From Patiria pectinifera (taxonomy: Eukaryota; Echinodermata; Asteroidea; Valvatida; Asterinidae): a stretch of DNA of 64,000 bases. Below, in pieces: positions 1 through 64,000 of the stretch. The stretch spans positions 32,353,366-32,417,365 of the forward strand of contig CM057135.1 of NCBI GenBank assembly GCA_029964075.1. The letters run 5' to 3'. The notes under the pieces are model-generated. The model searched no databases. It was not told the origin of the DNA and saw only the letters and a list, made by a program, of their open reading frames with translations. The translations under genes were made by a program, and so were the position numbers. Position 1 is the stretch's first letter; every line of letters begins with the position of its first letter.

Positions 1-895
1 AGACCACAGATCCTTCAGGACCGCCTCCCTGTGTGATTCGGTCAACAGGTCAGCTTGTCGCATCCCATCATGATACGTGGAGTAACAAGTTTCCAGGAAA
101 ATTCAAACAGGCTACCCCGACATCGTACTGGGAAGTGCATGAGTATACATTTAACTACAATGTATCATCAGTATTGTCACAGATCATGTGCGATTCTACA
201 GTGTTCAAAGTTCAAAATGAAACATGGATATCATCTTCTTCTTTTTGACAAAACATTGGAGGTTGATTCGCCATGACATGTCTGTAACGAACGTTGATCA
301 CATTTTACAAATCAATTTGAGTAGTCAAATTGATTCTAATTTCTTTTTGAGTGCCCAGCGAAGAACAACTTTTTCTGATACCTGTACTACTGTGTAAAGT
401 TGAACATGTTATGTTTTTTTTTTTTTAAAGCAGACACGTGTGTGTGGTTGGACTGGAATTACCGTACATGTGATATCTTGCCAATCTTATTAGAAAGTCA
501 AAGAAGAGAACCCATTGCCTTTACCTACAGACAGACCAGTGTACCCCCAGTCATTGGTAACCATGGTAACAGTTTGCATTAACCTCTCAAGTGGCCCTGC
601 AAGCTGTTAGGTTTTAGGAGGGAAACAATCTGTAGGTGTTGAGTGGTCACCCTGGGAGGTGCCAGTTCAATGACCTTACTCAGAGTCAAGTGGGGGACAG
701 CACAGATGTTGGTTATTACGGCTAGGCAATGTGTGATGTGCACTGCTGTCCTACCAGTTAAAACACATGTTACATGTAAACCTTCGATCCACTATTTGAA
801 ACTTGCAGACTTTGTGAACAAGAATACTGGTTGAATCTGATCTGAAGCAATATTTGCACAGTAAAAGCAGGTGTAAGATTTACACTTGTCATTAA

Positions 896-1408
896 TGGTA
901 ATTTACAACATTTGCTTTTGCTTTTCTTTTTTTTAAATGGATGGATCTGGGGGCTAGTATTTTATAGCAAATATTGTTACACTGACCTGTTTAAAGTTTT
1001 GTGTTCATAGATGCTGGATAAACCATGACAAAAATGTTGTTCTTGTAGTCTGGTTCCCTGACCCTACTTCAGACGAAACGGAGCAATTTACATGTATGTC
1101 AAGGAATTGTCAGGTCAGGAAACCAGATTAGCTGGCTTGCACCCGTTCACGGATGTGTAACCGATTGCAAACAAAATGTGCACTAACTAAATTTGGTAAA
1201 TTGGGGGCAGTATTTGCCAATGATGGTCAGCCGACCATCGTTGGAAATTGATACAAAAATTACACTTTTCTTGAAAAAGACAGCACACCAGGTGCCATTA
1301 TTTCACATGATGCTTGGGACTATTATTCACTCACAGTCGGTCATAATAACTTGGTAGGTTTTTTTGGGTTTTTTTGTTTTTTTATGTTTGCAAATGTTGC
1401 ATATTACC
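896..1408 (+). repeat. TTAA-flanked MITE, family A, copy 1
   Basis: The left end reads TTAA then TGGTAATTTACAACATTTGC. The right end is its inverted counterpart, GCAAATGTTGCATATTACC followed by TTTAA. The interior shares long stretches with the copies at 2.2-2.75 kb and 30.8-31.3 kb, including the phrases GAAACGGAGCAATTTA and CAAACAAAATG and a palindromic GGTCRGCCGACC core. It has no coding capacity. Confidence 0.65.
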
Positions 1409-2216
1409 TTTAAACTATAAAAATAGAATGGTGGTTTCAAAACATTTGCTAGGGTTAAAAAAAACAACTTGGATGCATGGATTAAAGTGATGGATTGGGC
1501 CAATACTAAATGCACAATCTCCTAAAATGTATACTCCAGACAGACAGTAATAGTCCTGACAAGTTTCTGTGTGCACACAATAACCAGCAAGGATTAAACT
1601 CGATTTGTAGGAGTAGCAGCCACAACGAGACACAAAAGATTCAATTACGTTAGTTCCCTTGAACTTTTCCTGCCCCCCATTTGCCCTCAACCTGCATCAT
1701 TGACTCCATTATCCTGAGCCCTTAGCACAGAAAGAGCCTCTTTTTGTCCCCATTTTTGGGTATATAAAAAAATTCATGAGTCCTAAGTTTTTAAAAGAGG
1801 TCACTCTTTTGCGATTGCAATCTGGTTTGGGGGAAAAATAGGGGCTGTAATGCTATCACCAAGCAAACTGCAACAATATCAGTTGACAAATGGACAAAAA
1901 CGCTGTTGGATTTTGTTGAAAGTGCCCTTATTTGATGATGGAGCCCCTATATTTAATCAGTATCTAGTCGGTTAAAATCTCGCTTTCAAACTTGCATGAA
2001 GGGCTGACCTCAGAGAAAAAAGGCCATTTTTTTTGGGGGGGGGGGGTTAAATTACACATATACATGAAATACAGTAGATAATGAGCTCTCCTCCATCTTC
2101 AAATAACCCAATAATAATTTGTAACACAACAAAATAATTCAACCCGCAAGAGGAAGCTTTCAATACCTTCACAGCACTTGCTTCAGAAATGTCACTGTAT
2201 TTTTGCCTGTACCCAT

Positions 2217-2755
2217 TACAGGGAATACATGTAGGCATATACAACATTTGCAAACATCAGAAAACAAAACTACCAAATCATTATGAAATATCTCACTGGA
2301 CTGTTAGTGAATGACAGTCTAAAGCATCTTGTGAAATCATGGCACCTGTTGTGCTGTCATTTTCAAAAAAAAGTGGTGTTTTTGCATCAATTTCCAAAGC
2401 TGGTCGGCTGACCAGCATTGGAAAAAAACTGGCTTTTTCCAAATACTGCTCCCAATTTACCACATTTAATTAGTCCGCATTTTGTTTGCAATCGATAACA
2501 CACCTGTACAAGCCAGCTAGACTGGTTCCCTGACCTTGTAATTCCGAACGTCTATAAATTGCTCCGTTTCATCTTAAAACTTGGGTCAGGGAATCAGACT
2601 ACAGGAACATGATTGTTTTTCTTGGTTTTTCCAGCATCAACGAACACCAAACTTCACACAAGTCATTGTAACAATATTTGCTATAAAATACTAACCCCCA
2701 AAATCTATCCATTTCCAGTGACAATTCGGCAAAAGCAAATGTTGTTCAATCCCTA
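2217..2755 (-). repeat. TTAA-type MITE, family A, copy 2 (inverted)
   Basis: This is the same family as the copy at 0.9-1.4 kb but in the opposite orientation. It has ACAACATTTGC near one end, GCAAATGTTGTTCAATCCCT at the other, and the same GGTCGGCTGACC core and GCTCCGTTTCATC phrase. The flanking TTAA has mutated on both sides. Together with copy 1 it forms a large inverted pair about 0.8 kb apart. Confidence 0.6.
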
Positions 2756-3909
2756 TAAATCCATGGGAGCAAACATTATGGAGTATAGAGGTGCAAGGAG
2801 AACACAAAAGAAAGATAAGTGATCAACCTATTTGTCGTACTGTGAAAAAAAGGTAAACAGGCATCTCTAATGATGGAATCATCTTCATTGCAACCCAAAA
2901 TTGCTGTAGTGTCCTTCGTTAGACAACTTAGTGGACAACTTAACACACTCACTTATTTCACACATGTACAAGCCATCAAGCTATTATCAAACTTGTCTTT
3001 TTATCACGCAGTCCTTGAGATGCAGTACCCAAACTACCAGCAGTATCACACACTCTGAAAAGCCAGTTTCTATGGTCCTTTTTTTTCTGACCTCGTTGCC
3101 CTTTTAGATCGAGGTGTTTTGCCCATGGTCACTTTAGTTTGGACTTTTTGAGGGAGTTTGTAGACTCAAAACACGTGCAAATGTTGCGGCAACCACTGTG
3201 TACGTGCACGTGGGTGCAAGCTGTGCCCGTGAGGGTCAAATTTAGCTCCCTAACTCCTGGGCTTATTTTTGCAATGACCCGTCATCCTCAAAAATCAACT
3301 CCTGGTCAGGATTTGATTTTCTGATGGCGCATTCTTTGTACCTTTATACTAAAGGCCCTGTCACACTGTCTGCGATCATACATGCGCTCTCACTGCGTCC
3401 TTGAAAAATGGCTGGGGCGCAACAGCAGCTACTAGTACTAGATCGCAGCGACAACTACATACGTCGCCTGATGGGCGCCAGAGGGTCTTTATGGTCTCCG
3501 ATGAGCTCCAAAGTTTTTGAACATGCTCAAAACAGTCGCAACACCTCTGCGCTCTGGCAGGGCGTCGTAATGAAACAACACATCCACGATTGACCGAACG
3601 TCCACGATTGAAATTCGCGTACAAAACCAATGAGAGCTGTTGCTAAAAAGTTAGAGTACAAACAAAGGAATGAGGATTAGGGACAATAGGGGGTCCACGA
3701 TTGCCGGTGTTTACGAAGATGTTTCTGTGGGGTGGGGGTAGTGATGGAAATGGGGGTGATAAGAAGGGGGGGCGGTGATGAGATATGGGGGGGGTCAAAG
3801 GGATGGGGAGGCAACCTGTGGAAGTGGGGAACACTTTCACCCAAATTCCACAGAAATTAATGCACTCCCTTAAAAAAACTCCACCGCTGTCTACACTCCC
3901 TCTCTTTAC

Positions 3910-4105
3910 CTGCCGTGCTCTTCCTGGGCTGAAAGCGCTGGGACTGTGAGACACTCTTTGGGCTGAGAGGCACGACTTTGTTGACAGACAGGTGGTAGTT
4001 CTTGGCCTCATCCAGCAGGTCCCGGCATTTGTGGCACTTCTTGATGAGCTCCTCGGACTCTACAACCTCCATCAGGAAGCCCAGGGGAACCAAGGGAAGA
4101 CGGAC
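3910..4105 (-). CDS. KLHL8: KLHL8-like gene, exon with the C-terminal part of the BACK domain
   Basis: This 196-nt minus-strand exon is bounded by a CACCAG acceptor and a GCAG|GTAAAGAG donor. It enters in phase 0, exactly matching the end of the exon at 9005-9776, and leaves in phase 1. The translation begins VRLPLVPLGFLMEVV, the hallmark of the second half of a BACK domain. It continues with CRDLLDEAKNYHL and a basic linker ending QPRKSTAG, which resembles the segment just before the first kelch blade in KLHL8. In this family the BACK region links the CUL3-binding BTB domain to the substrate-binding kelch propeller. The kelch exons are not in the window. Identity as KLHL8 rather than another KLHL member is from memory of family features and was not confirmed by alignment. 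Confidence 0.8.
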
Positions 4106-4199
4106 CTGGTGAAAGAAGGAAGAAGAAAAAAAGGAAGACTTGTCAGATTAGATGATACTGTTGGTTAACAAAGACAATCAATTCCTCCACAACTTTTAA

Positions 4200-4567
4200 C
4201 CCTTACCTTCCCAAATTGACGTTATATGGCGAAAATGTGTGGCTGATTTTGGAGGATGCACTGTGTCAAGTTCTTGGGCCGGACCTGGTGTTGTTTGTGC
4301 TCAACTGTGCATAAATTTAGGCCTAGATTATACTTGAAATCCTCTGCACTGCTCCAGGATGTCACTGGCTCTGCCTTGCCTCAACATATTGACAGTGATT
4401 GCTGGAGGATTTTGCAGGATTGAGGAAGTGGTCACCCCTCCAAGCACCACATTCACGACATAATGAAGGCTTTTGCAGGATTGAGGCTGTAGCAATTGTT
4501 ACATATGGAGGCAATTGGAGGATTCTGCAGGATTAGGTTGCATCCTAGCAAAAATGCCTAGGGAGGG
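4200..4567 (+). repeat. TTAA-flanked MITE, family B, copy 1
   Basis: The 368-bp element starts CCCTTACC and ends AGGG, with TTAA directly repeated on both sides (4196-4199 and 4568-4571). TTAA target duplication with CCCT/AGGG ends is typical of piggyBac-like elements, so a piggyBac relative may have mobilised it; that link is inference. The interior repeats the phrase GGAGGATT(T/C)TGCAGGATTGAGG several times. No open frame. Confidence 0.75.
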
Positions 4568-5435
4568 TTAAAGACACATTTATGTCAAAGTTGGCCTCAT
4601 CATGGCCTCACAAAGCAGTAAAACCTGATTGGTTAAAATTACTCAATTTATTTGCACATTGTATGCATACATGTACTGCCCCTTTAAAAAATGGTTTCAA
4701 AACATGATATGTTCAGGAGTAGATTTTCAATGCTCATTATTGTTCACAAAAACCTTTCACAGCAGTGCATAATACCCGTGACTCTGCCCTAGTTTACACC
4801 CCCCCCCTCCTTTCCAGACTGTCTGAACTGAATTTCACCCTTTAATCTGTTTCCTGCAATAATGAGTCAAATATCTGATGGGCAAATAGGAACTGAATCA
4901 ATTGCACCAAAAGTCGTTCAAACTTGGTCAAATCGTCACGCCTGAACTGTCTGCAGGCTTTACTGAGTGCTGTGAATGTAGAGCTAAACATACGTGTACA
5001 TCATAAATGTTAAGCGACATTAAATGCTACATGTATATCTACAATTAATTGAGAAGTGATGTAGCCTAATCCTCCTTTTTTTGGGGGGGGGGGGATACTA
5101 GTGTTTTTGCTAGGATAAAGTTCAAACAGCCCTGCGACAGTAGGGGCCTATGTATACCAGGAAAAATATGTGCATGTACAGTATACAGGGCGAGTAACAC
5201 CCTGTACCCAGTTCCTGTAAAAGCACACCCCTAATCTTAAAAATCAGACGAAAACTGGTCATCTTTACCCGAAAACTGGTCATCTTTACCAGCAATACTC
5301 AAAGCAAACCATTACAGTGAACACCCATACGTGTGTGTGCATGCACCGTGTCCCGCACATAGTTTAGGTAGAACACGTAGGTCACAAAGCGCCCTCTGCT
5401 GTTTTGGAACTGCCAGTCAGTGCCTCCCGCTCCCA

Positions 5436-5930
5436 CAATGCATCTTGACAAACCAACTTGTTACCAAACTGGAGGATAATAATCTCTTGGGCTTAGTTTT
5501 AATCCTGTGACTTTTGACTTAATCCCAATAGTACGCCGTCAGAATGTAAAGATCATGAATGTAACGTCAAATGTGACTTCTGATTTAGATGGGTCAGCAC
5601 AAACAATGCATCTTGACAAACCAACTTTGAACCAAACTGGAGAATAATAATCTCTTGAGCTTAGTGTTAATCCTGTGACTTTTGACTTAATCCCAATAGT
5701 ACGCCGTCAGAATGTAAAGATCATGAATGTCAAATGTGACTTCTGATTTAGATGGGTCAGCACATACAATGCATCTTGACAAACCAACTTGGAGCCAAAC
5801 TGGAGAATAATAATCTCTTGGGCTTAGTTTTAATCCTGTGACTTTTGACTTAATCCCAATAGTAAGCCGTCAGAATGTAAAGATCATGAATGTCAAATGT
5901 GACTTCTGATTAAATGGGTCAGCACATACA
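5436..5930 (+). repeat. Three-unit tandem repeat, period about 165 bp
   Basis: Units start at 5436, 5604 and 5767, each with CAATGCATCTTGACAAACC. They share blocks on the Gln/Leu-free sequence AATAATAATCTCTTG and on TTGACTTAATCCCAATAGTA. The units differ by a few substitutions, and one unit has a short extra segment near 5562-5566. Non-coding. Confidence 0.85.
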
Positions 5931-7158
5931 TTGTGTTTTTTTTTCAAATATTGTACACATAGTAAATACCAGTACATTTTGTACTTGGATAGTTTTTGGC
6001 AGCTGTTCCTCACACTATGATTCTTGGAAATCAATGCATGTGTGCGTGCTCCATGATCACACCATACCGCAAACAATACAAAGAATAACCACATGATAGT
6101 TGTAATGTTTGCGGCCAGGAAATAACTCATAGCAGCCACACGCTAGTTGCCAGTATCAAGGGGTGTTTTATTACAAGGTACGAACTGCGCATGTCCAACT
6201 CTAGACTCATTACCATAAGGCATGAATACATTACAATAATCATAATGGATACCTCCTGATGAGTAAAAAGTACCTGTATATTGCTATCCTTTTAAACACT
6301 GGAGATGTTGATTTCAACCCCTCTACAAAGCACCAATGTGATACTGTGTGCGATTTCCGCACACAAAATATGAAAGATACATTTGAATTACATGTAAATT
6401 CAAATAACCTCACAGTGAAATTGCCTCAAACCTCATCAAAGGTTTCTATACTACCGGCCGGTAGCTGAGGGCCAACCTCAAATACATGTACCTCACACAC
6501 ACACACAATGACAAATGAATAAGGTGCATACTAAACGTTTATCATTCTCAAAAGATAAGAATTGTTTTTTGGGGTTTTTTTGCCATGAGGGTGCACGTGC
6601 AAGTGTATCCAAAAGGGCATGAACTTCATGCAAACCCACACTGAACCCACACCAACACAAATGAGGCCAAGTAAACTACATGTTCAATAGCAAACTGAAT
6701 TTCTGCCAAAACCACATCCTTTTCCCCATCACAGAGAAAAAGGAAATGTCAAGCAGCTAATCTCACTTGGCCAAGCTCTGTGAAAAAGAAACATGACTTC
6801 ACAAATCAATACATGGAACCTGCACATTATGCAATAAATGAAACGGGTATAAAAGGAATCACACCGTGACACTTTTGTGTGGTTTCCCCACCAACCACAT
6901 GTAGTAAAGCAATAATAGTTTGATCTTCTTTGGAGGCCAGTTAAATGAAAACAGACCTGGCAACACGAGACTCAATTTCAGAGAAAGCCACGTCAATGTT
7001 CAGTCAATACATCTGTTCACGGGATAAATTTTAAGAGTTGGTAAATTGAAAGCAGGCGGACAAAGGACGTACGTCTATGGTTAATATGCCGGTATGTTAA
7101 GTCTAGTTCCATGCCCAAATTTCAAAACTTTTAACAGTTAAAAGCTATTTTGTTTTAA

Positions 7159-7558
7159 CCCTAACTCCCTCTGCATTTTTGCTAGGATGCAAACTCAATC
7201 CTGCAAAATCCTTCAACTGCCTCCATGTAAAAAGCCTCAATCCTCCAAAATCCTCCGTCATTTCTCGAATGTGGTCCTTGGAGGGGGGAACCACTGCCTC
7301 AATCCTGCAAAATCCTCCGGCAATCACCATCAATATGTTGAGACAGAGCCAATGACATCCTGGAGCAGTGCGAAGGATTTCAAGTTTAATCTATGACTAA
7401 ATTTATGCATGGCTAAGCAGAAACAACACAGGGTCCGGCCCAAGACCTTGACACAGTGCATCCTCCAAAATCAGCCACACAATTTTGCCGTATGTAGCCT
7501 CAATCCTGCAAATCCTGCATTTTGCAAGAAGATTTTGGAGCCTTGTGAAGGTTTAGGG
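7159..7558 (-). repeat. TTAA-type MITE, family B, copy 2 (inverted)
   Basis: It begins after TTAA (7155-7158) with CCCTAACTCCCTCTGC and ends TTTAGGG, where the right TTAA has decayed to TAGT. It is a reverse-oriented relative of the element at 4200-4567. Shared phrases include CTCAATCCTGCAAAATCC, CAATATGTTGA and GACACAGTGCATCCTCC. Confidence 0.7.
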
Positions 7559-7795
7559 TAGTTCCCATCCTGCTACATCTGGCCATTTTTCAAACTTAGT
7601 CTTTAGCTCCAGCTTCATGCCCAAACTACACTGTGCCTGTTATTGATGGAAATGAAACTGGGGCTTGACAAGAGGCACATGACAAATATAGGAGGTTTGC
7701 CACTACTCCCCCTCTTGCCACTGCAAGCCCCACCCCCTTTTAGGGAGCATGCCTTGTCTGTTCTAAACTAATACGCTAAGATAAGCAAATGTACA

Positions 7796-8237
7796 CACTC
7801 AACCATAAAAGAAAGTCCCCCCCCCCTTTCCAATACTTTTTTTTTTGTCTAACTCAAAAACTGCTGAGTACCTCTCGCTCAAATAACAACTAATCAGTAC
7901 AGAAATTCCTTAGCAATCCAGCCATACTCTTTATTTGGCCCAAAACAGTGATGATGTGTACGAATTTACACAATTTATGATGATACCGAAAACAGTTGCA
8001 CTTTTCATACGTGCTAGTTGTGGTTCACACTCACTTTGCACGTATACAAAAGTGCATTTTTTTCCGGTACAATTTGTCATACATGTGTAAATTGCATAAT
8101 TTTGTACACATTATCAGTATGGCTGGATTGCTAAGGAATTTCTGTACTGATCAGTTGTTATTTGAGCAAGATGTGCCCAGTAGTTTTTGAGTAAGACAAA
8201 AAAGTATTAACAGGGGACTTTCTTTTTTGGTTGAGTG
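7796..8237. repeat. Foldback MITE with CACTCAACC ends
   Basis: The ends are inverted copies: CACTCAACCATAAAAGAAAG on the left and CTTTCTTTTTTGGTTGAGTG on the right. Complementarity continues inward through the segments CAGTACAGAAATTCCTTAGC and GCTAAGGAATTTCTGTACTG, so most of the 442 bp can fold back. A similar end fragment occurs at about 52652-52680. The target duplication is unclear, perhaps TA. Confidence 0.75.
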
Positions 8238-9004
8238 TATGAGTAGTGTATTGAAGCATTGAAGCATGTATCTTTCTCGCCTGCAGGCATCTTGTATTCT
8301 CATTAAGCACACAAAATGTGCAAACAATTGTCAAGACGGAAATTGGCTCCCGATGATCGTGTACATGTATGAAATTTCACGGCCATGACGAGATATCTAA
8401 TGCATTCTGAGCATACTAGTCGTCATGCACTCCTGATGGTGTGTGCAGGACTGACGCTGCACACAATATGTGGCAAATTAGACTCGGTCTGCTCCTACCA
8501 ATTAGTCAATTTAATCAAGGAAAAGTCTTGATATGAGACTCGAGATGCTTGAGGGGTTTTGAGACGGGCGATGGTGAGGGATCTACGCATTGTTGATCAC
8601 GTCTTTCATGGCTCAGCAAGCAATGCTTCCTTTGTCTTAAAAAGGGAAAAGATTACACTTGGCATTACTTCTGACATCATTTACTTTTTCGCTTTACATT
8701 TACTTTTTTGCTTTAAAAGGGGCATGTCGTCCTGAAATCGCCAACATTTTTATGTTTAAGATTGTTTACTAGGACTGGTTAAAAGAAAACCAACCTAACG
8801 TCGCACTGTTCCTGAGAAAAGACCCCAAAAACGGTTGTCTAGCATTAAAACAGTTAAACCAAAAAAATTCTGAATCTCTTTACAAATTTTCCAAAATGTT
8901 AAAAAAGAAACCCTGATTACAAAAAAGAGAGGTCTACGTTCACAAAATCTTCCTTTGCGTTAACCATGGTTTAAACCTTGGCTATTAGACTTTTTCTAAC
9001 TTAC

Positions 9005-9776
9005 CGCTGATATCAGCTTGGGCAGATCGGCTTCTCTGTTTGGGAGGTCGTACCGCACCCACTTGAGGACAGCGTTGTAAACCTGCGTCTCGCTCAGAAT
9101 CCGAATGTCCGAGGATGCGATGATGTCATAGAAATGGGATGCTGTGATGGTGGGGAACTCCTCGCTAGCCAGGACCTCCGGGAAACGGTCGCAGGTGAAT
9201 GAATCGGCAGCACGGAGCAGCTCGTTCTGCCCGTGGAGTTCAGCGAAGCTCCGCACCCCAAGGCAGTTGGTCGGGTGCAGGTGAGAGGTCATGAAATCGC
9301 AGCACGCTTTGGCAACCATCTCAATTTGAAGCAGCGAGGAAGCACGCAAGAGTTTCTGGACGTTGTCGACCGTCAGCAGCACCTTGGAGGTGTACATGAA
9401 GCTGACGAGGGCTTCCATGGACGCCTCGTCGATGTCGTGGATCGGGACGACGTCCTCCCTGCTCTCCCGCATCTCGGAGGTCAGCATGGCTTTGAAGTAG
9501 GGACTGCAGCAGGCGAGGACCAAGCGGTGGCACTTGAGCCGGGCCGAACCCACGGCCAGCGTGACGTCGCAGAGCGCCCGACGCTCGTACAAATCCCGGA
9601 GGACGTGAAACGAGTCCTGCCAGTGAGTGTGACACTCGAAGGTCAGGGAGGTGATGGGTTCTTGAAACTCCGGGATCTTGTCCCCCATTTTGGTGTTGGC
9701 GGCGCTTTTCTCTGGGGCGTTGTTGTTGATCGTGGTGGTTGTGCCCGAAATCTCAATGATGATTGTCGAGTTGGGC
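9005..9776 (-). CDS. KLHL8: KLHL8-like gene, main BTB/BACK exon
   Basis: This 772-nt minus-strand exon has an ATTCACAG|G acceptor and a CAGCG|GTAAGT donor. It encodes a Ser/Thr/Asn-rich N-terminal segment followed by a BTB domain with the conserved LCDVTL strand, CHRLVLAC, SPYFKAMLTSEM and VSFMYTSKV. The first half of a BACK domain follows (ACCDFMTSHLHPTNCLGVR, then ETQVYNAVLKWV). In this family the BTB domain dimerises and binds CUL3, so the protein should be a ubiquitin-ligase adaptor. CHRLVLAC, the ACC...HPTNCL segment and the VYNAVLKW segment all resemble KLHL8. An internal ATG at 9688 (MGDKIPEF) is a possible alternative start. The exon reads openly up to its acceptor and joins in frame to the ATG exon at 17066-17112. 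The region is clearly GC-richer than its surroundings. Confidence 0.88.
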
Positions 9777-12700
9777 CTGTGAATATTTCCACACACACAA
9801 AAAAGAAGAGAATTAACTGGTTATCAAAAAGAGTCGGGTCTGCACCATTGGGATTGGAATGCAATGAGTTGAAAAGAAATGATGAATAGGTAGGCTTAAA
9901 TACACTGGGACGGTTTGGGATGAAAAATTCAGTTTATCTGAAATTGATCATGCATGCAACAGGGAACGGCGAAGTTTCAAGCCTCACAACACTTTCCACT
10001 TTTTCAATGATTGCATATTTCTGCCCCAGCTTTTGGTACACATCAAAAACAACAACAACAAAGAAAAAAAAAATCCAAACCTTAACCTTTCCCTTCCTTT
10101 AGACTTTCAAACTTAACTGCTGTTACAAGTATTTTTCCACAATAAAAAAAACTTATTCTTACATATATACCTGTACAGTACAAAACTGACCTGTATCAAT
10201 CAAAATGAAATGACCCAAATATATGTAAACAAATATGCTTGGATGACCCTTTCAATCACGAGTGCATTATTTGCATTCAAGAGTGCAAATGATATGAAGC
10301 TAAAATGTTTGAAATATACTTTTAAGTACATACATGTGAAATATCAACTGTACAGTATGCTGCGCAAATGAAGATCAAGTTTGCACACAGAATGTTTAAG
10401 TTGTAAATGAACATGTAAACAAAATCTCATTCCATTGTTGCTGCTACATGTACTTCCTTTATAGCAAAAGTGCTACATGTACAATTGTAAACTGTTCGTG
10501 TGCATTTCACCTACATAATGTGTACTTTCATAGTCATGCAGGATTACAAAGAAATAAAAAGAAATGAATGATTTCATTTCCTTTCAAAAAGCAAAGTATC
10601 AGTGTCCTGTATCCACATGAAACGATACCACATCCTCCCAGCACCACAGGGGAGGAGGATACTACCCAGCGATCCACTGGAAGGGCGGGGCTTGCCAAGT
10701 GCCCCCCTCCCCCACAACAGAAAAAAAAGTGGTTTTCAGTAGATGAATACTTAAATATTAAATGTCCATGGTAATAGATGGTATGCTACTCTTCTATCCA
10801 ATACTATACTCTTTTATCCAATACCATTTGCAACACACCGATCAAGTTTACACGCGCCAGCTACAACTGTGTGTGCGGCACCCCGAGTCAAAAGTTGCAC
10901 CCAAAAGCGGGCCATGTTTGCGTGGACAGCGAACCGATCGATGCCAATGGCTCTAGTGACTAGCAATTAAAAACAACTTGTATATTGTATTCTACTTTAG
11001 ACTAAGTCAAGCAATCTGAAGGCCTTCCGGACAAAGTAAAAAAGTTCAAAAGCGTGATCTCCGCCTCGCCAACTGTTTGTTGTATGTACGTGTACACAAC
11101 AAAAGTAAATGCCTTTACCTCATTTTTCAGTGCTGACAACATCCACCATTCCAATACCTCCAATACCAGCATCACATCATCATTGTTCACACATGTTTAC
11201 AAAGAGTCCACTGAACTGGGCACAGTAACTGACTCCAACTGACAGATCTGCTAGTTGACTGACCACGAGTGACCACTAGTGACCGACAGAAACAGGCAAG
11301 AGTGACCGGCACACAGCCAGTTAAGCCCAATCACTGATGTGCCGACCAGACAATGGACGGTCTCTGAAAGTCCAAGGTAAAATTAGTTCGTGTACCGGCA
11401 ATGAACCGGCCCGTTCGTCAACCACGAGAAAATTATTGAAGTCAATCATGCGTGCCGCCGACAAGATGATCACTGACTCAAACCAAGCAAACACATCAGA
11501 GAGTAGTGTTTCACACGCTATAAAAAAACACAGCAGGGAAGCTGCATGTACATGTCATCTGTAACGCCAATCTACTCGGATCCAAAATGCAGGAAACAGA
11601 TTAAACATGTGTGCTCGCTGTACGCTGGAAAATATTCTAATTCTGACTTCCTGGGAGTACTGTTTAGCAGGGACAGCAATCAAAAACCCGGCTCTGTGCT
11701 CTCCTGATGAAGACATCTGTTTCAATGGACGCGGGGTAATTCACACAAAAAATTGAATGCCAATTTCTCTTAATTCACGGTGGGTTAGGCCGGACGGAAA
11801 TCGAGCGAAAACACAATGGGACATCTATACACATATGTACATGTAGACACAGAAATCTCTATTGTTGAGAGGTATCAATAAACATGCAGACAAAAAAGTT
11901 TGTTTTGTTGCGCAATGAAAAGTAGTGCCCGAGGCCCACCGGTTGGTTACTAACAGCACGCAAGTCAAAACCAGTTTTGAGGAATTTGGAAAATTGTTTG
12001 CATACCTGTTAATTGTTGCTTTGTAGTTTTGTGGCCCCATTCCCTTCTCAACCACTCCTCCAAATGAACACAAGAAATTGAAAATAAAATTGCCAAATTG
12101 TTCAAAAGTACACCTGCCCCTTCCACACATGTGTATACAATTGTATACAATTGTATCGAAACACTACCTATAATTTATAAACAAAGAACTTCATAGTTAA
12201 TTGCATGGGGTTTTGGACTTGGATGATTGATATGGAAAATTGCATTACCATCCAAATAATTGGTTTCGATGTCACTTTGAGTTCTTAATATCCTTTACAC
12301 ATGTACTGGTACACACACGGCATTTATGTGAACACAGTAACTACACACTGATGTTGTAAATTATGCATTTGATAACCAGATCTTTGTTCATTTGGATGCG
12401 TGTTGAAATATCATCATCATAATAAAATGCTATGATGGGTGGAACTGCTGATGTTGGCAATTTGGGATATTTTGTTACGATTAAAGGATACCTTTCTTTT
12501 TTTTCACAAAGGTGTTTTTATAATGTAGTTGATGTCCTCTTTCAACTATTGACGGTAAGTTAAATGTAAATACTCTGACAGATTTTCACTAGTCAACAGC
12601 GCGTTCAGAAAATGTGGTTTTATTGGCTTTGCGTGCGATAAAAGCAATGGACATTTTTACATTTTTTCCCTTTAAATTTAATTCTGTTTACCACTCAGCC

Positions 12701-15700
12701 TACCACTTTGGCACCACCGATTCGACTGATTAAATTTCCACCAATCCACTTACGTCTAGTCCAATCAAGGAATTACGGTTGACGGCATGGTAGCGGCAAG
12801 GTAGCAGCGAACAAATGGAACGTGTCGCTGACCATATGTCGTCTATTTTACACAATTTAGTCATTCTAATACACCATACATCAAACAAGCTTCTCAATGT
12901 TAAAAGCTAGGCGAATGCTTAATGAAATCCCATGAGTCCATCTGGCATGTACATACACCTCCACACAACCATCACAGAGGATGAATTTATGGTCAGACAT
13001 CAGACTTTCTACCAAGTGTTTACCATATCCATCCAAACTAAAAGAGTATGCTCAATCAAATTTGCAGTTTGCACTGCATCTTGCATTCTTTTCTTGACAC
13101 TCCGCTATGACAGCTGAAATTGACCATGTTCGTTCATTTTTGGCAAACATTTTTGTGTAAATTCCATTCTCTGGTTGTTTGTGTTGCCCAAATGCATCCA
13201 AGGGCGTAAATTGGTCCTAAAAAGTGGGGGGGGGGGGGGCAATACCTTGATAAGAACTAATGCCAGTGACAAGTGAAAAGCAATACGATGTGGGGTCCAG
13301 GCCAGGGCCCACTTTAAGGGTTCAAAAAAGTTGGATTCTAGATGCTCTGTGATGCGATCTGAGGCAATTTCTGAGCACTTTAACCAATATTTTTTTTATG
13401 AGCAAAAAATCATTATTTAAACATCATTTTGTGAACCAATCGACATTATCGATCATTTTCGAGTTTGGGCTTTTAAATCAAATATTAATAGGCTACAATA
13501 TTTATTCGGTGACGAAAAAATTGGGGGGGGGGGACCAAACGATATGATATCCAGTTATCCACCACTTTAAAAAGTGGGGGCATGTCCCCTCCCCCCACCC
13601 ATTAATGCATCTCATGTCCCTTTCCCAAACCCCCCAAAATTGATAAAAATCTGAAAGTTTATAAATTCATATATCCACTGCATGGCAAACACTGTTACAC
13701 AGATGAAAATCCTACATTTTACAATTGATAGCAAAGTTTATTGGCCTTTTTTGCGAACGTGATTTTTATACCCAAGTAAAGTTCAAACTCTGCATAGAAT
13801 ACAATACATAATGTACCAATGTACCTGTACATGTGTAAGTGCATAAAATGCAATCAACCAGATCAATGATTTCAATTTGTACTGTTTTGCATACAAGTAC
13901 GTTATAAATACATGATTATAAAACCAATAATAACCTTGACAAGGAAAGGCAAGTTGTTAAAGAATCGTAACTCAAAAGTGCATCACAAAGGTCCTTTTTA
14001 AAGGTGTGAGCACTTTAGTTTTGTGGGGTAAATTCACGGAAATTAAATGTTTACAAACATGACATCAATGTTGACGTGGGGTTTAAAATCATGAAATGAC
14101 TGGACAAGTGTGTGACATGGGGTGGGTCGTAAGGAAATGCCTACATTCTGGAGGATTAGCCATATTGGGTCCATTCAAAGTTTGGGATGATGGCTGGACG
14201 CAAATGTCTCCTGCGACCGTGTGAAAATGTGCCGGGGTCCATTTCACAAAGTCGCTAAGCTTATTAGGCATTTACTAAGCATGAAATAAAATTGCTTTGT
14301 ACAGTTTAATGCTACATACCGGTATATAAGCACTGTATGCATTCTGACAAGCCGGTGAGAAGTTCACGAGCTAACTCGTGACTTTTGTTTGCTGGTTGCC
14401 ATGGTACCGGTAGCAGCGGTATAGTGCCAGCCAGCTCTTATAAGACCCTGGATCATATGGAATGCGGTTTTGAATGTTTTAGTCCAAGTTCGGCCTGGGG
14501 TGAACAAACTTATATCCAAAACTTGCACGTTCCCAGTTTTGAGGCTGCTGCTATAAGAAAGTACCTGAACTTCAATCTTTCCTATCTCAACTTTTAGCTG
14601 CGGGATAGCAGCTCAGCAATTCATCATCTCTCCCTTAGTTAGTTAGTAACAAACATTGACATTCTCTATTGGTCTTACATATTTTGACCGATTTCAACCA
14701 AACTTTGTCAAACGAGTCAGTAGCCCAGCCCCAACATGTCACATGACCAAATTGGGGTCAAAGGTCATCATGGGGTCACTGGGGTCAAATTTTGATGGAA
14801 ACTCAAAACACTACCCCTTCCAGATATTACACGTCACAATTAGTGACTCATGCATGAACACGAATTCGTTGACCCGCAGCTTCTGAGATATTTTTCGATA
14901 GAGCTCGCTTCAAATGAGAAGCGAGTCTGTAAATCTCTGGACAGTCAGAAATTTCTGGACAGTCAGAAATTTGTTCATAATTATGCCACAAAGGGTGCTT
15001 TGACGACAAAGCAATTATTCAAATTGGCTCTATACAAAGAACCTGATCTGTATCAAGAAAACACAAGCACTTTGTTCCTCTAAAAAGTTTTCATTATTAG
15101 CTCTACGCCAGGACTGGCCAGGGCATATATTTGAATTAAACTTCTAGTGAGCAAAGGGAGTTTAGCAAAACCTATGTGTTTTATAATTTAAAATCTAAGA
15201 CAAAAATTCTGCCGGCATTTTCAGAGTTTAATAACCTGGATTGAGCTTCAACTTCTGGCGGTACCTCAAAAGGCCGACACTGCTCATAAAAATGTCAGCC
15301 AAAAACCAAGGCCAAAAAAATTAAACCTAAAAAAAGACAAACAAAAAAAATTAATACGTCAGCAAACACTGAGACACAGACACGAATAAAACAAGTCAAT
15401 TCGATTCTACTTATCACTGGAGTTGAACCGTACTTAATGAGGTCCCACATAATTTCATCCGGACTGTCCCAAGGGACCATGTGCACATGTACGCCGGTAC
15501 CCATGGGTGTCTGGAACCAGTTTGGATCAATCTTCCAGTGACTGTAACCCCCACCCCCCACAAAAAATGCACCCAAAAAAAAAAAAAAAAAAATCAACAA
15601 AGTTAAGGGTCCATTATTCCATACCTACACGTACATGCCCTTGCCCTCATTTATGTGAAGTTCAACCCGATACAGGCAGTTTTAAAAAGTGGGACAAAAG

Positions 15701-17065
15701 TTTAACGGTATAAAAATAAAAGTTCAGCAATTTTTTTGTTCTTGTTCAACCGGTTTAATGACCAGCTATCAAGAGTGTTGCATTTATGTAAGGGGAAAGA
15801 GTGCTTAAATTATTTTATAAATTGTTAAAAAAAATAATGTTTAATAAACTTTAAATTTTTAAATAACACACGAACTTTTCAAGTAAGTTCCTAATCAATA
15901 ATAATATCCTGACCGAGTTGCTAGAAAAACAGAGAACCTTCCTCAACCCCATGCTTCCCCAAAAGATGGTTTAGCAGAAAATTAAACTAGACCAAAAAAG
16001 GTAGCAAAAGATATTAAGTGCAGTTGTGGTTTGCACCAACTCTCCTTTTCTGGCCGTTGAGGGGGTACTTGTGCACGGAGCCCATAATGGAGATGCAAAT
16101 TCAGAGTGTGCAGCCATAACCAAGCTACCAGTATTATTGAGATGAAGCATCATAAAGTTAAGTCATCTGATGAGTTGCTGACTTAAACTTCAAGCCTTCT
16201 TGATTGGAACATGGAGGTAGAATTAGAACTCCACGATTGGAATATCAGAAGGTCACTGCCGGACAATCCTAAGAGATTAGCCTGTAATACTCCTCAGGAA
16301 TACTCAGGAATCTTCCTGGATCTCCCAAAAGCTTCCCCTTGTGAATGAACCCATGCCAATGGCACATTCGTTGGCCTCTGGCTTTGAAGAGGGAATTTAA
16401 AATATGTAAAATATCCAACAAAATCCTTTGAAATATCCCAACCCAGAGAATTTGAAGGTTTAAGAATTAATCACATCGTATACATTCCACAGACAATGAG
16501 AGACAGCATGTTTTGAGAAAAAAAATTTGGTAAAAACATAAACACTGAGCAGCCATCCCATCCACAACCCCCCCCCCCAAAAAAACCCTCCCTCCCCCAC
16601 CCTCGAGGGTAGAACTTGCTATGGTTAAATACAAACATACACTGTACATGTACATGTATGTAAGTTAACTTCTCCTTGGAGATGGTCCATGAGCCATGCA
16701 ATTTCTGCAGATTATAAGACCACGGAAATGTTACCTAGGTGAAGCATGGAGGAAGGAATATTGGTCAAGTCTATCCTCCATATATATCTGGACCATTCTT
16801 TTCTCCAAGTCTTCATGTTACAAACATATGTTGCTAAATTAATTTCTAGAAAACCTGCATCATGAGAACGCATAAATTCTTTCTTTCCCTCTTGATATTT
16901 TCATTTTTGATAAATGCTTACACTGATGCTACTTCTGTTCCCTGCCAATTTTCTGTGTATTTTACAGCGTAAAATAACTGCATATAAAACTGAAGTCCCG
17001 AGAGATCAGAACTAGTCAAGCCTAAAAACAAAAATGGAAAAAATCAAGCGAAGGAAAAAACTTAC
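9777..17065 (-). other. Long intron of the KLHL8-like gene
   Basis: This 7.3-kb stretch has no recognised exon. It holds a poly-G-bearing element (13201-13615), several poly-A/poly-G runs and AT-rich simple sequence. A GGGGTCAAAGGTCA motif at 14755-14768 looks like a direct-repeat nuclear-receptor site, but it sits in a run of near-repeats and may be part of a transposon. Small open frames here show no domain or splice support. Confidence 0.6.
13201..13615 (+). repeat. Poly-G-bearing element, family G, copy 1
   Basis: It starts near a run of 13 G after AAAAAGTGG and ends near CCCCTCCCCCCACCCATTAATG. The diagnostic internal phrase is GGATTCTAGATGCTCTGTG followed by GCGATCTGAGGCAATTTCTG. The same phrases recur at 19.9, 23.4, 39.3, 53.5 (inverted) and 59.1 kb (inverted). 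Non-coding. Confidence 0.7.
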
Positions 17066-17112
17066 CTTCGCCCAGAAGAGCGACACCGTACGGCAGGCAT
17101 GGTGGGGACTCC
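17066..17112 (-). CDS. KLHL8: KLHL8-like gene, short start-codon exon
   Basis: This 47-nt minus-strand exon has an acceptor CTTCTGTCAG|GAGTCC and donor GCGAAG|GTAAGT. It contains one ATG (17098-17100 read on the minus strand) in the context CCCACCATGC. It codes MPAVRCRSSGR plus two bases (AG), and the first base of the exon at 9776 completes an Arg codon, keeping the large exon in its known frame. Agreement of acceptor, ATG context, donor and phase supports it, but no transcript evidence is available. The ATG at 9688 in the next exon could also serve as a start. The peptide is not recognisable by itself. Confidence 0.55.
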
Positions 17113-19514
17113 TGACAGAAGTTGGATAGAAACTGGAGGTGACAGTCTTTTGCCCACAGTCATGAGAATCTCAGCATTTGGCAGAGAGTGAGTTTGACAA
17201 GAATGGGTGGGGTTGATTTGGGTTACTGGAAATCAGCCAGGACAGACAAAATTAGGTATTCAAGCTTTAAAAAAAATGCAGAAGGAAGATTTCTGTATAA
17301 ACAACCGTCTTGCAATGAAAACCTTTTGGTGTCATAAGTTTGTAGTATCCTACTACACACTGATTGCAGATCACTCTGTGTAACACATCTAGGTGTGGGT
17401 CTTGGGAGTTTTAATCCAGCTATCATCCGATTCCAGGAGTGTTTGAGCAAGCAATGCCTTCAATGAATCCAGGTCCTCTTTGGTTCACTGCTTGTTCAAC
17501 CCTCCTTCAGTTGATTCTTGTCAACTCCATGGATGGCTCATCAAAGGAGGAGGAACTGCACACATCATTGTGTATTGACTTTTTGTGGCCAACTGTTTAT
17601 CTGTAAACAGTAGTGCGATGTTCACTGGAGCGAAGAGATACCAGTAGTGTCAGTCAAGCAGGCAGGGGAGATATCATCCACTGACCACTGGACATCTGAT
17701 AAAAATAAATATTCATGCAAGAGGGACCTAATCCTGCTTCTAAATCCAGAGGATAAACAGAGAAAGCTTGGAGTCTATTCACAGTTGTACACATGCCCAG
17801 CAGGGTTGCTTTGTTGAAGTTGTCACTGAGCTTCGGTGAGATGAGCAGAGTGCCTGCAGGTTTTTGACCAGAGGGTGTGGCTTTGACTGAGTTTCAGGTA
17901 GTTTCTTGCTGATGAAACTTGGAAGAAGCTTGACCACAAAGCTGCCTTTGGATTCCTCACGAGAAGCAGGCTCTTCAATCTCCAATCCCGAATCAAAAAC
18001 GATGAACGATTCAACTACCAGAGTACACACGTTCAACACCTCACCATATCCACACAAATGGCCCGTTGAATAAACTTGAACAGACCACAAAGGCTCAACA
18101 CATGACACAGGATGTCCAGTTTTAGCAGGAGGAAACCTCTAGTTTATCTCTAAGTGCTAGCAGCAAGTGCCCATATCAAATTGTCTCTGGACCTCCCCGG
18201 AACTCAAGTTAAAAAAAAAACTCAAGTTAAAAAACCCTAAGTGGTAGATTTCACAACTAAAGTATATCTTACCATGGGCAAGGGCAGGGCTTTCAAATAA
18301 ATTTTGGATGGGACACCAGGGTAAGTGCATCTTTGACTGAAAAAAAAGCTCCTCTATGGGACCCCTTATGTAAACAGGGGTGTATTATCTCACTACCTGA
18401 GGCAAGTTGCACAAAACCTTGACTTGAGCATGACCATACACAAAGTAGATAGTGCACCCGCATTCAAGTCATTTTTGTGGACCTAAGTTATGTGCAGTTG
18501 ACCATTCCATCTGATAGAGCAGCTTGAAATAACAGCGGATAAGCCGTAAGGAAACATGCAAGATGCTAAAACAACTTCTCAGATAGGATAAGGACTGGAT
18601 GATGATGATGGTTGGCTTGTTAGCCACACATTTGATACTCTGCCATTTCCATTCACTCCTTGCTGGCTACATGTATGGAGTGTCAAGTCAATTTCCTCAA
18701 TGCACTGTCAACACAAACTCACCATTTCTACTTCAGCCTGTTGCTCAAAATAGGCCAAGCTGTATACCATTTATCATGCACAAACACCTGGAATAAGGCT
18801 GAAAGTCATTCCAGAGAACTTGGCAAACTCACTTGAATGTAAAAGTTGTGAGATGCATTAAAAAATAAACTACAGAAAGCGCAAGAAAAACACTTTTAAA
18901 ATAATGTGATGTGTTCATTCTCTCAAGTCAGATTGTCCAATGAAAAGCGAAGACACAACTTCAAAGTTGTAACTCAAGGTATCCACAGGGTGGGTTAATC
19001 CACAGATTCCATTGCAATGATGATCAATTGTGTGCTCAGAAATTCTGGCCACTCATGAAAAAGTTGCCGTGATTAACCAATCAACGGAACCCTCATGAAA
19101 ACAATTTTCAATCGTCAATTGAAGCTTTTTATAATACTACAACAACAAAGCTACAAAGCTCACTGAATGAAAGACACAATAGAATTTACTTTGAAAAAAA
19201 AGTCCTAAACCAAATTTCCTTCCTTCCTGAAGGGGAAGGCTAAGATAAGAAATAATAATTTCATAAAAAAAACACTGGCTGAACTTATTTCATGATCGTT
19301 AAACTAACTTAACACAGGAAATTCCTGCTTTGAGTTGCGTGCCAACTGTCCGAGTGTCAGGGTTACACTAGTGTCAGGCTACGGGTTGAAAATTAAAGAG
19401 GATTTTATTGTGGATTTTATTTTATCCAAGATTCGTCATTACAGCTTTTCATTATTAGTGATCTAAATTAGAGTATATAACTTCATTAACAAACCTAGTG
19501 CCTTGGGACTACCT

Positions 19515-19845
19515 CGCTAAATCCAACAGAGTCCAACGGTTACTCATATGAGTTTCCTGCTCAATCCAGCACAGTCCCACACAACCCAATTTGCCAAGGT
19601 GCTGGGTACCTGAAAATATTTAAAATGACTGGCATGCTCAGTCCAACAGAATCCAACTGTGCCTTATTTTTCTGTTTCCTGCTGGATCCAACAGAGTCCA
19701 ACTTGGCATACTTAATGGAATCCGACTCTGATTGTTTTCAGTTGCCTGCTGAATCCAACAGATTTGAACACACAAGGTGCTTACTGCTCAATCTAACAGG
19801 ATCCAATGGAAAAACAGTAGGATCCTGTTGGATTGAGCAGGGTTA
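19515..19845 (+). repeat. Degenerate minisatellite of AATCCAACAG motifs
   Basis: The motif CTCAATCCAACAGAGTCCAA recurs with substitutions about every 50-60 bp. The last two motifs are inverted relative to each other, CTGCTCAATCTAACAGGATCC and GGATCCTGTTGGATTGAGCAG, and form a strong hairpin at 19789-19844. Confidence 0.65.
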
Positions 19846-19851
19846 GGACAA

Positions 19852-20169
19852 GGGCGGATCCTGAACACATTTTTTGGGGGGGGGGGGGCAAAGTTTTTTG
19901 GGGTCCAACAAATATCGGCGTGGGGTTCAGGGCCTGCTTAACTAGGAGCCCCGAAATATTTTGAGATTCTAGATGCTCTGTGCCAGTGCGATCTGAGGAA
20001 ATTTCTGACCACTTTGATATTGTTTTGAGGAAACGATGGTGGTGTACTACGCAGTAGGCCTACATGTCTTTACACCGACATCACTCAAAAATTTTTTTTT
20101 TAAAATGGGTTCATTTGGTGGGGGGAGGGGCCATGGCCCCCGTTGCCCCACCCCCTGGATCTGCCCTTG
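19852..20169 (+). repeat. Poly-G-bearing element, family G, copy 2, with short inverted ends
   Basis: The ends are AAGGGCGGATCC on the left and GGATCTGCCCTT on the right. It carries the family phrase GATTCTAGATGCTCTGTG and a poly-G run near 19875. The same AGGGCGGATCC end appears in the element inside the reverse transcriptase at 58.9 kb. Confidence 0.65.
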
Positions 20170-21632
20170 GGTTAGGACTTCAGCTATGGAATTAGTCATG
20201 TGTACTGCTACAATGTACAAAATTGTGTACATGTACACGTGTCAGAGAAACTCAGTCAGTGACTGCTATTGGCTCTTAATACCACACCAATGAGGGCGCT
20301 CTGTAATCTGGCAATGAGAATTCATGTGGGAGCTCATGCTTTAAGCTGGATCATTCTCCAAAGTACATGTGTGCAGGGTTTGCATATTTTGGCATTGGGT
20401 GAACACAAAGAAGTACGCGTAGCATACCGGGAATTACCGGTACATTGTGTGGGTGTTTGCATTGTGAGGTACACACCCTAATGTGCTATCATTGTCCCTG
20501 TCTGAAAGCAACTTTTTGGCACAAATTGAATGGGTAAAAGTTATGTATACATTGTACATGTAGTAATAGTATGCCTACATTGAACATGTAGTATACCTGT
20601 ACGGTACATGTACATAAAGTTACAATGTACAGTACACATGTACCGGTATACATGAAAATTCATAAAACCTTAAAAGCTCATGGTGTATGGAAACAACTTC
20701 TTCTTTTTTTTGCAATCAACTATCAAAGAACATTTTAGTCAGAAAAAACCTCCGATAGATTTATAGCAATTTGTAAGAAATACCACATGACTAAAGTACT
20801 GCACATATATTTTGCCTCCAATTACAAACTTTTCATAAACATCTTTCTGAATTGTTACAAACAATTTCTGTAAAGTAGACCTATTTAATTTATTTTGTTT
20901 GCTTTTGTTTTGTTTTGAAAATTACAATGTGGTACCGGTAGTTGTATTTTATGGGAAACTTCGGGGGAGCTTCGTTTTGGTCAATTTTCTTGGTACAGAC
21001 AGATAGACCGACCGACAGATAGAGCTTAAAAACTCCAAAATAAACACATTTGGGATCATTTTTCTGATATACCCCTCACATCAAGTTTGTTTCCACACAA
21101 CTACAACATAGCACCAGTAATTACACAACAATCATACCGGTAGCTCAGAAATGATAACTTACCTTTTCTTGCATGTACAATTCATCTTGATAATTTCATG
21201 CAAAAGACTTTGTATGACAATTCAACTAGGAATTTCCGGGACAATGTCAAACTGTCCAGTAGAAACTCCTGCAGTACCAGTACATGTACCATATACTCGG
21301 CATAACTACATTTTTATCCTTTATCTGTAGTTTATATTTACGTCAGTGTTTTCAACACTACAGAAAGACAAAGAGGCGGTGTTCTTTGATATCACTTTCA
21401 TAAACTAATGCAACTGACCTCCCATCAGATTTGGCTCGTTAATTTTTACGGCCAATGACTAAGCAATCATACACACGTACACAATGTTTCTGAATCCAAA
21501 CTTGGATGAATATATCATAGTATTTTGGCACAATGCTCTTTTTGGCATAATAATTTCTACTCTCTAGGATTTAGACATGGTGTACATTTTTATAAGTGAT
21601 GTCACATGACCTATACAGTAGTTTAGGCTATG

Positions 21633-21790
21633 CATGGGCGTCACCAGGATTGTTTTTAGAGGGGGGGGGGCAAAGCTCTCAAAATCCTTGTACTTTCTCA
21701 GACATATTCTCAATTTATCATTTTTTCGAGGGTGGGCGGGGGACAATTTGCCCACTCCACCCCCACTGACACCCCTGCTGACACCCATGT
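21633..21790 (+). repeat. Small poly-G element with CATGGGCGTC / GACACCCATG ends
   Basis: It has inverted ends (CATGGGCGTCACCAGGATTG and GACACCCATG) and the internal phrase CCTTGTACTTTCTCAGACAT then GAGGGTGGGCGGGGGACA. Relatives are at 30479-30780 and 34790-35069. Confidence 0.65.
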
Positions 21791-24700
21791 AGTTAAATGT
21801 GCATCATTAACTTCAATATGACTTCGTCCTTGTCTTTTTTATTTTCCTTTTTACTCCTTGTTTCCTCCCCCCCCCCCCACTTTTTCAGGGTGGGGGGGAA
21901 GCACCCCTCCCCCCTTCCCCCTCACGATGCCCATGCGGCTATGCAGTACATGTATCATATTTCCCGTTCACACAATTCAGGAGAAACGGGTGATGGCTGC
22001 TGTTCTGCTTGAATTCCTTTCAATTTTTATTATTGAAACAGAATACATGATACTTTAAAAAAATACTTCAAATGGCAATCGAACACATGAGGCGCATGTC
22101 ACTGTGCTTTGTGACCCAGATTCAATGACCCGCACTGTCATTTGCATAACAATGTGACCTGCGATTCAACGTCCTTGTACAAAAATAACTTCACCCTTGA
22201 CTCCAAGTGTAATTATGAAAAATTACAAGGCAGACACTGGCAATGTACTTTTTGGGTTCAAGGCAAATGAACGTACCAATTTTATTTATAAATGCGACTC
22301 ACATTTTGAACTAAAAGTACAAATACTTTTCACACACCATGCATCAGGCATGCTCGTGTCTAGTTCTTGTTTGGAACTCAAAAAATGGAAGGATTTCACT
22401 CATTTTCTGAAAAGTATTAAACCACTTCACGTGAAAACAATAATATTTGATTCAAAGTGAGTATTTTCTTTGTATGGCATTTAAATCTCACCCTCTTCAG
22501 CAAAGCTGATGCAACTCACTCCATAAAATATGTCATACCTTGTTTACATGATGTGAAAGTTTTGTTTAATTCCACTGGTAAACAACAGAGTTATTTAGGA
22601 TCAAAAGTAGGACATTGTTTTTTACACTTAGCATACAATTCATGTACAAGGTGGAAATTCTTGCAGTAATGAGTCTAATAGGCAAATAGTCCAAACCACT
22701 TGTTGTGAATTTGTTATGATCATGGCGGTAGAATTAAGAATCGCAGCTGTGCAAATTCCAACAAGTCGCCTGCTACTTGACAATACAGGAGCAGACGCCA
22801 GCTGGTGTGTGACCCAGACTCACCCAGTCAAATAAACACAGGCGCACAGCTTGACATCAGACTGATTGATTGACACCAGACTAAAAAAAAAAAGGTTTCC
22901 AATTCCCACTACAGAATTCATTGATTAGCGCCAATCAGGAGAAATAAGGTGTTGGGTTTCACTGGAAACAGTGGGTACTAATCAGGTGTAAGCAGTGGGG
23001 GTGTTATAGGATGCAAGCAAGGGGCGATAACCATTTCCTGTTACTCATTAAAGTTTGTCCCGATGTGACCCTCATGTTCCTGTGTGTGCTTTTATTTTCT
23101 TAACACTTCCTGCTTTAGTTTAGGTTCACAAATGATGGGCCTTTACCACTTCCTTCCAAGCTCAGGAGCATGGTTAACACATCACTTGGAAGTGTAATGA
23201 GGCTGATGAGCTATGTTGATTCACAACACTAACCACTCCATTGTTTACCCAAAAATAAAGTTTATCAAAAACTACAAAAAAGTATACAATGTACATGTGA
23301 ACATGTCATGCATGTAGAACTACAATGGACATGTACAGGGCTGCCAACTTTGAGTAAGAGCGGAAAGTGAGAATTTGGCAAGGAGCTTAATCAGAACTAA
23401 TGCAAGTGCAAACATTTTTGGATTCTAGACGCTCTGTGGTGCAATTTATTGCAATTTCTGACCACTAAACAAATTTTTTGGAGCAAAAGATCTTTGGCAT
23501 AGTAGTCAAACATTTAACTAATTGAGCAACCAAAGCAATCTGGTTGGTATAGGGCAGCTATAAAATAAATATAAATTTGCGATGTTGTTTCACTGCAATG
23601 CCGTAACCCACAACAACAGAAAATGAAAATCGCGTTAGGGCTATATTGTAATGATGTATGGCTCTGTATTGTCTTGATTTGAAAAACAAAATTCTCTAGC
23701 CTTTGTGTACAAAAACTAAATGGGTTGCATGATCATTAATAATAATAATAATAAACCACTTCGGAGTTACTACTGTGGTAACCAAATCCACATTTTGCAA
23801 TTTTCATCGAATCAAAAAGAAAACCTATGGAAAGTTTTGATCGCACAAAAGTTGGAGCATACAAACAACTAAAACCATGGTGCTAAAGCTCAAAAGTTTG
23901 CATTTACATGTACTTCAAAACAAGATCTTTTCTTTGATTTCATTGGTAGCCCGCTATGATTTTGCACGTGTATGGCAAACTGTTTATCCACAAAAGTAAA
24001 TCGTTAAATCTCGATGTGCGCATGCGCAAAAGTAACTCGAAAGAGAGTGGCTTATTATTTTTATTAAAATTAATTTGTACATGTGGGTGTTTACACAAAT
24101 GTGGAGGCCAATGTGTGACATTAGGGTCAAATTTTCAAAATAACCAAATTAATTTCAGCTTCACATGGTTTTGTAGTCTAGGGTCTATATTTTGTCAAAA
24201 ACAAAACCATTTTTCTGTAACACGACCCTTTTTAGAGTAGCAACATGATAAACTAGCATATGGGACACAAATTTCACCTGTGACAGTGACACCAAATTGT
24301 TAATTTCTTTTAGAGCTTTATTTGTCAGGTTGTTCAAAAGACATGTTGCTTTTTGCTTTTTTATAATTAACATATAAACATATAAACTTTAAAACTATCC
24401 TTGTTCAACTCAACATTTCATTTAAAAAAAAAAATCAAATTTTTTAGGAATTTTGACATATTTTTATGGATTACAAAATGTATAGCTCACTAATTTTCAG
24501 AAATTTTGTCCATTCCATTTTTTTTTTCCAGATTCATTTTTACACGTTTTTAATCAAAAAAATTTCATGAAAAATTTCAAAAAAATTACATCTCTGAAAA
24601 GGCAGCACTTCTGAGCTAGCCTATATAGGAGATGATTCTAAAACAAAAAAAAAAACAACACAAAAAGCCTAAATGTGAAAATCAAAATTTGGCTCCGTCG

Positions 24701-25015
24701 ACACGTTTTTGTACATGGTGGATGTGTGGCCTATGTTTACGGAGGCAGTCCAGTAAATAGGCCACATTTATGGGGCTAGGTTAATTGATATTGTGGAAGA
24801 CTGTGCGACTGTCATGACTGTGAGTGACACTTGATGAACAAAATGGCGAACGAATGTCACTCAACATCATATCAATACCATGAATACGACTTTAAACAAT
24901 AATTTTAAGCTAACAACAGTTTATAATTTACAACACCACACATTCAAACAAACAACACTTCACATAAGCTAGGAATGCAGAAAGTAAGGGGCAAAATTGG
25001 TTGGCAAAAGCTTAC

Positions 25016-25340
25016 CTACGAAGGGGAAATCCACCGTCGTTAACGTGGTTGACGTTCCGCAGTTGGTAGTGCGCATGATAACACTGCGAGCCGCGCAATG
25101 TATAGGAAAGCTGCCTTAGCTTCTTCATAAAATCCTTCATGCTTGAACTCTCCTCTGTCGTCGCTTACAACCAGAAGTTGTTTACGCGCCTGAAAAGTTC
25201 TGACAAGTGTCACATTTAACTTATTTCTCCTCGAAATGTTCTTGTCGTCGGCAACTCGGCCGTTTTTATACTGTTTATTGACGGAAGAAAATGTGTCAAA
25301 TTTGCAAAACAGTGAACGAGCTGGACCAGTGACCACTTTT
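25016..25340 (-). other. KLHL8: Possible 5' UTR exon and promoter area of the KLHL8-like gene
   Basis: A strong minus-strand donor, CTTCGTAG|GTAAGCTT, ends a GC-richer stretch beginning somewhere above 25.3 kb. It is the only good upstream donor I noticed that could feed the acceptor of the ATG exon at 17112. The transcription start is not visible, and the exon's upper limit is arbitrary. It might instead belong to an unrelated non-coding transcript. Confidence 0.35.
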
Positions 25341-28300
25341 TTATTAGCAGCTAGGGGGTTTCGTCACGGACGTAAACATTCCAATCCTGTCGTCGCTTGA
25401 AGGCGCTGTTGCTTTTAAATCCCCAACATCAAAATAAGCATACCACGGGCCCATTTCCTTACGCTTCCTCTCATGTTTGACTGCCACGGGCGAAGTTTAA
25501 AGTTTTAGGTCAGAATTTGACTCCTCATGTTCCTAATGCTCTGACGTTTGTATCCACGCAGACGTTTGTTGAGTAACTTGGTCTTGCACTCTCTAGTTGT
25601 TGCCCGGCTCAGCTCAGCCGGCGACAAGTTGTTGTCTGCAGCTTGGCACCGATTATAATAATCCCAAAGTAAACTTTTCGAGAGTTTTTATCCTCGCATC
25701 AAGCATCAAGGCCAGCCATTGTCGTTTCATAATGTCCCCCTTCATGGTGTGTTTCCACACGTGTCGCAAGGCGTCACAAGTACGGTGGTTCCACATCGAA
25801 GGAGACGAGGTCGCATGAGGTCAGACGTACAGACAGCCCACCAACTACTAGTCCCAAATTTACCCTAGCCCCTATTCTCAGGCTATCCTTTAACTTTCAC
25901 TGTCAGCGGTAAAGCTCGAGACTTGCGTGAAAAGGGGTTCATGAAATGAATACTTCTTTAAACATTGAAAATGTTCCATACTTTTTCCGGACAACTGAGG
26001 TGCTGTTGCTGTGATGTCATTCCAGGAAGACATTGTTCATTTCAAGTTTTGTGTTTTCCCTTCAAATTGTGAACCAAAAAAATGATTTTGTTCACTGAAA
26101 ACATTAATTTGTGAGAAATGTACATTGCATGAGCACTTTAATCAACCATAGACCCACTACTTGTACTTGGAGGAAGGTATAAAATTAATGAACTTGTTAT
26201 ATTTTGATCGAAAGGTTGCACCTTGCGAGCAGTGACAGTCTCGCCAAAGTACGGCGGGTTTGCCGCTTGATTTTTAGCCAAGAAAACACGGCTTGCATAT
26301 TTTTATGAGGAAGTTTTGTAGAACCACATGGAGCCAGTTTTTTTATAGCTCCGTGGTAGAACCACTGGCTTTCGTGCCTATACGTGTCAAGCAACAACAA
26401 AAAGAAGCTCAATATCCTTTAAAAAAAATCTACAGGAATAAATTAAATTTCAAAGAACTTTTAAATCTGGTCAATCTGACTCGATGATAACTACACGGAG
26501 ATATTTTTTTTATCCATGCCGGATAATAAGTTGCCAAGTTCCATTCGTTTTATATTTATGTTCATTTATATGTGTACTGACATTTTCCTACGGAAGTGGT
26601 TCAAAGATATCAGTTTTATAGTTTTTTCGAGCAAATGTGAGCATGATCCGATTAGTACCATACCAATCCACAGGTTATGCCACCACTGGGAAATCGAACG
26701 AGTACTCAACTGCACGTGGTGCGGAAGCAATATGGTAACTTTTCTCACAAAGGAGGAACCTTTGACGAGTTCCTTCCTCCATGGTTTGAATAGTTTCCAA
26801 GAGTTGGCCAGGCTTTCCCTCAACTGATAAAAATCTTCTTCCCAAAACAGAAAAAGATCGTCGTGAGAGTAATAAAACGTGTTATATATCCTCCATTTTT
26901 TTTTTCAGAATGATGCAATTAAGTTGGATTTCTGAGAAACTATACCTCATGCTGTGTTGGCATGCTTCCCAATATCCCCTCCCCCTTCCCCCCAAAAAAG
27001 AGAAGTCGTAACGCCGGAAGAACAAAAACCCAACATTATGTTTTGCATTTCCGTGTTTTGCTTCCTTGCCTTGATCATGATTAATCGACTACGATTTAAC
27101 TCAAGCCAAGGGGAATTTAACGACACGTGACCACTAAAAAGAAAAGGTTTCAAATAAACTTAATTTGTATGCGCGGGATACGATTTTCAAAAATATGCTT
27201 CTTATAAGCCGATCACGCTCGCGCTCCTACATTAACACGCGGCATTCTCGTAATAACTCCAAGTTCATGAACAAAGGTGGTGGGGTTGTATGGCATGTGA
27301 ATAGGCTTCCCTCCATTGTAAAAACAAAAACACGAAATCTGCACCTGAACATTTGCAACATTTAACACTCCATAACGCCCCATTGGGTAAAAAAAACCAA
27401 CTAGTTTGTTCGACTTTTTAAGTTAAAAAGTTAATGTTGCATAATTAAATAATTATTACTACGTACGTCGCAAGAGGGCGGTATATAAACAAAGTGATCG
27501 AAGCTAGCGCCAGCCAATCACGTAGAGATAAAGTTACAATCGTCAAAGGCATCAACTAAAAACTCTTCGGAAATTGTAAATTAACCCAAAAATAAACTTA
27601 TTGGTATTAGTAAATCAAATAATGAGGAGTGAAATGCATTCATTACGGGTGGAAATGTCCGCCTGTATATTTATATTGTATGCCAAGTTTAGAGAGACCA
27701 TGCGCCCCGCTTTAGTTTCGATAAGATTGGAGTCAAAGGTGTTTTTTTTTATCATTCAAAAATGGCGTTTTGTCGCCGTCATCGTCATTTTACCCCAAAA
27801 TTCCCGTCAAAAATCCAAAACCCTGCCCTCTATCTACGACATACCTACATTTTCTTAATGTTGCCAACAAGTTTGGTATGTCAAATAAAATTTTGCTGTG
27901 AACTGTGACCGTAACCACGACCGCCAAACTAAGGCTAGCAATACTTCAGCTTCAATCGTCAAAAGAAAAATTGACCGACAGTCCTTGCATAGAAAAGACC
28001 ATTTCGTACTTACCAACCATTCATGTCTTTGTGTCAGCTGACTCCAGTCCTTGGACGAACATTCATCAGTGCATTAAGACTGCAACTTGTCTGGTGATTC
28101 CTGTCACACAATTTTAAAATTTACCGCCTAAAATGAGCAGCGAATACGACCACCACGTGCAGCGTCAGCTGACAAGTGAGGGCGCTATTGCCAGTCTGCT
28201 GATGCATCACGTGTGATGCTTTGTTTGTAAACACAAGACACGTGCTTGAAGGACAGTGGTTCGACACGTTCACTGCTAAAAAAATCTTCCAAACAAGTAA

Positions 28301-28662
28301 GTACAATTACAGTAATTTATCGATCCGATGTTAACTTAATGATACATTCTATTGAATGTTTAGAATCGTTGTTAGCAGTCATCAGGGAAATAATGTTGCC
28401 TCCTGACACCACTTTCTTCATCATATTCATCTCTTCTCAGACAGACCCTGCCTACTCCACTCCGGTGCTCTATTCCCAAGTTATGTCTATTTCAATGAAA
28501 AGATCACAAGATTCGGCTCACCACTGATCATTTACCGGTCTACAAACTGATGAATACCCATTAAATACAATGAATGAACAAGAATGAACAAGAACTTGAA
28601 TGAACAAGAATGAATGAACAAGAACTTGCAAAGGAAGACATACAAAAATCGCCATCACTTTT

Positions 28663-29154
28663 TTGAAGCAACAAAAAGCTCAAAATTAAAAGAAGGGTGC
28701 TGATCAACTTACCTGATCAGCTCAGGTTCAGCTGTATATTATGAGAAAAACAACAATCTAGGATCTCCCTTTCAAATCAAAAGTTGCTGAATCATGTTTT
28801 GAATTGGGCCTGAATTCAGCGTCCGAGACACGTTCTCACTGAGCCGATTGCAGCTACGCGATGTCGCGCACTGATCTGAAGAATTATAGCAACCGCGCAC
28901 ATGTGCGTCGTGTCATCGCTTTCGAACGCTTCGCCGACTAAAAAAAAACGAATTAATAACGGAAACTTCCAGCGATGCGTCTTTAGACGCATCGTTGGAA
29001 AGGCCTTCTTTTGTTGATTTCTTCATGACAGCATGCCAGAAAGAATAACTTCCCAGGGAGTTAAGTTCCCTAATATCTTTCAACCAAGTATGTTTGCCTA
29101 CAATAATTACGTCAGTTACTTCGGATAGCTGCAAATGATGGACTGTATCTTTAA
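28663..29154 (+). repeat. TTAA-type MITE, family C, copy 1
   Basis: It shares GAAGCAACAAAAAGCTCAAA, TGAATTCAGCGTCCGAGACA and GCTGCAAATGATGGACTGTA with the copies at 50.2-50.7 and 62.8-63.1 kb. The right end is followed by TTAA (29151-29154). The left end is not clearly preserved. Confidence 0.7.
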
Positions 29155-29685
29155 ATTGCCAAAATCCACCCTGTCCTCTTTCATTCTAAAATATTAGAAT
29201 GGTCCCCCCCCCCAGGATTTACACCTTTGCCACCTTAAATTGCCAAAATCCACCCTGTCAATCCGACCCCTTTCATTCAAAAATATGAGAATGGTCCTCC
29301 CCTTCCCCCAGGATTTATGCCCTTGCCCACCTTAAATTGTCCAAATCCACCCTGTCAATCCGACCCCTTTCATTCAAAAATATTAGAATGGTCCCCCTCC
29401 CAGGATTTACGCCCTTGCCCACCTTAAATTGTCAAAATTCACCCTGTCATTCTGACCCCTTTCATTAAACAAATATTAGAATGGTCCTCCCCCCCCTCCC
29501 AGGATTGACACCCTTGCCCACCTTAAATTGTCAAAATCCACCCTGTCAATCTGACCCCTTTCATTCAAAAATATTAGAATGGTCCTCCCCCCCAGGATTT
29601 ACACCCTTGCCGCCTTTAAATTGCCAAAATGGCCAAAATCCACCCTATCAATCTGACCCCTTTCATTCTCAAATATTAGCCTCTT
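29155..29685 (+). repeat. Minisatellite with units of about 85-98 bp
   Basis: About six units occur, each with AAATTG(C/T)CAAAATCCACCC, TCTGACCCCTTTCATT, AAAAATATTAGAATGGTCC, a C-run and CAGGATTTACACCC. Units vary mostly in the length of the C-run. A short open frame across part of it is a by-product of the repeat. Confidence 0.85.
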
Positions 29686-30478
29686 TATTGGCTTTGTTGA
29701 AAGTTGTTTGACCACCGTCACCGGTATCCAATTGTTACAAATTGTTGTCAAAGTTGGGCTTGCCGCTTGGATGAACACAGTGTATGAGCTTTTGGGTCGA
29801 ACCTCAGGGCCATGTCAGATAGAATTTCTGAAAAGAAAGTGAAGCGGAAAGTCCCCAACTAAAAAATCTGTTGGCAAAAATATAACTCTATGGATGGACA
29901 AACTGGAGTCTGTTCAGATATGCATAAATGCCACAATGCCAGTAGATTCACTCAATGTAACAGCTTAAAATTGATTGTGCTCATTTATTTTGTGAGAGCA
30001 GTTTTTGTGTCTAGTACAAAAAGTGTTCACAAAGAAATTTTTACGTTCTACACTTATTTCTAGAATGTAAACTTTACTACTTGAGTGTCAATTTTCACCA
30101 AGACAGTTTTCAACAATTTTGTATCCCTCATCACATTAATTTCATTTCTTTATTTTATTGTAGTAGGCCTATTTTATTTTATAAAGGGTTTACATACAGG
30201 AGACCGAGAGTGGCCATCACAAGAATTATGTCGTCATTCACTCAAACTCGCCTTTTCAGAACATTAGTCTCGACATTACTTTCCCCAGTTTCTCTGTGTT
30301 TGTGTTTGTCCCGAGTTTCCTGTAAGGTTTTTGGTGTATGAGGAGTTTTTGGCTGTATCCATTTTTTTTCTGGAAGGAAGCCTTTATTGTCACCTAGTGG
30401 TTTTTGATTAATGCAACTGAAAAATGAATGACATATAACACTGAATTAATTGAATAATTCAATAATAGTAGTTGCAGG

Positions 30479-30780
30479 CATGGGTATCCCCAGGATTTTT
30501 CTTGGGGGGGGGGGCAAGCACATCCCCCCCCCCCCCAAATCCTTGTACTTTCTCTAACATATTCTCAACTTATTATTTTCTTGAGGGTGGGCGGGGGACA
30601 TTTACCCGCCCCAACCCACAGAAGTGTGTATTTGCCTGCAATCGGGACCCCCTATTATCCCTCTTTTGATTGTACTCTAACTTTTTAGGAAGACCTCCCA
30701 TATGTTTGAACAATTCTATTGTTCAACGTCCCCTATTGAATGCAGAAACAAACTCATTGACACCCCTGCAGACACCCATT
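30479..30780 (+). repeat. Poly-G/C element of the CATGGG...CACCCAT family
   Basis: It begins CATGGGTATCCCCAGGATTT and ends GACACCCATT, with the same internal CCTTGTACTTTCTCTAACAT and GAGGGTGGGCGGGGGACA as the copy at 21.6 kb. An extra segment of about 120 bp lies between the GGGACA block and the right end. Confidence 0.6.
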
Positions 30781-30822
30781 TTGTTAAATGTGTATTAATT
30801 TAATAGCAAGTATGACTTTTAA

Positions 30823-31273
30823 AGGGAATGTACAACATTTGCCTTTGCTGCAATTTTTAGAAATAATTGGATTGGGAGGACTAGTATGTTATAGCAAATA
30901 TTGTTAAACTGACTTTTTGAGCTTGTAGACCCCTTAAGATGAAACGGAGCAATTTATAGACTTTGGGAAACTGTAAGTATAGAGAATCAGACTAGAAGGC
31001 GTACCCCTTTTCTAGGTGTGTAATCAATTGCAAACAAAATGCGGAACAACTAAATATTACAAATTGGGAGCAGTTTTTGAAAAAAGCAAGTTTTTTCCAA
31101 AGCTGGTCGGCCGACCAGTGTTGGAAAAAACACTTTTCTTGAAAATGTCAGCACACCAGGAGCCACGATTTTACAGGATGCTTTAGACTGTCATTCCCTA
31201 ACAATTCAGTAAGATATTCCATGATAATTTGATCATTTTGTTTTTTGATGTTTGCAAATGTTGTGTCTTCCCT
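30823..31273 (+). repeat. TTAA-flanked MITE, family A, best-preserved copy
   Basis: The 451-bp element starts AGGGAATGTACAACATTTGC and ends GCAAATGTTGTGTCTTCCCT. It is flanked by TTAA at 30819-30822 and 31274-31277. A palindromic GGTCGGCCGACC lies in its middle. It is the reference copy for family A; a left-end fragment also occurs at about 51119-51183. Confidence 0.8.
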
Positions 31274-31803
31274 TTAATACACCTCTTTTTTTTTCTTTTT
31301 AAAGTTTTTTTGTTTGCTTTTTGCATGGTTGTAGGCCCACAGTACAGTGTTATGCATTGCAAGCCCAGTTGGGTTTTTTTAGGGGAAAATCTTGCCACTA
31401 TTCAACAGCCAAATTCTGTACACTTGTACACATTCATGCAACACAAAGGGGCCACCTTGAATTTGAGCGCACACACTTTTTTTCCCATTGTTGAGGGCAG
31501 GGGCTTGTTTGCGCTGACCAGACTTAATATAAGTGTTCTGGCTCAGCGGGTTTTTGGGCGAGAACAACGTTCATGCATGACTTGCAACCCACGTAGAATT
31601 CATATTGCCCTGCGTATATGAATTCACAGCTTTCAGTATTGCTATAGCTCTGAGCGGTAATGACACAGCCGAGTTAAGGGTGTGTATGTTGTGGAATTTG
31701 GTGCTGTTGCCAAAAAAGTGGCGCACCTCTTTGAGCTGCCGTAAGCTCTCTGAGAAAAAGTGGAGACGGTTTGAAAGTCTCGTAGACTCGCAGCACGGAC
31801 ACA

Positions 31804-31815
31804 ATGGGCACGAGG
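31804..31815 (+). CDS. HYR membrane-protein gene, putative first coding exon
   Basis: ATG at 31804 in the context ACACAATGG is preceded in frame by a TAG eight codons upstream. Four codons (MGTR) run to a strong donor, AGG|GTAAGAG. The exon ends in phase 0, which fits the acceptor of the exon at 36027. It is short and rests only on the ATG context, donor and phase, so an additional exon or a different start is possible. A TATAAG at 31528-31533 lies about 270 bp upstream, but I would not call it a promoter on this alone. Confidence 0.4.
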
Positions 31816-32655
31816 GTAAGAGTTTGTAGTTTCTGAGTGACGGAAACACATATTTTTGTTTCTGTTTAATAGTTCCTGGTTTCAGAGAAATTTGCTTTCA
31901 TTTGTGAATCACATGCCAAGCATGTTTAATATGAATCCAGGATTCGTAGCAATGGTGGCGCAATATTTCTAGAAGTAGTGAGGCCACGATTGTATGTCTC
32001 TTGGGCATCATTTGGATGCCTGGTAACTATTTTGTATACCACATTTCATTGAGTAATGTGAAGATTAAAATCTTTACACTTGGCATGAGCAATGTGGATG
32101 CCCTTTTTAACTTAATTGTTTCAAGGTTAATTTCGACAGGCAGGTTTAACTGCTGACAAATTAAAGTTTCTTCAAGATCACAGTAACATTTCTGTAGCAA
32201 GGGGGTCAAAAAAATTGGGAGGTGGCATGGTAGCAGTCTTATTTTCAAAAGGTTTGGGGCTGGCCTTCTTGTCCCCAAATATGTTTTTACACATTTTAAA
32301 AATTGCACTGTGTGTGAAGGTATTTTCTGAGGAGTTAGTAACATTTTAAACCCTTTTCTAATGATTTATCAAGCCGGAAGTATGTTTTAAAAGTTTGAAG
32401 TTGAAAACTTAAGTTATAATCATTGGGAAAATATAAGTCACAATGTTAACAAGTATGGGCCTAACTTTGAAATGCCTTTTGGTGGGATTTTTAGCGAGAA
32501 TTTGTTAGCACACATCCAATTTCCTGCTGTTCCTCATTTTTCATCAAAATTGAAGAGTTTATAGAACTTGAAGAGTTAGTGTTGACTGGCTAAGGTACAA
32601 AACTGTAAGTTACTTTACTTTCTCCTTGTGTTGAGGAATCCTATCGAATGGACTA

Positions 32656-33127
32656 CAGAGTGAGTAACACAAAAAAAGGAAACCCAAATGTCAGGACCAT
32701 TTTGTTATGAAGTTCTGCATACAGCACTTTCAGAATTTATAAGCTTTCTTTTAGTACAAGAATCATTCAAATCACTCAAGTACTTTTCAAGTTTTAAAGT
32801 TCTGTCCACGGATCACAAAAAAAATGTAAGTGTTCTTTCAGCAAAATGAAAACATTTCACATACATCCCTATGTGAATTGTTTGCGTTTTGCTGAAAGAA
32901 CACTAACATTTTTTTGTGAATCGTGGACAGAACTTTAAAACATTGTTTGTGTTTAAAATTCCATCACTGGAAAAGTACATGAGTGATTAGAATGATTCTT
33001 GTACTAAAAAAAAATTATTAATTGGGCTTTTGTATCCTATATTTTACAAGTGCTACATGCAGAACTTCACTTAAAAATGATCCTGACATTTGGGTTTCCT
33101 TTTTTTTCTTCTTTTTTACTCACCCTG
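32656..33127. repeat. Palindromic MITE, family D, copy 1
   Basis: The ends are CAGAGTGAGTAAC and TTACTCACCCTG. Nearly the whole element folds back on itself. The two inner arms carry GTCCACGGATCACAAAAAAA / TTTTTTTGTGAATCGTGGAC and GTTCTTTCAGCAAAATGAAA / GTTTTGCTGAAAGAAC. The left flank is TA; the right flank is TG. Confidence 0.8.
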
Positions 33128-33798
33128 TGCACAAAAGCTGTGTCTTTCCCCTCTCAATTAGTCATAAATGGGAAAGTTTTCTGAAATTCGATATTCGTGA
33201 GGTGTTCTGGCAAAATGAGACAGAACTGGGCGGAGGTCGAAATGAGGGTTTTAGGAAAGAGAATAATATTCCCTTACAATACATTTTGTTGCACTTCAAT
33301 CGCACATTTTGCTGACAAGTTATGGCTGTTTAAAGTGTGTATTCATCAACATATCAAAGAAGTAAAATGCTTAGAAAAAGGCCTTAAAAGTTTCAAGTCT
33401 TGCATTCGTGAAAATGAAAGATGCTAATTGTTTTTCCTTAAAGAACTTTTATTCTGCGATTTTTAAACTGTTTTTTTTAACATTATGTGTAGCAGACATA
33501 TCAAAGATTACAAATATCAATAAGTATGAAAATTGGAGAAATCACCCCCATCTTTTTTGTGTGTGCATTTTTCTCCACAACATCATGTACTCAGTTCCAT
33601 CTCATTTTGCCAAAACGCCTCACATTTTAGAAACTATTTTTTTCACTATGTAGGAACTGCTTATTTTGTTATTATTACATATTTTACATGTCTTTGTTGT
33701 ACGCAGACTGTATTGCACAGTACAGTTCCTTTATTTCTTAATCTTTAAGAAGATGTTCATCATTTATAGTGGGGCAGATAGGGAAAATATTTTGGGGG

Positions 33799-34080
33799 GA
33801 TTGTGCCTTTGATGATACAAGCATGGCATTTGGCACACAGTCAGAGTATGTCATGAAAAAGATATTTGGCTATAGGGCCAACGTAGATTTGTCCTTTGAA
33901 AAAACACAGGTAGAATAACAAACAAAGGCAGCCATTTCGAAAATCTTGAAAATTACTTGTTTTTCTACCTAAAAGTTTTCAAAGGACAAATCTGCAATGG
34001 CCCTATAGCCAAATATCTTTCTCATGACATACTCTGACTGTGTGCCAAATTCCACGTGTCTATCATCACAGGCACAATCT
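33799..34080. repeat. Foldback repeat of about 280 bp
   Basis: The left arm (about 33799-33905) and right arm (about 33972-34080) are inverted copies. Matching blocks include GTGCCTTTGATGATA / TATCATCACAGGCAC, TTTGGCACACAGTCAGAGTA and CCAAATATCTTTCTCATGAC. About 65 bp of spacer separates them. It looks like a non-autonomous foldback element. Confidence 0.75.
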
Positions 34081-34789
34081 CTGCTGTACTAAAATGTTTG
34101 TTTGAGAAAAAGAAGTTTCAAATTTGAACCCTACTTTTGTTGAGAAACCCTCCCAAAATCGGCCAGGCTCAGAATGTATTTCTAAATCAATAAGGGGAAA
34201 ATGAAATATATGGTTTGGTGTGTTTTCTGTGGCCCATTAACATTTACATCCACCAACTACATGTTATATTTAACGTGTGCCTTGAAGGCAAAGAAACTTT
34301 TCAAACCTATGCATTGTTTGGCTGTTGTTATAAAAAAAAGAAAAAAAGGTACAGGCCCTACACTGCACAGTGCAGGCGGAAATAAGAATTGAGAAAAAAA
34401 TGTGAAGGTAAAATCCTGTTCATTCATATGGGTACTTTGAATGCCTACAGTTCAGTGACAGTGATGCGAAACGAAAGTAAGGGTGTGTGTGTGTTTGTGT
34501 GAAATATGACGCAATTGACGTGGCACAGTATTCTGGGTGTGTTTCTCAACCAGGTATATTGGTAGTCTATGGCATATCCCCTTGCATAGCAAGTTCTATG
34601 ATATGTGATGCGAGCAGATTCGGCAATTAATTATGCAAAATAAGACTGCATCTTGACCTCGGGATTCTGACCATACAGCGGGCGCCTTCTGTATCGGGAC
34701 TCCCATAACCCGTTGTTGTATTACAAAAACTATGGCATCCAAACTTGCCAATCAACAGCTTAGTCCACATTTTTGATTGAAATGACGTC

Positions 34790-35069
34790 ATGGGCGTCGC
34801 CAGGATGGGGCAAGGGGGAGGGGCACTTGTCCATCCCCCTCCCCCAGAAAACCGCCCCAAAAGTCATATTGCTGTTAATTGAATGCACATTTAACAACAT
34901 GGGCGTCCGCAGGGGTGTCAATGGGGATAGGGTGGGCAAATGTCCCCCCCCCCCCGCCCACCCTAAAAAAAAAAATGATAAATTGAAAATAATGCTAGAG
35001 AATGTACAAGGCTTTTTGGATATAATGTGCCTTGCCCCCCTGTAGAAAAAAATCCTGGTGATGCCCATG
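34790..35069. repeat. Two adjoining poly-G/C elements in opposite orientation
   Basis: A CATGGGCGTCGCCAGGATGG start at 34790 is followed at about 34899 by CATGGGCGTCCGCAGGGGTG. The run ends ATCCTGGTGATGCCCATG at 35069. It is the same family as 21633-21790, with the second copy inverted and possibly nested in the first. Confidence 0.6.
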
Positions 35070-35350
35070 AATGTCGTAACAGTTTCTAAAGTCAACTCTG
35101 ATTGGCTGGCACACGGGGTTGCACAAAATTTGAATGTTAATTGGGATATATCAAACGTTCCACCTTGGCTCTGCATAGGTGAATGTCTGGTCTTTAGACT
35201 AGTTTTTTTTTTGGAAGAAGTTTTAGCAACTTTTAAAGAATAAATAAATATGTCAAAACCTTAAATAACTGCTGTTTCTAAACTACATCTTTAAACTTAC
35301 TTGTTTCTTAAATAGTTTCTAATTCTATAACAGCCGTAGAAACTGACGTT

Positions 35351-35550
35351 TGGGTATGGCCTAGTGGTCTGGGGCGTTGAATTCGTGGTCTGCGGGTAAT
35401 TCTGCAGGTTGTGGGTTCGAGCCCAGCCTGGGCTATGACACTTCTACGCCTAATATGGGTAGAGGCATTATTAATGCCTTGCAGTGGACTAGTTACCCAT
35501 CCCAACCCTATTCATACTGTGAAGAGATTAGATTATCTTGTCTTGTTTCA
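35351..35550 (+). mobile_element. tRNA-derived SINE
   Basis: An RNA polymerase III box A-like TGGCCTAGTGGTCTGGGGC lies at 35357-35375 and box B GGTTCGAGCCC at 35414-35424, with the spacing of a tRNA. The rest does not fold as a functional tRNA, and a non-tRNA body follows. The 3' limit is approximate. Confidence 0.7.
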
Positions 35551-36026
35551 GTGTGAGGGGCTGGTTCTTCCACACTTTCCTCTGTAGCCCACACCTCGAG
35601 TGCAGCCTTTGGCCTTGTGATGGGAGATTTGCATAAACAAATTATTTAAAAAAATAACAAAAACCAGGAGAGGACAGGATTCTTTATTTTAAGGGAACAA
35701 AATAACGTTTATTGCATTTTGGTAACAAACTCTTCATATATATTGTAAAATTAAAATAAGTTGAATTGTTGGATGTAAAACAATCTGTAAACTTTAATGC
35801 TACATTTCAAACTTTCATTTGATATGCTTAATTTTGCCTTGTTTAGTTGACATAATAATGATTTTTTTTTATATTTGCATAATGTTTTAATGCAGCGTTT
35901 GACAGCAGTGACATTAGAACATTTTCTTAACAATTTCTCCAAACAAAAGGGCTGTAATATATGTTGAGAATTTAACAAACCATCTAATTGTATTTTTGTA
36001 TTTTGTTTTATAAATTTGATCACCAG

Positions 36027-36097
36027 AATGAGTTCAATGTGGACTTTGGCGACTCGATATATCGATTTCGGGATCCAGGAGGCCGCGAGGGAGTGAG
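36027..36097 (+). CDS. HYR gene, exon 2: cytoplasmic N-terminal segment
   Basis: This 71-nt exon lies between a T-rich acceptor ending ATCACCAG and donor GTGAG|GTATGC. It reads NEFNVDFGDSIYRFRDPG and on to GREGV, entering in phase 0 and leaving in phase 2. The split Arg codon is completed by the next exon at 39688. The peptide is acidic then basic with no hydrophobic run, as expected of a short cytosolic tail before the transmembrane helix. It is not a domain I recognise. Confidence 0.6.
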
Positions 36098-36691
36098 GTA
36101 TGCGCTATTACATATTTCAGCATTGTGTTTTAGTTTAAACATTGTTGGTTCATTCACAATGCAGTGCGCCACCGAGAGTTTGCCATGGAGAGTCCATTTT
36201 TAAAGTTTACGGTCGACAAAGCATGACCCATTTGAACGAGTGTCATTAGACAACTTGAGCTAATTTGTTATAGATTGGGGCATAGCGTTCTGCCGCCTTA
36301 CAAAAAAACCACCATATTGATAAAAACAAAAGGAAAGGGCAAACAGATACTCAAATCATAAGCTTACCATACTACTGACCAAAAAAAAAACGAACAAAAA
36401 AGTTTTCAAATGTCCCGCGCTGCGAATTTGTCGACCATCTCCCACAATGCACTGAAGAAAAAAAAGAACTCTGTGGCAAACTCTTGGTAGCGCACTGCAT
36501 TGTGAATCACCTGAATTGGTACACGTGTTTTTTTTACCTTTTTTCCCATTGGGCTACTTTTCTAGTGTTTCCAAATTGGTACTGCACATAAAAAGGCATA
36601 CAACTTCATATCAATAATACCAAATGCCACAATATTTCATGCAGTATATACTGTGAACTCTTGAAATCCAATGCCGCACAAGCCTACTGTA

Positions 36692-37189
36692 CAGGGTGAG
36701 TAAAAAAAAATGTCTGGACTATTGTTTTATTGAAGTTCTGCATGCAGCACTTTCAAAATCTAGGAAATAAAAGTCCAATTCATAACCTTTCTTTTAGTAC
36801 AAGAATCAGTCAAATCACTTATGTACTTTTCAAGTTAAGGAATTTTAAACACAGCCACCGTTTTAAGGTTCTGTCCACAGATCACAAAAAAAAGGTGTGC
36901 ATTCTTTCAGCAAAACGAAAACAATTCACACACATCCCTATGTGATTTCTTTCCGTTTTGCTGAAAGAACACTGAACTTTTATGTGATCCGTGGACACAA
37001 CCTTTAAAATGGTGGTTGTGTTTAAAATACCGTAACTTAAAAAGTACATGAGTGATTTGAATGATTCTTGTACTAAACAAAAGCTTATGAATTGGGCTTT
37101 CATATCCTAGATGTTAAAAATTCTACATGCAGAACTTCCCTAAAACAATGGTCCCAACATTTTTTTAAATTTTTTTTTAACTCACCCTG
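36692..37189. repeat. Palindromic MITE, family D, copy 2
   Basis: The ends CAGGGTGAG and CTCACCCTG are perfect inverted repeats flanked by TA on both sides (36690-36691 and 37190-37191). The whole 498 bp is close to a palindrome, with central arms containing GTCCACAGATCACAAAAAAA and TATGTGATCCGTGGAC. TA duplication suggests mobilisation by a Tc1/mariner-type enzyme (inference). Confidence 0.85.
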
Positions 37190-38928
37190 TATAAGGTGTT
37201 GAGACTGAACACTCAGGCCATGTCAAAATTACCGCCCTACGGCTTGAAATTACACATGTGCCTATGGAAGCGGCTACAGCCGAGCATGACGAATCGGCTG
37301 GCTGGTTAGTGATCCAGCAGCGGGCACCGCAACAAAATTATATAGTTCAATAGTTTTTAACAACTCCGAAACAGCAACAACTTTGAAAGCAAAGCGCATA
37401 AAGCTACAGAAATCATTGCGTTTAATACTTGTCTTCATTAAGCGACAAATTCACTGTCTTTATCTTACAAAACAGAACACAAAACCTGTGATTTGATTTG
37501 TGACAATTACTCTGAAACCACAACTTTGAAGAAAAAAAATGCATAAAGCATTGAGGTCATTGCATTAAAAATGTCTTCATTGCGCAACAATAAATTCAGA
37601 GTCACTCTGCCGTTATCATAAAATTGCATTGAGGCCCAGGCTACATTCATTTAAGTGAACTTGTACATGTACAGTCCAACCAAATGAAACACGGAGTCGT
37701 TGTAGAGGTACGTATAGCAAGTATAGCCAACATGAAGTGAAGTGTGAAAATAACAACTCCCACCTTTGCCCCGATAGAATTGAAAAGTTTGTTTTGAATT
37801 TCTAGAATGAAAGGTTTTTTTTTCAATCCTATACCCATTGAAATATTGAACAGTAGTAAACTGTATAGAAATACTGCGCATGGTGCATAACTGCAGGGGA
37901 CATGACCACTGGTGCATTACTGTAAACAACACTAACTTTGCATATTGTGAAGAATATCCGGGTGACGGTGAAGTTGAACACGCCCAGCGTTCATTTTTTT
38001 TTTACCTAACCTCGCCTGTGTTGTATCGTTTTGGTTGGTTGAAATGTTGAAACCAAAGACCAGTTCTTTTAGAACTTAAAGCAAGACTGTTCTTATCAGA
38101 ATTAAAACTACTTAGCGAAAGTTGATAATAAACAGGACAAAATCTTTTCGGAACTAAATATCTACTTGGGCAGTAGTTATTACACCATGGTGTTACCACA
38201 AACCGAAACGATGCCGATACTCCACCAAGCAAAGCCTTAAATCTTATTTACATGTACATACCAAGCTATAGACTCCCAAACAATTTCCTCCAAACTTGAA
38301 AAGATAGGTTTTTAAAATTCGCACATGTGTGAAATACCCGAAACATTTTACATTTCAACCTTAATTTCTGTCAGAGTGTCATTTTCAGGGCTGTCCATTT
38401 TTCGAATAATTTTAGTATTCTATTACTAAAAACTGAGTTTGATCGAATAGTCGTAACTGCCAGCTGCAACTGCGTGCAGTGTCAGACAAAATTTGCATGC
38501 TGAGCGTGCCAGTTACATTTTGGGTGTGGCGATCAATATAGAGTTTTTTGCAGTGTTTTATAGCTGCAAAGGGTTTTAACCTGCTAAAAGGATAGAAACA
38601 TTGAACCGCCGTCGACAAAAACGTTACTTTCTACAAAACCAAGTGGTACCTGACAATAAAACATCACAATGATAAAGTTTCATAACAGTCGTGTGTGTAC
38701 ATGTATGTGTGTGATTTTTTTTTGTTTTCAGATATTCAAAGCAGCAAAAAGCTTTTGGAATATTCAGTTGTTGATCGAATATTTGAATATTGAGGATATT
38801 CGGGACAGCCTTATTCATTTTCAAGTACATTTTGAAAACTTTTCATGATGCTTCTTTCCCGTTTAGAAGCCAAGACCAGCTTGTCAGAGAGAGAACGAAT
38901 TTAAGTTTTTTTCTTAAGGTTTAAGACT

Positions 38929-38994
38929 CTAAATGGCTGTATTTTATAGTTGTGGAATATTCTAAATGGCTGTATTTTATAGTTGTGGAATATT
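38929..38994 (+). repeat. Perfect tandem duplication of 33 bp
   Basis: A 33-bp unit starting CTAAATGGCTGTATTTTATA occurs twice back to back without an observed difference. Confidence 0.85.
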
Positions 38995-39280
38995 ACATAC
39001 TTTACACTTTCAAATTATTTGTGGCACAATAACAATAATTTAGGCCGATCTTTTTGTGTGTTAAAGGCGCAAAAGCAATCCAAATTTAAAATCCTTTTCC
39101 TAGGGTTGCAAATATATTTTTTTTATTTCATTAAGAAAGAAACAAGAAAAATAACAATTTTAGGAGTGCATAACTACTTGTTGAAGAGCAGTGCAGGAGC
39201 AACATTAATCTGTTAAGTTCTTTTATCTGTAATTGAAATTGTTATTGCAAAAAGTCCAAGTGCTTCAATCACTTCTCAAA

Positions 39281-39612
39281 AGTGGGGGGGGGGGGACATA
39301 CCTTGATCAGCACTAATCCCTAACGTCGTGGGGTCAAGGACCCACTCAAGAGCCCGGAAAATTTTGGATTCTAGATGCTGTATGGCAATTTGAGGCAGTT
39401 TATGAATGACCACTTAAACCAATTTTTTTGTAGTAAAACAAATGATCTTCTAAACATCATTTTCGAGTTTGGAGTCATTAATATCTAATCTGAGCTATAT
39501 AATCATTATATAGGGAACATTTTTTTTATTCAGGGACAAAAAATATCTCTCCCCCCACTTTAAACAGTGGAGGAGACTTGGTCCCCCCCTTCTCCGACTG
39601 ATTGCACCCATG
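39281..39612 (+). repeat. Poly-G-bearing element, family G, copy 3
   Basis: A run of 12 G follows CAAAAGTGG, and the right end has GTCCCCCCCTTCTCC. The internal phrase GGATTCTAGATGCTGTATGG and the ATCTTCTAAACATCATTTTC block match the copy at 13.2 kb. Confidence 0.7.
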
Positions 39613-39687
39613 TAAAAAGACCATGACACTCACAAATCACTCACAATTTTGAATATTCACCATCTTTGTTATTACTTTTGTGCCCAG

Positions 39688-39866
39688 GAATTTCCATGCT
39701 CGCCCCAAGCCATTCTATGACGGCAGCAGCCCTCTCGTTGCGGCAACCGCAGCACCTGCTGGTGCCTCCGGGCCGCTGGTCGTGGCAGCCATCACTGCAA
39801 TTACCATTGTCGTCGTCCTAGTCGTCGGCGTTCCGCTTGCCGTCATTTTTGGAGTCGTCCTGCCAA
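39688..39866 (+). CDS. HYR gene, exon 3: transmembrane segment
   Basis: This 179-nt exon runs from acceptor TTTTGTGCCCAG to donor CTGCCAA|GTAATT, entering phase 2 and leaving phase 1. It encodes a basic/aromatic stretch NFHARPKPFY, an Ala/Pro-rich linker, then a hydrophobic helix rich in Val, Ile, Ala and Leu (TIVVVLVVGVPLAVIFGVVL). With the start at 31804 the helix would fall near residues 57-86. Positive residues lie on the N-terminal side, so the N-terminus should be cytosolic and the HYR domains outside (type II topology). The next exon by phase is at 47251, placing the 7.2-kb transposon inside this gene's intron. No similarity to a named family was recognised for this exon by itself. Confidence 0.75.
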
Positions 39867-39905
39867 GTAATTAAGTTCATAGAGACAAAATGTGTTCAAT
39901 TTGAT

Positions 39906-40255
39906 TTAGTCAGGTTCACTATGTTAAGAAATATAGTTTCGTTCAAATTTTTTGGAGATTAGCAAACTTATACATTTTTAGAATCTTCAGAGCATGGAGA
40001 ATCGGAAAATCAATGTTGGCATTTGCGTAGACACCTGTATGGCGGCCATCTTGGATTTTCAAAATGGCCGCCATAAAATACATAATTTGTGCTGTTTTCG
40101 GCTTCTTGTCAACCAAAAAACATAATTTAAGAGGCTAATCCTGTGTTTTTTGGGTCAAGGAATCTACTAAAAGCCACACAATAGTGCTCCGGATTAAAGA
40201 AAACACCAAAATGGTATGCGAAAACCATTTTCTTTATATTTGTGACATATCAGTG
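39906..40255 (+). repeat. Left terminal inverted repeat of the 7.2-kb element
   Basis: It matches the inverted right end through the blocks GGAGATTAGC, TTTTTAGAATCTTCAGAGCA, AAATCAATGTTGGCATTTGC, CGGCTTCT and TTTATATTTGTGACATATCA. It contains an internal palindrome, ATGGCGGCCAT...ATGGCCGCCAT, at 40039-40084. Confidence 0.85.
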
Positions 40256-41386
40256 CTAATCCTATGTTTTCTGGTGCATATACGCCACAGAGTGGAACAA
40301 TAATATTCCGCTTACATTTTTCGATCTACAAACTCTTTATGTTACAGGAAATAAATTATATGGCCCCGCCCAAACAAAACTTTCTATTGCTGTGGCCAGA
40401 ACAACAGAGGGCGACGTTGGGAGTGGTAATCCAGTGCACTTAATTAAATTTGCATTGTTTCAGTAGTTATGCCCAAAATTTACTCTCACTGTTCTATTCT
40501 CCCACAGGTATGTTCAATTTTTTCTTATGGTCATGTTTTAATTTAAGTGTCATAGATTAAGGATGGCTACTTGTTTTAACTTCATTGTTAAAGATGTTGA
40601 AGGATTGAATGGATGGAAAGTTATGTAAGTTTCAGATCTGTTGTTTCAAAGTAACATGCAAAATTTGCATACATTATTTAAATCTGCACAAACCACAAGT
40701 CATGAGTAAGATAATTCTGATCATATTGAATTCCATGCTTATTGTCTATTGATAATAGGATACTATCTGTCATTCTGTCCATTTGTAGATAAAGCTGTGG
40801 ATATTATGCCTTACTGAGCTTTTGGGGAATCGCTTGATAAATTTGAGATATACATGTGCATTTTACGTAAAGTTTTAAGAGTTGACATGATTGTTTTCTC
40901 AGAAGTGGACTGCTATGCAAACGTTACTCATTAGAATACTTGCAGAAAAAAGTTGCATATAAGCTGGTTACTTTGATTCACTACACATTCATTTACACTC
41001 GAATTCATTGAACTTGTTTTGGAAGTAATTAAAAAAAAACACCGGGCAATATATAAAGAAAGTTGTGTTTCTCAAGTGAGGCATAGACTTATAATTACTT
41101 ACCTGATAGGCCTAATGAAACATTAATTTGTTTTGTGGATATTGCCTGCCATATTGAAACTTGTATCTTGGTGACTGGAAATGATTGTAGGTGTGGACTA
41201 AATGACTGTTCATGTTGCTAGGACTAGAGGGCCAGACTAATAGGAATTTAAGTTTCCACTATTGTAAATGTCATGTATAAGTTATTGAGTAATGTTTTGC
41301 ACTTATTAAAATTTGCATTGTTTCATTTGACATGCCCAAATCAAGTCCTCATTGTTGTTGTTTTTCATCGTTTTATTCTGCGACAG

Positions 41387-41477
41387 CGAGCTAGTGCCCA
41401 TATCCCCAGAATACTGCACCCTGGTTACTGTCATTCAATATGCCAATTCCATCATTCCAGGGACAAGGAATCCACCT
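41387..41477 (+). pseudogene. Upstream coding exon of the transposon gene
   Basis: This 91-nt segment lies between an acceptor-like TTCTGCGACAG and a strong donor, CACCT|GTAAGTAT. Spliced to the acceptor TGCCTGTAG at 41595-41596 it reads in frame into the main body (ISPEYCTLVTVIQYANSI then PGTRNPP joined to VIMMDESS). The splice pair and continuous frame support it, but the first codons are not visible. Alternatively translation starts at the paired ATGs at 41603-41608. Confidence 0.45.
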
Positions 41478-41596
41478 GTAAGTATACCGTAGCTAGAGTC
41501 CTACTTATTCTAATGCGTTGTTTATTTTCATAAAAATATATCTTGGCAGCAGTTCAATTCATCTGACTAACGGTGGATGTTGTTCTGTGCCTGTAG

Positions 41597-42100
41597 GTCA
41601 TTATGATGGATGAAAGCTCTTATGATGACAACTCCAATGAGCCTGTGGACTGGAAACTATGCATCTTCTGTCAGGAGTCTAACACAAGTAAAGGGGCAGT
41701 TGTTCTGAATCCAAGGACCGAATCCTACCAGAAACTACTTGATGTGGTGGCAGAGCGAGCCGGTGTACATGATGGAAAATATGTTGCAATTCAGAGACGT
41801 CTGCAAGGATGTACAAAAGAGATGCTGCTCGACAAGGAAACAATATGGCACCGAAGCTGCTATTCTTCTGCCACAAACCAGACAGAGTTACAGCGAGCCA
41901 GAGACCGCTTCGAACATTCCATGTCCTCAGGACGGTGTGCCATAAAAAAACGAGGCTATAAAAGATCCAGCTCAGAAATGGAAGCAGATACACCAGGAAC
42001 ATCAATGCCGTTCACAAGATCTGCGACAAAGCCTTTGTCAAAAGTCCAGTGTTTCTTTTGTCAATCAGATAACGGTCAAGCTCTCCTCACAGTTAGAACA
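41597..42100 (+). pseudogene. Transposon gene block 1: paired zinc-binding-like modules
   Basis: This block opens with two ATG codons and an acidic N-terminus, then LCIFCQESNTSKG and, about 65 residues on, WHRSCY. This gives a C-x2-C...H-x3-C module. A second one begins QCFFCQSDNGQ and finishes after the first frameshift with YHKLCW (about 42208-42225). A basic, Ser-rich linker with KKRGYKRSSSEME lies between. Such paired modules commonly bind nucleic acid; that role is inferred here. Confidence 0.65.
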
Positions 42101-43645
42101 GGAACTCAGGGAAGGCACTCAGGCAAGCAGTAGAAATTTCCCAAGATCCAGTGTTGATGACAAGATTAAGCAATGCAATATCGCCTTGTGATGCCCATGC
42201 AATAGATGTCAGATATCATAAGCTGTGCTGGACACAAAATGTGTTCCATGTCCTCAGGGATCATACCAGTAAAAAAGCCAAGTCATCGACGCCAGACCTG
42301 CCCTTGCAGATGTCATGCTTGATCGAGTTGATCAATCTTGTTGAAATAGAAACTCAAAACAAAGCATATCTCCCCATGGACGTCATAGAAAACATACATC
42401 TCCATGCTTGGGGTAGCCTAGAGGCACAGAAGCACACGCCAATGCTGACAAGACAATGGCTGAAGGATAAGATTCTTCAGGATTTACCCAGTGTGAATTC
42501 CGTGAGGCAGAAAGACAGACGAAAGCCATCAGTTCTTTACTGCCCTGAAGCCTGTGAAGAAGATATGGTCCACACGTCTATGGTACAAGACCATTTGAGT
42601 GAAATGGACAATACAAAGATGTTATACAAGGCAGCTAAACTAATACGCAGAAGTATTGCAAACTTCACTGACGAGAAGAAACAGTCAGACACAGTTACTG
42701 TAATGAGCACGGCAGAAGACGTTCCACCAGAGTTGTACAGCCTTATGCGATGGATTTTGGTAGGACCTGAAGAAGAGGTGCAAACAGAGATGAGGCGCAG
42801 GACAGTTGACCAATCAGCACTGACATTAAGCCAGAACATCATGTATGCTTTCAAGACCAAAAGGCAAGTTCAGCACCAACCCAAGCAAGCAACAGAAAAA
42901 TTCAGGACACAACACACCCGAGAAAATCCACAGGTTCTGGGTTTGGCACTTACCATTCATCACGACACCAGGAACAAGAAACTAATGAACCTCCTTCATT
43001 CACAGAACTATTGTGTACCATACAGTCGGTCAATGCTCTTGGAAACAGCTATAGCTAATGCTGTAGTGGAAAACACACGGTTGTTCAATGGCCTCTACGT
43101 CCCACCCTTCCTCAAAAGGAACCTTTGTTTTCTTTGCCATTGACAATACAGACTTTGCCGAGGACACAGCTGATGGGAAATGCACCACACATGGGACAAT
43201 CACTGCAGTGTATCAGAAGGCCAATGCTCCAGGAGAGGTCATCGCACCCAGTCTCGAGCTTAGCGAGGCAAAGAATCTGTCAGTTGCCCCATATCATGTA
43301 CCCATCAAGCAATGTAGCAAACCAAAACCTGGACTAGTCAAGAGAGCACAAGAATTCAAGGTCGACACAAAAGGGGTTGCAGAGTCCTATAAACTGACCA
43401 CCCTAGGCTGGCTAGTAGCGTCTGCCCTGTCCAGAGACAAGGATAATGGAGAACATGGCAGTATCCCTGGTTGGGCTGGATTCAAGTCACTCGTGTCACC
43501 TGGAAAATCCTTGACCCAAGTTGGTGCACTACCGTTGCTGCCAGAAGTTGCACATGAGTGGTCTACAATGCTGACTGTGATTCTACAAGCATCCCAGTTG
43601 AAGAGCTTGGTCGTTGGCGAAGAACACCCAACAGTGATTACCTTC

Positions 43646-45288
43646 GACATGGCCTTATAGAAGAGGCGGTGCAGATAGTGGATTCAAGGGATGATCTGAA
43701 AAGAACAGTTCTTCCCAGGCTGGGTGAGCTTCACACTGCAATGGCTGCACTAAGGGCACTTGGCACGTCTATTGAAAATTCTGGGATAGATGATGCGTGG
43801 ATTGAGGCTGATGTATATGGCTCTGCCACAACACGACAGATCTTGAAGTGTGCCCACTACAAAGAACTCTTCGTGCACATATACATACGTACATGGTTCT
43901 GTATGAACTTCTCCTAGAGAAGTTCTTTGCAGAAAAGCCAAACCTCAAATCCATCTGCTCAAAGCCAGTGAATGAAGTCCAGGAAGCCTTTGCAAGATCA
44001 GCAGTTGACAGAGGCATTAGTCCAGAATGCATCGCTAATGCCAATGACCACCTGCTTCAAACCCTCACTGACGAAGATGTTATTGAGCAGCTGAATACAT
44101 GGGAAGCAGAAAAAAGCTCAAATGCAATGTTCAAGTCAATAACAAATTACCTCCATCGTGTTGAAACCATCCTGTTCTTCGTCGAAGCTTCAAGAAATGC
44201 AGATCTAGTTCTCCACCTGCAAGCTGGAGAGGCACAAAGTAAGCTCTTCTTCGCCCTGGATCGGATAAAATACAAACGTCTTTGGCCACGGTACATTGCA
44301 GACATGCAGGAGCTGAAGTGCAGTCATCCGGAAACCTGGCGTGAACTTCAGGACGGGAATATTTCTGTCACTAAGAGTGAGATACCATTTGTCTCCATTG
44401 GCGCAGATCACGCATGTGAACAACTAAATAGGATGATGAAGATACACTCTGGGTTAATTGGTATTTCCAATAATGCCAACGCACGACAGCGGTTCTTTCT
44501 GGCTGCACCAGAGATGTCACGCCTCTCAACAGAGTTTAAAGGGCAATTTGGTGTCACTGCTCATAAACCACAAGAACACCATGAGGTACAACCAAGTGCT
44601 ATCAAGAAAGAGCACCAGGCTGTCAACAAGATCAAGGCCGCCATACTGAGTCACGGGAATCCCTTTGATGCAGAAGGCGATCAGCTTTACAACTTCATGA
44701 CACATGCATATGTTCCCCAAGAGGGTGTTCCACAGATTTTGAATGTCGACAAAAATGGCCAGAAACTGTATGAGGAGTACGTTGCTGAACGCATCAAGGG
44801 AGACGTCAGCCTATGGGCACCAGTTAAGAAGCAGAACAACTCCATGTTCTTGTCAGGAATCAAGAAGCAAACTGTAAAGGTCCGAGACCAATCGGTGGAT
44901 CTGAAAGAAACAAAAGAACTCTTTGGTCGGTTTATGGTTCTAGCCAGATCAAACCGGGACATCGATCAGAAGGATGCGGTCGGGAAATATGAGTTTACTC
45001 TGACTCCCAGGGCATTGTTTGCTCCAGATGGATCAATGCTTCCATGTACAGACAAGTCGAAGCTCATACATTGCCTGGAAAAGCTGGGAAAAAGCAATGA
45101 AACTCATCAGAATGCACAAGCACCAGCATCTGCGGAACATGTTGGTGAAGCAGAAACAGAGAGTCCAAAAATTGCCATTGTGGATGGAATGGTGCTTGTT
45201 CAACAGATGGCAAAGAAACCTGGGACAATCAGCACAGTTAAAGATCTTGGCCAACACTTCAATGACAAGCTGATGTTGTTGACAGCAG
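43646..45288 (+). pseudogene. Transposon gene block: candidate catalytic core
   Basis: Two blocks are joined by a -1 shift near 43867. The residues VITFDMAL, LGELHTAMAALRALGTSI, EADVYGSATT, RAHIHTYMVLYELLL, FVSIGADHACEQLNR and LAAPEMSRLSTEF appear in this order. The pattern D...H...D-H-x-x-E-Q is recognisable in a large family of uncharacterised invertebrate proteins. A DDE-type nuclease fold is a hypothesis; no structure or family search was possible. Confidence 0.5.
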
Positions 45289-45908
45289 ATTTGAGGTTAT
45301 TTTGGTCTTTGACACCTACAAAGCTGACTCGTTGAAACAGAAAACAAGGGAGAAACAAGGCAAACATCCGATTCAGTACCAGATTGCTGACGACACCAAC
45401 ATTAAACACAAACCAATAGCACGCTTCCTATCTCTAAAAGAAGAAATCCGATCTAACTGAATACCTTGCACAGGCAGTAATCAAGTATAACGCGAACTCC
45501 CGAAAATTAGTCATCACATCAGCATCAGGCCGCACAAGAAGCAACCGTGACATGCAGTTTGAAGACAACAACCATGAGGAGGCTGACACATTAATGATCT
45601 GCTTAGCAGCAGCTGCAGCACAGCGCTGTCCTGAAGCACGGATTGTCTTCTTCAGCCCAGATACCGATGTCTTGGTTCTGGTTATTGCACACTACGACCA
45701 GCTCTGCAAACACACCTCGATACGTATGGTATCAGGTACTTTGGAGATTGAGCCAATCTGGAGTGCGCTGGGACGAGACAAGGCAGTAGCATTACTGGTA
45801 TTCCATGCATTCACCGGAGCGGACAATGTTGGAAGATTCTCTGGTGTAGGAAAACCAAGTGGTTTCAACAGTACATTAAGGTTGACAGGGACATCATCTC
45901 AGCACTGA
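45288..45908 (+). pseudogene. Transposon gene block: PIN/FEN1-like domain
   Basis: A segment with VFDTYKADSLKQKTREKQ and DDTNIKHKPIARFLSLKE runs to about 45443, then the frame shifts into DLTEYLAQA and on to HEEADTLMICLAAAA. Next come SPDTDVLVLVIAHYD, with Asp codons at 45660 and 45666, and FHAFTGADNVGRF. Clustered acidic residues after predicted beta strands are typical of PIN/FEN1-like nucleases, but the assignment is by motif only. Confidence 0.55.
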
Positions 45909-46405
45909 TGAAACTGACAGAGGAAGGCGACCTAACACAGGAGGTGAATGGTGCATTAGCCAAGTTTGTATGCTTAATGTACTGCCCAAAGGGCATTCAT
46001 ATAACAAGTATTCCTGACCTGAGGTGGCATCTGTTTTGTAAACATCTGGCAGAAAGCAGCAAGTTGCCTCCTACAGTTGGTGCCCTTGAGTGTGTGCGCG
46101 TACAGAGTAGGGTGTGGTGCCAAGCCACCTTGACGTGGCAACGTCTGTTTGACCCACTCAAACATGGCTATTACCAGAATGACCATGATGAGATACTTCC
46201 TACCACCACGAAGGTTCCACCTGCACCACAGGCCATTGTAGAGTTGGTGAGATGTCAGTGTAAAGCCCATTGCACATCCCAGAGGTGTTCATGCAGGAGA
46301 CACAACTTGGCTTGCACAGACCTTTGTTTGTGTGGAAGTGACTGCGAAAATGATGCGGACTGTATTGCCCAAAGTGACACTCAGGACAGTGATGAAGATT
46401 TGTGA
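45908..46405 (+). pseudogene. Transposon gene block: C-terminal region with CXC domain
   Basis: This block contains DLRWHLFCKHLAESSKLPPT, then a cysteine cluster at about 46253-46350 with spacing C-x-C-x3-C-x4-C-x-C-x6-C-x3-C-x-C-x3-C, and an acidic tail ending SDEDL. The spacing matches half of a tesmin/TSO1-type CXC domain, known to bind DNA with zinc. A stop codon at 46403-46405 ends the gene. The block is intact over 165 codons. Confidence 0.7.
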
Positions 46406-46525
46406 AAGCATAATCGTGAACAATATCGACCTAGTAGATCCTGTGTAAGAAAGTTATAGTTTAAGCTAATAACTAACAAGGCTTTTGTTTTTTGCTTTAT
46501 AAACCGTAACTTCAAAAGAATTGCG

Positions 46526-46905
46526 GCATGTATTATGTAATACAGTCAATCACAAACACAAAGACAGTGGTGCTCATTTAGCATTGTTTCATTGCTTTGA
46601 TATACTCCTGAGCACTATTTTGAGGAGTTTATCGGATTCACTAAACCAGAAAAAATAGGATTACATACTTAAATAAGTTTATAGATTGACTAGATACCGA
46701 GATAGCGCAAAATATGTATTACGTAACACTGATATGTCACAAATATAAAGAAAATGGTTTTCACATACCTTTTTTGTTGCTTTCTATAATCCTGGGCACT
46801 ATTGTGAGGCTTTAAATAGATTCCTTGACCCAGAAAACATAGTATTGGCCTCTTAAATTATGGTTTTTGGTTGACTAGAAGCCGAAAACTGCGAAAATTA
46901 TGTAT
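46526..46905 (+). repeat. Subterminal tandem repeat (two units of about 185 bp) in the transposon's right end
   Basis: Units begin at about 46526 (CATGTATTATGTAATACAGT) and 46711 (AATATGTATTACGTAACACT). Both then run through TCACAAA, a segment near CACTATTTTGAGGAGTTTAT / CACTATTGTGAGGCTTTAAA, and a block before GACTAG. The outer unit overlaps the right terminal inverted repeat. The left end keeps at most a fragment of a second unit. Confidence 0.65.
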
Positions 46906-47067
46906 TTTATGGCGGCCATTTTGAAAATCCAAGATGGCCGCCATGCAGGTGTCTATGCAAATGCCAACATTGATTTTCTGATTCACCATGCTCTGAAGAT
47001 TCTAAAAATGTATAGTTTGGCTAATCTCCAAAAAAATTGAACAAAAATACATAGTGAACCTGACTAA
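46727..47067 (-). repeat. Right terminal inverted repeat of the 7.2-kb element
   Basis: This is the inverted partner of 39906-40255, ending ACATAGTGAACCTGACTAA. It includes the ATGGCGGCCAT...ATGGCCGCCAT palindrome at 46909-46944, as the left end does. Confidence 0.85.
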
Positions 47068-47250
47068 TTCAACAAATTGCACATTTCAATATGTTTTAAT
47101 TTAAGAAGATTCAAGTAGTTAATATAATTTTTTTTAAAAATTCAAGATGTTGTAGTATTACTTTTCTCCTTTTTTCAAATCATTTGTCTAGATGTTTGCT
47201 TTCATGCTACCTTATTGAAATAAATGTTTTCTTTCTTGATCGATTTACAG

Positions 47251-47277
47251 ATGCAACGACAGATACTGTAACTCCAG
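47251..47277 (+). CDS. HYR gene, exon 4: 27-nt stalk exon
   Basis: A tiny exon lies between CGATTTACAG and CCAG|GTATTA. In phase 1 it adds ATTDTVTP, Thr-rich and Pro-containing, matching the phase of the exon before and after the transposon. It is likely part of an extracellular stalk open to O-glycosylation (inference). Confidence 0.6.
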
Positions 47278-47763
47278 GTATTACTTCGTTCATTTTTTTT
47301 TCAAACTTGAATAATGTTTTAAAAGGTTCCTTCTGTAACTGATGAATTTATTTCTTTTAACAAAAACAAATGGCAAATGATTTATAAATGCTCAAGTTTT
47401 GGTCATTTTATGTATTAAAAGTTTATTTACAACAGACTAACTGCACATGTACATAATGTGCATATGAACAGGTACATGTATGTGTATATGGTATATAGTG
47501 CAACCACGTAAAACAAGACTTGAAAAACCACCACGGGTTTTGCAACCCTCTGAGACGAAAAGAGGCAAAAGTAGCAGAGATTCTGATAGAACGTAGGATC
47601 TGTGGTATGAATTGGAGCACGCTATTTAAAACCACTTTTTAAGATTCGTTCAGAAAAGCATGTTTATACTAGCTTTAACTTAATTGCCGTTGATTTCTGA
47701 ATTACTGTAAATGTCTATATTCTTTTTTTTCATTTGCCCCTTTTTTTCTGAATGTTTCATCAG

Positions 47764-47835
47764 CAGTTCCATCAACAGTACCGCCAGTAGTACCTCCAGT
47801 AGTGCCAACACAACCAGGGGGCGGTCCTAATACAG
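47764..47835 (+). CDS. HYR gene, exon 5: Pro/Val/Thr-rich stalk
   Basis: This 72-nt exon between TTTCATCAG and ATACAG|GTACGT is phase 1 at both ends. It encodes AVPSTVPPVVPPVVPTQPGG then GPNT, a low-complexity proline-rich linker between the membrane helix and the first HYR domain. The acceptor is CAGCAG (NAGNAG), so the exon may start at 47764 or 47767, with or without one Ala residue. Phase is preserved both ways. Confidence 0.7.
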
Positions 47836-48066
47836 GTACGTAGTATTTTTAAGGATCTTCCTGCATTTAGCACATTTGTCTTTTTTCAAAAATGTGATCC
47901 GTGAATTGGTATGTTTTGGATATCAGATGGAAGCTTAGAGCTTATTCTTTCAAGTAGTCATCAAAACAATACATTGGGTTGCTGAGAAAATGCCAAGTCC
48001 GCAATGCAAAAATCTATCTTACAAGATATTGTATTGATTCATTCCATTCCATCCGTATACGTTCAG

Positions 48067-48318
48067 TTGCTCCGCCTGTAAGAACCCTACTAGTGCAATG
48101 TCCCGACGACATCTCAAGGGGCACGGACACAGGACTGGCCACTGCTGTTGTCAACTGGAATGCGCCGAATGTCCTCAGCCCGACAGTGGGTCAAGTGACA
48201 ATGACGCCAACTGTCCAGCCAAACCAAGCCTTCCCCATCGGCAGACGTAAGGTTGATTACGTCGTGACTGATGCTGCAAACAATAGGGGAACCTGTTTCT
48301 TTTGGATCACGATTGTCG
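48067..48318 (+). CDS. HYR gene, exon 6: HYR domain 1
   Basis: This 252-nt exon between ATACGTTCAG and GTCG|GTAAAG is symmetrical phase 1-1. It encodes VQCPDDISRG, VVNWNAPNV, a MTPTVQPNQAFPIGRRKVDY segment and NRGTCFFWITIVG. The order CP...PIG...V.Y.V.D...N.G.C.F is the HYR (hyalin-repeat) signature. HYR domains are immunoglobulin-like extracellular adhesion modules. This first copy lacks the usual D-N-S stretch of the later domains. Confidence 0.85.
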
Positions 48319-48423
48319 GTAAAGTCAAATGTGTTTTACCTTTTTTATTTCTTCATCAAATTAAGCACCTCAGGAAACTGACTTGGTACAATTAAAATAA
48401 TTGTTGAGTTGAACACAGAAAGT

Positions 48424-48497
48424 GACTGGAGCGGGGTTTGAACCTGAGTCCTCAGGAATGCTGCACCGATGCTCTACCAACTGAGCTATCCAGCCCT
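48424..48497 (-). mobile_element. tRNA-derived SINE head
   Basis: On the minus strand it reads GGCTGGATAGCTCAGTTGGT and on to a box B GGTTCAAACCC. A 7-bp acceptor-like stem is possible, but the anticodon arm is too long in the loop and the T-stem is poorly paired. I therefore call it a SINE-type pseudo-tRNA rather than a working gene. Confidence 0.6.
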
Positions 48498-48640
48498 ATA
48501 AGGTGGTGGTTCCCCAGTTTATCAACGTCTTTGTTCTAGGATGCTAGTCAGAAGCCATAAACCCATAGGGCAATAGGCCATGTGGCCAGAGATGACACCT
48601 AAAGTCGTGATGCTAGCAACATAAGTTATCATACAAATAT

Positions 48641-48779
48641 AACATGGTTTGAGGGTGGACAGTCGATATTCGCTCCCCGAGGTATTGGAAGTTGACAAAC
48701 TTCGCCTTGGGATCTAGCTTGTCAACTTCCAATACTGAGGGGAGCTAATATCGACTGTCCACCCAAAATAAACCATGTT
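48641..48779. repeat. Long hairpin with near-perfect arms of about 60 bp
   Basis: The left arm AACATGGTTTGAGGGTGGAC...GGAAGTTGACAA pairs with the right arm TTGTCAACTTCC...GTCCACCCAAAATAAACCATGTT. The 20-base loop contains CTTCGCCTTGGGATC. Confidence 0.85.
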
Positions 48780-49750
48780 ACATTTGTTTTATTAGACCTC
48801 ATACATATTCAGCTGCCATTACAATTTGCCGCGTAAAATCTTTGGAGAAACTTGTCCAGCTCACCAGAAGAATGTTGCTCAACCTCAGAAAAGTTCAGTT
48901 CTTTTGCAATACATTAACTCCTAAGAGAAGAGTTTCTACCGCTTTGTGGACAACTTTTTGTTTAGTAGAGGATGCATTTTTATTGTCCAAAATATTCTCA
49001 AGTTTGGCATCATCGAGCTCGGGGAAAATGCTGATTAATATTTACGTGTGCTGCCATCTTTTCATGTGTATAGCTAGGGCGATGTTCGCGCGTGCGTACT
49101 ACACCCGTGCGAGAGTTCCACGATTGCTTCGTAAAGCGCATGCGTGGTGGATCATCGAACGGGTAACCTGTGCCATAGTCTACTACGCATGCGTATTTAC
49201 CGTGTGCATGAATACTCGCGTGCGCATTTGGTAAACAGCAAAACTAGCGGCTGTCACGTGATTGTGAATGGACCAGTGAGAATTTGGCTCTCGATCATGA
49301 ATATGTATGAGGTATAGTAATAGTTTTAAAATTATTACTAATTATTACTACACATATTACTTTTGTGGTAACTGTTCATACCACAAAAAGTAGTGAATAT
49401 TCCAGTTTGACTCCTGATCCTATATTGGCAAATAGACAAGAGGGCTAATAATAATAACAGATAATTTATAAGGCGCACAGTATCTGGAGAACCATTCAAA
49501 GACGCCGGTCACTAGCAAATGACTGTGGTTTAAATGATAGATTGAAAAGATGAGTCTTAAGATGGCGTTTGAATGATAAAATGTCAGTTGTGTCCCTTAA
49601 CTCGTCTGGCAAGGAATTCCAGAGACGCGGTGCACAGCTGCAAAGGGCTAACAGTTACTTGCTGTGAATCAAGCAAGTCTGCATCATCACAAAAGTAATA
49701 GAATTTTTATACAAATAAATATTGAAAAATCGCTTTCGTTTCACCTAAAG

Positions 49751-49993
49751 ATGATGAACCCCCTGCCATCCAGTGCCCGGCCCCTATCACCGTACCCACG
49801 GACCAGCTGTCGCAGTCTGCAAGTGTGAACTTTCCCCTTGCCACCGTCACTGAAAACACCAATGGTGCTGTGACGCGGCAGATGACCGATGATCCTGGGG
49901 ACCAGTTTATCGTTGGCCAGCACACGGTCACCATTGTGGTCACCGATGAGGCGGGCAACGAGAACCGGTGCTCCTTCACCATTACCGTGGAAG
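49751..49993 (+). CDS. HYR gene, exon 7: HYR domain 2
   Basis: This 243-nt exon between TCACCTAAAG and GGAAG|GTAATT is phase 1-1. It encodes DDEPPAIQCPAPITVPTD, a NFPLATVTENTNGA segment, VGQHTVTIVVTDEAGNENRC and SFTITVEG. The two conserved cysteines (CP and C-x-F) are present. It adds one extracellular HYR module to the chain. Confidence 0.9.
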
Positions 49994-50799
49994 GTAATTT
50001 GGGGACAAGTTCCGTAAAGTTTTGCTAAACAACAGGACCCAGTCAAAATGTTGTCAGAGCTATTTGTGCATCACTGGCTCTTAGCTAATTAATTTTTGCT
50101 GAGCGAGGAAAAATGTTTTGAGCAATGGTTTCTGCCAAGTAGATCCATGTAGTTGGACTTGGGGTTTAAATGCTCCCACGGTTTTAAATAATTGTGACAA
50201 AGTTTTCATTTGAAGCAGCAAAAGTACTCAAAATCTAAAGAAGGGTGCTTAACAACTAACCTGATGAACTTTTAGCTCAGTGAATGCTGTATATTCCAAG
50301 AAAGCAATATTTAAGGATCTGGATTACAATTCTAAAAATTGTCGAGTCATGTTTTGAATTGCACCTGAAGTCAGCGTCCCGAATCAATGTTCTTATTCAG
50401 TCGATTGCAGCTACGCGATGTCATGCACTGAACTGATGATTAATAGCAGCTGCGTGTGTGTCCTGTCAACACTTGCGTGCACCCATTCACGGCTTCCCGT
50501 CTTTAGACGCATCTTTGGAAATGACCTTCTTTTATTTTTTTCTTCAAAATGACAGAATGGCAGAAAGAATAATTTCACAGGGAGTTTAAACACCATTAAG
50601 CTTTTCAACAATTATTTTGTTCCTTTTTGGATAGCTGCAAATGATGTACTCTATCTTTTGAAGTGGTTTTATTTTGGTACATGGCAAATGTGTACATCAC
50701 ATTTTAGCACATTGTGACATGCTTTATTGTATTAGATGACTGTTACATATAATGACACACATGTTAATGTTTGCTGCACTGCTTTTTGTGTATCAACAG
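49994..50799 (+). other. Intron after HYR domain 2
   Basis: This 0.8-kb intron is mostly occupied by a family-C MITE copy (about 50209-50660). Nothing else recognised. Confidence 0.75.
50209..50660 (+). repeat. Family-C MITE, copy 2
   Basis: It shares GAAGGGTGCT, ACCTGATGAACTTTTAGCTCA, GAATGCTGTATATTCC, GCAGCTACGCGATGTC and GATAGCTGCAAATGATGTAC with the copies at 28.7 and 62.8 kb. The flanking TTAA is no longer clear. Confidence 0.75.
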
Positions 50800-51048
50800 A
50801 TAGAGAAGACCCACGTATCACTTGCCCCAATAATTTGCGAGCGAATACCAACGACCCCATGGGCGGCGCCCCAGCAACTTGGCCCGATCCCTCCGTGATT
50901 GACAATGTCCTGGCCACACCCCGGGTTACGTGCACGCCGGCAAGCGGATCGTCATTCCCCTACGGGATGAGCAGTGTAAACTGTACAGCCACAGACGATG
51001 CCGGGAACCAGGGAAGCTGCGTGTTTCAGGTGGAAATCCGCTTTAACG
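50800..51048 (+). CDS. HYR gene, exon 8: HYR domain 3
   Basis: This 249-nt phase 1-1 exon lies between TATCAACAG and TTTAACG|GTGAGA. It encodes DREDPRITCPNNLRANT, TWPDPSVIDNV, RVTCTPASGSSFPYG, SSVNCTATDDAGNQGSC and VFQVEIRFN. Unlike its neighbours it has four cysteines, the pattern of classical HYR modules in vertebrate and sea urchin proteins. It might be the oldest type of domain in this array. Confidence 0.9.
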
Positions 51049-51800
51049 GTGAGACACCAAAAAAGTCCATCACGAGTGTATAATTGCTAGACAAAAAAGA
51101 CATTCAGTCCCAAGTCAAATAAAGGGAACATACAACATTTGCCTTTGCTGTAATTTTCAAAAATGGATGGATTTCGGGGGTTAGCCGAAAAAGCCACATT
51201 AAACAAGTGAGGCAGCACAGCTTACGAGAAATGGATGCACGGTTCATTGGATTCAGTGGACCAAAAAGGCCAACTTTTTTTGTTGGCATTTGCAGTTGTT
51301 GATACAGGACTACATATCAAGTGATTTTAATAGAATTAGTTTTGAGGTTAAGGACGGTGTAAAGTACAGTCTGTTGGAAGTATAGTCTGTGGAGGCGCAC
51401 CGTGTGCTGACCATTGTGTGGGCCGTTGTGCACGGCCTACTGTTGTACAATTTACGCTCCAGTGCACACCCTGGAGTACAGAAAGATATGAGGTTTCGGC
51501 AAGAAATATTGTACAAATACTGTTGAAATGACTCTTGTGAATCAGTATTTGTGGCGTTTGGCTGTATATCAGAAGTTGGCTGGAAAATTTTGCCTTTTGA
51601 AAATTTCGAAATTTTTGGGCAAAAATAAATCCGGCGCAAAGTGGTTCAGAGAATTTCAAAATTGTGTAAATTTGTTGAAATTCCAATATATGATTACAGT
51701 TTTGACAGCTAACTTTTTTTGTTTGTAGGGAAACAATTTCTGAACTAACAAAATTTGTCAGGAACTGCATTAAAAGTGGCTCCCTGTTTTGCTTGAACAG
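51049..51800 (+). other. Intron after HYR domain 3
   Basis: This 0.75-kb intron begins with a fragment of a family-A MITE (about 51119-51183). Nothing else recognised. Confidence 0.7.
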
Positions 51801-51979
51801 ATACGGAGATCCCTACCTTTATGAATTGTCCAGCTGACTTCAGTGTGAATGCCACTGTAGACTCTGATGGTGCTACGGTCACTTGGGTCGTACCGACAGC
51901 CACCGACAACTCACAAATGTCACCTACAGTTACCACCGACACAAATCCCAATACATTCTTACCAATTGGCACACACCGG
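51801..51979 (+). CDS. HYR gene, exon 9: HYR domain 4, first part
   Basis: This 179-nt exon between GCTTGAACAG and ACCGG|GTGAGT enters in phase 1 and leaves in phase 0. It encodes DTEIPTFMNCPADFSVNA, ATVTWVVPTATDNSQ and TFLPIGTHR. The domain is completed by the exon at 53052 and is the only HYR module here cut by an intron. Confidence 0.85.
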
Positions 51980-53051
51980 GTGAGTGAATTTTTTTTATTT
52001 TGTTGAAAGAATGTATTATCCTGTACAAAGTCAATGGAGAGAGTTGAGTGCATTTTCAAAGTATTTTTTAACAAAGTTGGAAATGTTTCTCACTCCCAGA
52101 TTCATGTCTTTTAACTTTTTTTGGGCAATGACCTTCATTGAGATAGTATATGATGAAAAAAAAGTGGGGTCAGGATGCAACATGCTTTCCTTTCTTTTCT
52201 TGGGGGGGGGGGTTATAAAACCCAGGATTCTGCAAAAGTCACCACTAATCATATCAAGCCTGTTAGGAAACAATGAGTAAGTTCATTTTTTGAACTTTGG
52301 TCAATAAAACATTATGAATGTTCTTTGGAAAATTGACACAAATACATAATTGAAAAATATCTAAGACAGTTAACCCATTCCTACTGGTCGAGAGCCCGTC
52401 GAGGTATGGCTGGCTGGTCTGAAACACTTTTCCAGTGCCACCTGCAATTTTGATTTCTTTGAATCCAGTGCCTTTTTGTTACCGTTTCATTGGTTGAACG
52501 CTCACAATGTACACGAAGGCATGTGCAATACTACCAGTGAGTCAGTATTTCACCGGCACAGCTGCGTTCTGCGCGACATTGTGCCTTACGCCTGACGTGT
52601 GCGTATATCTCCATATAAGGAGTTGTTTAAGACATGGAAACTACTATAATACACGCTCAACCAAAAAAGAAACTTTTGGTTGTGTGTAGCTACAGGGGTA
52701 TTTTGAAAAACATGAAGTACAATTGTTGAAAAAAAATTGTTGGAAATTTATAATTTTTGACTTGTTTTGAATTTTGGACCAAAAAGTGTGACTTTTTGAC
52801 CAAATTTTTTTTTTTTACCAAACACGTCTGTGTGCTGATAATTACCCTCGCCTTTGGCTCGGGTAATTATCAGCATCCAGACTCCAACCGGTCTTAAACA
52901 GAGTGTTTAATACTGGCCAAGCACATATTTATTCCCTAATTAATATGTGAGGGCATTAGGGGTTTTTTTTGGGGGGGGGGGGGGTAATGTGTACAAGTAT
53001 AACATTCAATAACATTTGATCGAAATGTTCTTTTCCTTTTCACTAAACTAG
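51980..53051 (+). other. Intron inside HYR domain 4
   Basis: This 1.07-kb phase-0 intron contains short poly-G runs, a fragment of the CTCAACC MITE end near 52652-52680, and a compact perfect hairpin at 52833-52875. Confidence 0.7.
52833..52875. repeat. Perfect 15-bp hairpin with 13-nt loop
   Basis: The arms TGCTGATAATTACCC and GGGTAATTATCAGCA flank the loop TCGCCTTTGGCTC. The loop resembles the CTTCGCCTTGGGATC loop of the hairpin at 48641-48779. Confidence 0.9.
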
Positions 53052-53118
53052 GTAATATACACAGCCACCGACGCAGATGGGAATATTGCCACGTGTATAT
53101 TCAATGTAGAAGTAGTTG
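53052..53118 (+). CDS. HYR gene, exon 10: HYR domain 4, second part
   Basis: This 67-nt exon between CACTAAACTAG and TAGTTG|GTAAGT enters in phase 0 and leaves in phase 1. It encodes VIYTATDADGNIATCIFNVEVV, the conserved last strands with the second cysteine. It restores the 1-1 phase rule of the array. Confidence 0.85.
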
Positions 53119-53674
53119 GTAAGTAAAAAAAACCCGCTAATTTTGTTTTGGTGGTTAACATTTTTTTGGATGGTACAATAAACACGAGGTTTCCTCAGAG
53201 TCATTTTTTAAAAACATTAACTTCTTTTGTGCACTCATCAGCATGAAGTCTTGTTTTTAAAATGCTCTCAGCTCTGACGCTCCTCATTATGAGTAAACGA
53301 TCCCTTAATTAAGGCCCGCCCCAGTCATGGGCGTCAATCGGTGGGGGACATGAGGACAAGTCCCCCCCCCCCACTTTTTAAAGTGGGGATATCATATCAT
53401 TTGTCCCCCCCCCCACTTTTTTCATCCCCGAATAAAAGTTGTAGCCTACATATGATTCTTTATCTCAGAATAGAAGATTCAATGACTCCAAATTCAAAAA
53501 TGATGTCTAAATGATGATCGTTTGCTAAAAGAATTAGTTAAAGTGGTCAGAAATGGTTTCAGATTGCACCACAAGTGCATCTAGAATCCAAAAAAAGATT
53601 TCAGCCCATATATGGCCCCTGGATTCACCGTTGATACTCGAAAACCTTCTCTGCATTGTATCGTTTCTATTCAG
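53119..53674 (+). other. Intron after HYR domain 4
   Basis: This 0.56-kb intron contains an inverted copy of the poly-G element (about 53325-53625), with its two C-runs separated by a 25-bp AAAGTGGGG block. Otherwise nothing recognised. Confidence 0.7.
53325..53625 (-). repeat. Poly-G-bearing element, family G, inverted copy
   Basis: It carries CATGGGCGTCAATCGG at its left and, inverted, CACCACAAGTGCATCTAGAA and GAAATGGTTTCAGATTG, the same internal phrases as at 13.3 kb. Two long C-runs lie at about 53360-53415. Confidence 0.65.
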
Positions 53675-53917
53675 ATATCCAAGATCCAATCATCATGTGC
53701 CCGGCCAGTTTCAGTCAGGACACCGATATGGGGAGTGCCGATGCAGGAGTCAGCCTACCAGTCGCTACAACGAGTGACAACTCTATGATGGCCTTGACGG
53801 TCAGCCACGAACCGCCTAATCCACCAACCCTCAGTATAGGCGACAACAGGGTCACGTATACAGTCACGGACGCCGGTGGGAATACTGCGTCGTGTAATAT
53901 CACGGTCACTATCGAGG
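53675..53917 (+). CDS. HYR gene, exon 11: HYR domain 5
   Basis: This 243-nt phase 1-1 exon between TTCTATTCAG and CGAGG|GTATGT encodes DIQDPIIMCPASFSQDTD, VATTSDNSMMALTV, TLSIGDNRVTYTVTDAGGN and CNITVTIEG. It resembles domain 8 more closely than its direct neighbours (CP..FSQ.TD.G, ATTSDNSM, VTYTVTD). Both conserved cysteines are present. Confidence 0.9.
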
Positions 53918-54368
53918 GTATGTTTGTTTGTTTTCACAACTAAAACAATATTATTCAGTTCTCAAGATTTTCCTAGACACAATTTTTTTTTTACTTGATG
54001 GCTTTACTCACGTTTTGTAGAGTGATGTGGTCTAGGGCTTATATGGCATTTGACCTATTTGCCACGATTCTTGGGTTCCAATCGTGATGGGGAGCAGAGT
54101 GCTTGTGTCCTTGGGCAAGACACATTACTACAACTGCCTCCCTCTGCCCAGGAGTATCAATTAGTATTGCAAAAAGGAATGAGGATTAAGGGTCCACAAG
54201 TATTAATAAAGATGCGTGTGTGTTAATGTGTTTAATGGCACACTGCGGTATTTTCGTAGGCCCTGGAATGTTTCGAAGGCCTGAGGCACAGTGCCTACTG
54301 TGCCTGTTGGATAATCCGGGCCTGCTTACAGATTGTTCTATAAAAAGATTTGGATGTTATTGTTTCAG
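53918..54368 (+). other. Intron after HYR domain 5, with a SINE fragment
   Basis: This 0.45-kb intron carries a SINE-like stretch at about 54015-54180 and nothing else recognised. Confidence 0.7.
54015..54180 (+). mobile_element. SINE fragment with TGTCCTTGGGCAAGACAC motif
   Basis: The tRNA-like head GTGGTCTAGGGCTTATATGG and box B-like GGGTTCCAATC are followed by TGTCCTTGGGCAAGACACAT (54106-54125). That block is shared by V-SINE-like elements in many animals. A second copy of the block lies in the next intron. Confidence 0.65.
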
Positions 54369-54614
54369 ATAACGAGCCACCCTCGATAACGTGTCGATCC
54401 CTCATCACGGTGCGTGCAGTGGAAGGGCAGTCCTACGGCAACTTCAGTTTCCCGCCGCCCGCCGCAATGTCGGACAATTCCGGGGGAATTGTTGATGTCA
54501 CCACATCGCCGGCTAGCAACACCAGACTGATGATTGGGACGCACCAGGTCCTTTACACTGCAACTGATCCGTCAGGGAACAGTGCAATGTGTAATCTTAC
54601 TGTCAACATTGTTG
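54369..54614 (+). CDS. HYR gene, exon 12: HYR domain 6
   Basis: This 246-nt phase 1-1 exon between TTGTTTCAG and TTGTTG|GTGAGT encodes DNEPPSITCRSLITVRAV, FPPPAAMSDNSGGIVDV, TTSPASNTRLMIGTHQV and TATDPSGNSAMCNLTVNIVG. CR replaces the usual CP after the first cysteine. It pairs with domain 9 in sequence (DNSGG, TTSPA.N, TDPSGN), supporting a block duplication. Confidence 0.9.
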
Positions 54615-55069
54615 GTGAGTTGCACCATTCCCTTCCCTGTGCTCCCCTACCCCCTACCCCCTCCTCCTACCCCTTACCCCCTCCCCCTACCCCCTACCCT
54701 CTCCTCCTACCCCCTAACACCCCCCCCCAAAAAAAGTGCTGAACTGCAGATGATCTGGCGCCTCATGGTCTGTGTATTAAACTCAAGATGTTGTGGAGAA
54801 TTCAGCTGCTCGTTGGTCCAAATCTAGCCTGTGGGGTTGTGGTACGTGTGTCCTTGGGCAAGACACTTTATCCCAATTTGCTTCCCACCCATGTGTATGA
54901 GCTAACAATCCCGGGACAGTTACAGCATCGAGCCATGGAATCAGAAGACCATGATATTTTGAACGTCATCATACTTCTCAAGGTGTCAAGCAACTATGAG
55001 TTTTTTTTGTGGAATATGCAGTCAATAAAAATTGCCACGTATTCCAACCTGTTTGTTTCAATTTCTCAG
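54615..55069 (+). other. Intron after HYR domain 6, with a C-rich run and SINE fragment
   Basis: This 0.45-kb intron begins with a CCCCTACC-type low-complexity repeat (54645-54730). It holds a second SINE block, TGTCCTTGGGCAAGACACTT at 54849-54868, preceded by TAGCCTGTGGGGTTGTGGTA. Some short frames over the C-rich run are noise. Confidence 0.7.
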
Positions 55070-55306
55070 ATTTTGAAACGCCGGACTTGGCCTGTCCGGC
55101 CGACGTCAACACCACCACGCCCTCGGGAATGGCCACGACTAGCGTTACCTTCGCAGCAACGGTCATCGATAACTCGGGCGTCATCACAGCGACGTCAGAC
55201 ATTCCCACGGGCAGTCCATTCTCCATCGGTATGACGGTGGTGACGTTCACTGCAACGGACGACTCAGGCAACACCGTCACCTGCAATTTCACCATCACAG
55301 TCCGAG
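55070..55306 (+). CDS. HYR gene, exon 13: HYR domain 7
   Basis: This 237-nt phase 1-1 exon between ATTTCTCAG and CCGAG|GTATGA encodes DFETPDLACPADVNTTT, VTFAATVIDNSGVITA, SPFSIGMTVVTFTATDDSGN and CNFTITVRG. The two conserved cysteines are present. It is the counterpart of domain 10 (DLxCPAD, TVVxxTAxDD). The exon is GC-richer than the introns around it. Confidence 0.9.
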
Positions 55307-55432
55307 GTATGATTTCGCATCCACTGGGCAGAATTACGGTCGGACATTTGTCACTTTCTGACCGTGGATATGCTCAGTCGAATTTGTGAGGCATTCTGGC
55401 AAAATGAGACAGAACTCAGCACAGGCTGTAGC

Positions 55433-55937
55433 ACAGAGTGAGTAAAAAAAACCGAAGCCCAAATGGCAGGACCAATTTTTGAATGAAGTTTTGCCTGTAG
55501 CACTTTCAAAATCTAGGAAATGAAAGCCCAATCAATGAGCTTTCGTTTAGTACACGAATCATTCAAATCACTTATGTACTCTTCAAGTTATTGAATTTAG
55601 AACACGAACACCGTTTTTAAGTTATGTCCACGGATCACAAAAAAGTCAGTGTTCTTTTGCAAAACGAAAACAATTCACATGCATCTCTATGAGAATTGTT
55701 TTTCGTTTCGCTGAAAGAACACTTACCTTTCTTTATGATCCGTGGACAACTTTCAAACAGTGTTTGTGTTCAAAATTCCGTAACTTGGAAAAAACATAAG
55801 TGATTTGAATGACTCTTGTACTAAAAGATAGCTTAATGACTGGGCTTTCATATCCTACATTTTGAAAGTGCTATTGGTAAAACTTCATTTACAAATTTGT
55901 CCTGACATTTGGGTTTCGTTTTATTTACTCACCCTAT
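55433..55937. repeat. Palindromic MITE, family D, copy 3
   Basis: The ends are CAGAGTGAGTAAA and TTTACTCACCCTA. The central arms GTCCACGGATCACAAAAAAG and TATGATCCGTGGAC, and the GTTCTTTTGCAAAACGAAAA / TTTCGCTGAAAGAAC pair, match the copies at 32.7 and 36.7 kb. Confidence 0.8.
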
Positions 55938-57959
55938 AGAAAAAATTGAAAAAAAAAAGAAAAAAAAAATGGGGAGTGATTTATATTTGTTTGATTTTGG
56001 ATTTTTTTTTCATATTTGTAATCTTTAATATGTTTACTACACATGGTTTAAAGAAAAATTATAGTTCGTGAAACCAAAATTGTTGATAACGTGGTTTTCA
56101 CAAACTGACACCCACTTGCACGTGAGTGTCAGTTCGTGGTGCCGATGATGATAAACACAAACACTCAAAAACAAAACTGCCGAAATATTAAGAAATAGCC
56201 CACTTGATTGTAAGTACATAATATTACGAAACAAAAAAAGAAGAAGAGGAAATTGTGTACAGGTGTGGATCCAGAGGCCCCCCCCCCTGAAACACTAGCA
56301 AAAAAAATGACAATTACAGTGTAATATTACCTATTTATGTTCGTTTGTCCGCAGCACTTGGTATTTGCACACTATTGTGCGATAGTGTGCATGATCGTTG
56401 AATTTGAACAGCCCCCCCCAAAAAAAAATCCCACACTTTTTGATTTACGTTGACAAATGCATGTGCAACGTCGCAATTATGTCATATATTTCTAACTAAA
56501 ATAGTTTGTCCGTTATCTGATGTCTTTTCAACTTGAACAAATCCAAAAAAAGAAGTTGAATTGTGGTCGGCTAGCTGAGGATTATAATACTGATGTCCAG
56601 TCATTGTTTCAACCAAAATTTTAACGTCCGTTTTGATGATTTTCCCACGTAGCCGCAGCGCCAATTGTCTTGGCCTCAAGCCAAAGTTCCTGCCTTGCAC
56701 GCCAAATGTTAAAAATTGTAGTCCAAACGTATCCCACGTAAGCATATTATGCCCTGTGTGTGACACTGCATGCCAAGCGAACTCCACTGCTGCAACAGAA
56801 AAGACATGGTGGCCGAAAATGAGCAAGTTTTGTGCGCCTTCAACAATACTATCGTCCTACATCAAGTAATGTTGGCCTATGCCACTTGTTGTCATGATTG
56901 TGCTCTGCGATGGACTGTTATTAACACTGGAGATCCCACCTGATCTTAACTTCACGTCAAGATACGACATCAAGATGTGTGGGACAAGCACAAGTTTTCG
57001 ATTGAACCGCTATTATCAAGATCGCACATTATGATCGGCATTTGCAATGTACCTGTCTGAAAATGGTAAGTTTCAAATGATTGTTTCTGAGTTATCATGG
57101 AGGGATTTGCAATTTCTTTGAGGGCAGGGACGGGCAGTCGTGAAATATATGTGTAGAATATAGGTTCCCTACAGTTCTAACATTAAAATTCATTGGAAAA
57201 TACTTTAACTTCATTCTAGAAAGTTGTTAATGTAAGTGCTATTGTCAATTCTTATTTCAAATTAAAAGTTACACTAACAGTGCCCTTTATTAAACATTTG
57301 AAGAAGTAGACAATCCAAGCTAATCAGCAGTCCTGCATGTTCTTCCCGCTTTCCATCATCATGTCCAAGGTTTACTTAGGCCTAAATGTAAAAAACAAAT
57401 GCTGTCAATTTACCGCACATCTCAACATGAGACAAATTTCCTACACTATGTTGATTGACGAGTTTACAAGTCCCCATTATTTGAAAAAATGTTCGTATTC
57501 AAGAAAATTGACAATTTCATTCGTTTCCTTTTCCAGCTCTCTGCTTTGTTCATCTGATGGAGAAGAAACACACTACCTAAGCCCTACTACGTGGCATCTT
57601 GCATCTGATACTCTCCTAAAAGTATTGCTGCTATATCTTGAAGAGGTTGGGTTTCAGATATGCTCAGTTTGTGCCTGCCTTCTGCTGTTGGTTTCTGCAT
57701 GGGTGGTGGAGGTGGCATGGTGGTGGCAGCGGCGCCATCGAAAAGGGGGAGCCTGGTGGGGCGTCACCCCTTGGCAAGCAATTGATTTTACGGGGCCTTC
57801 AAAAATACCGCAGTGTGCCATTAAACACATTTTACAGCATAAACAGGTCAAGGAGACAGTGCGGTAATTTGCTGGTTTACCTTATGTTGATCTATCTGTA
57901 TCTGTATGCTACTGCATGCACAATCGCCTATGGTGGGGCTATCACGTGCAGGTAACGTT

Positions 57960-58859
57960 GTCATGGTGCTGGTTGATTACTAAATTTTGAAGTGCACATA
58001 GGTGGAAAGTTGGCCGATATTTATCTTGTCTAGTTGGGTTTTGAAGGCGTTCAGTGTGGGTTGGTTTTTAGTAGCGTCAGGTAGGAGGTTCCATTCGGGG
58101 ACTGTCCATGGGTATAGCGAGTGGAGATAGTTGTTTTTGTTTGACTGGAGGCGTTGAAGATTTAAAGTGCTATTGGTTTGTCTGGTAGTACGTCTGGTGG
58201 TTGGCTGGTCACTGGGTAGATGAATTTGCAGATGGGAGATATTGCAGTGACGCTCGATAAGTAACTGTAGTCCCTCAGGACGAACCTGGCTGCACGTCTC
58301 TGAACTTTTTCAAGCACGGTGATGGTGTTCAATTGGTGGGGGTCCCATATGACTTGACAATATTCCAGAAGTGGTCGAACAAGTGCCTTATATGCTATTT
58401 CGTTGGTGTGTTTATCACAGCTGGATAATGTTCTTTTGAGTAGACCAAGGGTTCTGTTTGCTTTGACTGCAATTTGGTTTATGTGTCTATTCCAAGTCAT
58501 ATCAGAAGTAAGTTCAACTCCCAAGTATGTGTGATGATCGACTTCGCTAAGTATATATCATCACCCATCGTGTACTGGTTGGAGTTTGGTTTCCGTTTAT
58601 GTGTCACTCGCATGGAGAAGCATTTGGACCGATTAAAACCCATTTGCCAGATAGATTCCCAAGTACATAGGAGGTCGATGTCCTTTTGCAGGATTTTAGA
58701 GTCCTCAGGAGACTTTATTTCCCGATACAGAATGCAGTCATCAGCAAAAAGTCTGACGCATGATGATAGTTCGTTCGGCAGGTCGTTGATGTAGACTAAA
58801 AATAACAAGGGCCCCAACACTGTTCCTTGTGAGACCCCCGACACAACTGGCGATGGTTC
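57960..58859 (-). mobile_element. 5'-truncated non-LTR retrotransposon (reverse transcriptase C-terminal half)
   Basis: On the minus strand the reading starts at about 58859 with SGVSQGTVLGPLLFLVYIND, then LFADDCILYREI, where FADD is the catalytic motif of a non-LTR reverse transcriptase. It continues QMGFNRSKCFSMRVTHKRK. Near 58535 a frame shift leads into YLGVELTSDMTWNRH, NRTLGLLKRTL and VLEKVQRRAARFVL, typical of the thumb and C-terminal region. The 5' half is missing, and the start abuts a poly-G element. It is probably of the Jockey/CR1 group on motif style (inference). The 3' limit is approximate. Confidence 0.8.
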
Positions 58860-59205
58860 AAGGGCGGATCCAGGGGGGGCCAAAGGGGGCCATGACACAA
58901 CTGGCGATGGTTCAAGGGCGGATCCAGGGGGGGCCAAAGGGGGCCATGACCCCCCCCCCCAAAAAAACAACATTTTTTTTTTTTTTTTTATGTACGTCGC
59001 AATAAAGGCAGGCAATGAGTACACCACCATCTTTTCCTCAAAAAAACATTGGTTAAAGTGGTCAGAAATTGCCTCAGATCGCACCACAGAGCATCTAGAA
59101 TCAAACAAATTTTCGGGGCCCTTAAGCGGGCCCCGAACCCCACGCCGTAATTTTTTGACCCACTTTTTGGGGGGGACCCAAAAATTTTTTGGCCCCCCCC
59201 CCAAA
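58846..59205 (-). repeat. Poly-G/C element with local duplication at the edge of the reverse transcriptase
   Basis: A segment of about 54 bp, CACAACTGGCGATGGTTCAA and onwards through GGATCCAGGGGGGGCCAAAG, is repeated twice in tandem at 58846-58945. Family-G phrases follow in inverted order, GCACCACAGAGCATCTAGAA, and poly-C/poly-T runs. The AGGGCGGATCC end is the same as at 19.85 kb. Confidence 0.65.
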
Positions 59206-59215
59206 AAATTGTCAT

Positions 59216-59646
59216 GGTTTGATACGCAATAACCCGCCGCTGCGATAACTCGCCGCCGCAAGCGGGCGCTATCACGACGAACCAATATCACCCATGAACC
59301 TGTCAGGAACAATGACAGGGGGAAACTAGTACGCATGCGCTTCTTCTGCTGGCAATTACGGTTCATTTTCAGTCCCACGCACACCACACACCACAAAACA
59401 GCTGACCAGTGAAGTTGCACAAAAGTCTTGCTGCCTCTTTTATACTACTGGAAGAAATTTAATGGTTTGGTCCGGAGCTACATTGAAATGTTTTGAATGC
59501 GCGCTGCATATATTAGGGCAAACATGTGTGAGCGCATAACACAACCGATACGAATGTCCCTAGACATTGTTCTGACAGGTTCGTGGGTGATATTGGTTGG
59601 TCGTGATAATGCCCTCTCGCGGCGGCGGGTTATCGCGTATCAAACC
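59216..59646. repeat. Foldback MITE with GGTTTGATACGC ends
   Basis: The left arm GGTTTGATACGCAATAACCC and the right arm GGGTTATCGCGTATCAAACC are inverted copies. Arms of about 90 bp continue through ACCAATATCACCCATGAACC / GGTTCGTGGGTGATATTGGT. The interior has no open frame. Confidence 0.8.
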
Positions 59647-59759
59647 GTAACAACGTCTAGCCCCTAGACTAAAATATGTAGAGCTACATGCATCTAGGTC
59701 AGTTACCATGTTCAAATTTGTTAAGTCTCTGCCTAAGAAAAACTCAACTTAACACAATA

Positions 59760-60105
59760 ATTTATAATAATTTTAAGCATAACCACCGTTTTAGAGTTCT
59801 GTCCACGGATCACAAAAAAATGTGTGTGTTCTTTCAGCAAAATGAAAACAATTCATATGTGAATTGTGTTCGTTTTGCTGAAAGAACACTTACTTTTTTG
59901 TGATCCGTGGACAGAACTTTAAAACGGTGGTTGTGTTTAAAATTCCGTAACTTGCAAAGTACATAAGTGATTTGAATGATTCTTGCACTAAAAGAAAGCT
60001 TATTTATTGGGCTTTCATATCCTAGATTTTAATAATGCTACATGCAGAACTTCATTAAAAAATTGGTCCTGACATTTGGGTTTCCTTTTTTTGACTTTTT
60101 TGTTG
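59760..60105. repeat. Palindromic MITE, family D, copy 4 (truncated)
   Basis: The internal arms GTCCACGGATCACAAAAAAA and TTTTTGTGATCCGTGGAC are well kept, as is TGGTCCTGACATTTGGGTTT at the right. The left end before about 59770 is lost, and the right terminal CTCACCCTG is missing. Confidence 0.75.
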
Positions 60106-60480
60106 TCAGACTGACGTCACTATTTTGGCCATTAACTAGTGTTAGAAAACCTCAACGTCTACAGAACTTACACAATATACTGACCTAATTGCAACCATAA
60201 AATCCGAACATCGAAAGGACATTATTGCAACCAGTCATATAGACGTCAAGTTTTGACCTCAAACAGACATTATAATTTGGTCAGTTTTTGATGTCTAAAT
60301 AACTTACACTTTCAACCATATACTGACCTAAATTCAACCAAGAATCTGACGTCCTGTCGAGGTCCATTTAACCAGACATATCATGGTTAGACTGACGTCA
60401 TAATTTGACCATATACCCAAGTTAAATTTTGTCAGGTTTTCAACTTCTAAAAAAACTAACACTCTCAACCATGGCGGCAA
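60105..60480 (+). repeat. Degenerate tandem repeat with period about 140 bp
   Basis: Units carry GACTGACGTCA, then ATTTGGTCAG/ATTTTGGCC, CTTACAC, TATACTGACCTAA and TTCAACCA in the same order. About two and a half units lie just upstream of HYR domain 8. Confidence 0.6.
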
Positions 60481-60687
60481 CCAAAAAAACAACTTCGGAG
60501 TTGGTCGGAATCTGATTTTGGAAAGACATTTAACCGACCAAAAATGCCTGCTTTGGGATGTCTGTTATAAATGCATAGCCCTCATTAAAATTGGTCCATT
60601 TTATAAAATTACGACAAATGCAACTGATCCTATATTCCTGTTAAGACTTTCATATTCAGAGCCATTATTCTACATTTTGTCTTTCAG

Positions 60688-60930
60688 ATGAAGAGAATCC
60701 TTCCATTGTGTGCCCGGACCACTTCAGTCAAAATACCGACCACGGACGACCTAATGCCACTGTCACTTTGCCCATGGCTACAACGAGTGACAACTCTATG
60801 ACTATGACGGTGACGACCGATCCATCTGGGTCACCCACCCTCGGTATCGGCACTAATCACACGGTCACGTACACGGTCACCGATGACAGCGGGAACGCTG
60901 CGTCATGTGTCGTCTTGATCACAATTTATG
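60688..60930 (+). CDS. HYR gene, exon 14: HYR domain 8
   Basis: This 243-nt phase 1-1 exon between TTGTCTTTCAG and TTTATG|GTACGG encodes DEENPSIVCPDHFSQNTD, VTLPMATTSDNSMTMTV, TLGIGTNHTVTYTVTDDSGN and CVVLITIYG. Its match to domain 5 (FSQ-TD-G, MATTSDNSM, VTYTVTD) is clear at sight. Both cysteines are present. Confidence 0.9.
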
Positions 60931-62145
60931 GTACGGTATATGAACATTTGATCAATGTTTAAATACAAGAAGTTCACAATGCATCGCAAGTCATTATTAA
61001 ACAAGTCAACATTCCTTTGTCATTGTTCCTGCCTCTTGTGTTGCCATGTGACCCCTCTTGTGACTGACTTGCAGGCCCGTCATCAAGGGGGGGGGGCCTG
61101 GTGGGGCCAGGCCCCCTTGGTGAGCAATTGCCCCCCCCCCCCCACGGCAAAAGCTGCACATGTGTATTTTTGTATATTTACGGTAGTGGGCCCACCTAGT
61201 TGGTACTTTGGCCCCCTTGACGCTCAAGGCTGGCGACAGGCCTGCTGACTTGTGATTGAACTCATGATAAACCTGGCTACAACTTTATAAGTTACACATG
61301 TTTGTATCTTTTCCCTAATTCATTGTGTGAAACTGTTATACAGGGTGTCTAAAAAAACCGAACCCTTAAAGCCCTCTTTTTTCACAGCTTTATAAAAAAA
61401 TACATTGCAAATATCTATACATATGTAAAGAGTATAATTCATTAGCTTTTCAACAACGAAAAACTCGACTAAATATTTATGGAGTTATGGGCAGTTGAAA
61501 ACAAGCGCCGTTTTTTCATTTTGTCTACCGTAACTGATATTTGGACTGTGGCAATAAAAACATGGGCCGAAACTTGCATTCATGAAAAGGGAAGTCGAGG
61601 GCAGAGACAGAGCAGCACAGTAAACCTGTAAGACGTTAACCAAACAGTCCTTTTCTGGACTACCATTACTTCCAAAAGGAGACATGACCATTGTTGCAAA
61701 AAATTAAGAAATAACTAAGAACCAAATAAAGAAAGATTGAAACATTAAAGAAAACAAAACTACCCTCACCCCAAATCCATTACATTCCTTACAAATGGCA
61801 ATTGAGACCGTGGACAGATTTTAAAAAAATGGCACTTATTTTTAATTGGCCATAACTCAATGAATATTTACCCAATTGGAATTATTTTTGTGTGTTGAAT
61901 AGCTAATGAACTATACCCTCCAAATATGTATCAATATTTGTGATGTATTTCTTATAAAACTGTGAAAACGAGGGAGCTCAGAGGTTTTTTTTTTAAGACA
62001 CCCTCTGTCTTAAAAAATGTGTCTTAAAAAGCAAGGACAATTTGGAGCCTTTTGAGTAGTGAATAATAGAGCTCTTTGTAAAGCTTTAAGAATTTTAGAA
62101 TGTAAAATGTCTCACGTGGGAAATTTTCATTTTTGATTGGATCAG
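60931..62145 (+). other. Intron after HYR domain 8
   Basis: This 1.2-kb intron has a poly-G/C stretch at about 61085-61145 and a foldback element at about 61340-62007. No exon recognised. Confidence 0.65.
61340..62007. repeat. Foldback element with CAGGGTGTCT ends
   Basis: It begins CAGGGTGTCTAAAAAAACCG and ends TTTTTTTAAGACACCCTCTG. The inner blocks CATTAGCTTTTCAACA / TGTTGAATAGCTAATG and TTTATAAAAAAATACAT / ATGTATTTCTTATAAA are inverted. The left flank is TA. It is non-coding. Confidence 0.65.
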
Positions 62146-62391
62146 ATACGGAACCTCCAAGTTTTACCCCACCGTCAAATTTTGAAGTACCGACCGACCC
62201 TGGGAAGCCTTACGCCACCGTCAGCCTTCCGTTGCCGTCCGACGTGATGGACAATTCTGGGGGAGAGGTGACTATTACCACGTCACCGGCCAATAACAGT
62301 ATGCTGGCCATAGGTCCTCAGCAAGTTACATACAACGCAACAGACCCATCAGGAAACGTCTTCATGGCAACGATTACTGTCACAGTAGTAG
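62146..62391 (+). CDS. HYR gene, exon 15: HYR domain 9, without the paired cysteines
   Basis: This 246-nt phase 1-1 exon between ATTGGATCAG and GTAGTAG|GTGAGT encodes DTEPPSFTPPSNFEVPTD, VMDNSGGEVTITTSPANN, LAIGPQQVTYNATDPSGN and VFMATITVTVVG. The CP of other domains is replaced by TPP, and the cysteine before the last strand by Ala/Thr. Both disulfide partners are thus missing together. The closest relative in the window is domain 6. Confidence 0.9.
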
Positions 62392-63178
62392 GTGAGTAAA
62401 AGAGAACCCTTAGGATTAAATCTATTACTCAACCCTAAAAGGGGGGGGGGGGAATTTGATACCAGAAATATAAAAATCGGACCACGGATAATTTTCCGGC
62501 GCTATGCGCAGTGAAAACTGAATTTTCCCATATACCTCGTTGAATTAGTTGAATTAATAATAAGCCATAATTCCAAAACCCTTTGACCTATAGTCATGAA
62601 ATTTTTTGGGTATGTCCATGATGAGTTGCTCTATGCATTACCAAGTTTCAAATATGTTCGTCACTCGATGGCCGAGATCTTGGGGGGGGATGCTGGAATC
62701 CACCCCCCAGTGCATTTTCAAGGACTGCATTAAAATAATTGCATTACATGGGCCCTTAAAAGGTAGCGTCCATCATTTGCAATTTGTGCATTATGTTCGT
62801 TTGAAGCAACAAAAGTGTTCAAAATTTAAAGAAGGATGCTGGACAACTAAAACCTGATGAAGTTTCAGCTCAGTGAATGCTGTATATTCCGAGAAATCAA
62901 TATTCTAGGATCTCGATGTCAAATCAAAAGTTGCTGAGTCATGTTGTGAATTTGGCCTGAATTTAACGTCCAAGACACGTTCTGTCTGAGCCGATAGCAG
63001 CTTTGCCATGTTGCGCACTGAACTGACATATTAGAGCAATCACACGCGTGTGAATCTAACTTTAAACCAAGTATGCTTTTCAACAATAATTATGTCAATT
63101 CCTTTTTGGATAGCTGCAAATGATGAACTGTACCTTTAACATGCATGAGTAAGTACTAAACACAACTGTTGCTTGCAG
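62392..63178 (+). other. Intron after HYR domain 9
   Basis: This 0.8-kb intron holds a complete family-C MITE (62760-63135), ending 43 bp before the next exon. Nothing else recognised. Confidence 0.75.
62760..63135 (+). repeat. TTAA-flanked MITE, family C, best-preserved copy
   Basis: The ends AAGGTAGCGTCCATCATTTG and CAAATGATGAACTGTACCT are inverted and flanked by TTAA at 62756-62759 and 63136-63139. The 376-bp element shares its interior with the copies at 28.7 and 50.2 kb. Confidence 0.8.
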
Positions 63179-63418
63179 ATATGGAGCCACCAGACCTGGA
63201 ATGCCCGGCTGACAATACCACATCCACGGATCCAGGCGAGGCCTTTGCTACGGTGACAATCGAACCCCGGACCCTGACTGATAACGACGGCAACAGACCC
63301 ACCCTGATGTCCAACGCTTCTGGTAACACCTTCAACATAGGATCCACCGTCGTCGCTCTGACGGCGCGAGATGATGCTGGAAACGAGGACATGTGTTCAT
63401 TTGTCATTACCGTTCAAG
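63179..63418 (+). CDS. HYR gene, exon 16: HYR domain 10
   Basis: This 240-nt phase 1-1 exon between GTTGCTTGCAG and TTCAAG|GTGGGG encodes DMEPPDLECPADNTTS, PGEAFATVTIEPRTLTDN, GNTFNIGSTVVALTARDDAG and NEDMCSFVITVQG. The donor is weaker than the others (GTGGGGAAG). The gene should continue with phase 1 beyond the window. Domain 7 is its closest relative here. Confidence 0.88.
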
Positions 63419-64000
63419 GTGGGGAAGACTTGTCAAACTTGATGAAAGACCCACAAATGTTTCATCGCCTTTGTATTTGTTTTTAACCAGTTCACGCCGG
63501 GATTATTTTGAAAAGAACGGAACGAGGCGCGGGATTACTTTTCACTCGACCTCAAGCCAGGCGGGTTGAAGCCATCACCCTCGGGCAGCACACTCATATT
63601 TCCGGCCTCGCTCGCGTACGCACATGTAAATCTAGCACGATGGTGGTTGAGCGCATGTGTACTGCTGTATTGTTACAAGCTACCGTAGGACTGTTGTAAA
63701 TTTGGCCAATCATTTGGCTTACATGATGCTGGATCAATGCTGGTAAAGGGGCCATTTTTTATTGCTCGTTCTCAAAGCTGGTCTTTAAATCACCATTAAT
63801 ACACTCCCACGAGATCAAGTCTCGACCAATCAGAAGCTGTCAATTCTCCAAGGCATTTATTAATGAATTTTAATGACATAATTGTTATATTTTTCTTTTT
63901 GGTGAAGTATTGTGTTTCTCTGTGTAATCATGCATTTCATATTTTTAAAAATGTTTTTATTAAGTCAGTTTGAATAATAAAGTCAGTTTGAATTTGAATT
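63419..64000 (+). other. Right edge: start of the next HYR-gene intron
   Basis: I see no exon in these 580 bases. The segment is AT-rich towards its right end and finishes with a duplicated AGTCAGTTTGAAT. Confidence 0.6.

Follow-up and report, generated by a model that had tools for sequence, protein, structure and literature searches.

The 64,000-nt window analysed here (C7:32353366-32417365 of a 613.5-Mb assembly in 1020 contigs) contains a long gene enclosed by inverted repeats, and raises the question of whether this gene encodes the transposase of a mobile element and, if so, to which superfamily the element belongs.

A 7.2-kb element with long inverted ends

Comparison of the flanks and refinement of the borders placed the element at window positions 39907-47066 (7160 bp), with a direct repeat of ATT immediately outside it (39904..39906 and 47067..47069), read as a 3-bp target-site duplication (TSD). 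A preliminary description had given the span as 39906..47067; the element is real, but one base of the duplication had been included on each side. The left terminal inverted repeat (TIR) begins with TAGTCAGGTTCACTATGT and covers 352 bp (39907..40258, + strand), while the right one ends with CCTGACTA and covers 343 bp (46724..47066, - strand), in agreement with the 340-350 bp proposed earlier. The two ends are 88.4% identical over a 353-column alignment and contain ungapped arms of 281 nt that are 90% complementary, with further arms besides. Local alignment of the two 400-bp ends gave a score of 511, compared to a maximum of 61 for 200 pairs of random 400-mers from the window. An imperfect palindrome with ATGGCGGCCAT-type halves lies in both inverted ends (40038-40074 and 46908-46944) and is a possible binding site; this 37-bp stretch is repeated near the termini of related copies, with a spacing of about 160 bp.

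The left repeat is followed by a 5′ part (40259..41602, + strand) that has no long frame matching the protein and contains a 52-bp imperfect direct repeat (40426-40477 and 41289-41340). The AG immediately upstream of the open reading frame, which starts at 41603, could serve as a splice acceptor.

Three frames encoding HYR domains (47958-48392, 54344-54739 and 55000-55386, + strand; Pfam E-values 4e-14 to 8e-14) lie downstream of the element on the same strand, and a hydrophobic, coding-like stretch was seen by eye upstream (about 39690-39870). The element may therefore lie within an intron of a large gene that encodes HYR domains. The window also contains a BTB/BACK (Kelch-like) coding frame (8999-9820, - strand; BTB E-value 6e-30), a reverse transcriptase fragment that is probably from a retrotransposon (58500-59444, - strand; Pfam RVT_1 E-value 7e-9) and an Rfam tRNA match (48423-48495, - strand; 41.2 bits), at which ARAGORN made no call and which may be a SINE of tRNA origin or a degenerate tRNA.

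Dispersed copies and 3-bp target-site duplications

A search of the same genome with the left end gave at least 65 matches at E≤0.001, with 40 of the 230 candidates scored. Five full-length copies with the identical type of end and the same gene were found on four contigs (the window, C22:17.58 Mb, C6:16.80 Mb, C7:3.08 Mb and C21:3.29 Mb), one part of the outcome that the preliminary description had predicted for a mobile element. Pairwise, these copies differ by 0.17-0.61% substitutions and 5-21 indel events. Such near-identical, dispersed copies show that the element has spread recently; gene conversion could have made an added contribution to their similarity. Two shorter copies (L036, 4900 bp; L037, 4844 bp) have ends in common with the element and portions of its 3′ coding region, and their middles do not align to the window element. 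In the middle of the 4.84-kb copy, a retrotransposon-integrase-like frame was noted by eye (L037:2940-3290, - strand).

A 3-bp duplication was observed beside TAGTCARG-type ends in seven of the ten two-ended copies. Among the seven copies L031-L037, five have matching triplets outside TAGTCAGG...CCTGACTA (ATT, TAA, ATA, ATT and TAA); the triplets do not match in L033, nor in L035, where the only repeat, AAT, is displaced. L034 and L035 show variation in the first two bases at one of their ends. Three more distant copies yielded CAA (L056), TAT (L059) and no duplication (L057). The TAT of L059 was read by eye from the flanks, the script having set the edges elsewhere; without this copy, six of nine flank pairs are equal. 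When left and right flanks were re-paired 100,000 times, this level was reached 36 times. Chance agreement occurs in 7 of 72 mismatched pairings, as the flanks are A+T-rich. The family of L059 is about 30% identical in protein, yet its TAGTCAGG terminus is identical. Loci with one recognisable end each (L038-L043) were left out of the count, and L058, a 29%-identical relative, showed neither the TAGTCARG motif nor a long TIR.

Two other assignments were considered at this point. A mariner-type TA duplication was rejected: the three bases outside the repeat are directly repeated in 7 of 10 copies, which assigns the TA next to GTCAGG more plausibly to the TIR itself. Kolobok, described in the accessible text of PMC9587614 as having a TTAA-specific 4-bp TSD, was likewise rejected in view of the seven duplications given above.

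Could the copies instead be a host multigene family, or a duplicated locus that merely resembles a transposon? Certain relatives do carry the database labels of host proteins ('hypothetical' or 'Tesmin/TSO1-like CXC domain-containing'), but identical ends occur at unrelated sites with 3-bp duplications, and the shorter copies combine the same ends with other middles, making this explanation improbable in the extreme.

An interrupted gene encoding a conserved protein

The transposase/nuclease gene of the element (41603..46405, + strand) had been presented as one long gene. Its motifs VITFDMAL, DHACEQ, HEEADT and SPDTDVLVL and its cysteine cluster are all present, but in the window copy the coding region is spread over several overlapping frames and is interrupted at several places. 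All five full-length copies read as interrupted in this assembly: the copy at C7:3.08 Mb has a first frame of 273 aa and then a continuous frame of 1348 aa, corresponding to about the last five-sixths of the protein, while the remaining three are interrupted at differing places. The protein would have about 1.6 thousand residues, and some relatives encode about 1600 aa in one uninterrupted frame, e.g. P0001 (1611 aa, 83% identical). Compared with a 66%-identical family, pN/pS was 0.26 overall (core, 0.24; nuclease, 0.31), values that, because synonymous change is saturated, show only that the protein sequence has been retained.

The N-terminal region contains two Cys/His modules (41660..41860 and 42050..42228, + strand) that are likely zinc sites. 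Their pattern is C-x2-C...H-x2-C (HRSC, HKLC), correcting the H-x3-C spacing reported earlier. The C-terminal cysteine cluster, by contrast, was correctly recognised (46253..46345, + strand): each of its nine cysteines is retained in 125-133 of 132-135 ungapped proteins. We refer to it as CXC-like. The Pfam TCR profile scored 9-21 bits where it matched, below the cut-off of 23.5, and several relatives had no match. Other sub-cut-off Pfam matches (Hen1_Lam_C, NusG, DUF6988, YceG, LonB lid and similar) were set aside.

A predicted DDE core and a predicted 5′ nuclease in one chain

Structure modelling, VIA-align comparisons and conservation point to an RNase-H-like DDE core with a helical insertion (43142..44420, + strand) and a catalytic triad at D 43142-43144, D 43646-43648 and E 44418-44420. 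The best structural match was the P element, followed by Hermes and RAG1. In the model, the insertion is all-helical and sited between the fifth strand and the helix of the catalytic Glu, as in the P element, hAT and RAG1. Pfam DUF6589 (PF20231), a functionally unannotated family, matches the core between the second Asp and the region of the Glu; it passed the cut-off in P0050 (27.1 vs. 27), fell below it in the other scanned matches, including the family of the window, and is precomputed for a number of relatives, e.g. one from Porites. Sequence searches of the PDB gave only weak, chance-like matches.

A P-element superfamily member that carries an extra nuclease was also considered. We regard this as very unlikely, as the TSD is 3 bp and not the 7-8 bp of P, and the proteins submitted to Pfam scans matched no P-element or THAP profile.

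Further downstream, the model adopts the catalytic-core fold of FEN1/XPG/Exo1-type 5′ nucleases (45054..46156, + strand; Foldseek, VIA-align and conservation). FEN1-type nucleases have a set of seven catalytic carboxylates, and seven near-invariant acidic residues occur here (codons starting at 45183, 45311, 45579, 45585, 45660, 45666 and 45822, + strand), in the order expected from the FEN1 set when compared at the level of order. This assignment comes from structure prediction, with no Pfam FEN1/XPG or PIN profile matched by sequence in the proteins scanned. Across 179 related proteins, the residues of both active sites hardly vary. Together with the predicted folds, this lends good support to the earlier proposal of an RNase-H-like Asp/Glu transposase core joined to a second nuclease.

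Relatives and classification

Academ elements have a cysteine-rich domain and a nuclease named XPG-like. The Academ superfamily and its AcademX lineage are reportedly those of Kapitonov and Jurka (2010) and Kojima (2020). The AcademX features found here are the TIRs, the predicted DDE RNase H fold, the predicted FEN1/XPG-type nuclease and the 3-bp TSD in 7 of 10 copies. In the accessible text of PMC10045372, TSDs are 3 or 4 bp in AcademX and 9 or 10 bp in AcademH, a difference related to the encoded nuclease vs. helicase. We propose that the element represents a family of DNA transposons of class II, which move by cut-and-paste, and that this family very probably belongs to Academ and there to AcademX, the lineage with a nuclease. 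AcademH was rejected because the TSD is 3 bp and no Pfam helicase match was seen in the proteins scanned; PF00270 and PF00271 were also absent from the precomputed Pfam domains of the best 120 of the 138 proteins in the distant-relative query, giving no bridge to AcademH.

A separate, undescribed DDE superfamily, related to Academ but outside it and joined independently to a FEN1-type nuclease, would fit the Pfam result, in which the core is recognised solely as DUF6589, with scores under the cut-off in the family of the window; that name was not found in the literature searched. The combination of TIRs, DDE core, nuclease and 3-bp TSD nevertheless fits the accessible AcademX description (PMC10045372), and Academ is known from teleost fishes in the accessible text of PMC4746887, while two relatives here bear fish names (P0029 and P0037). 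We consider a separate superfamily unlikely. The element is most probably a new AcademX family rather than a new superfamily, an assignment based on features in the published description. Of the 'poorly described superfamily' first suggested, the lack of study holds, but the superfamily is likely already named: Academ transposons are a named, little-studied group.

Named relatives among the matches listed come from corals, a sea anemone, fireflies, another beetle, two fishes and a sea spider. A scan of viral contigs gave 85 pattern matches and no relative. Our data suggest that a number of animal 'Tesmin/TSO1-like CXC' or DUF6589 proteins are transposon proteins; literature joining 'TSO1-like CXC' and 'transposon' concerned plant topics, judged by titles and the starts of abstracts.

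A possible role for the fused nuclease

The domain content suggests a division of labour, of which the 3-bp length of the TSD is the observed part. The Cys modules would recognise the long ends, and the DDE core would cut the TAGTCAGG ends, joining them to a target with a stagger of 3 bp. The 5′ nuclease would act at the junctions formed on excision or integration, trimming DNA that has flaps or gaps. More tentatively, and with some doubt on our part, the fused FEN1/XPG-type nuclease might be obligatory, trimming the 5′ flap or stagger intermediates of a P-element-like DDE core and so setting the 3-bp duplication. If true, transposition would here follow a pathway that includes its own structure-specific repair nuclease, unlike any that we know of for DDE transposases. 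The nuclease step is worth testing because the published TSD length differs between nuclease and helicase lineages (PMC10045372, accessible text). The family is young, multicopy and structurally readable, with a predicted P-element-like core and a predicted FEN1-type nuclease in one chain, both conserved in protein sequence. It makes testable the questions of what a flap nuclease is for in a transposase and whether this nuclease sets TSD length. No biochemical study of an Academ element was among the titles found, in a search that covered subscription journals thinly.

Comparison with known systems

The P element, hAT (Hermes) and RAG1 resemble the element described here, according to the model, in their RNase-H-like core and in a helical insertion ahead of the catalytic Glu. 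They differ from it in TSD length (7-8, 8 and 5 bp, respectively, vs. 3 bp) and, to our knowledge, in having no 5′ nuclease in their chains, whereas one is fused to the core here. FEN1, XPG, Exo1 and GEN1 share a common fold with the predicted nuclease over most of the catalytic core, and the seven acids are alike in order and near-invariance; identity in the VIA-align rows is about 10-17%, and the nuclease is here one part of a transposon protein. AcademH would belong to the same superfamily if the Academ assignment holds, and differs by its helicase and its 9-10 bp TSD in the accessible text of PMC10045372. As described in that same text, the AcademX lineage of Academ has in common with the element its TIRs, a DDE transposase and an encoded nuclease (both predicted here) and a TSD of 3-4 bp (PMC10045372); compared with the curated bivalve Academ elements, which average 5565 bp in the accessible text of PMC10294476, the element here is longer, at 7.2 kb.
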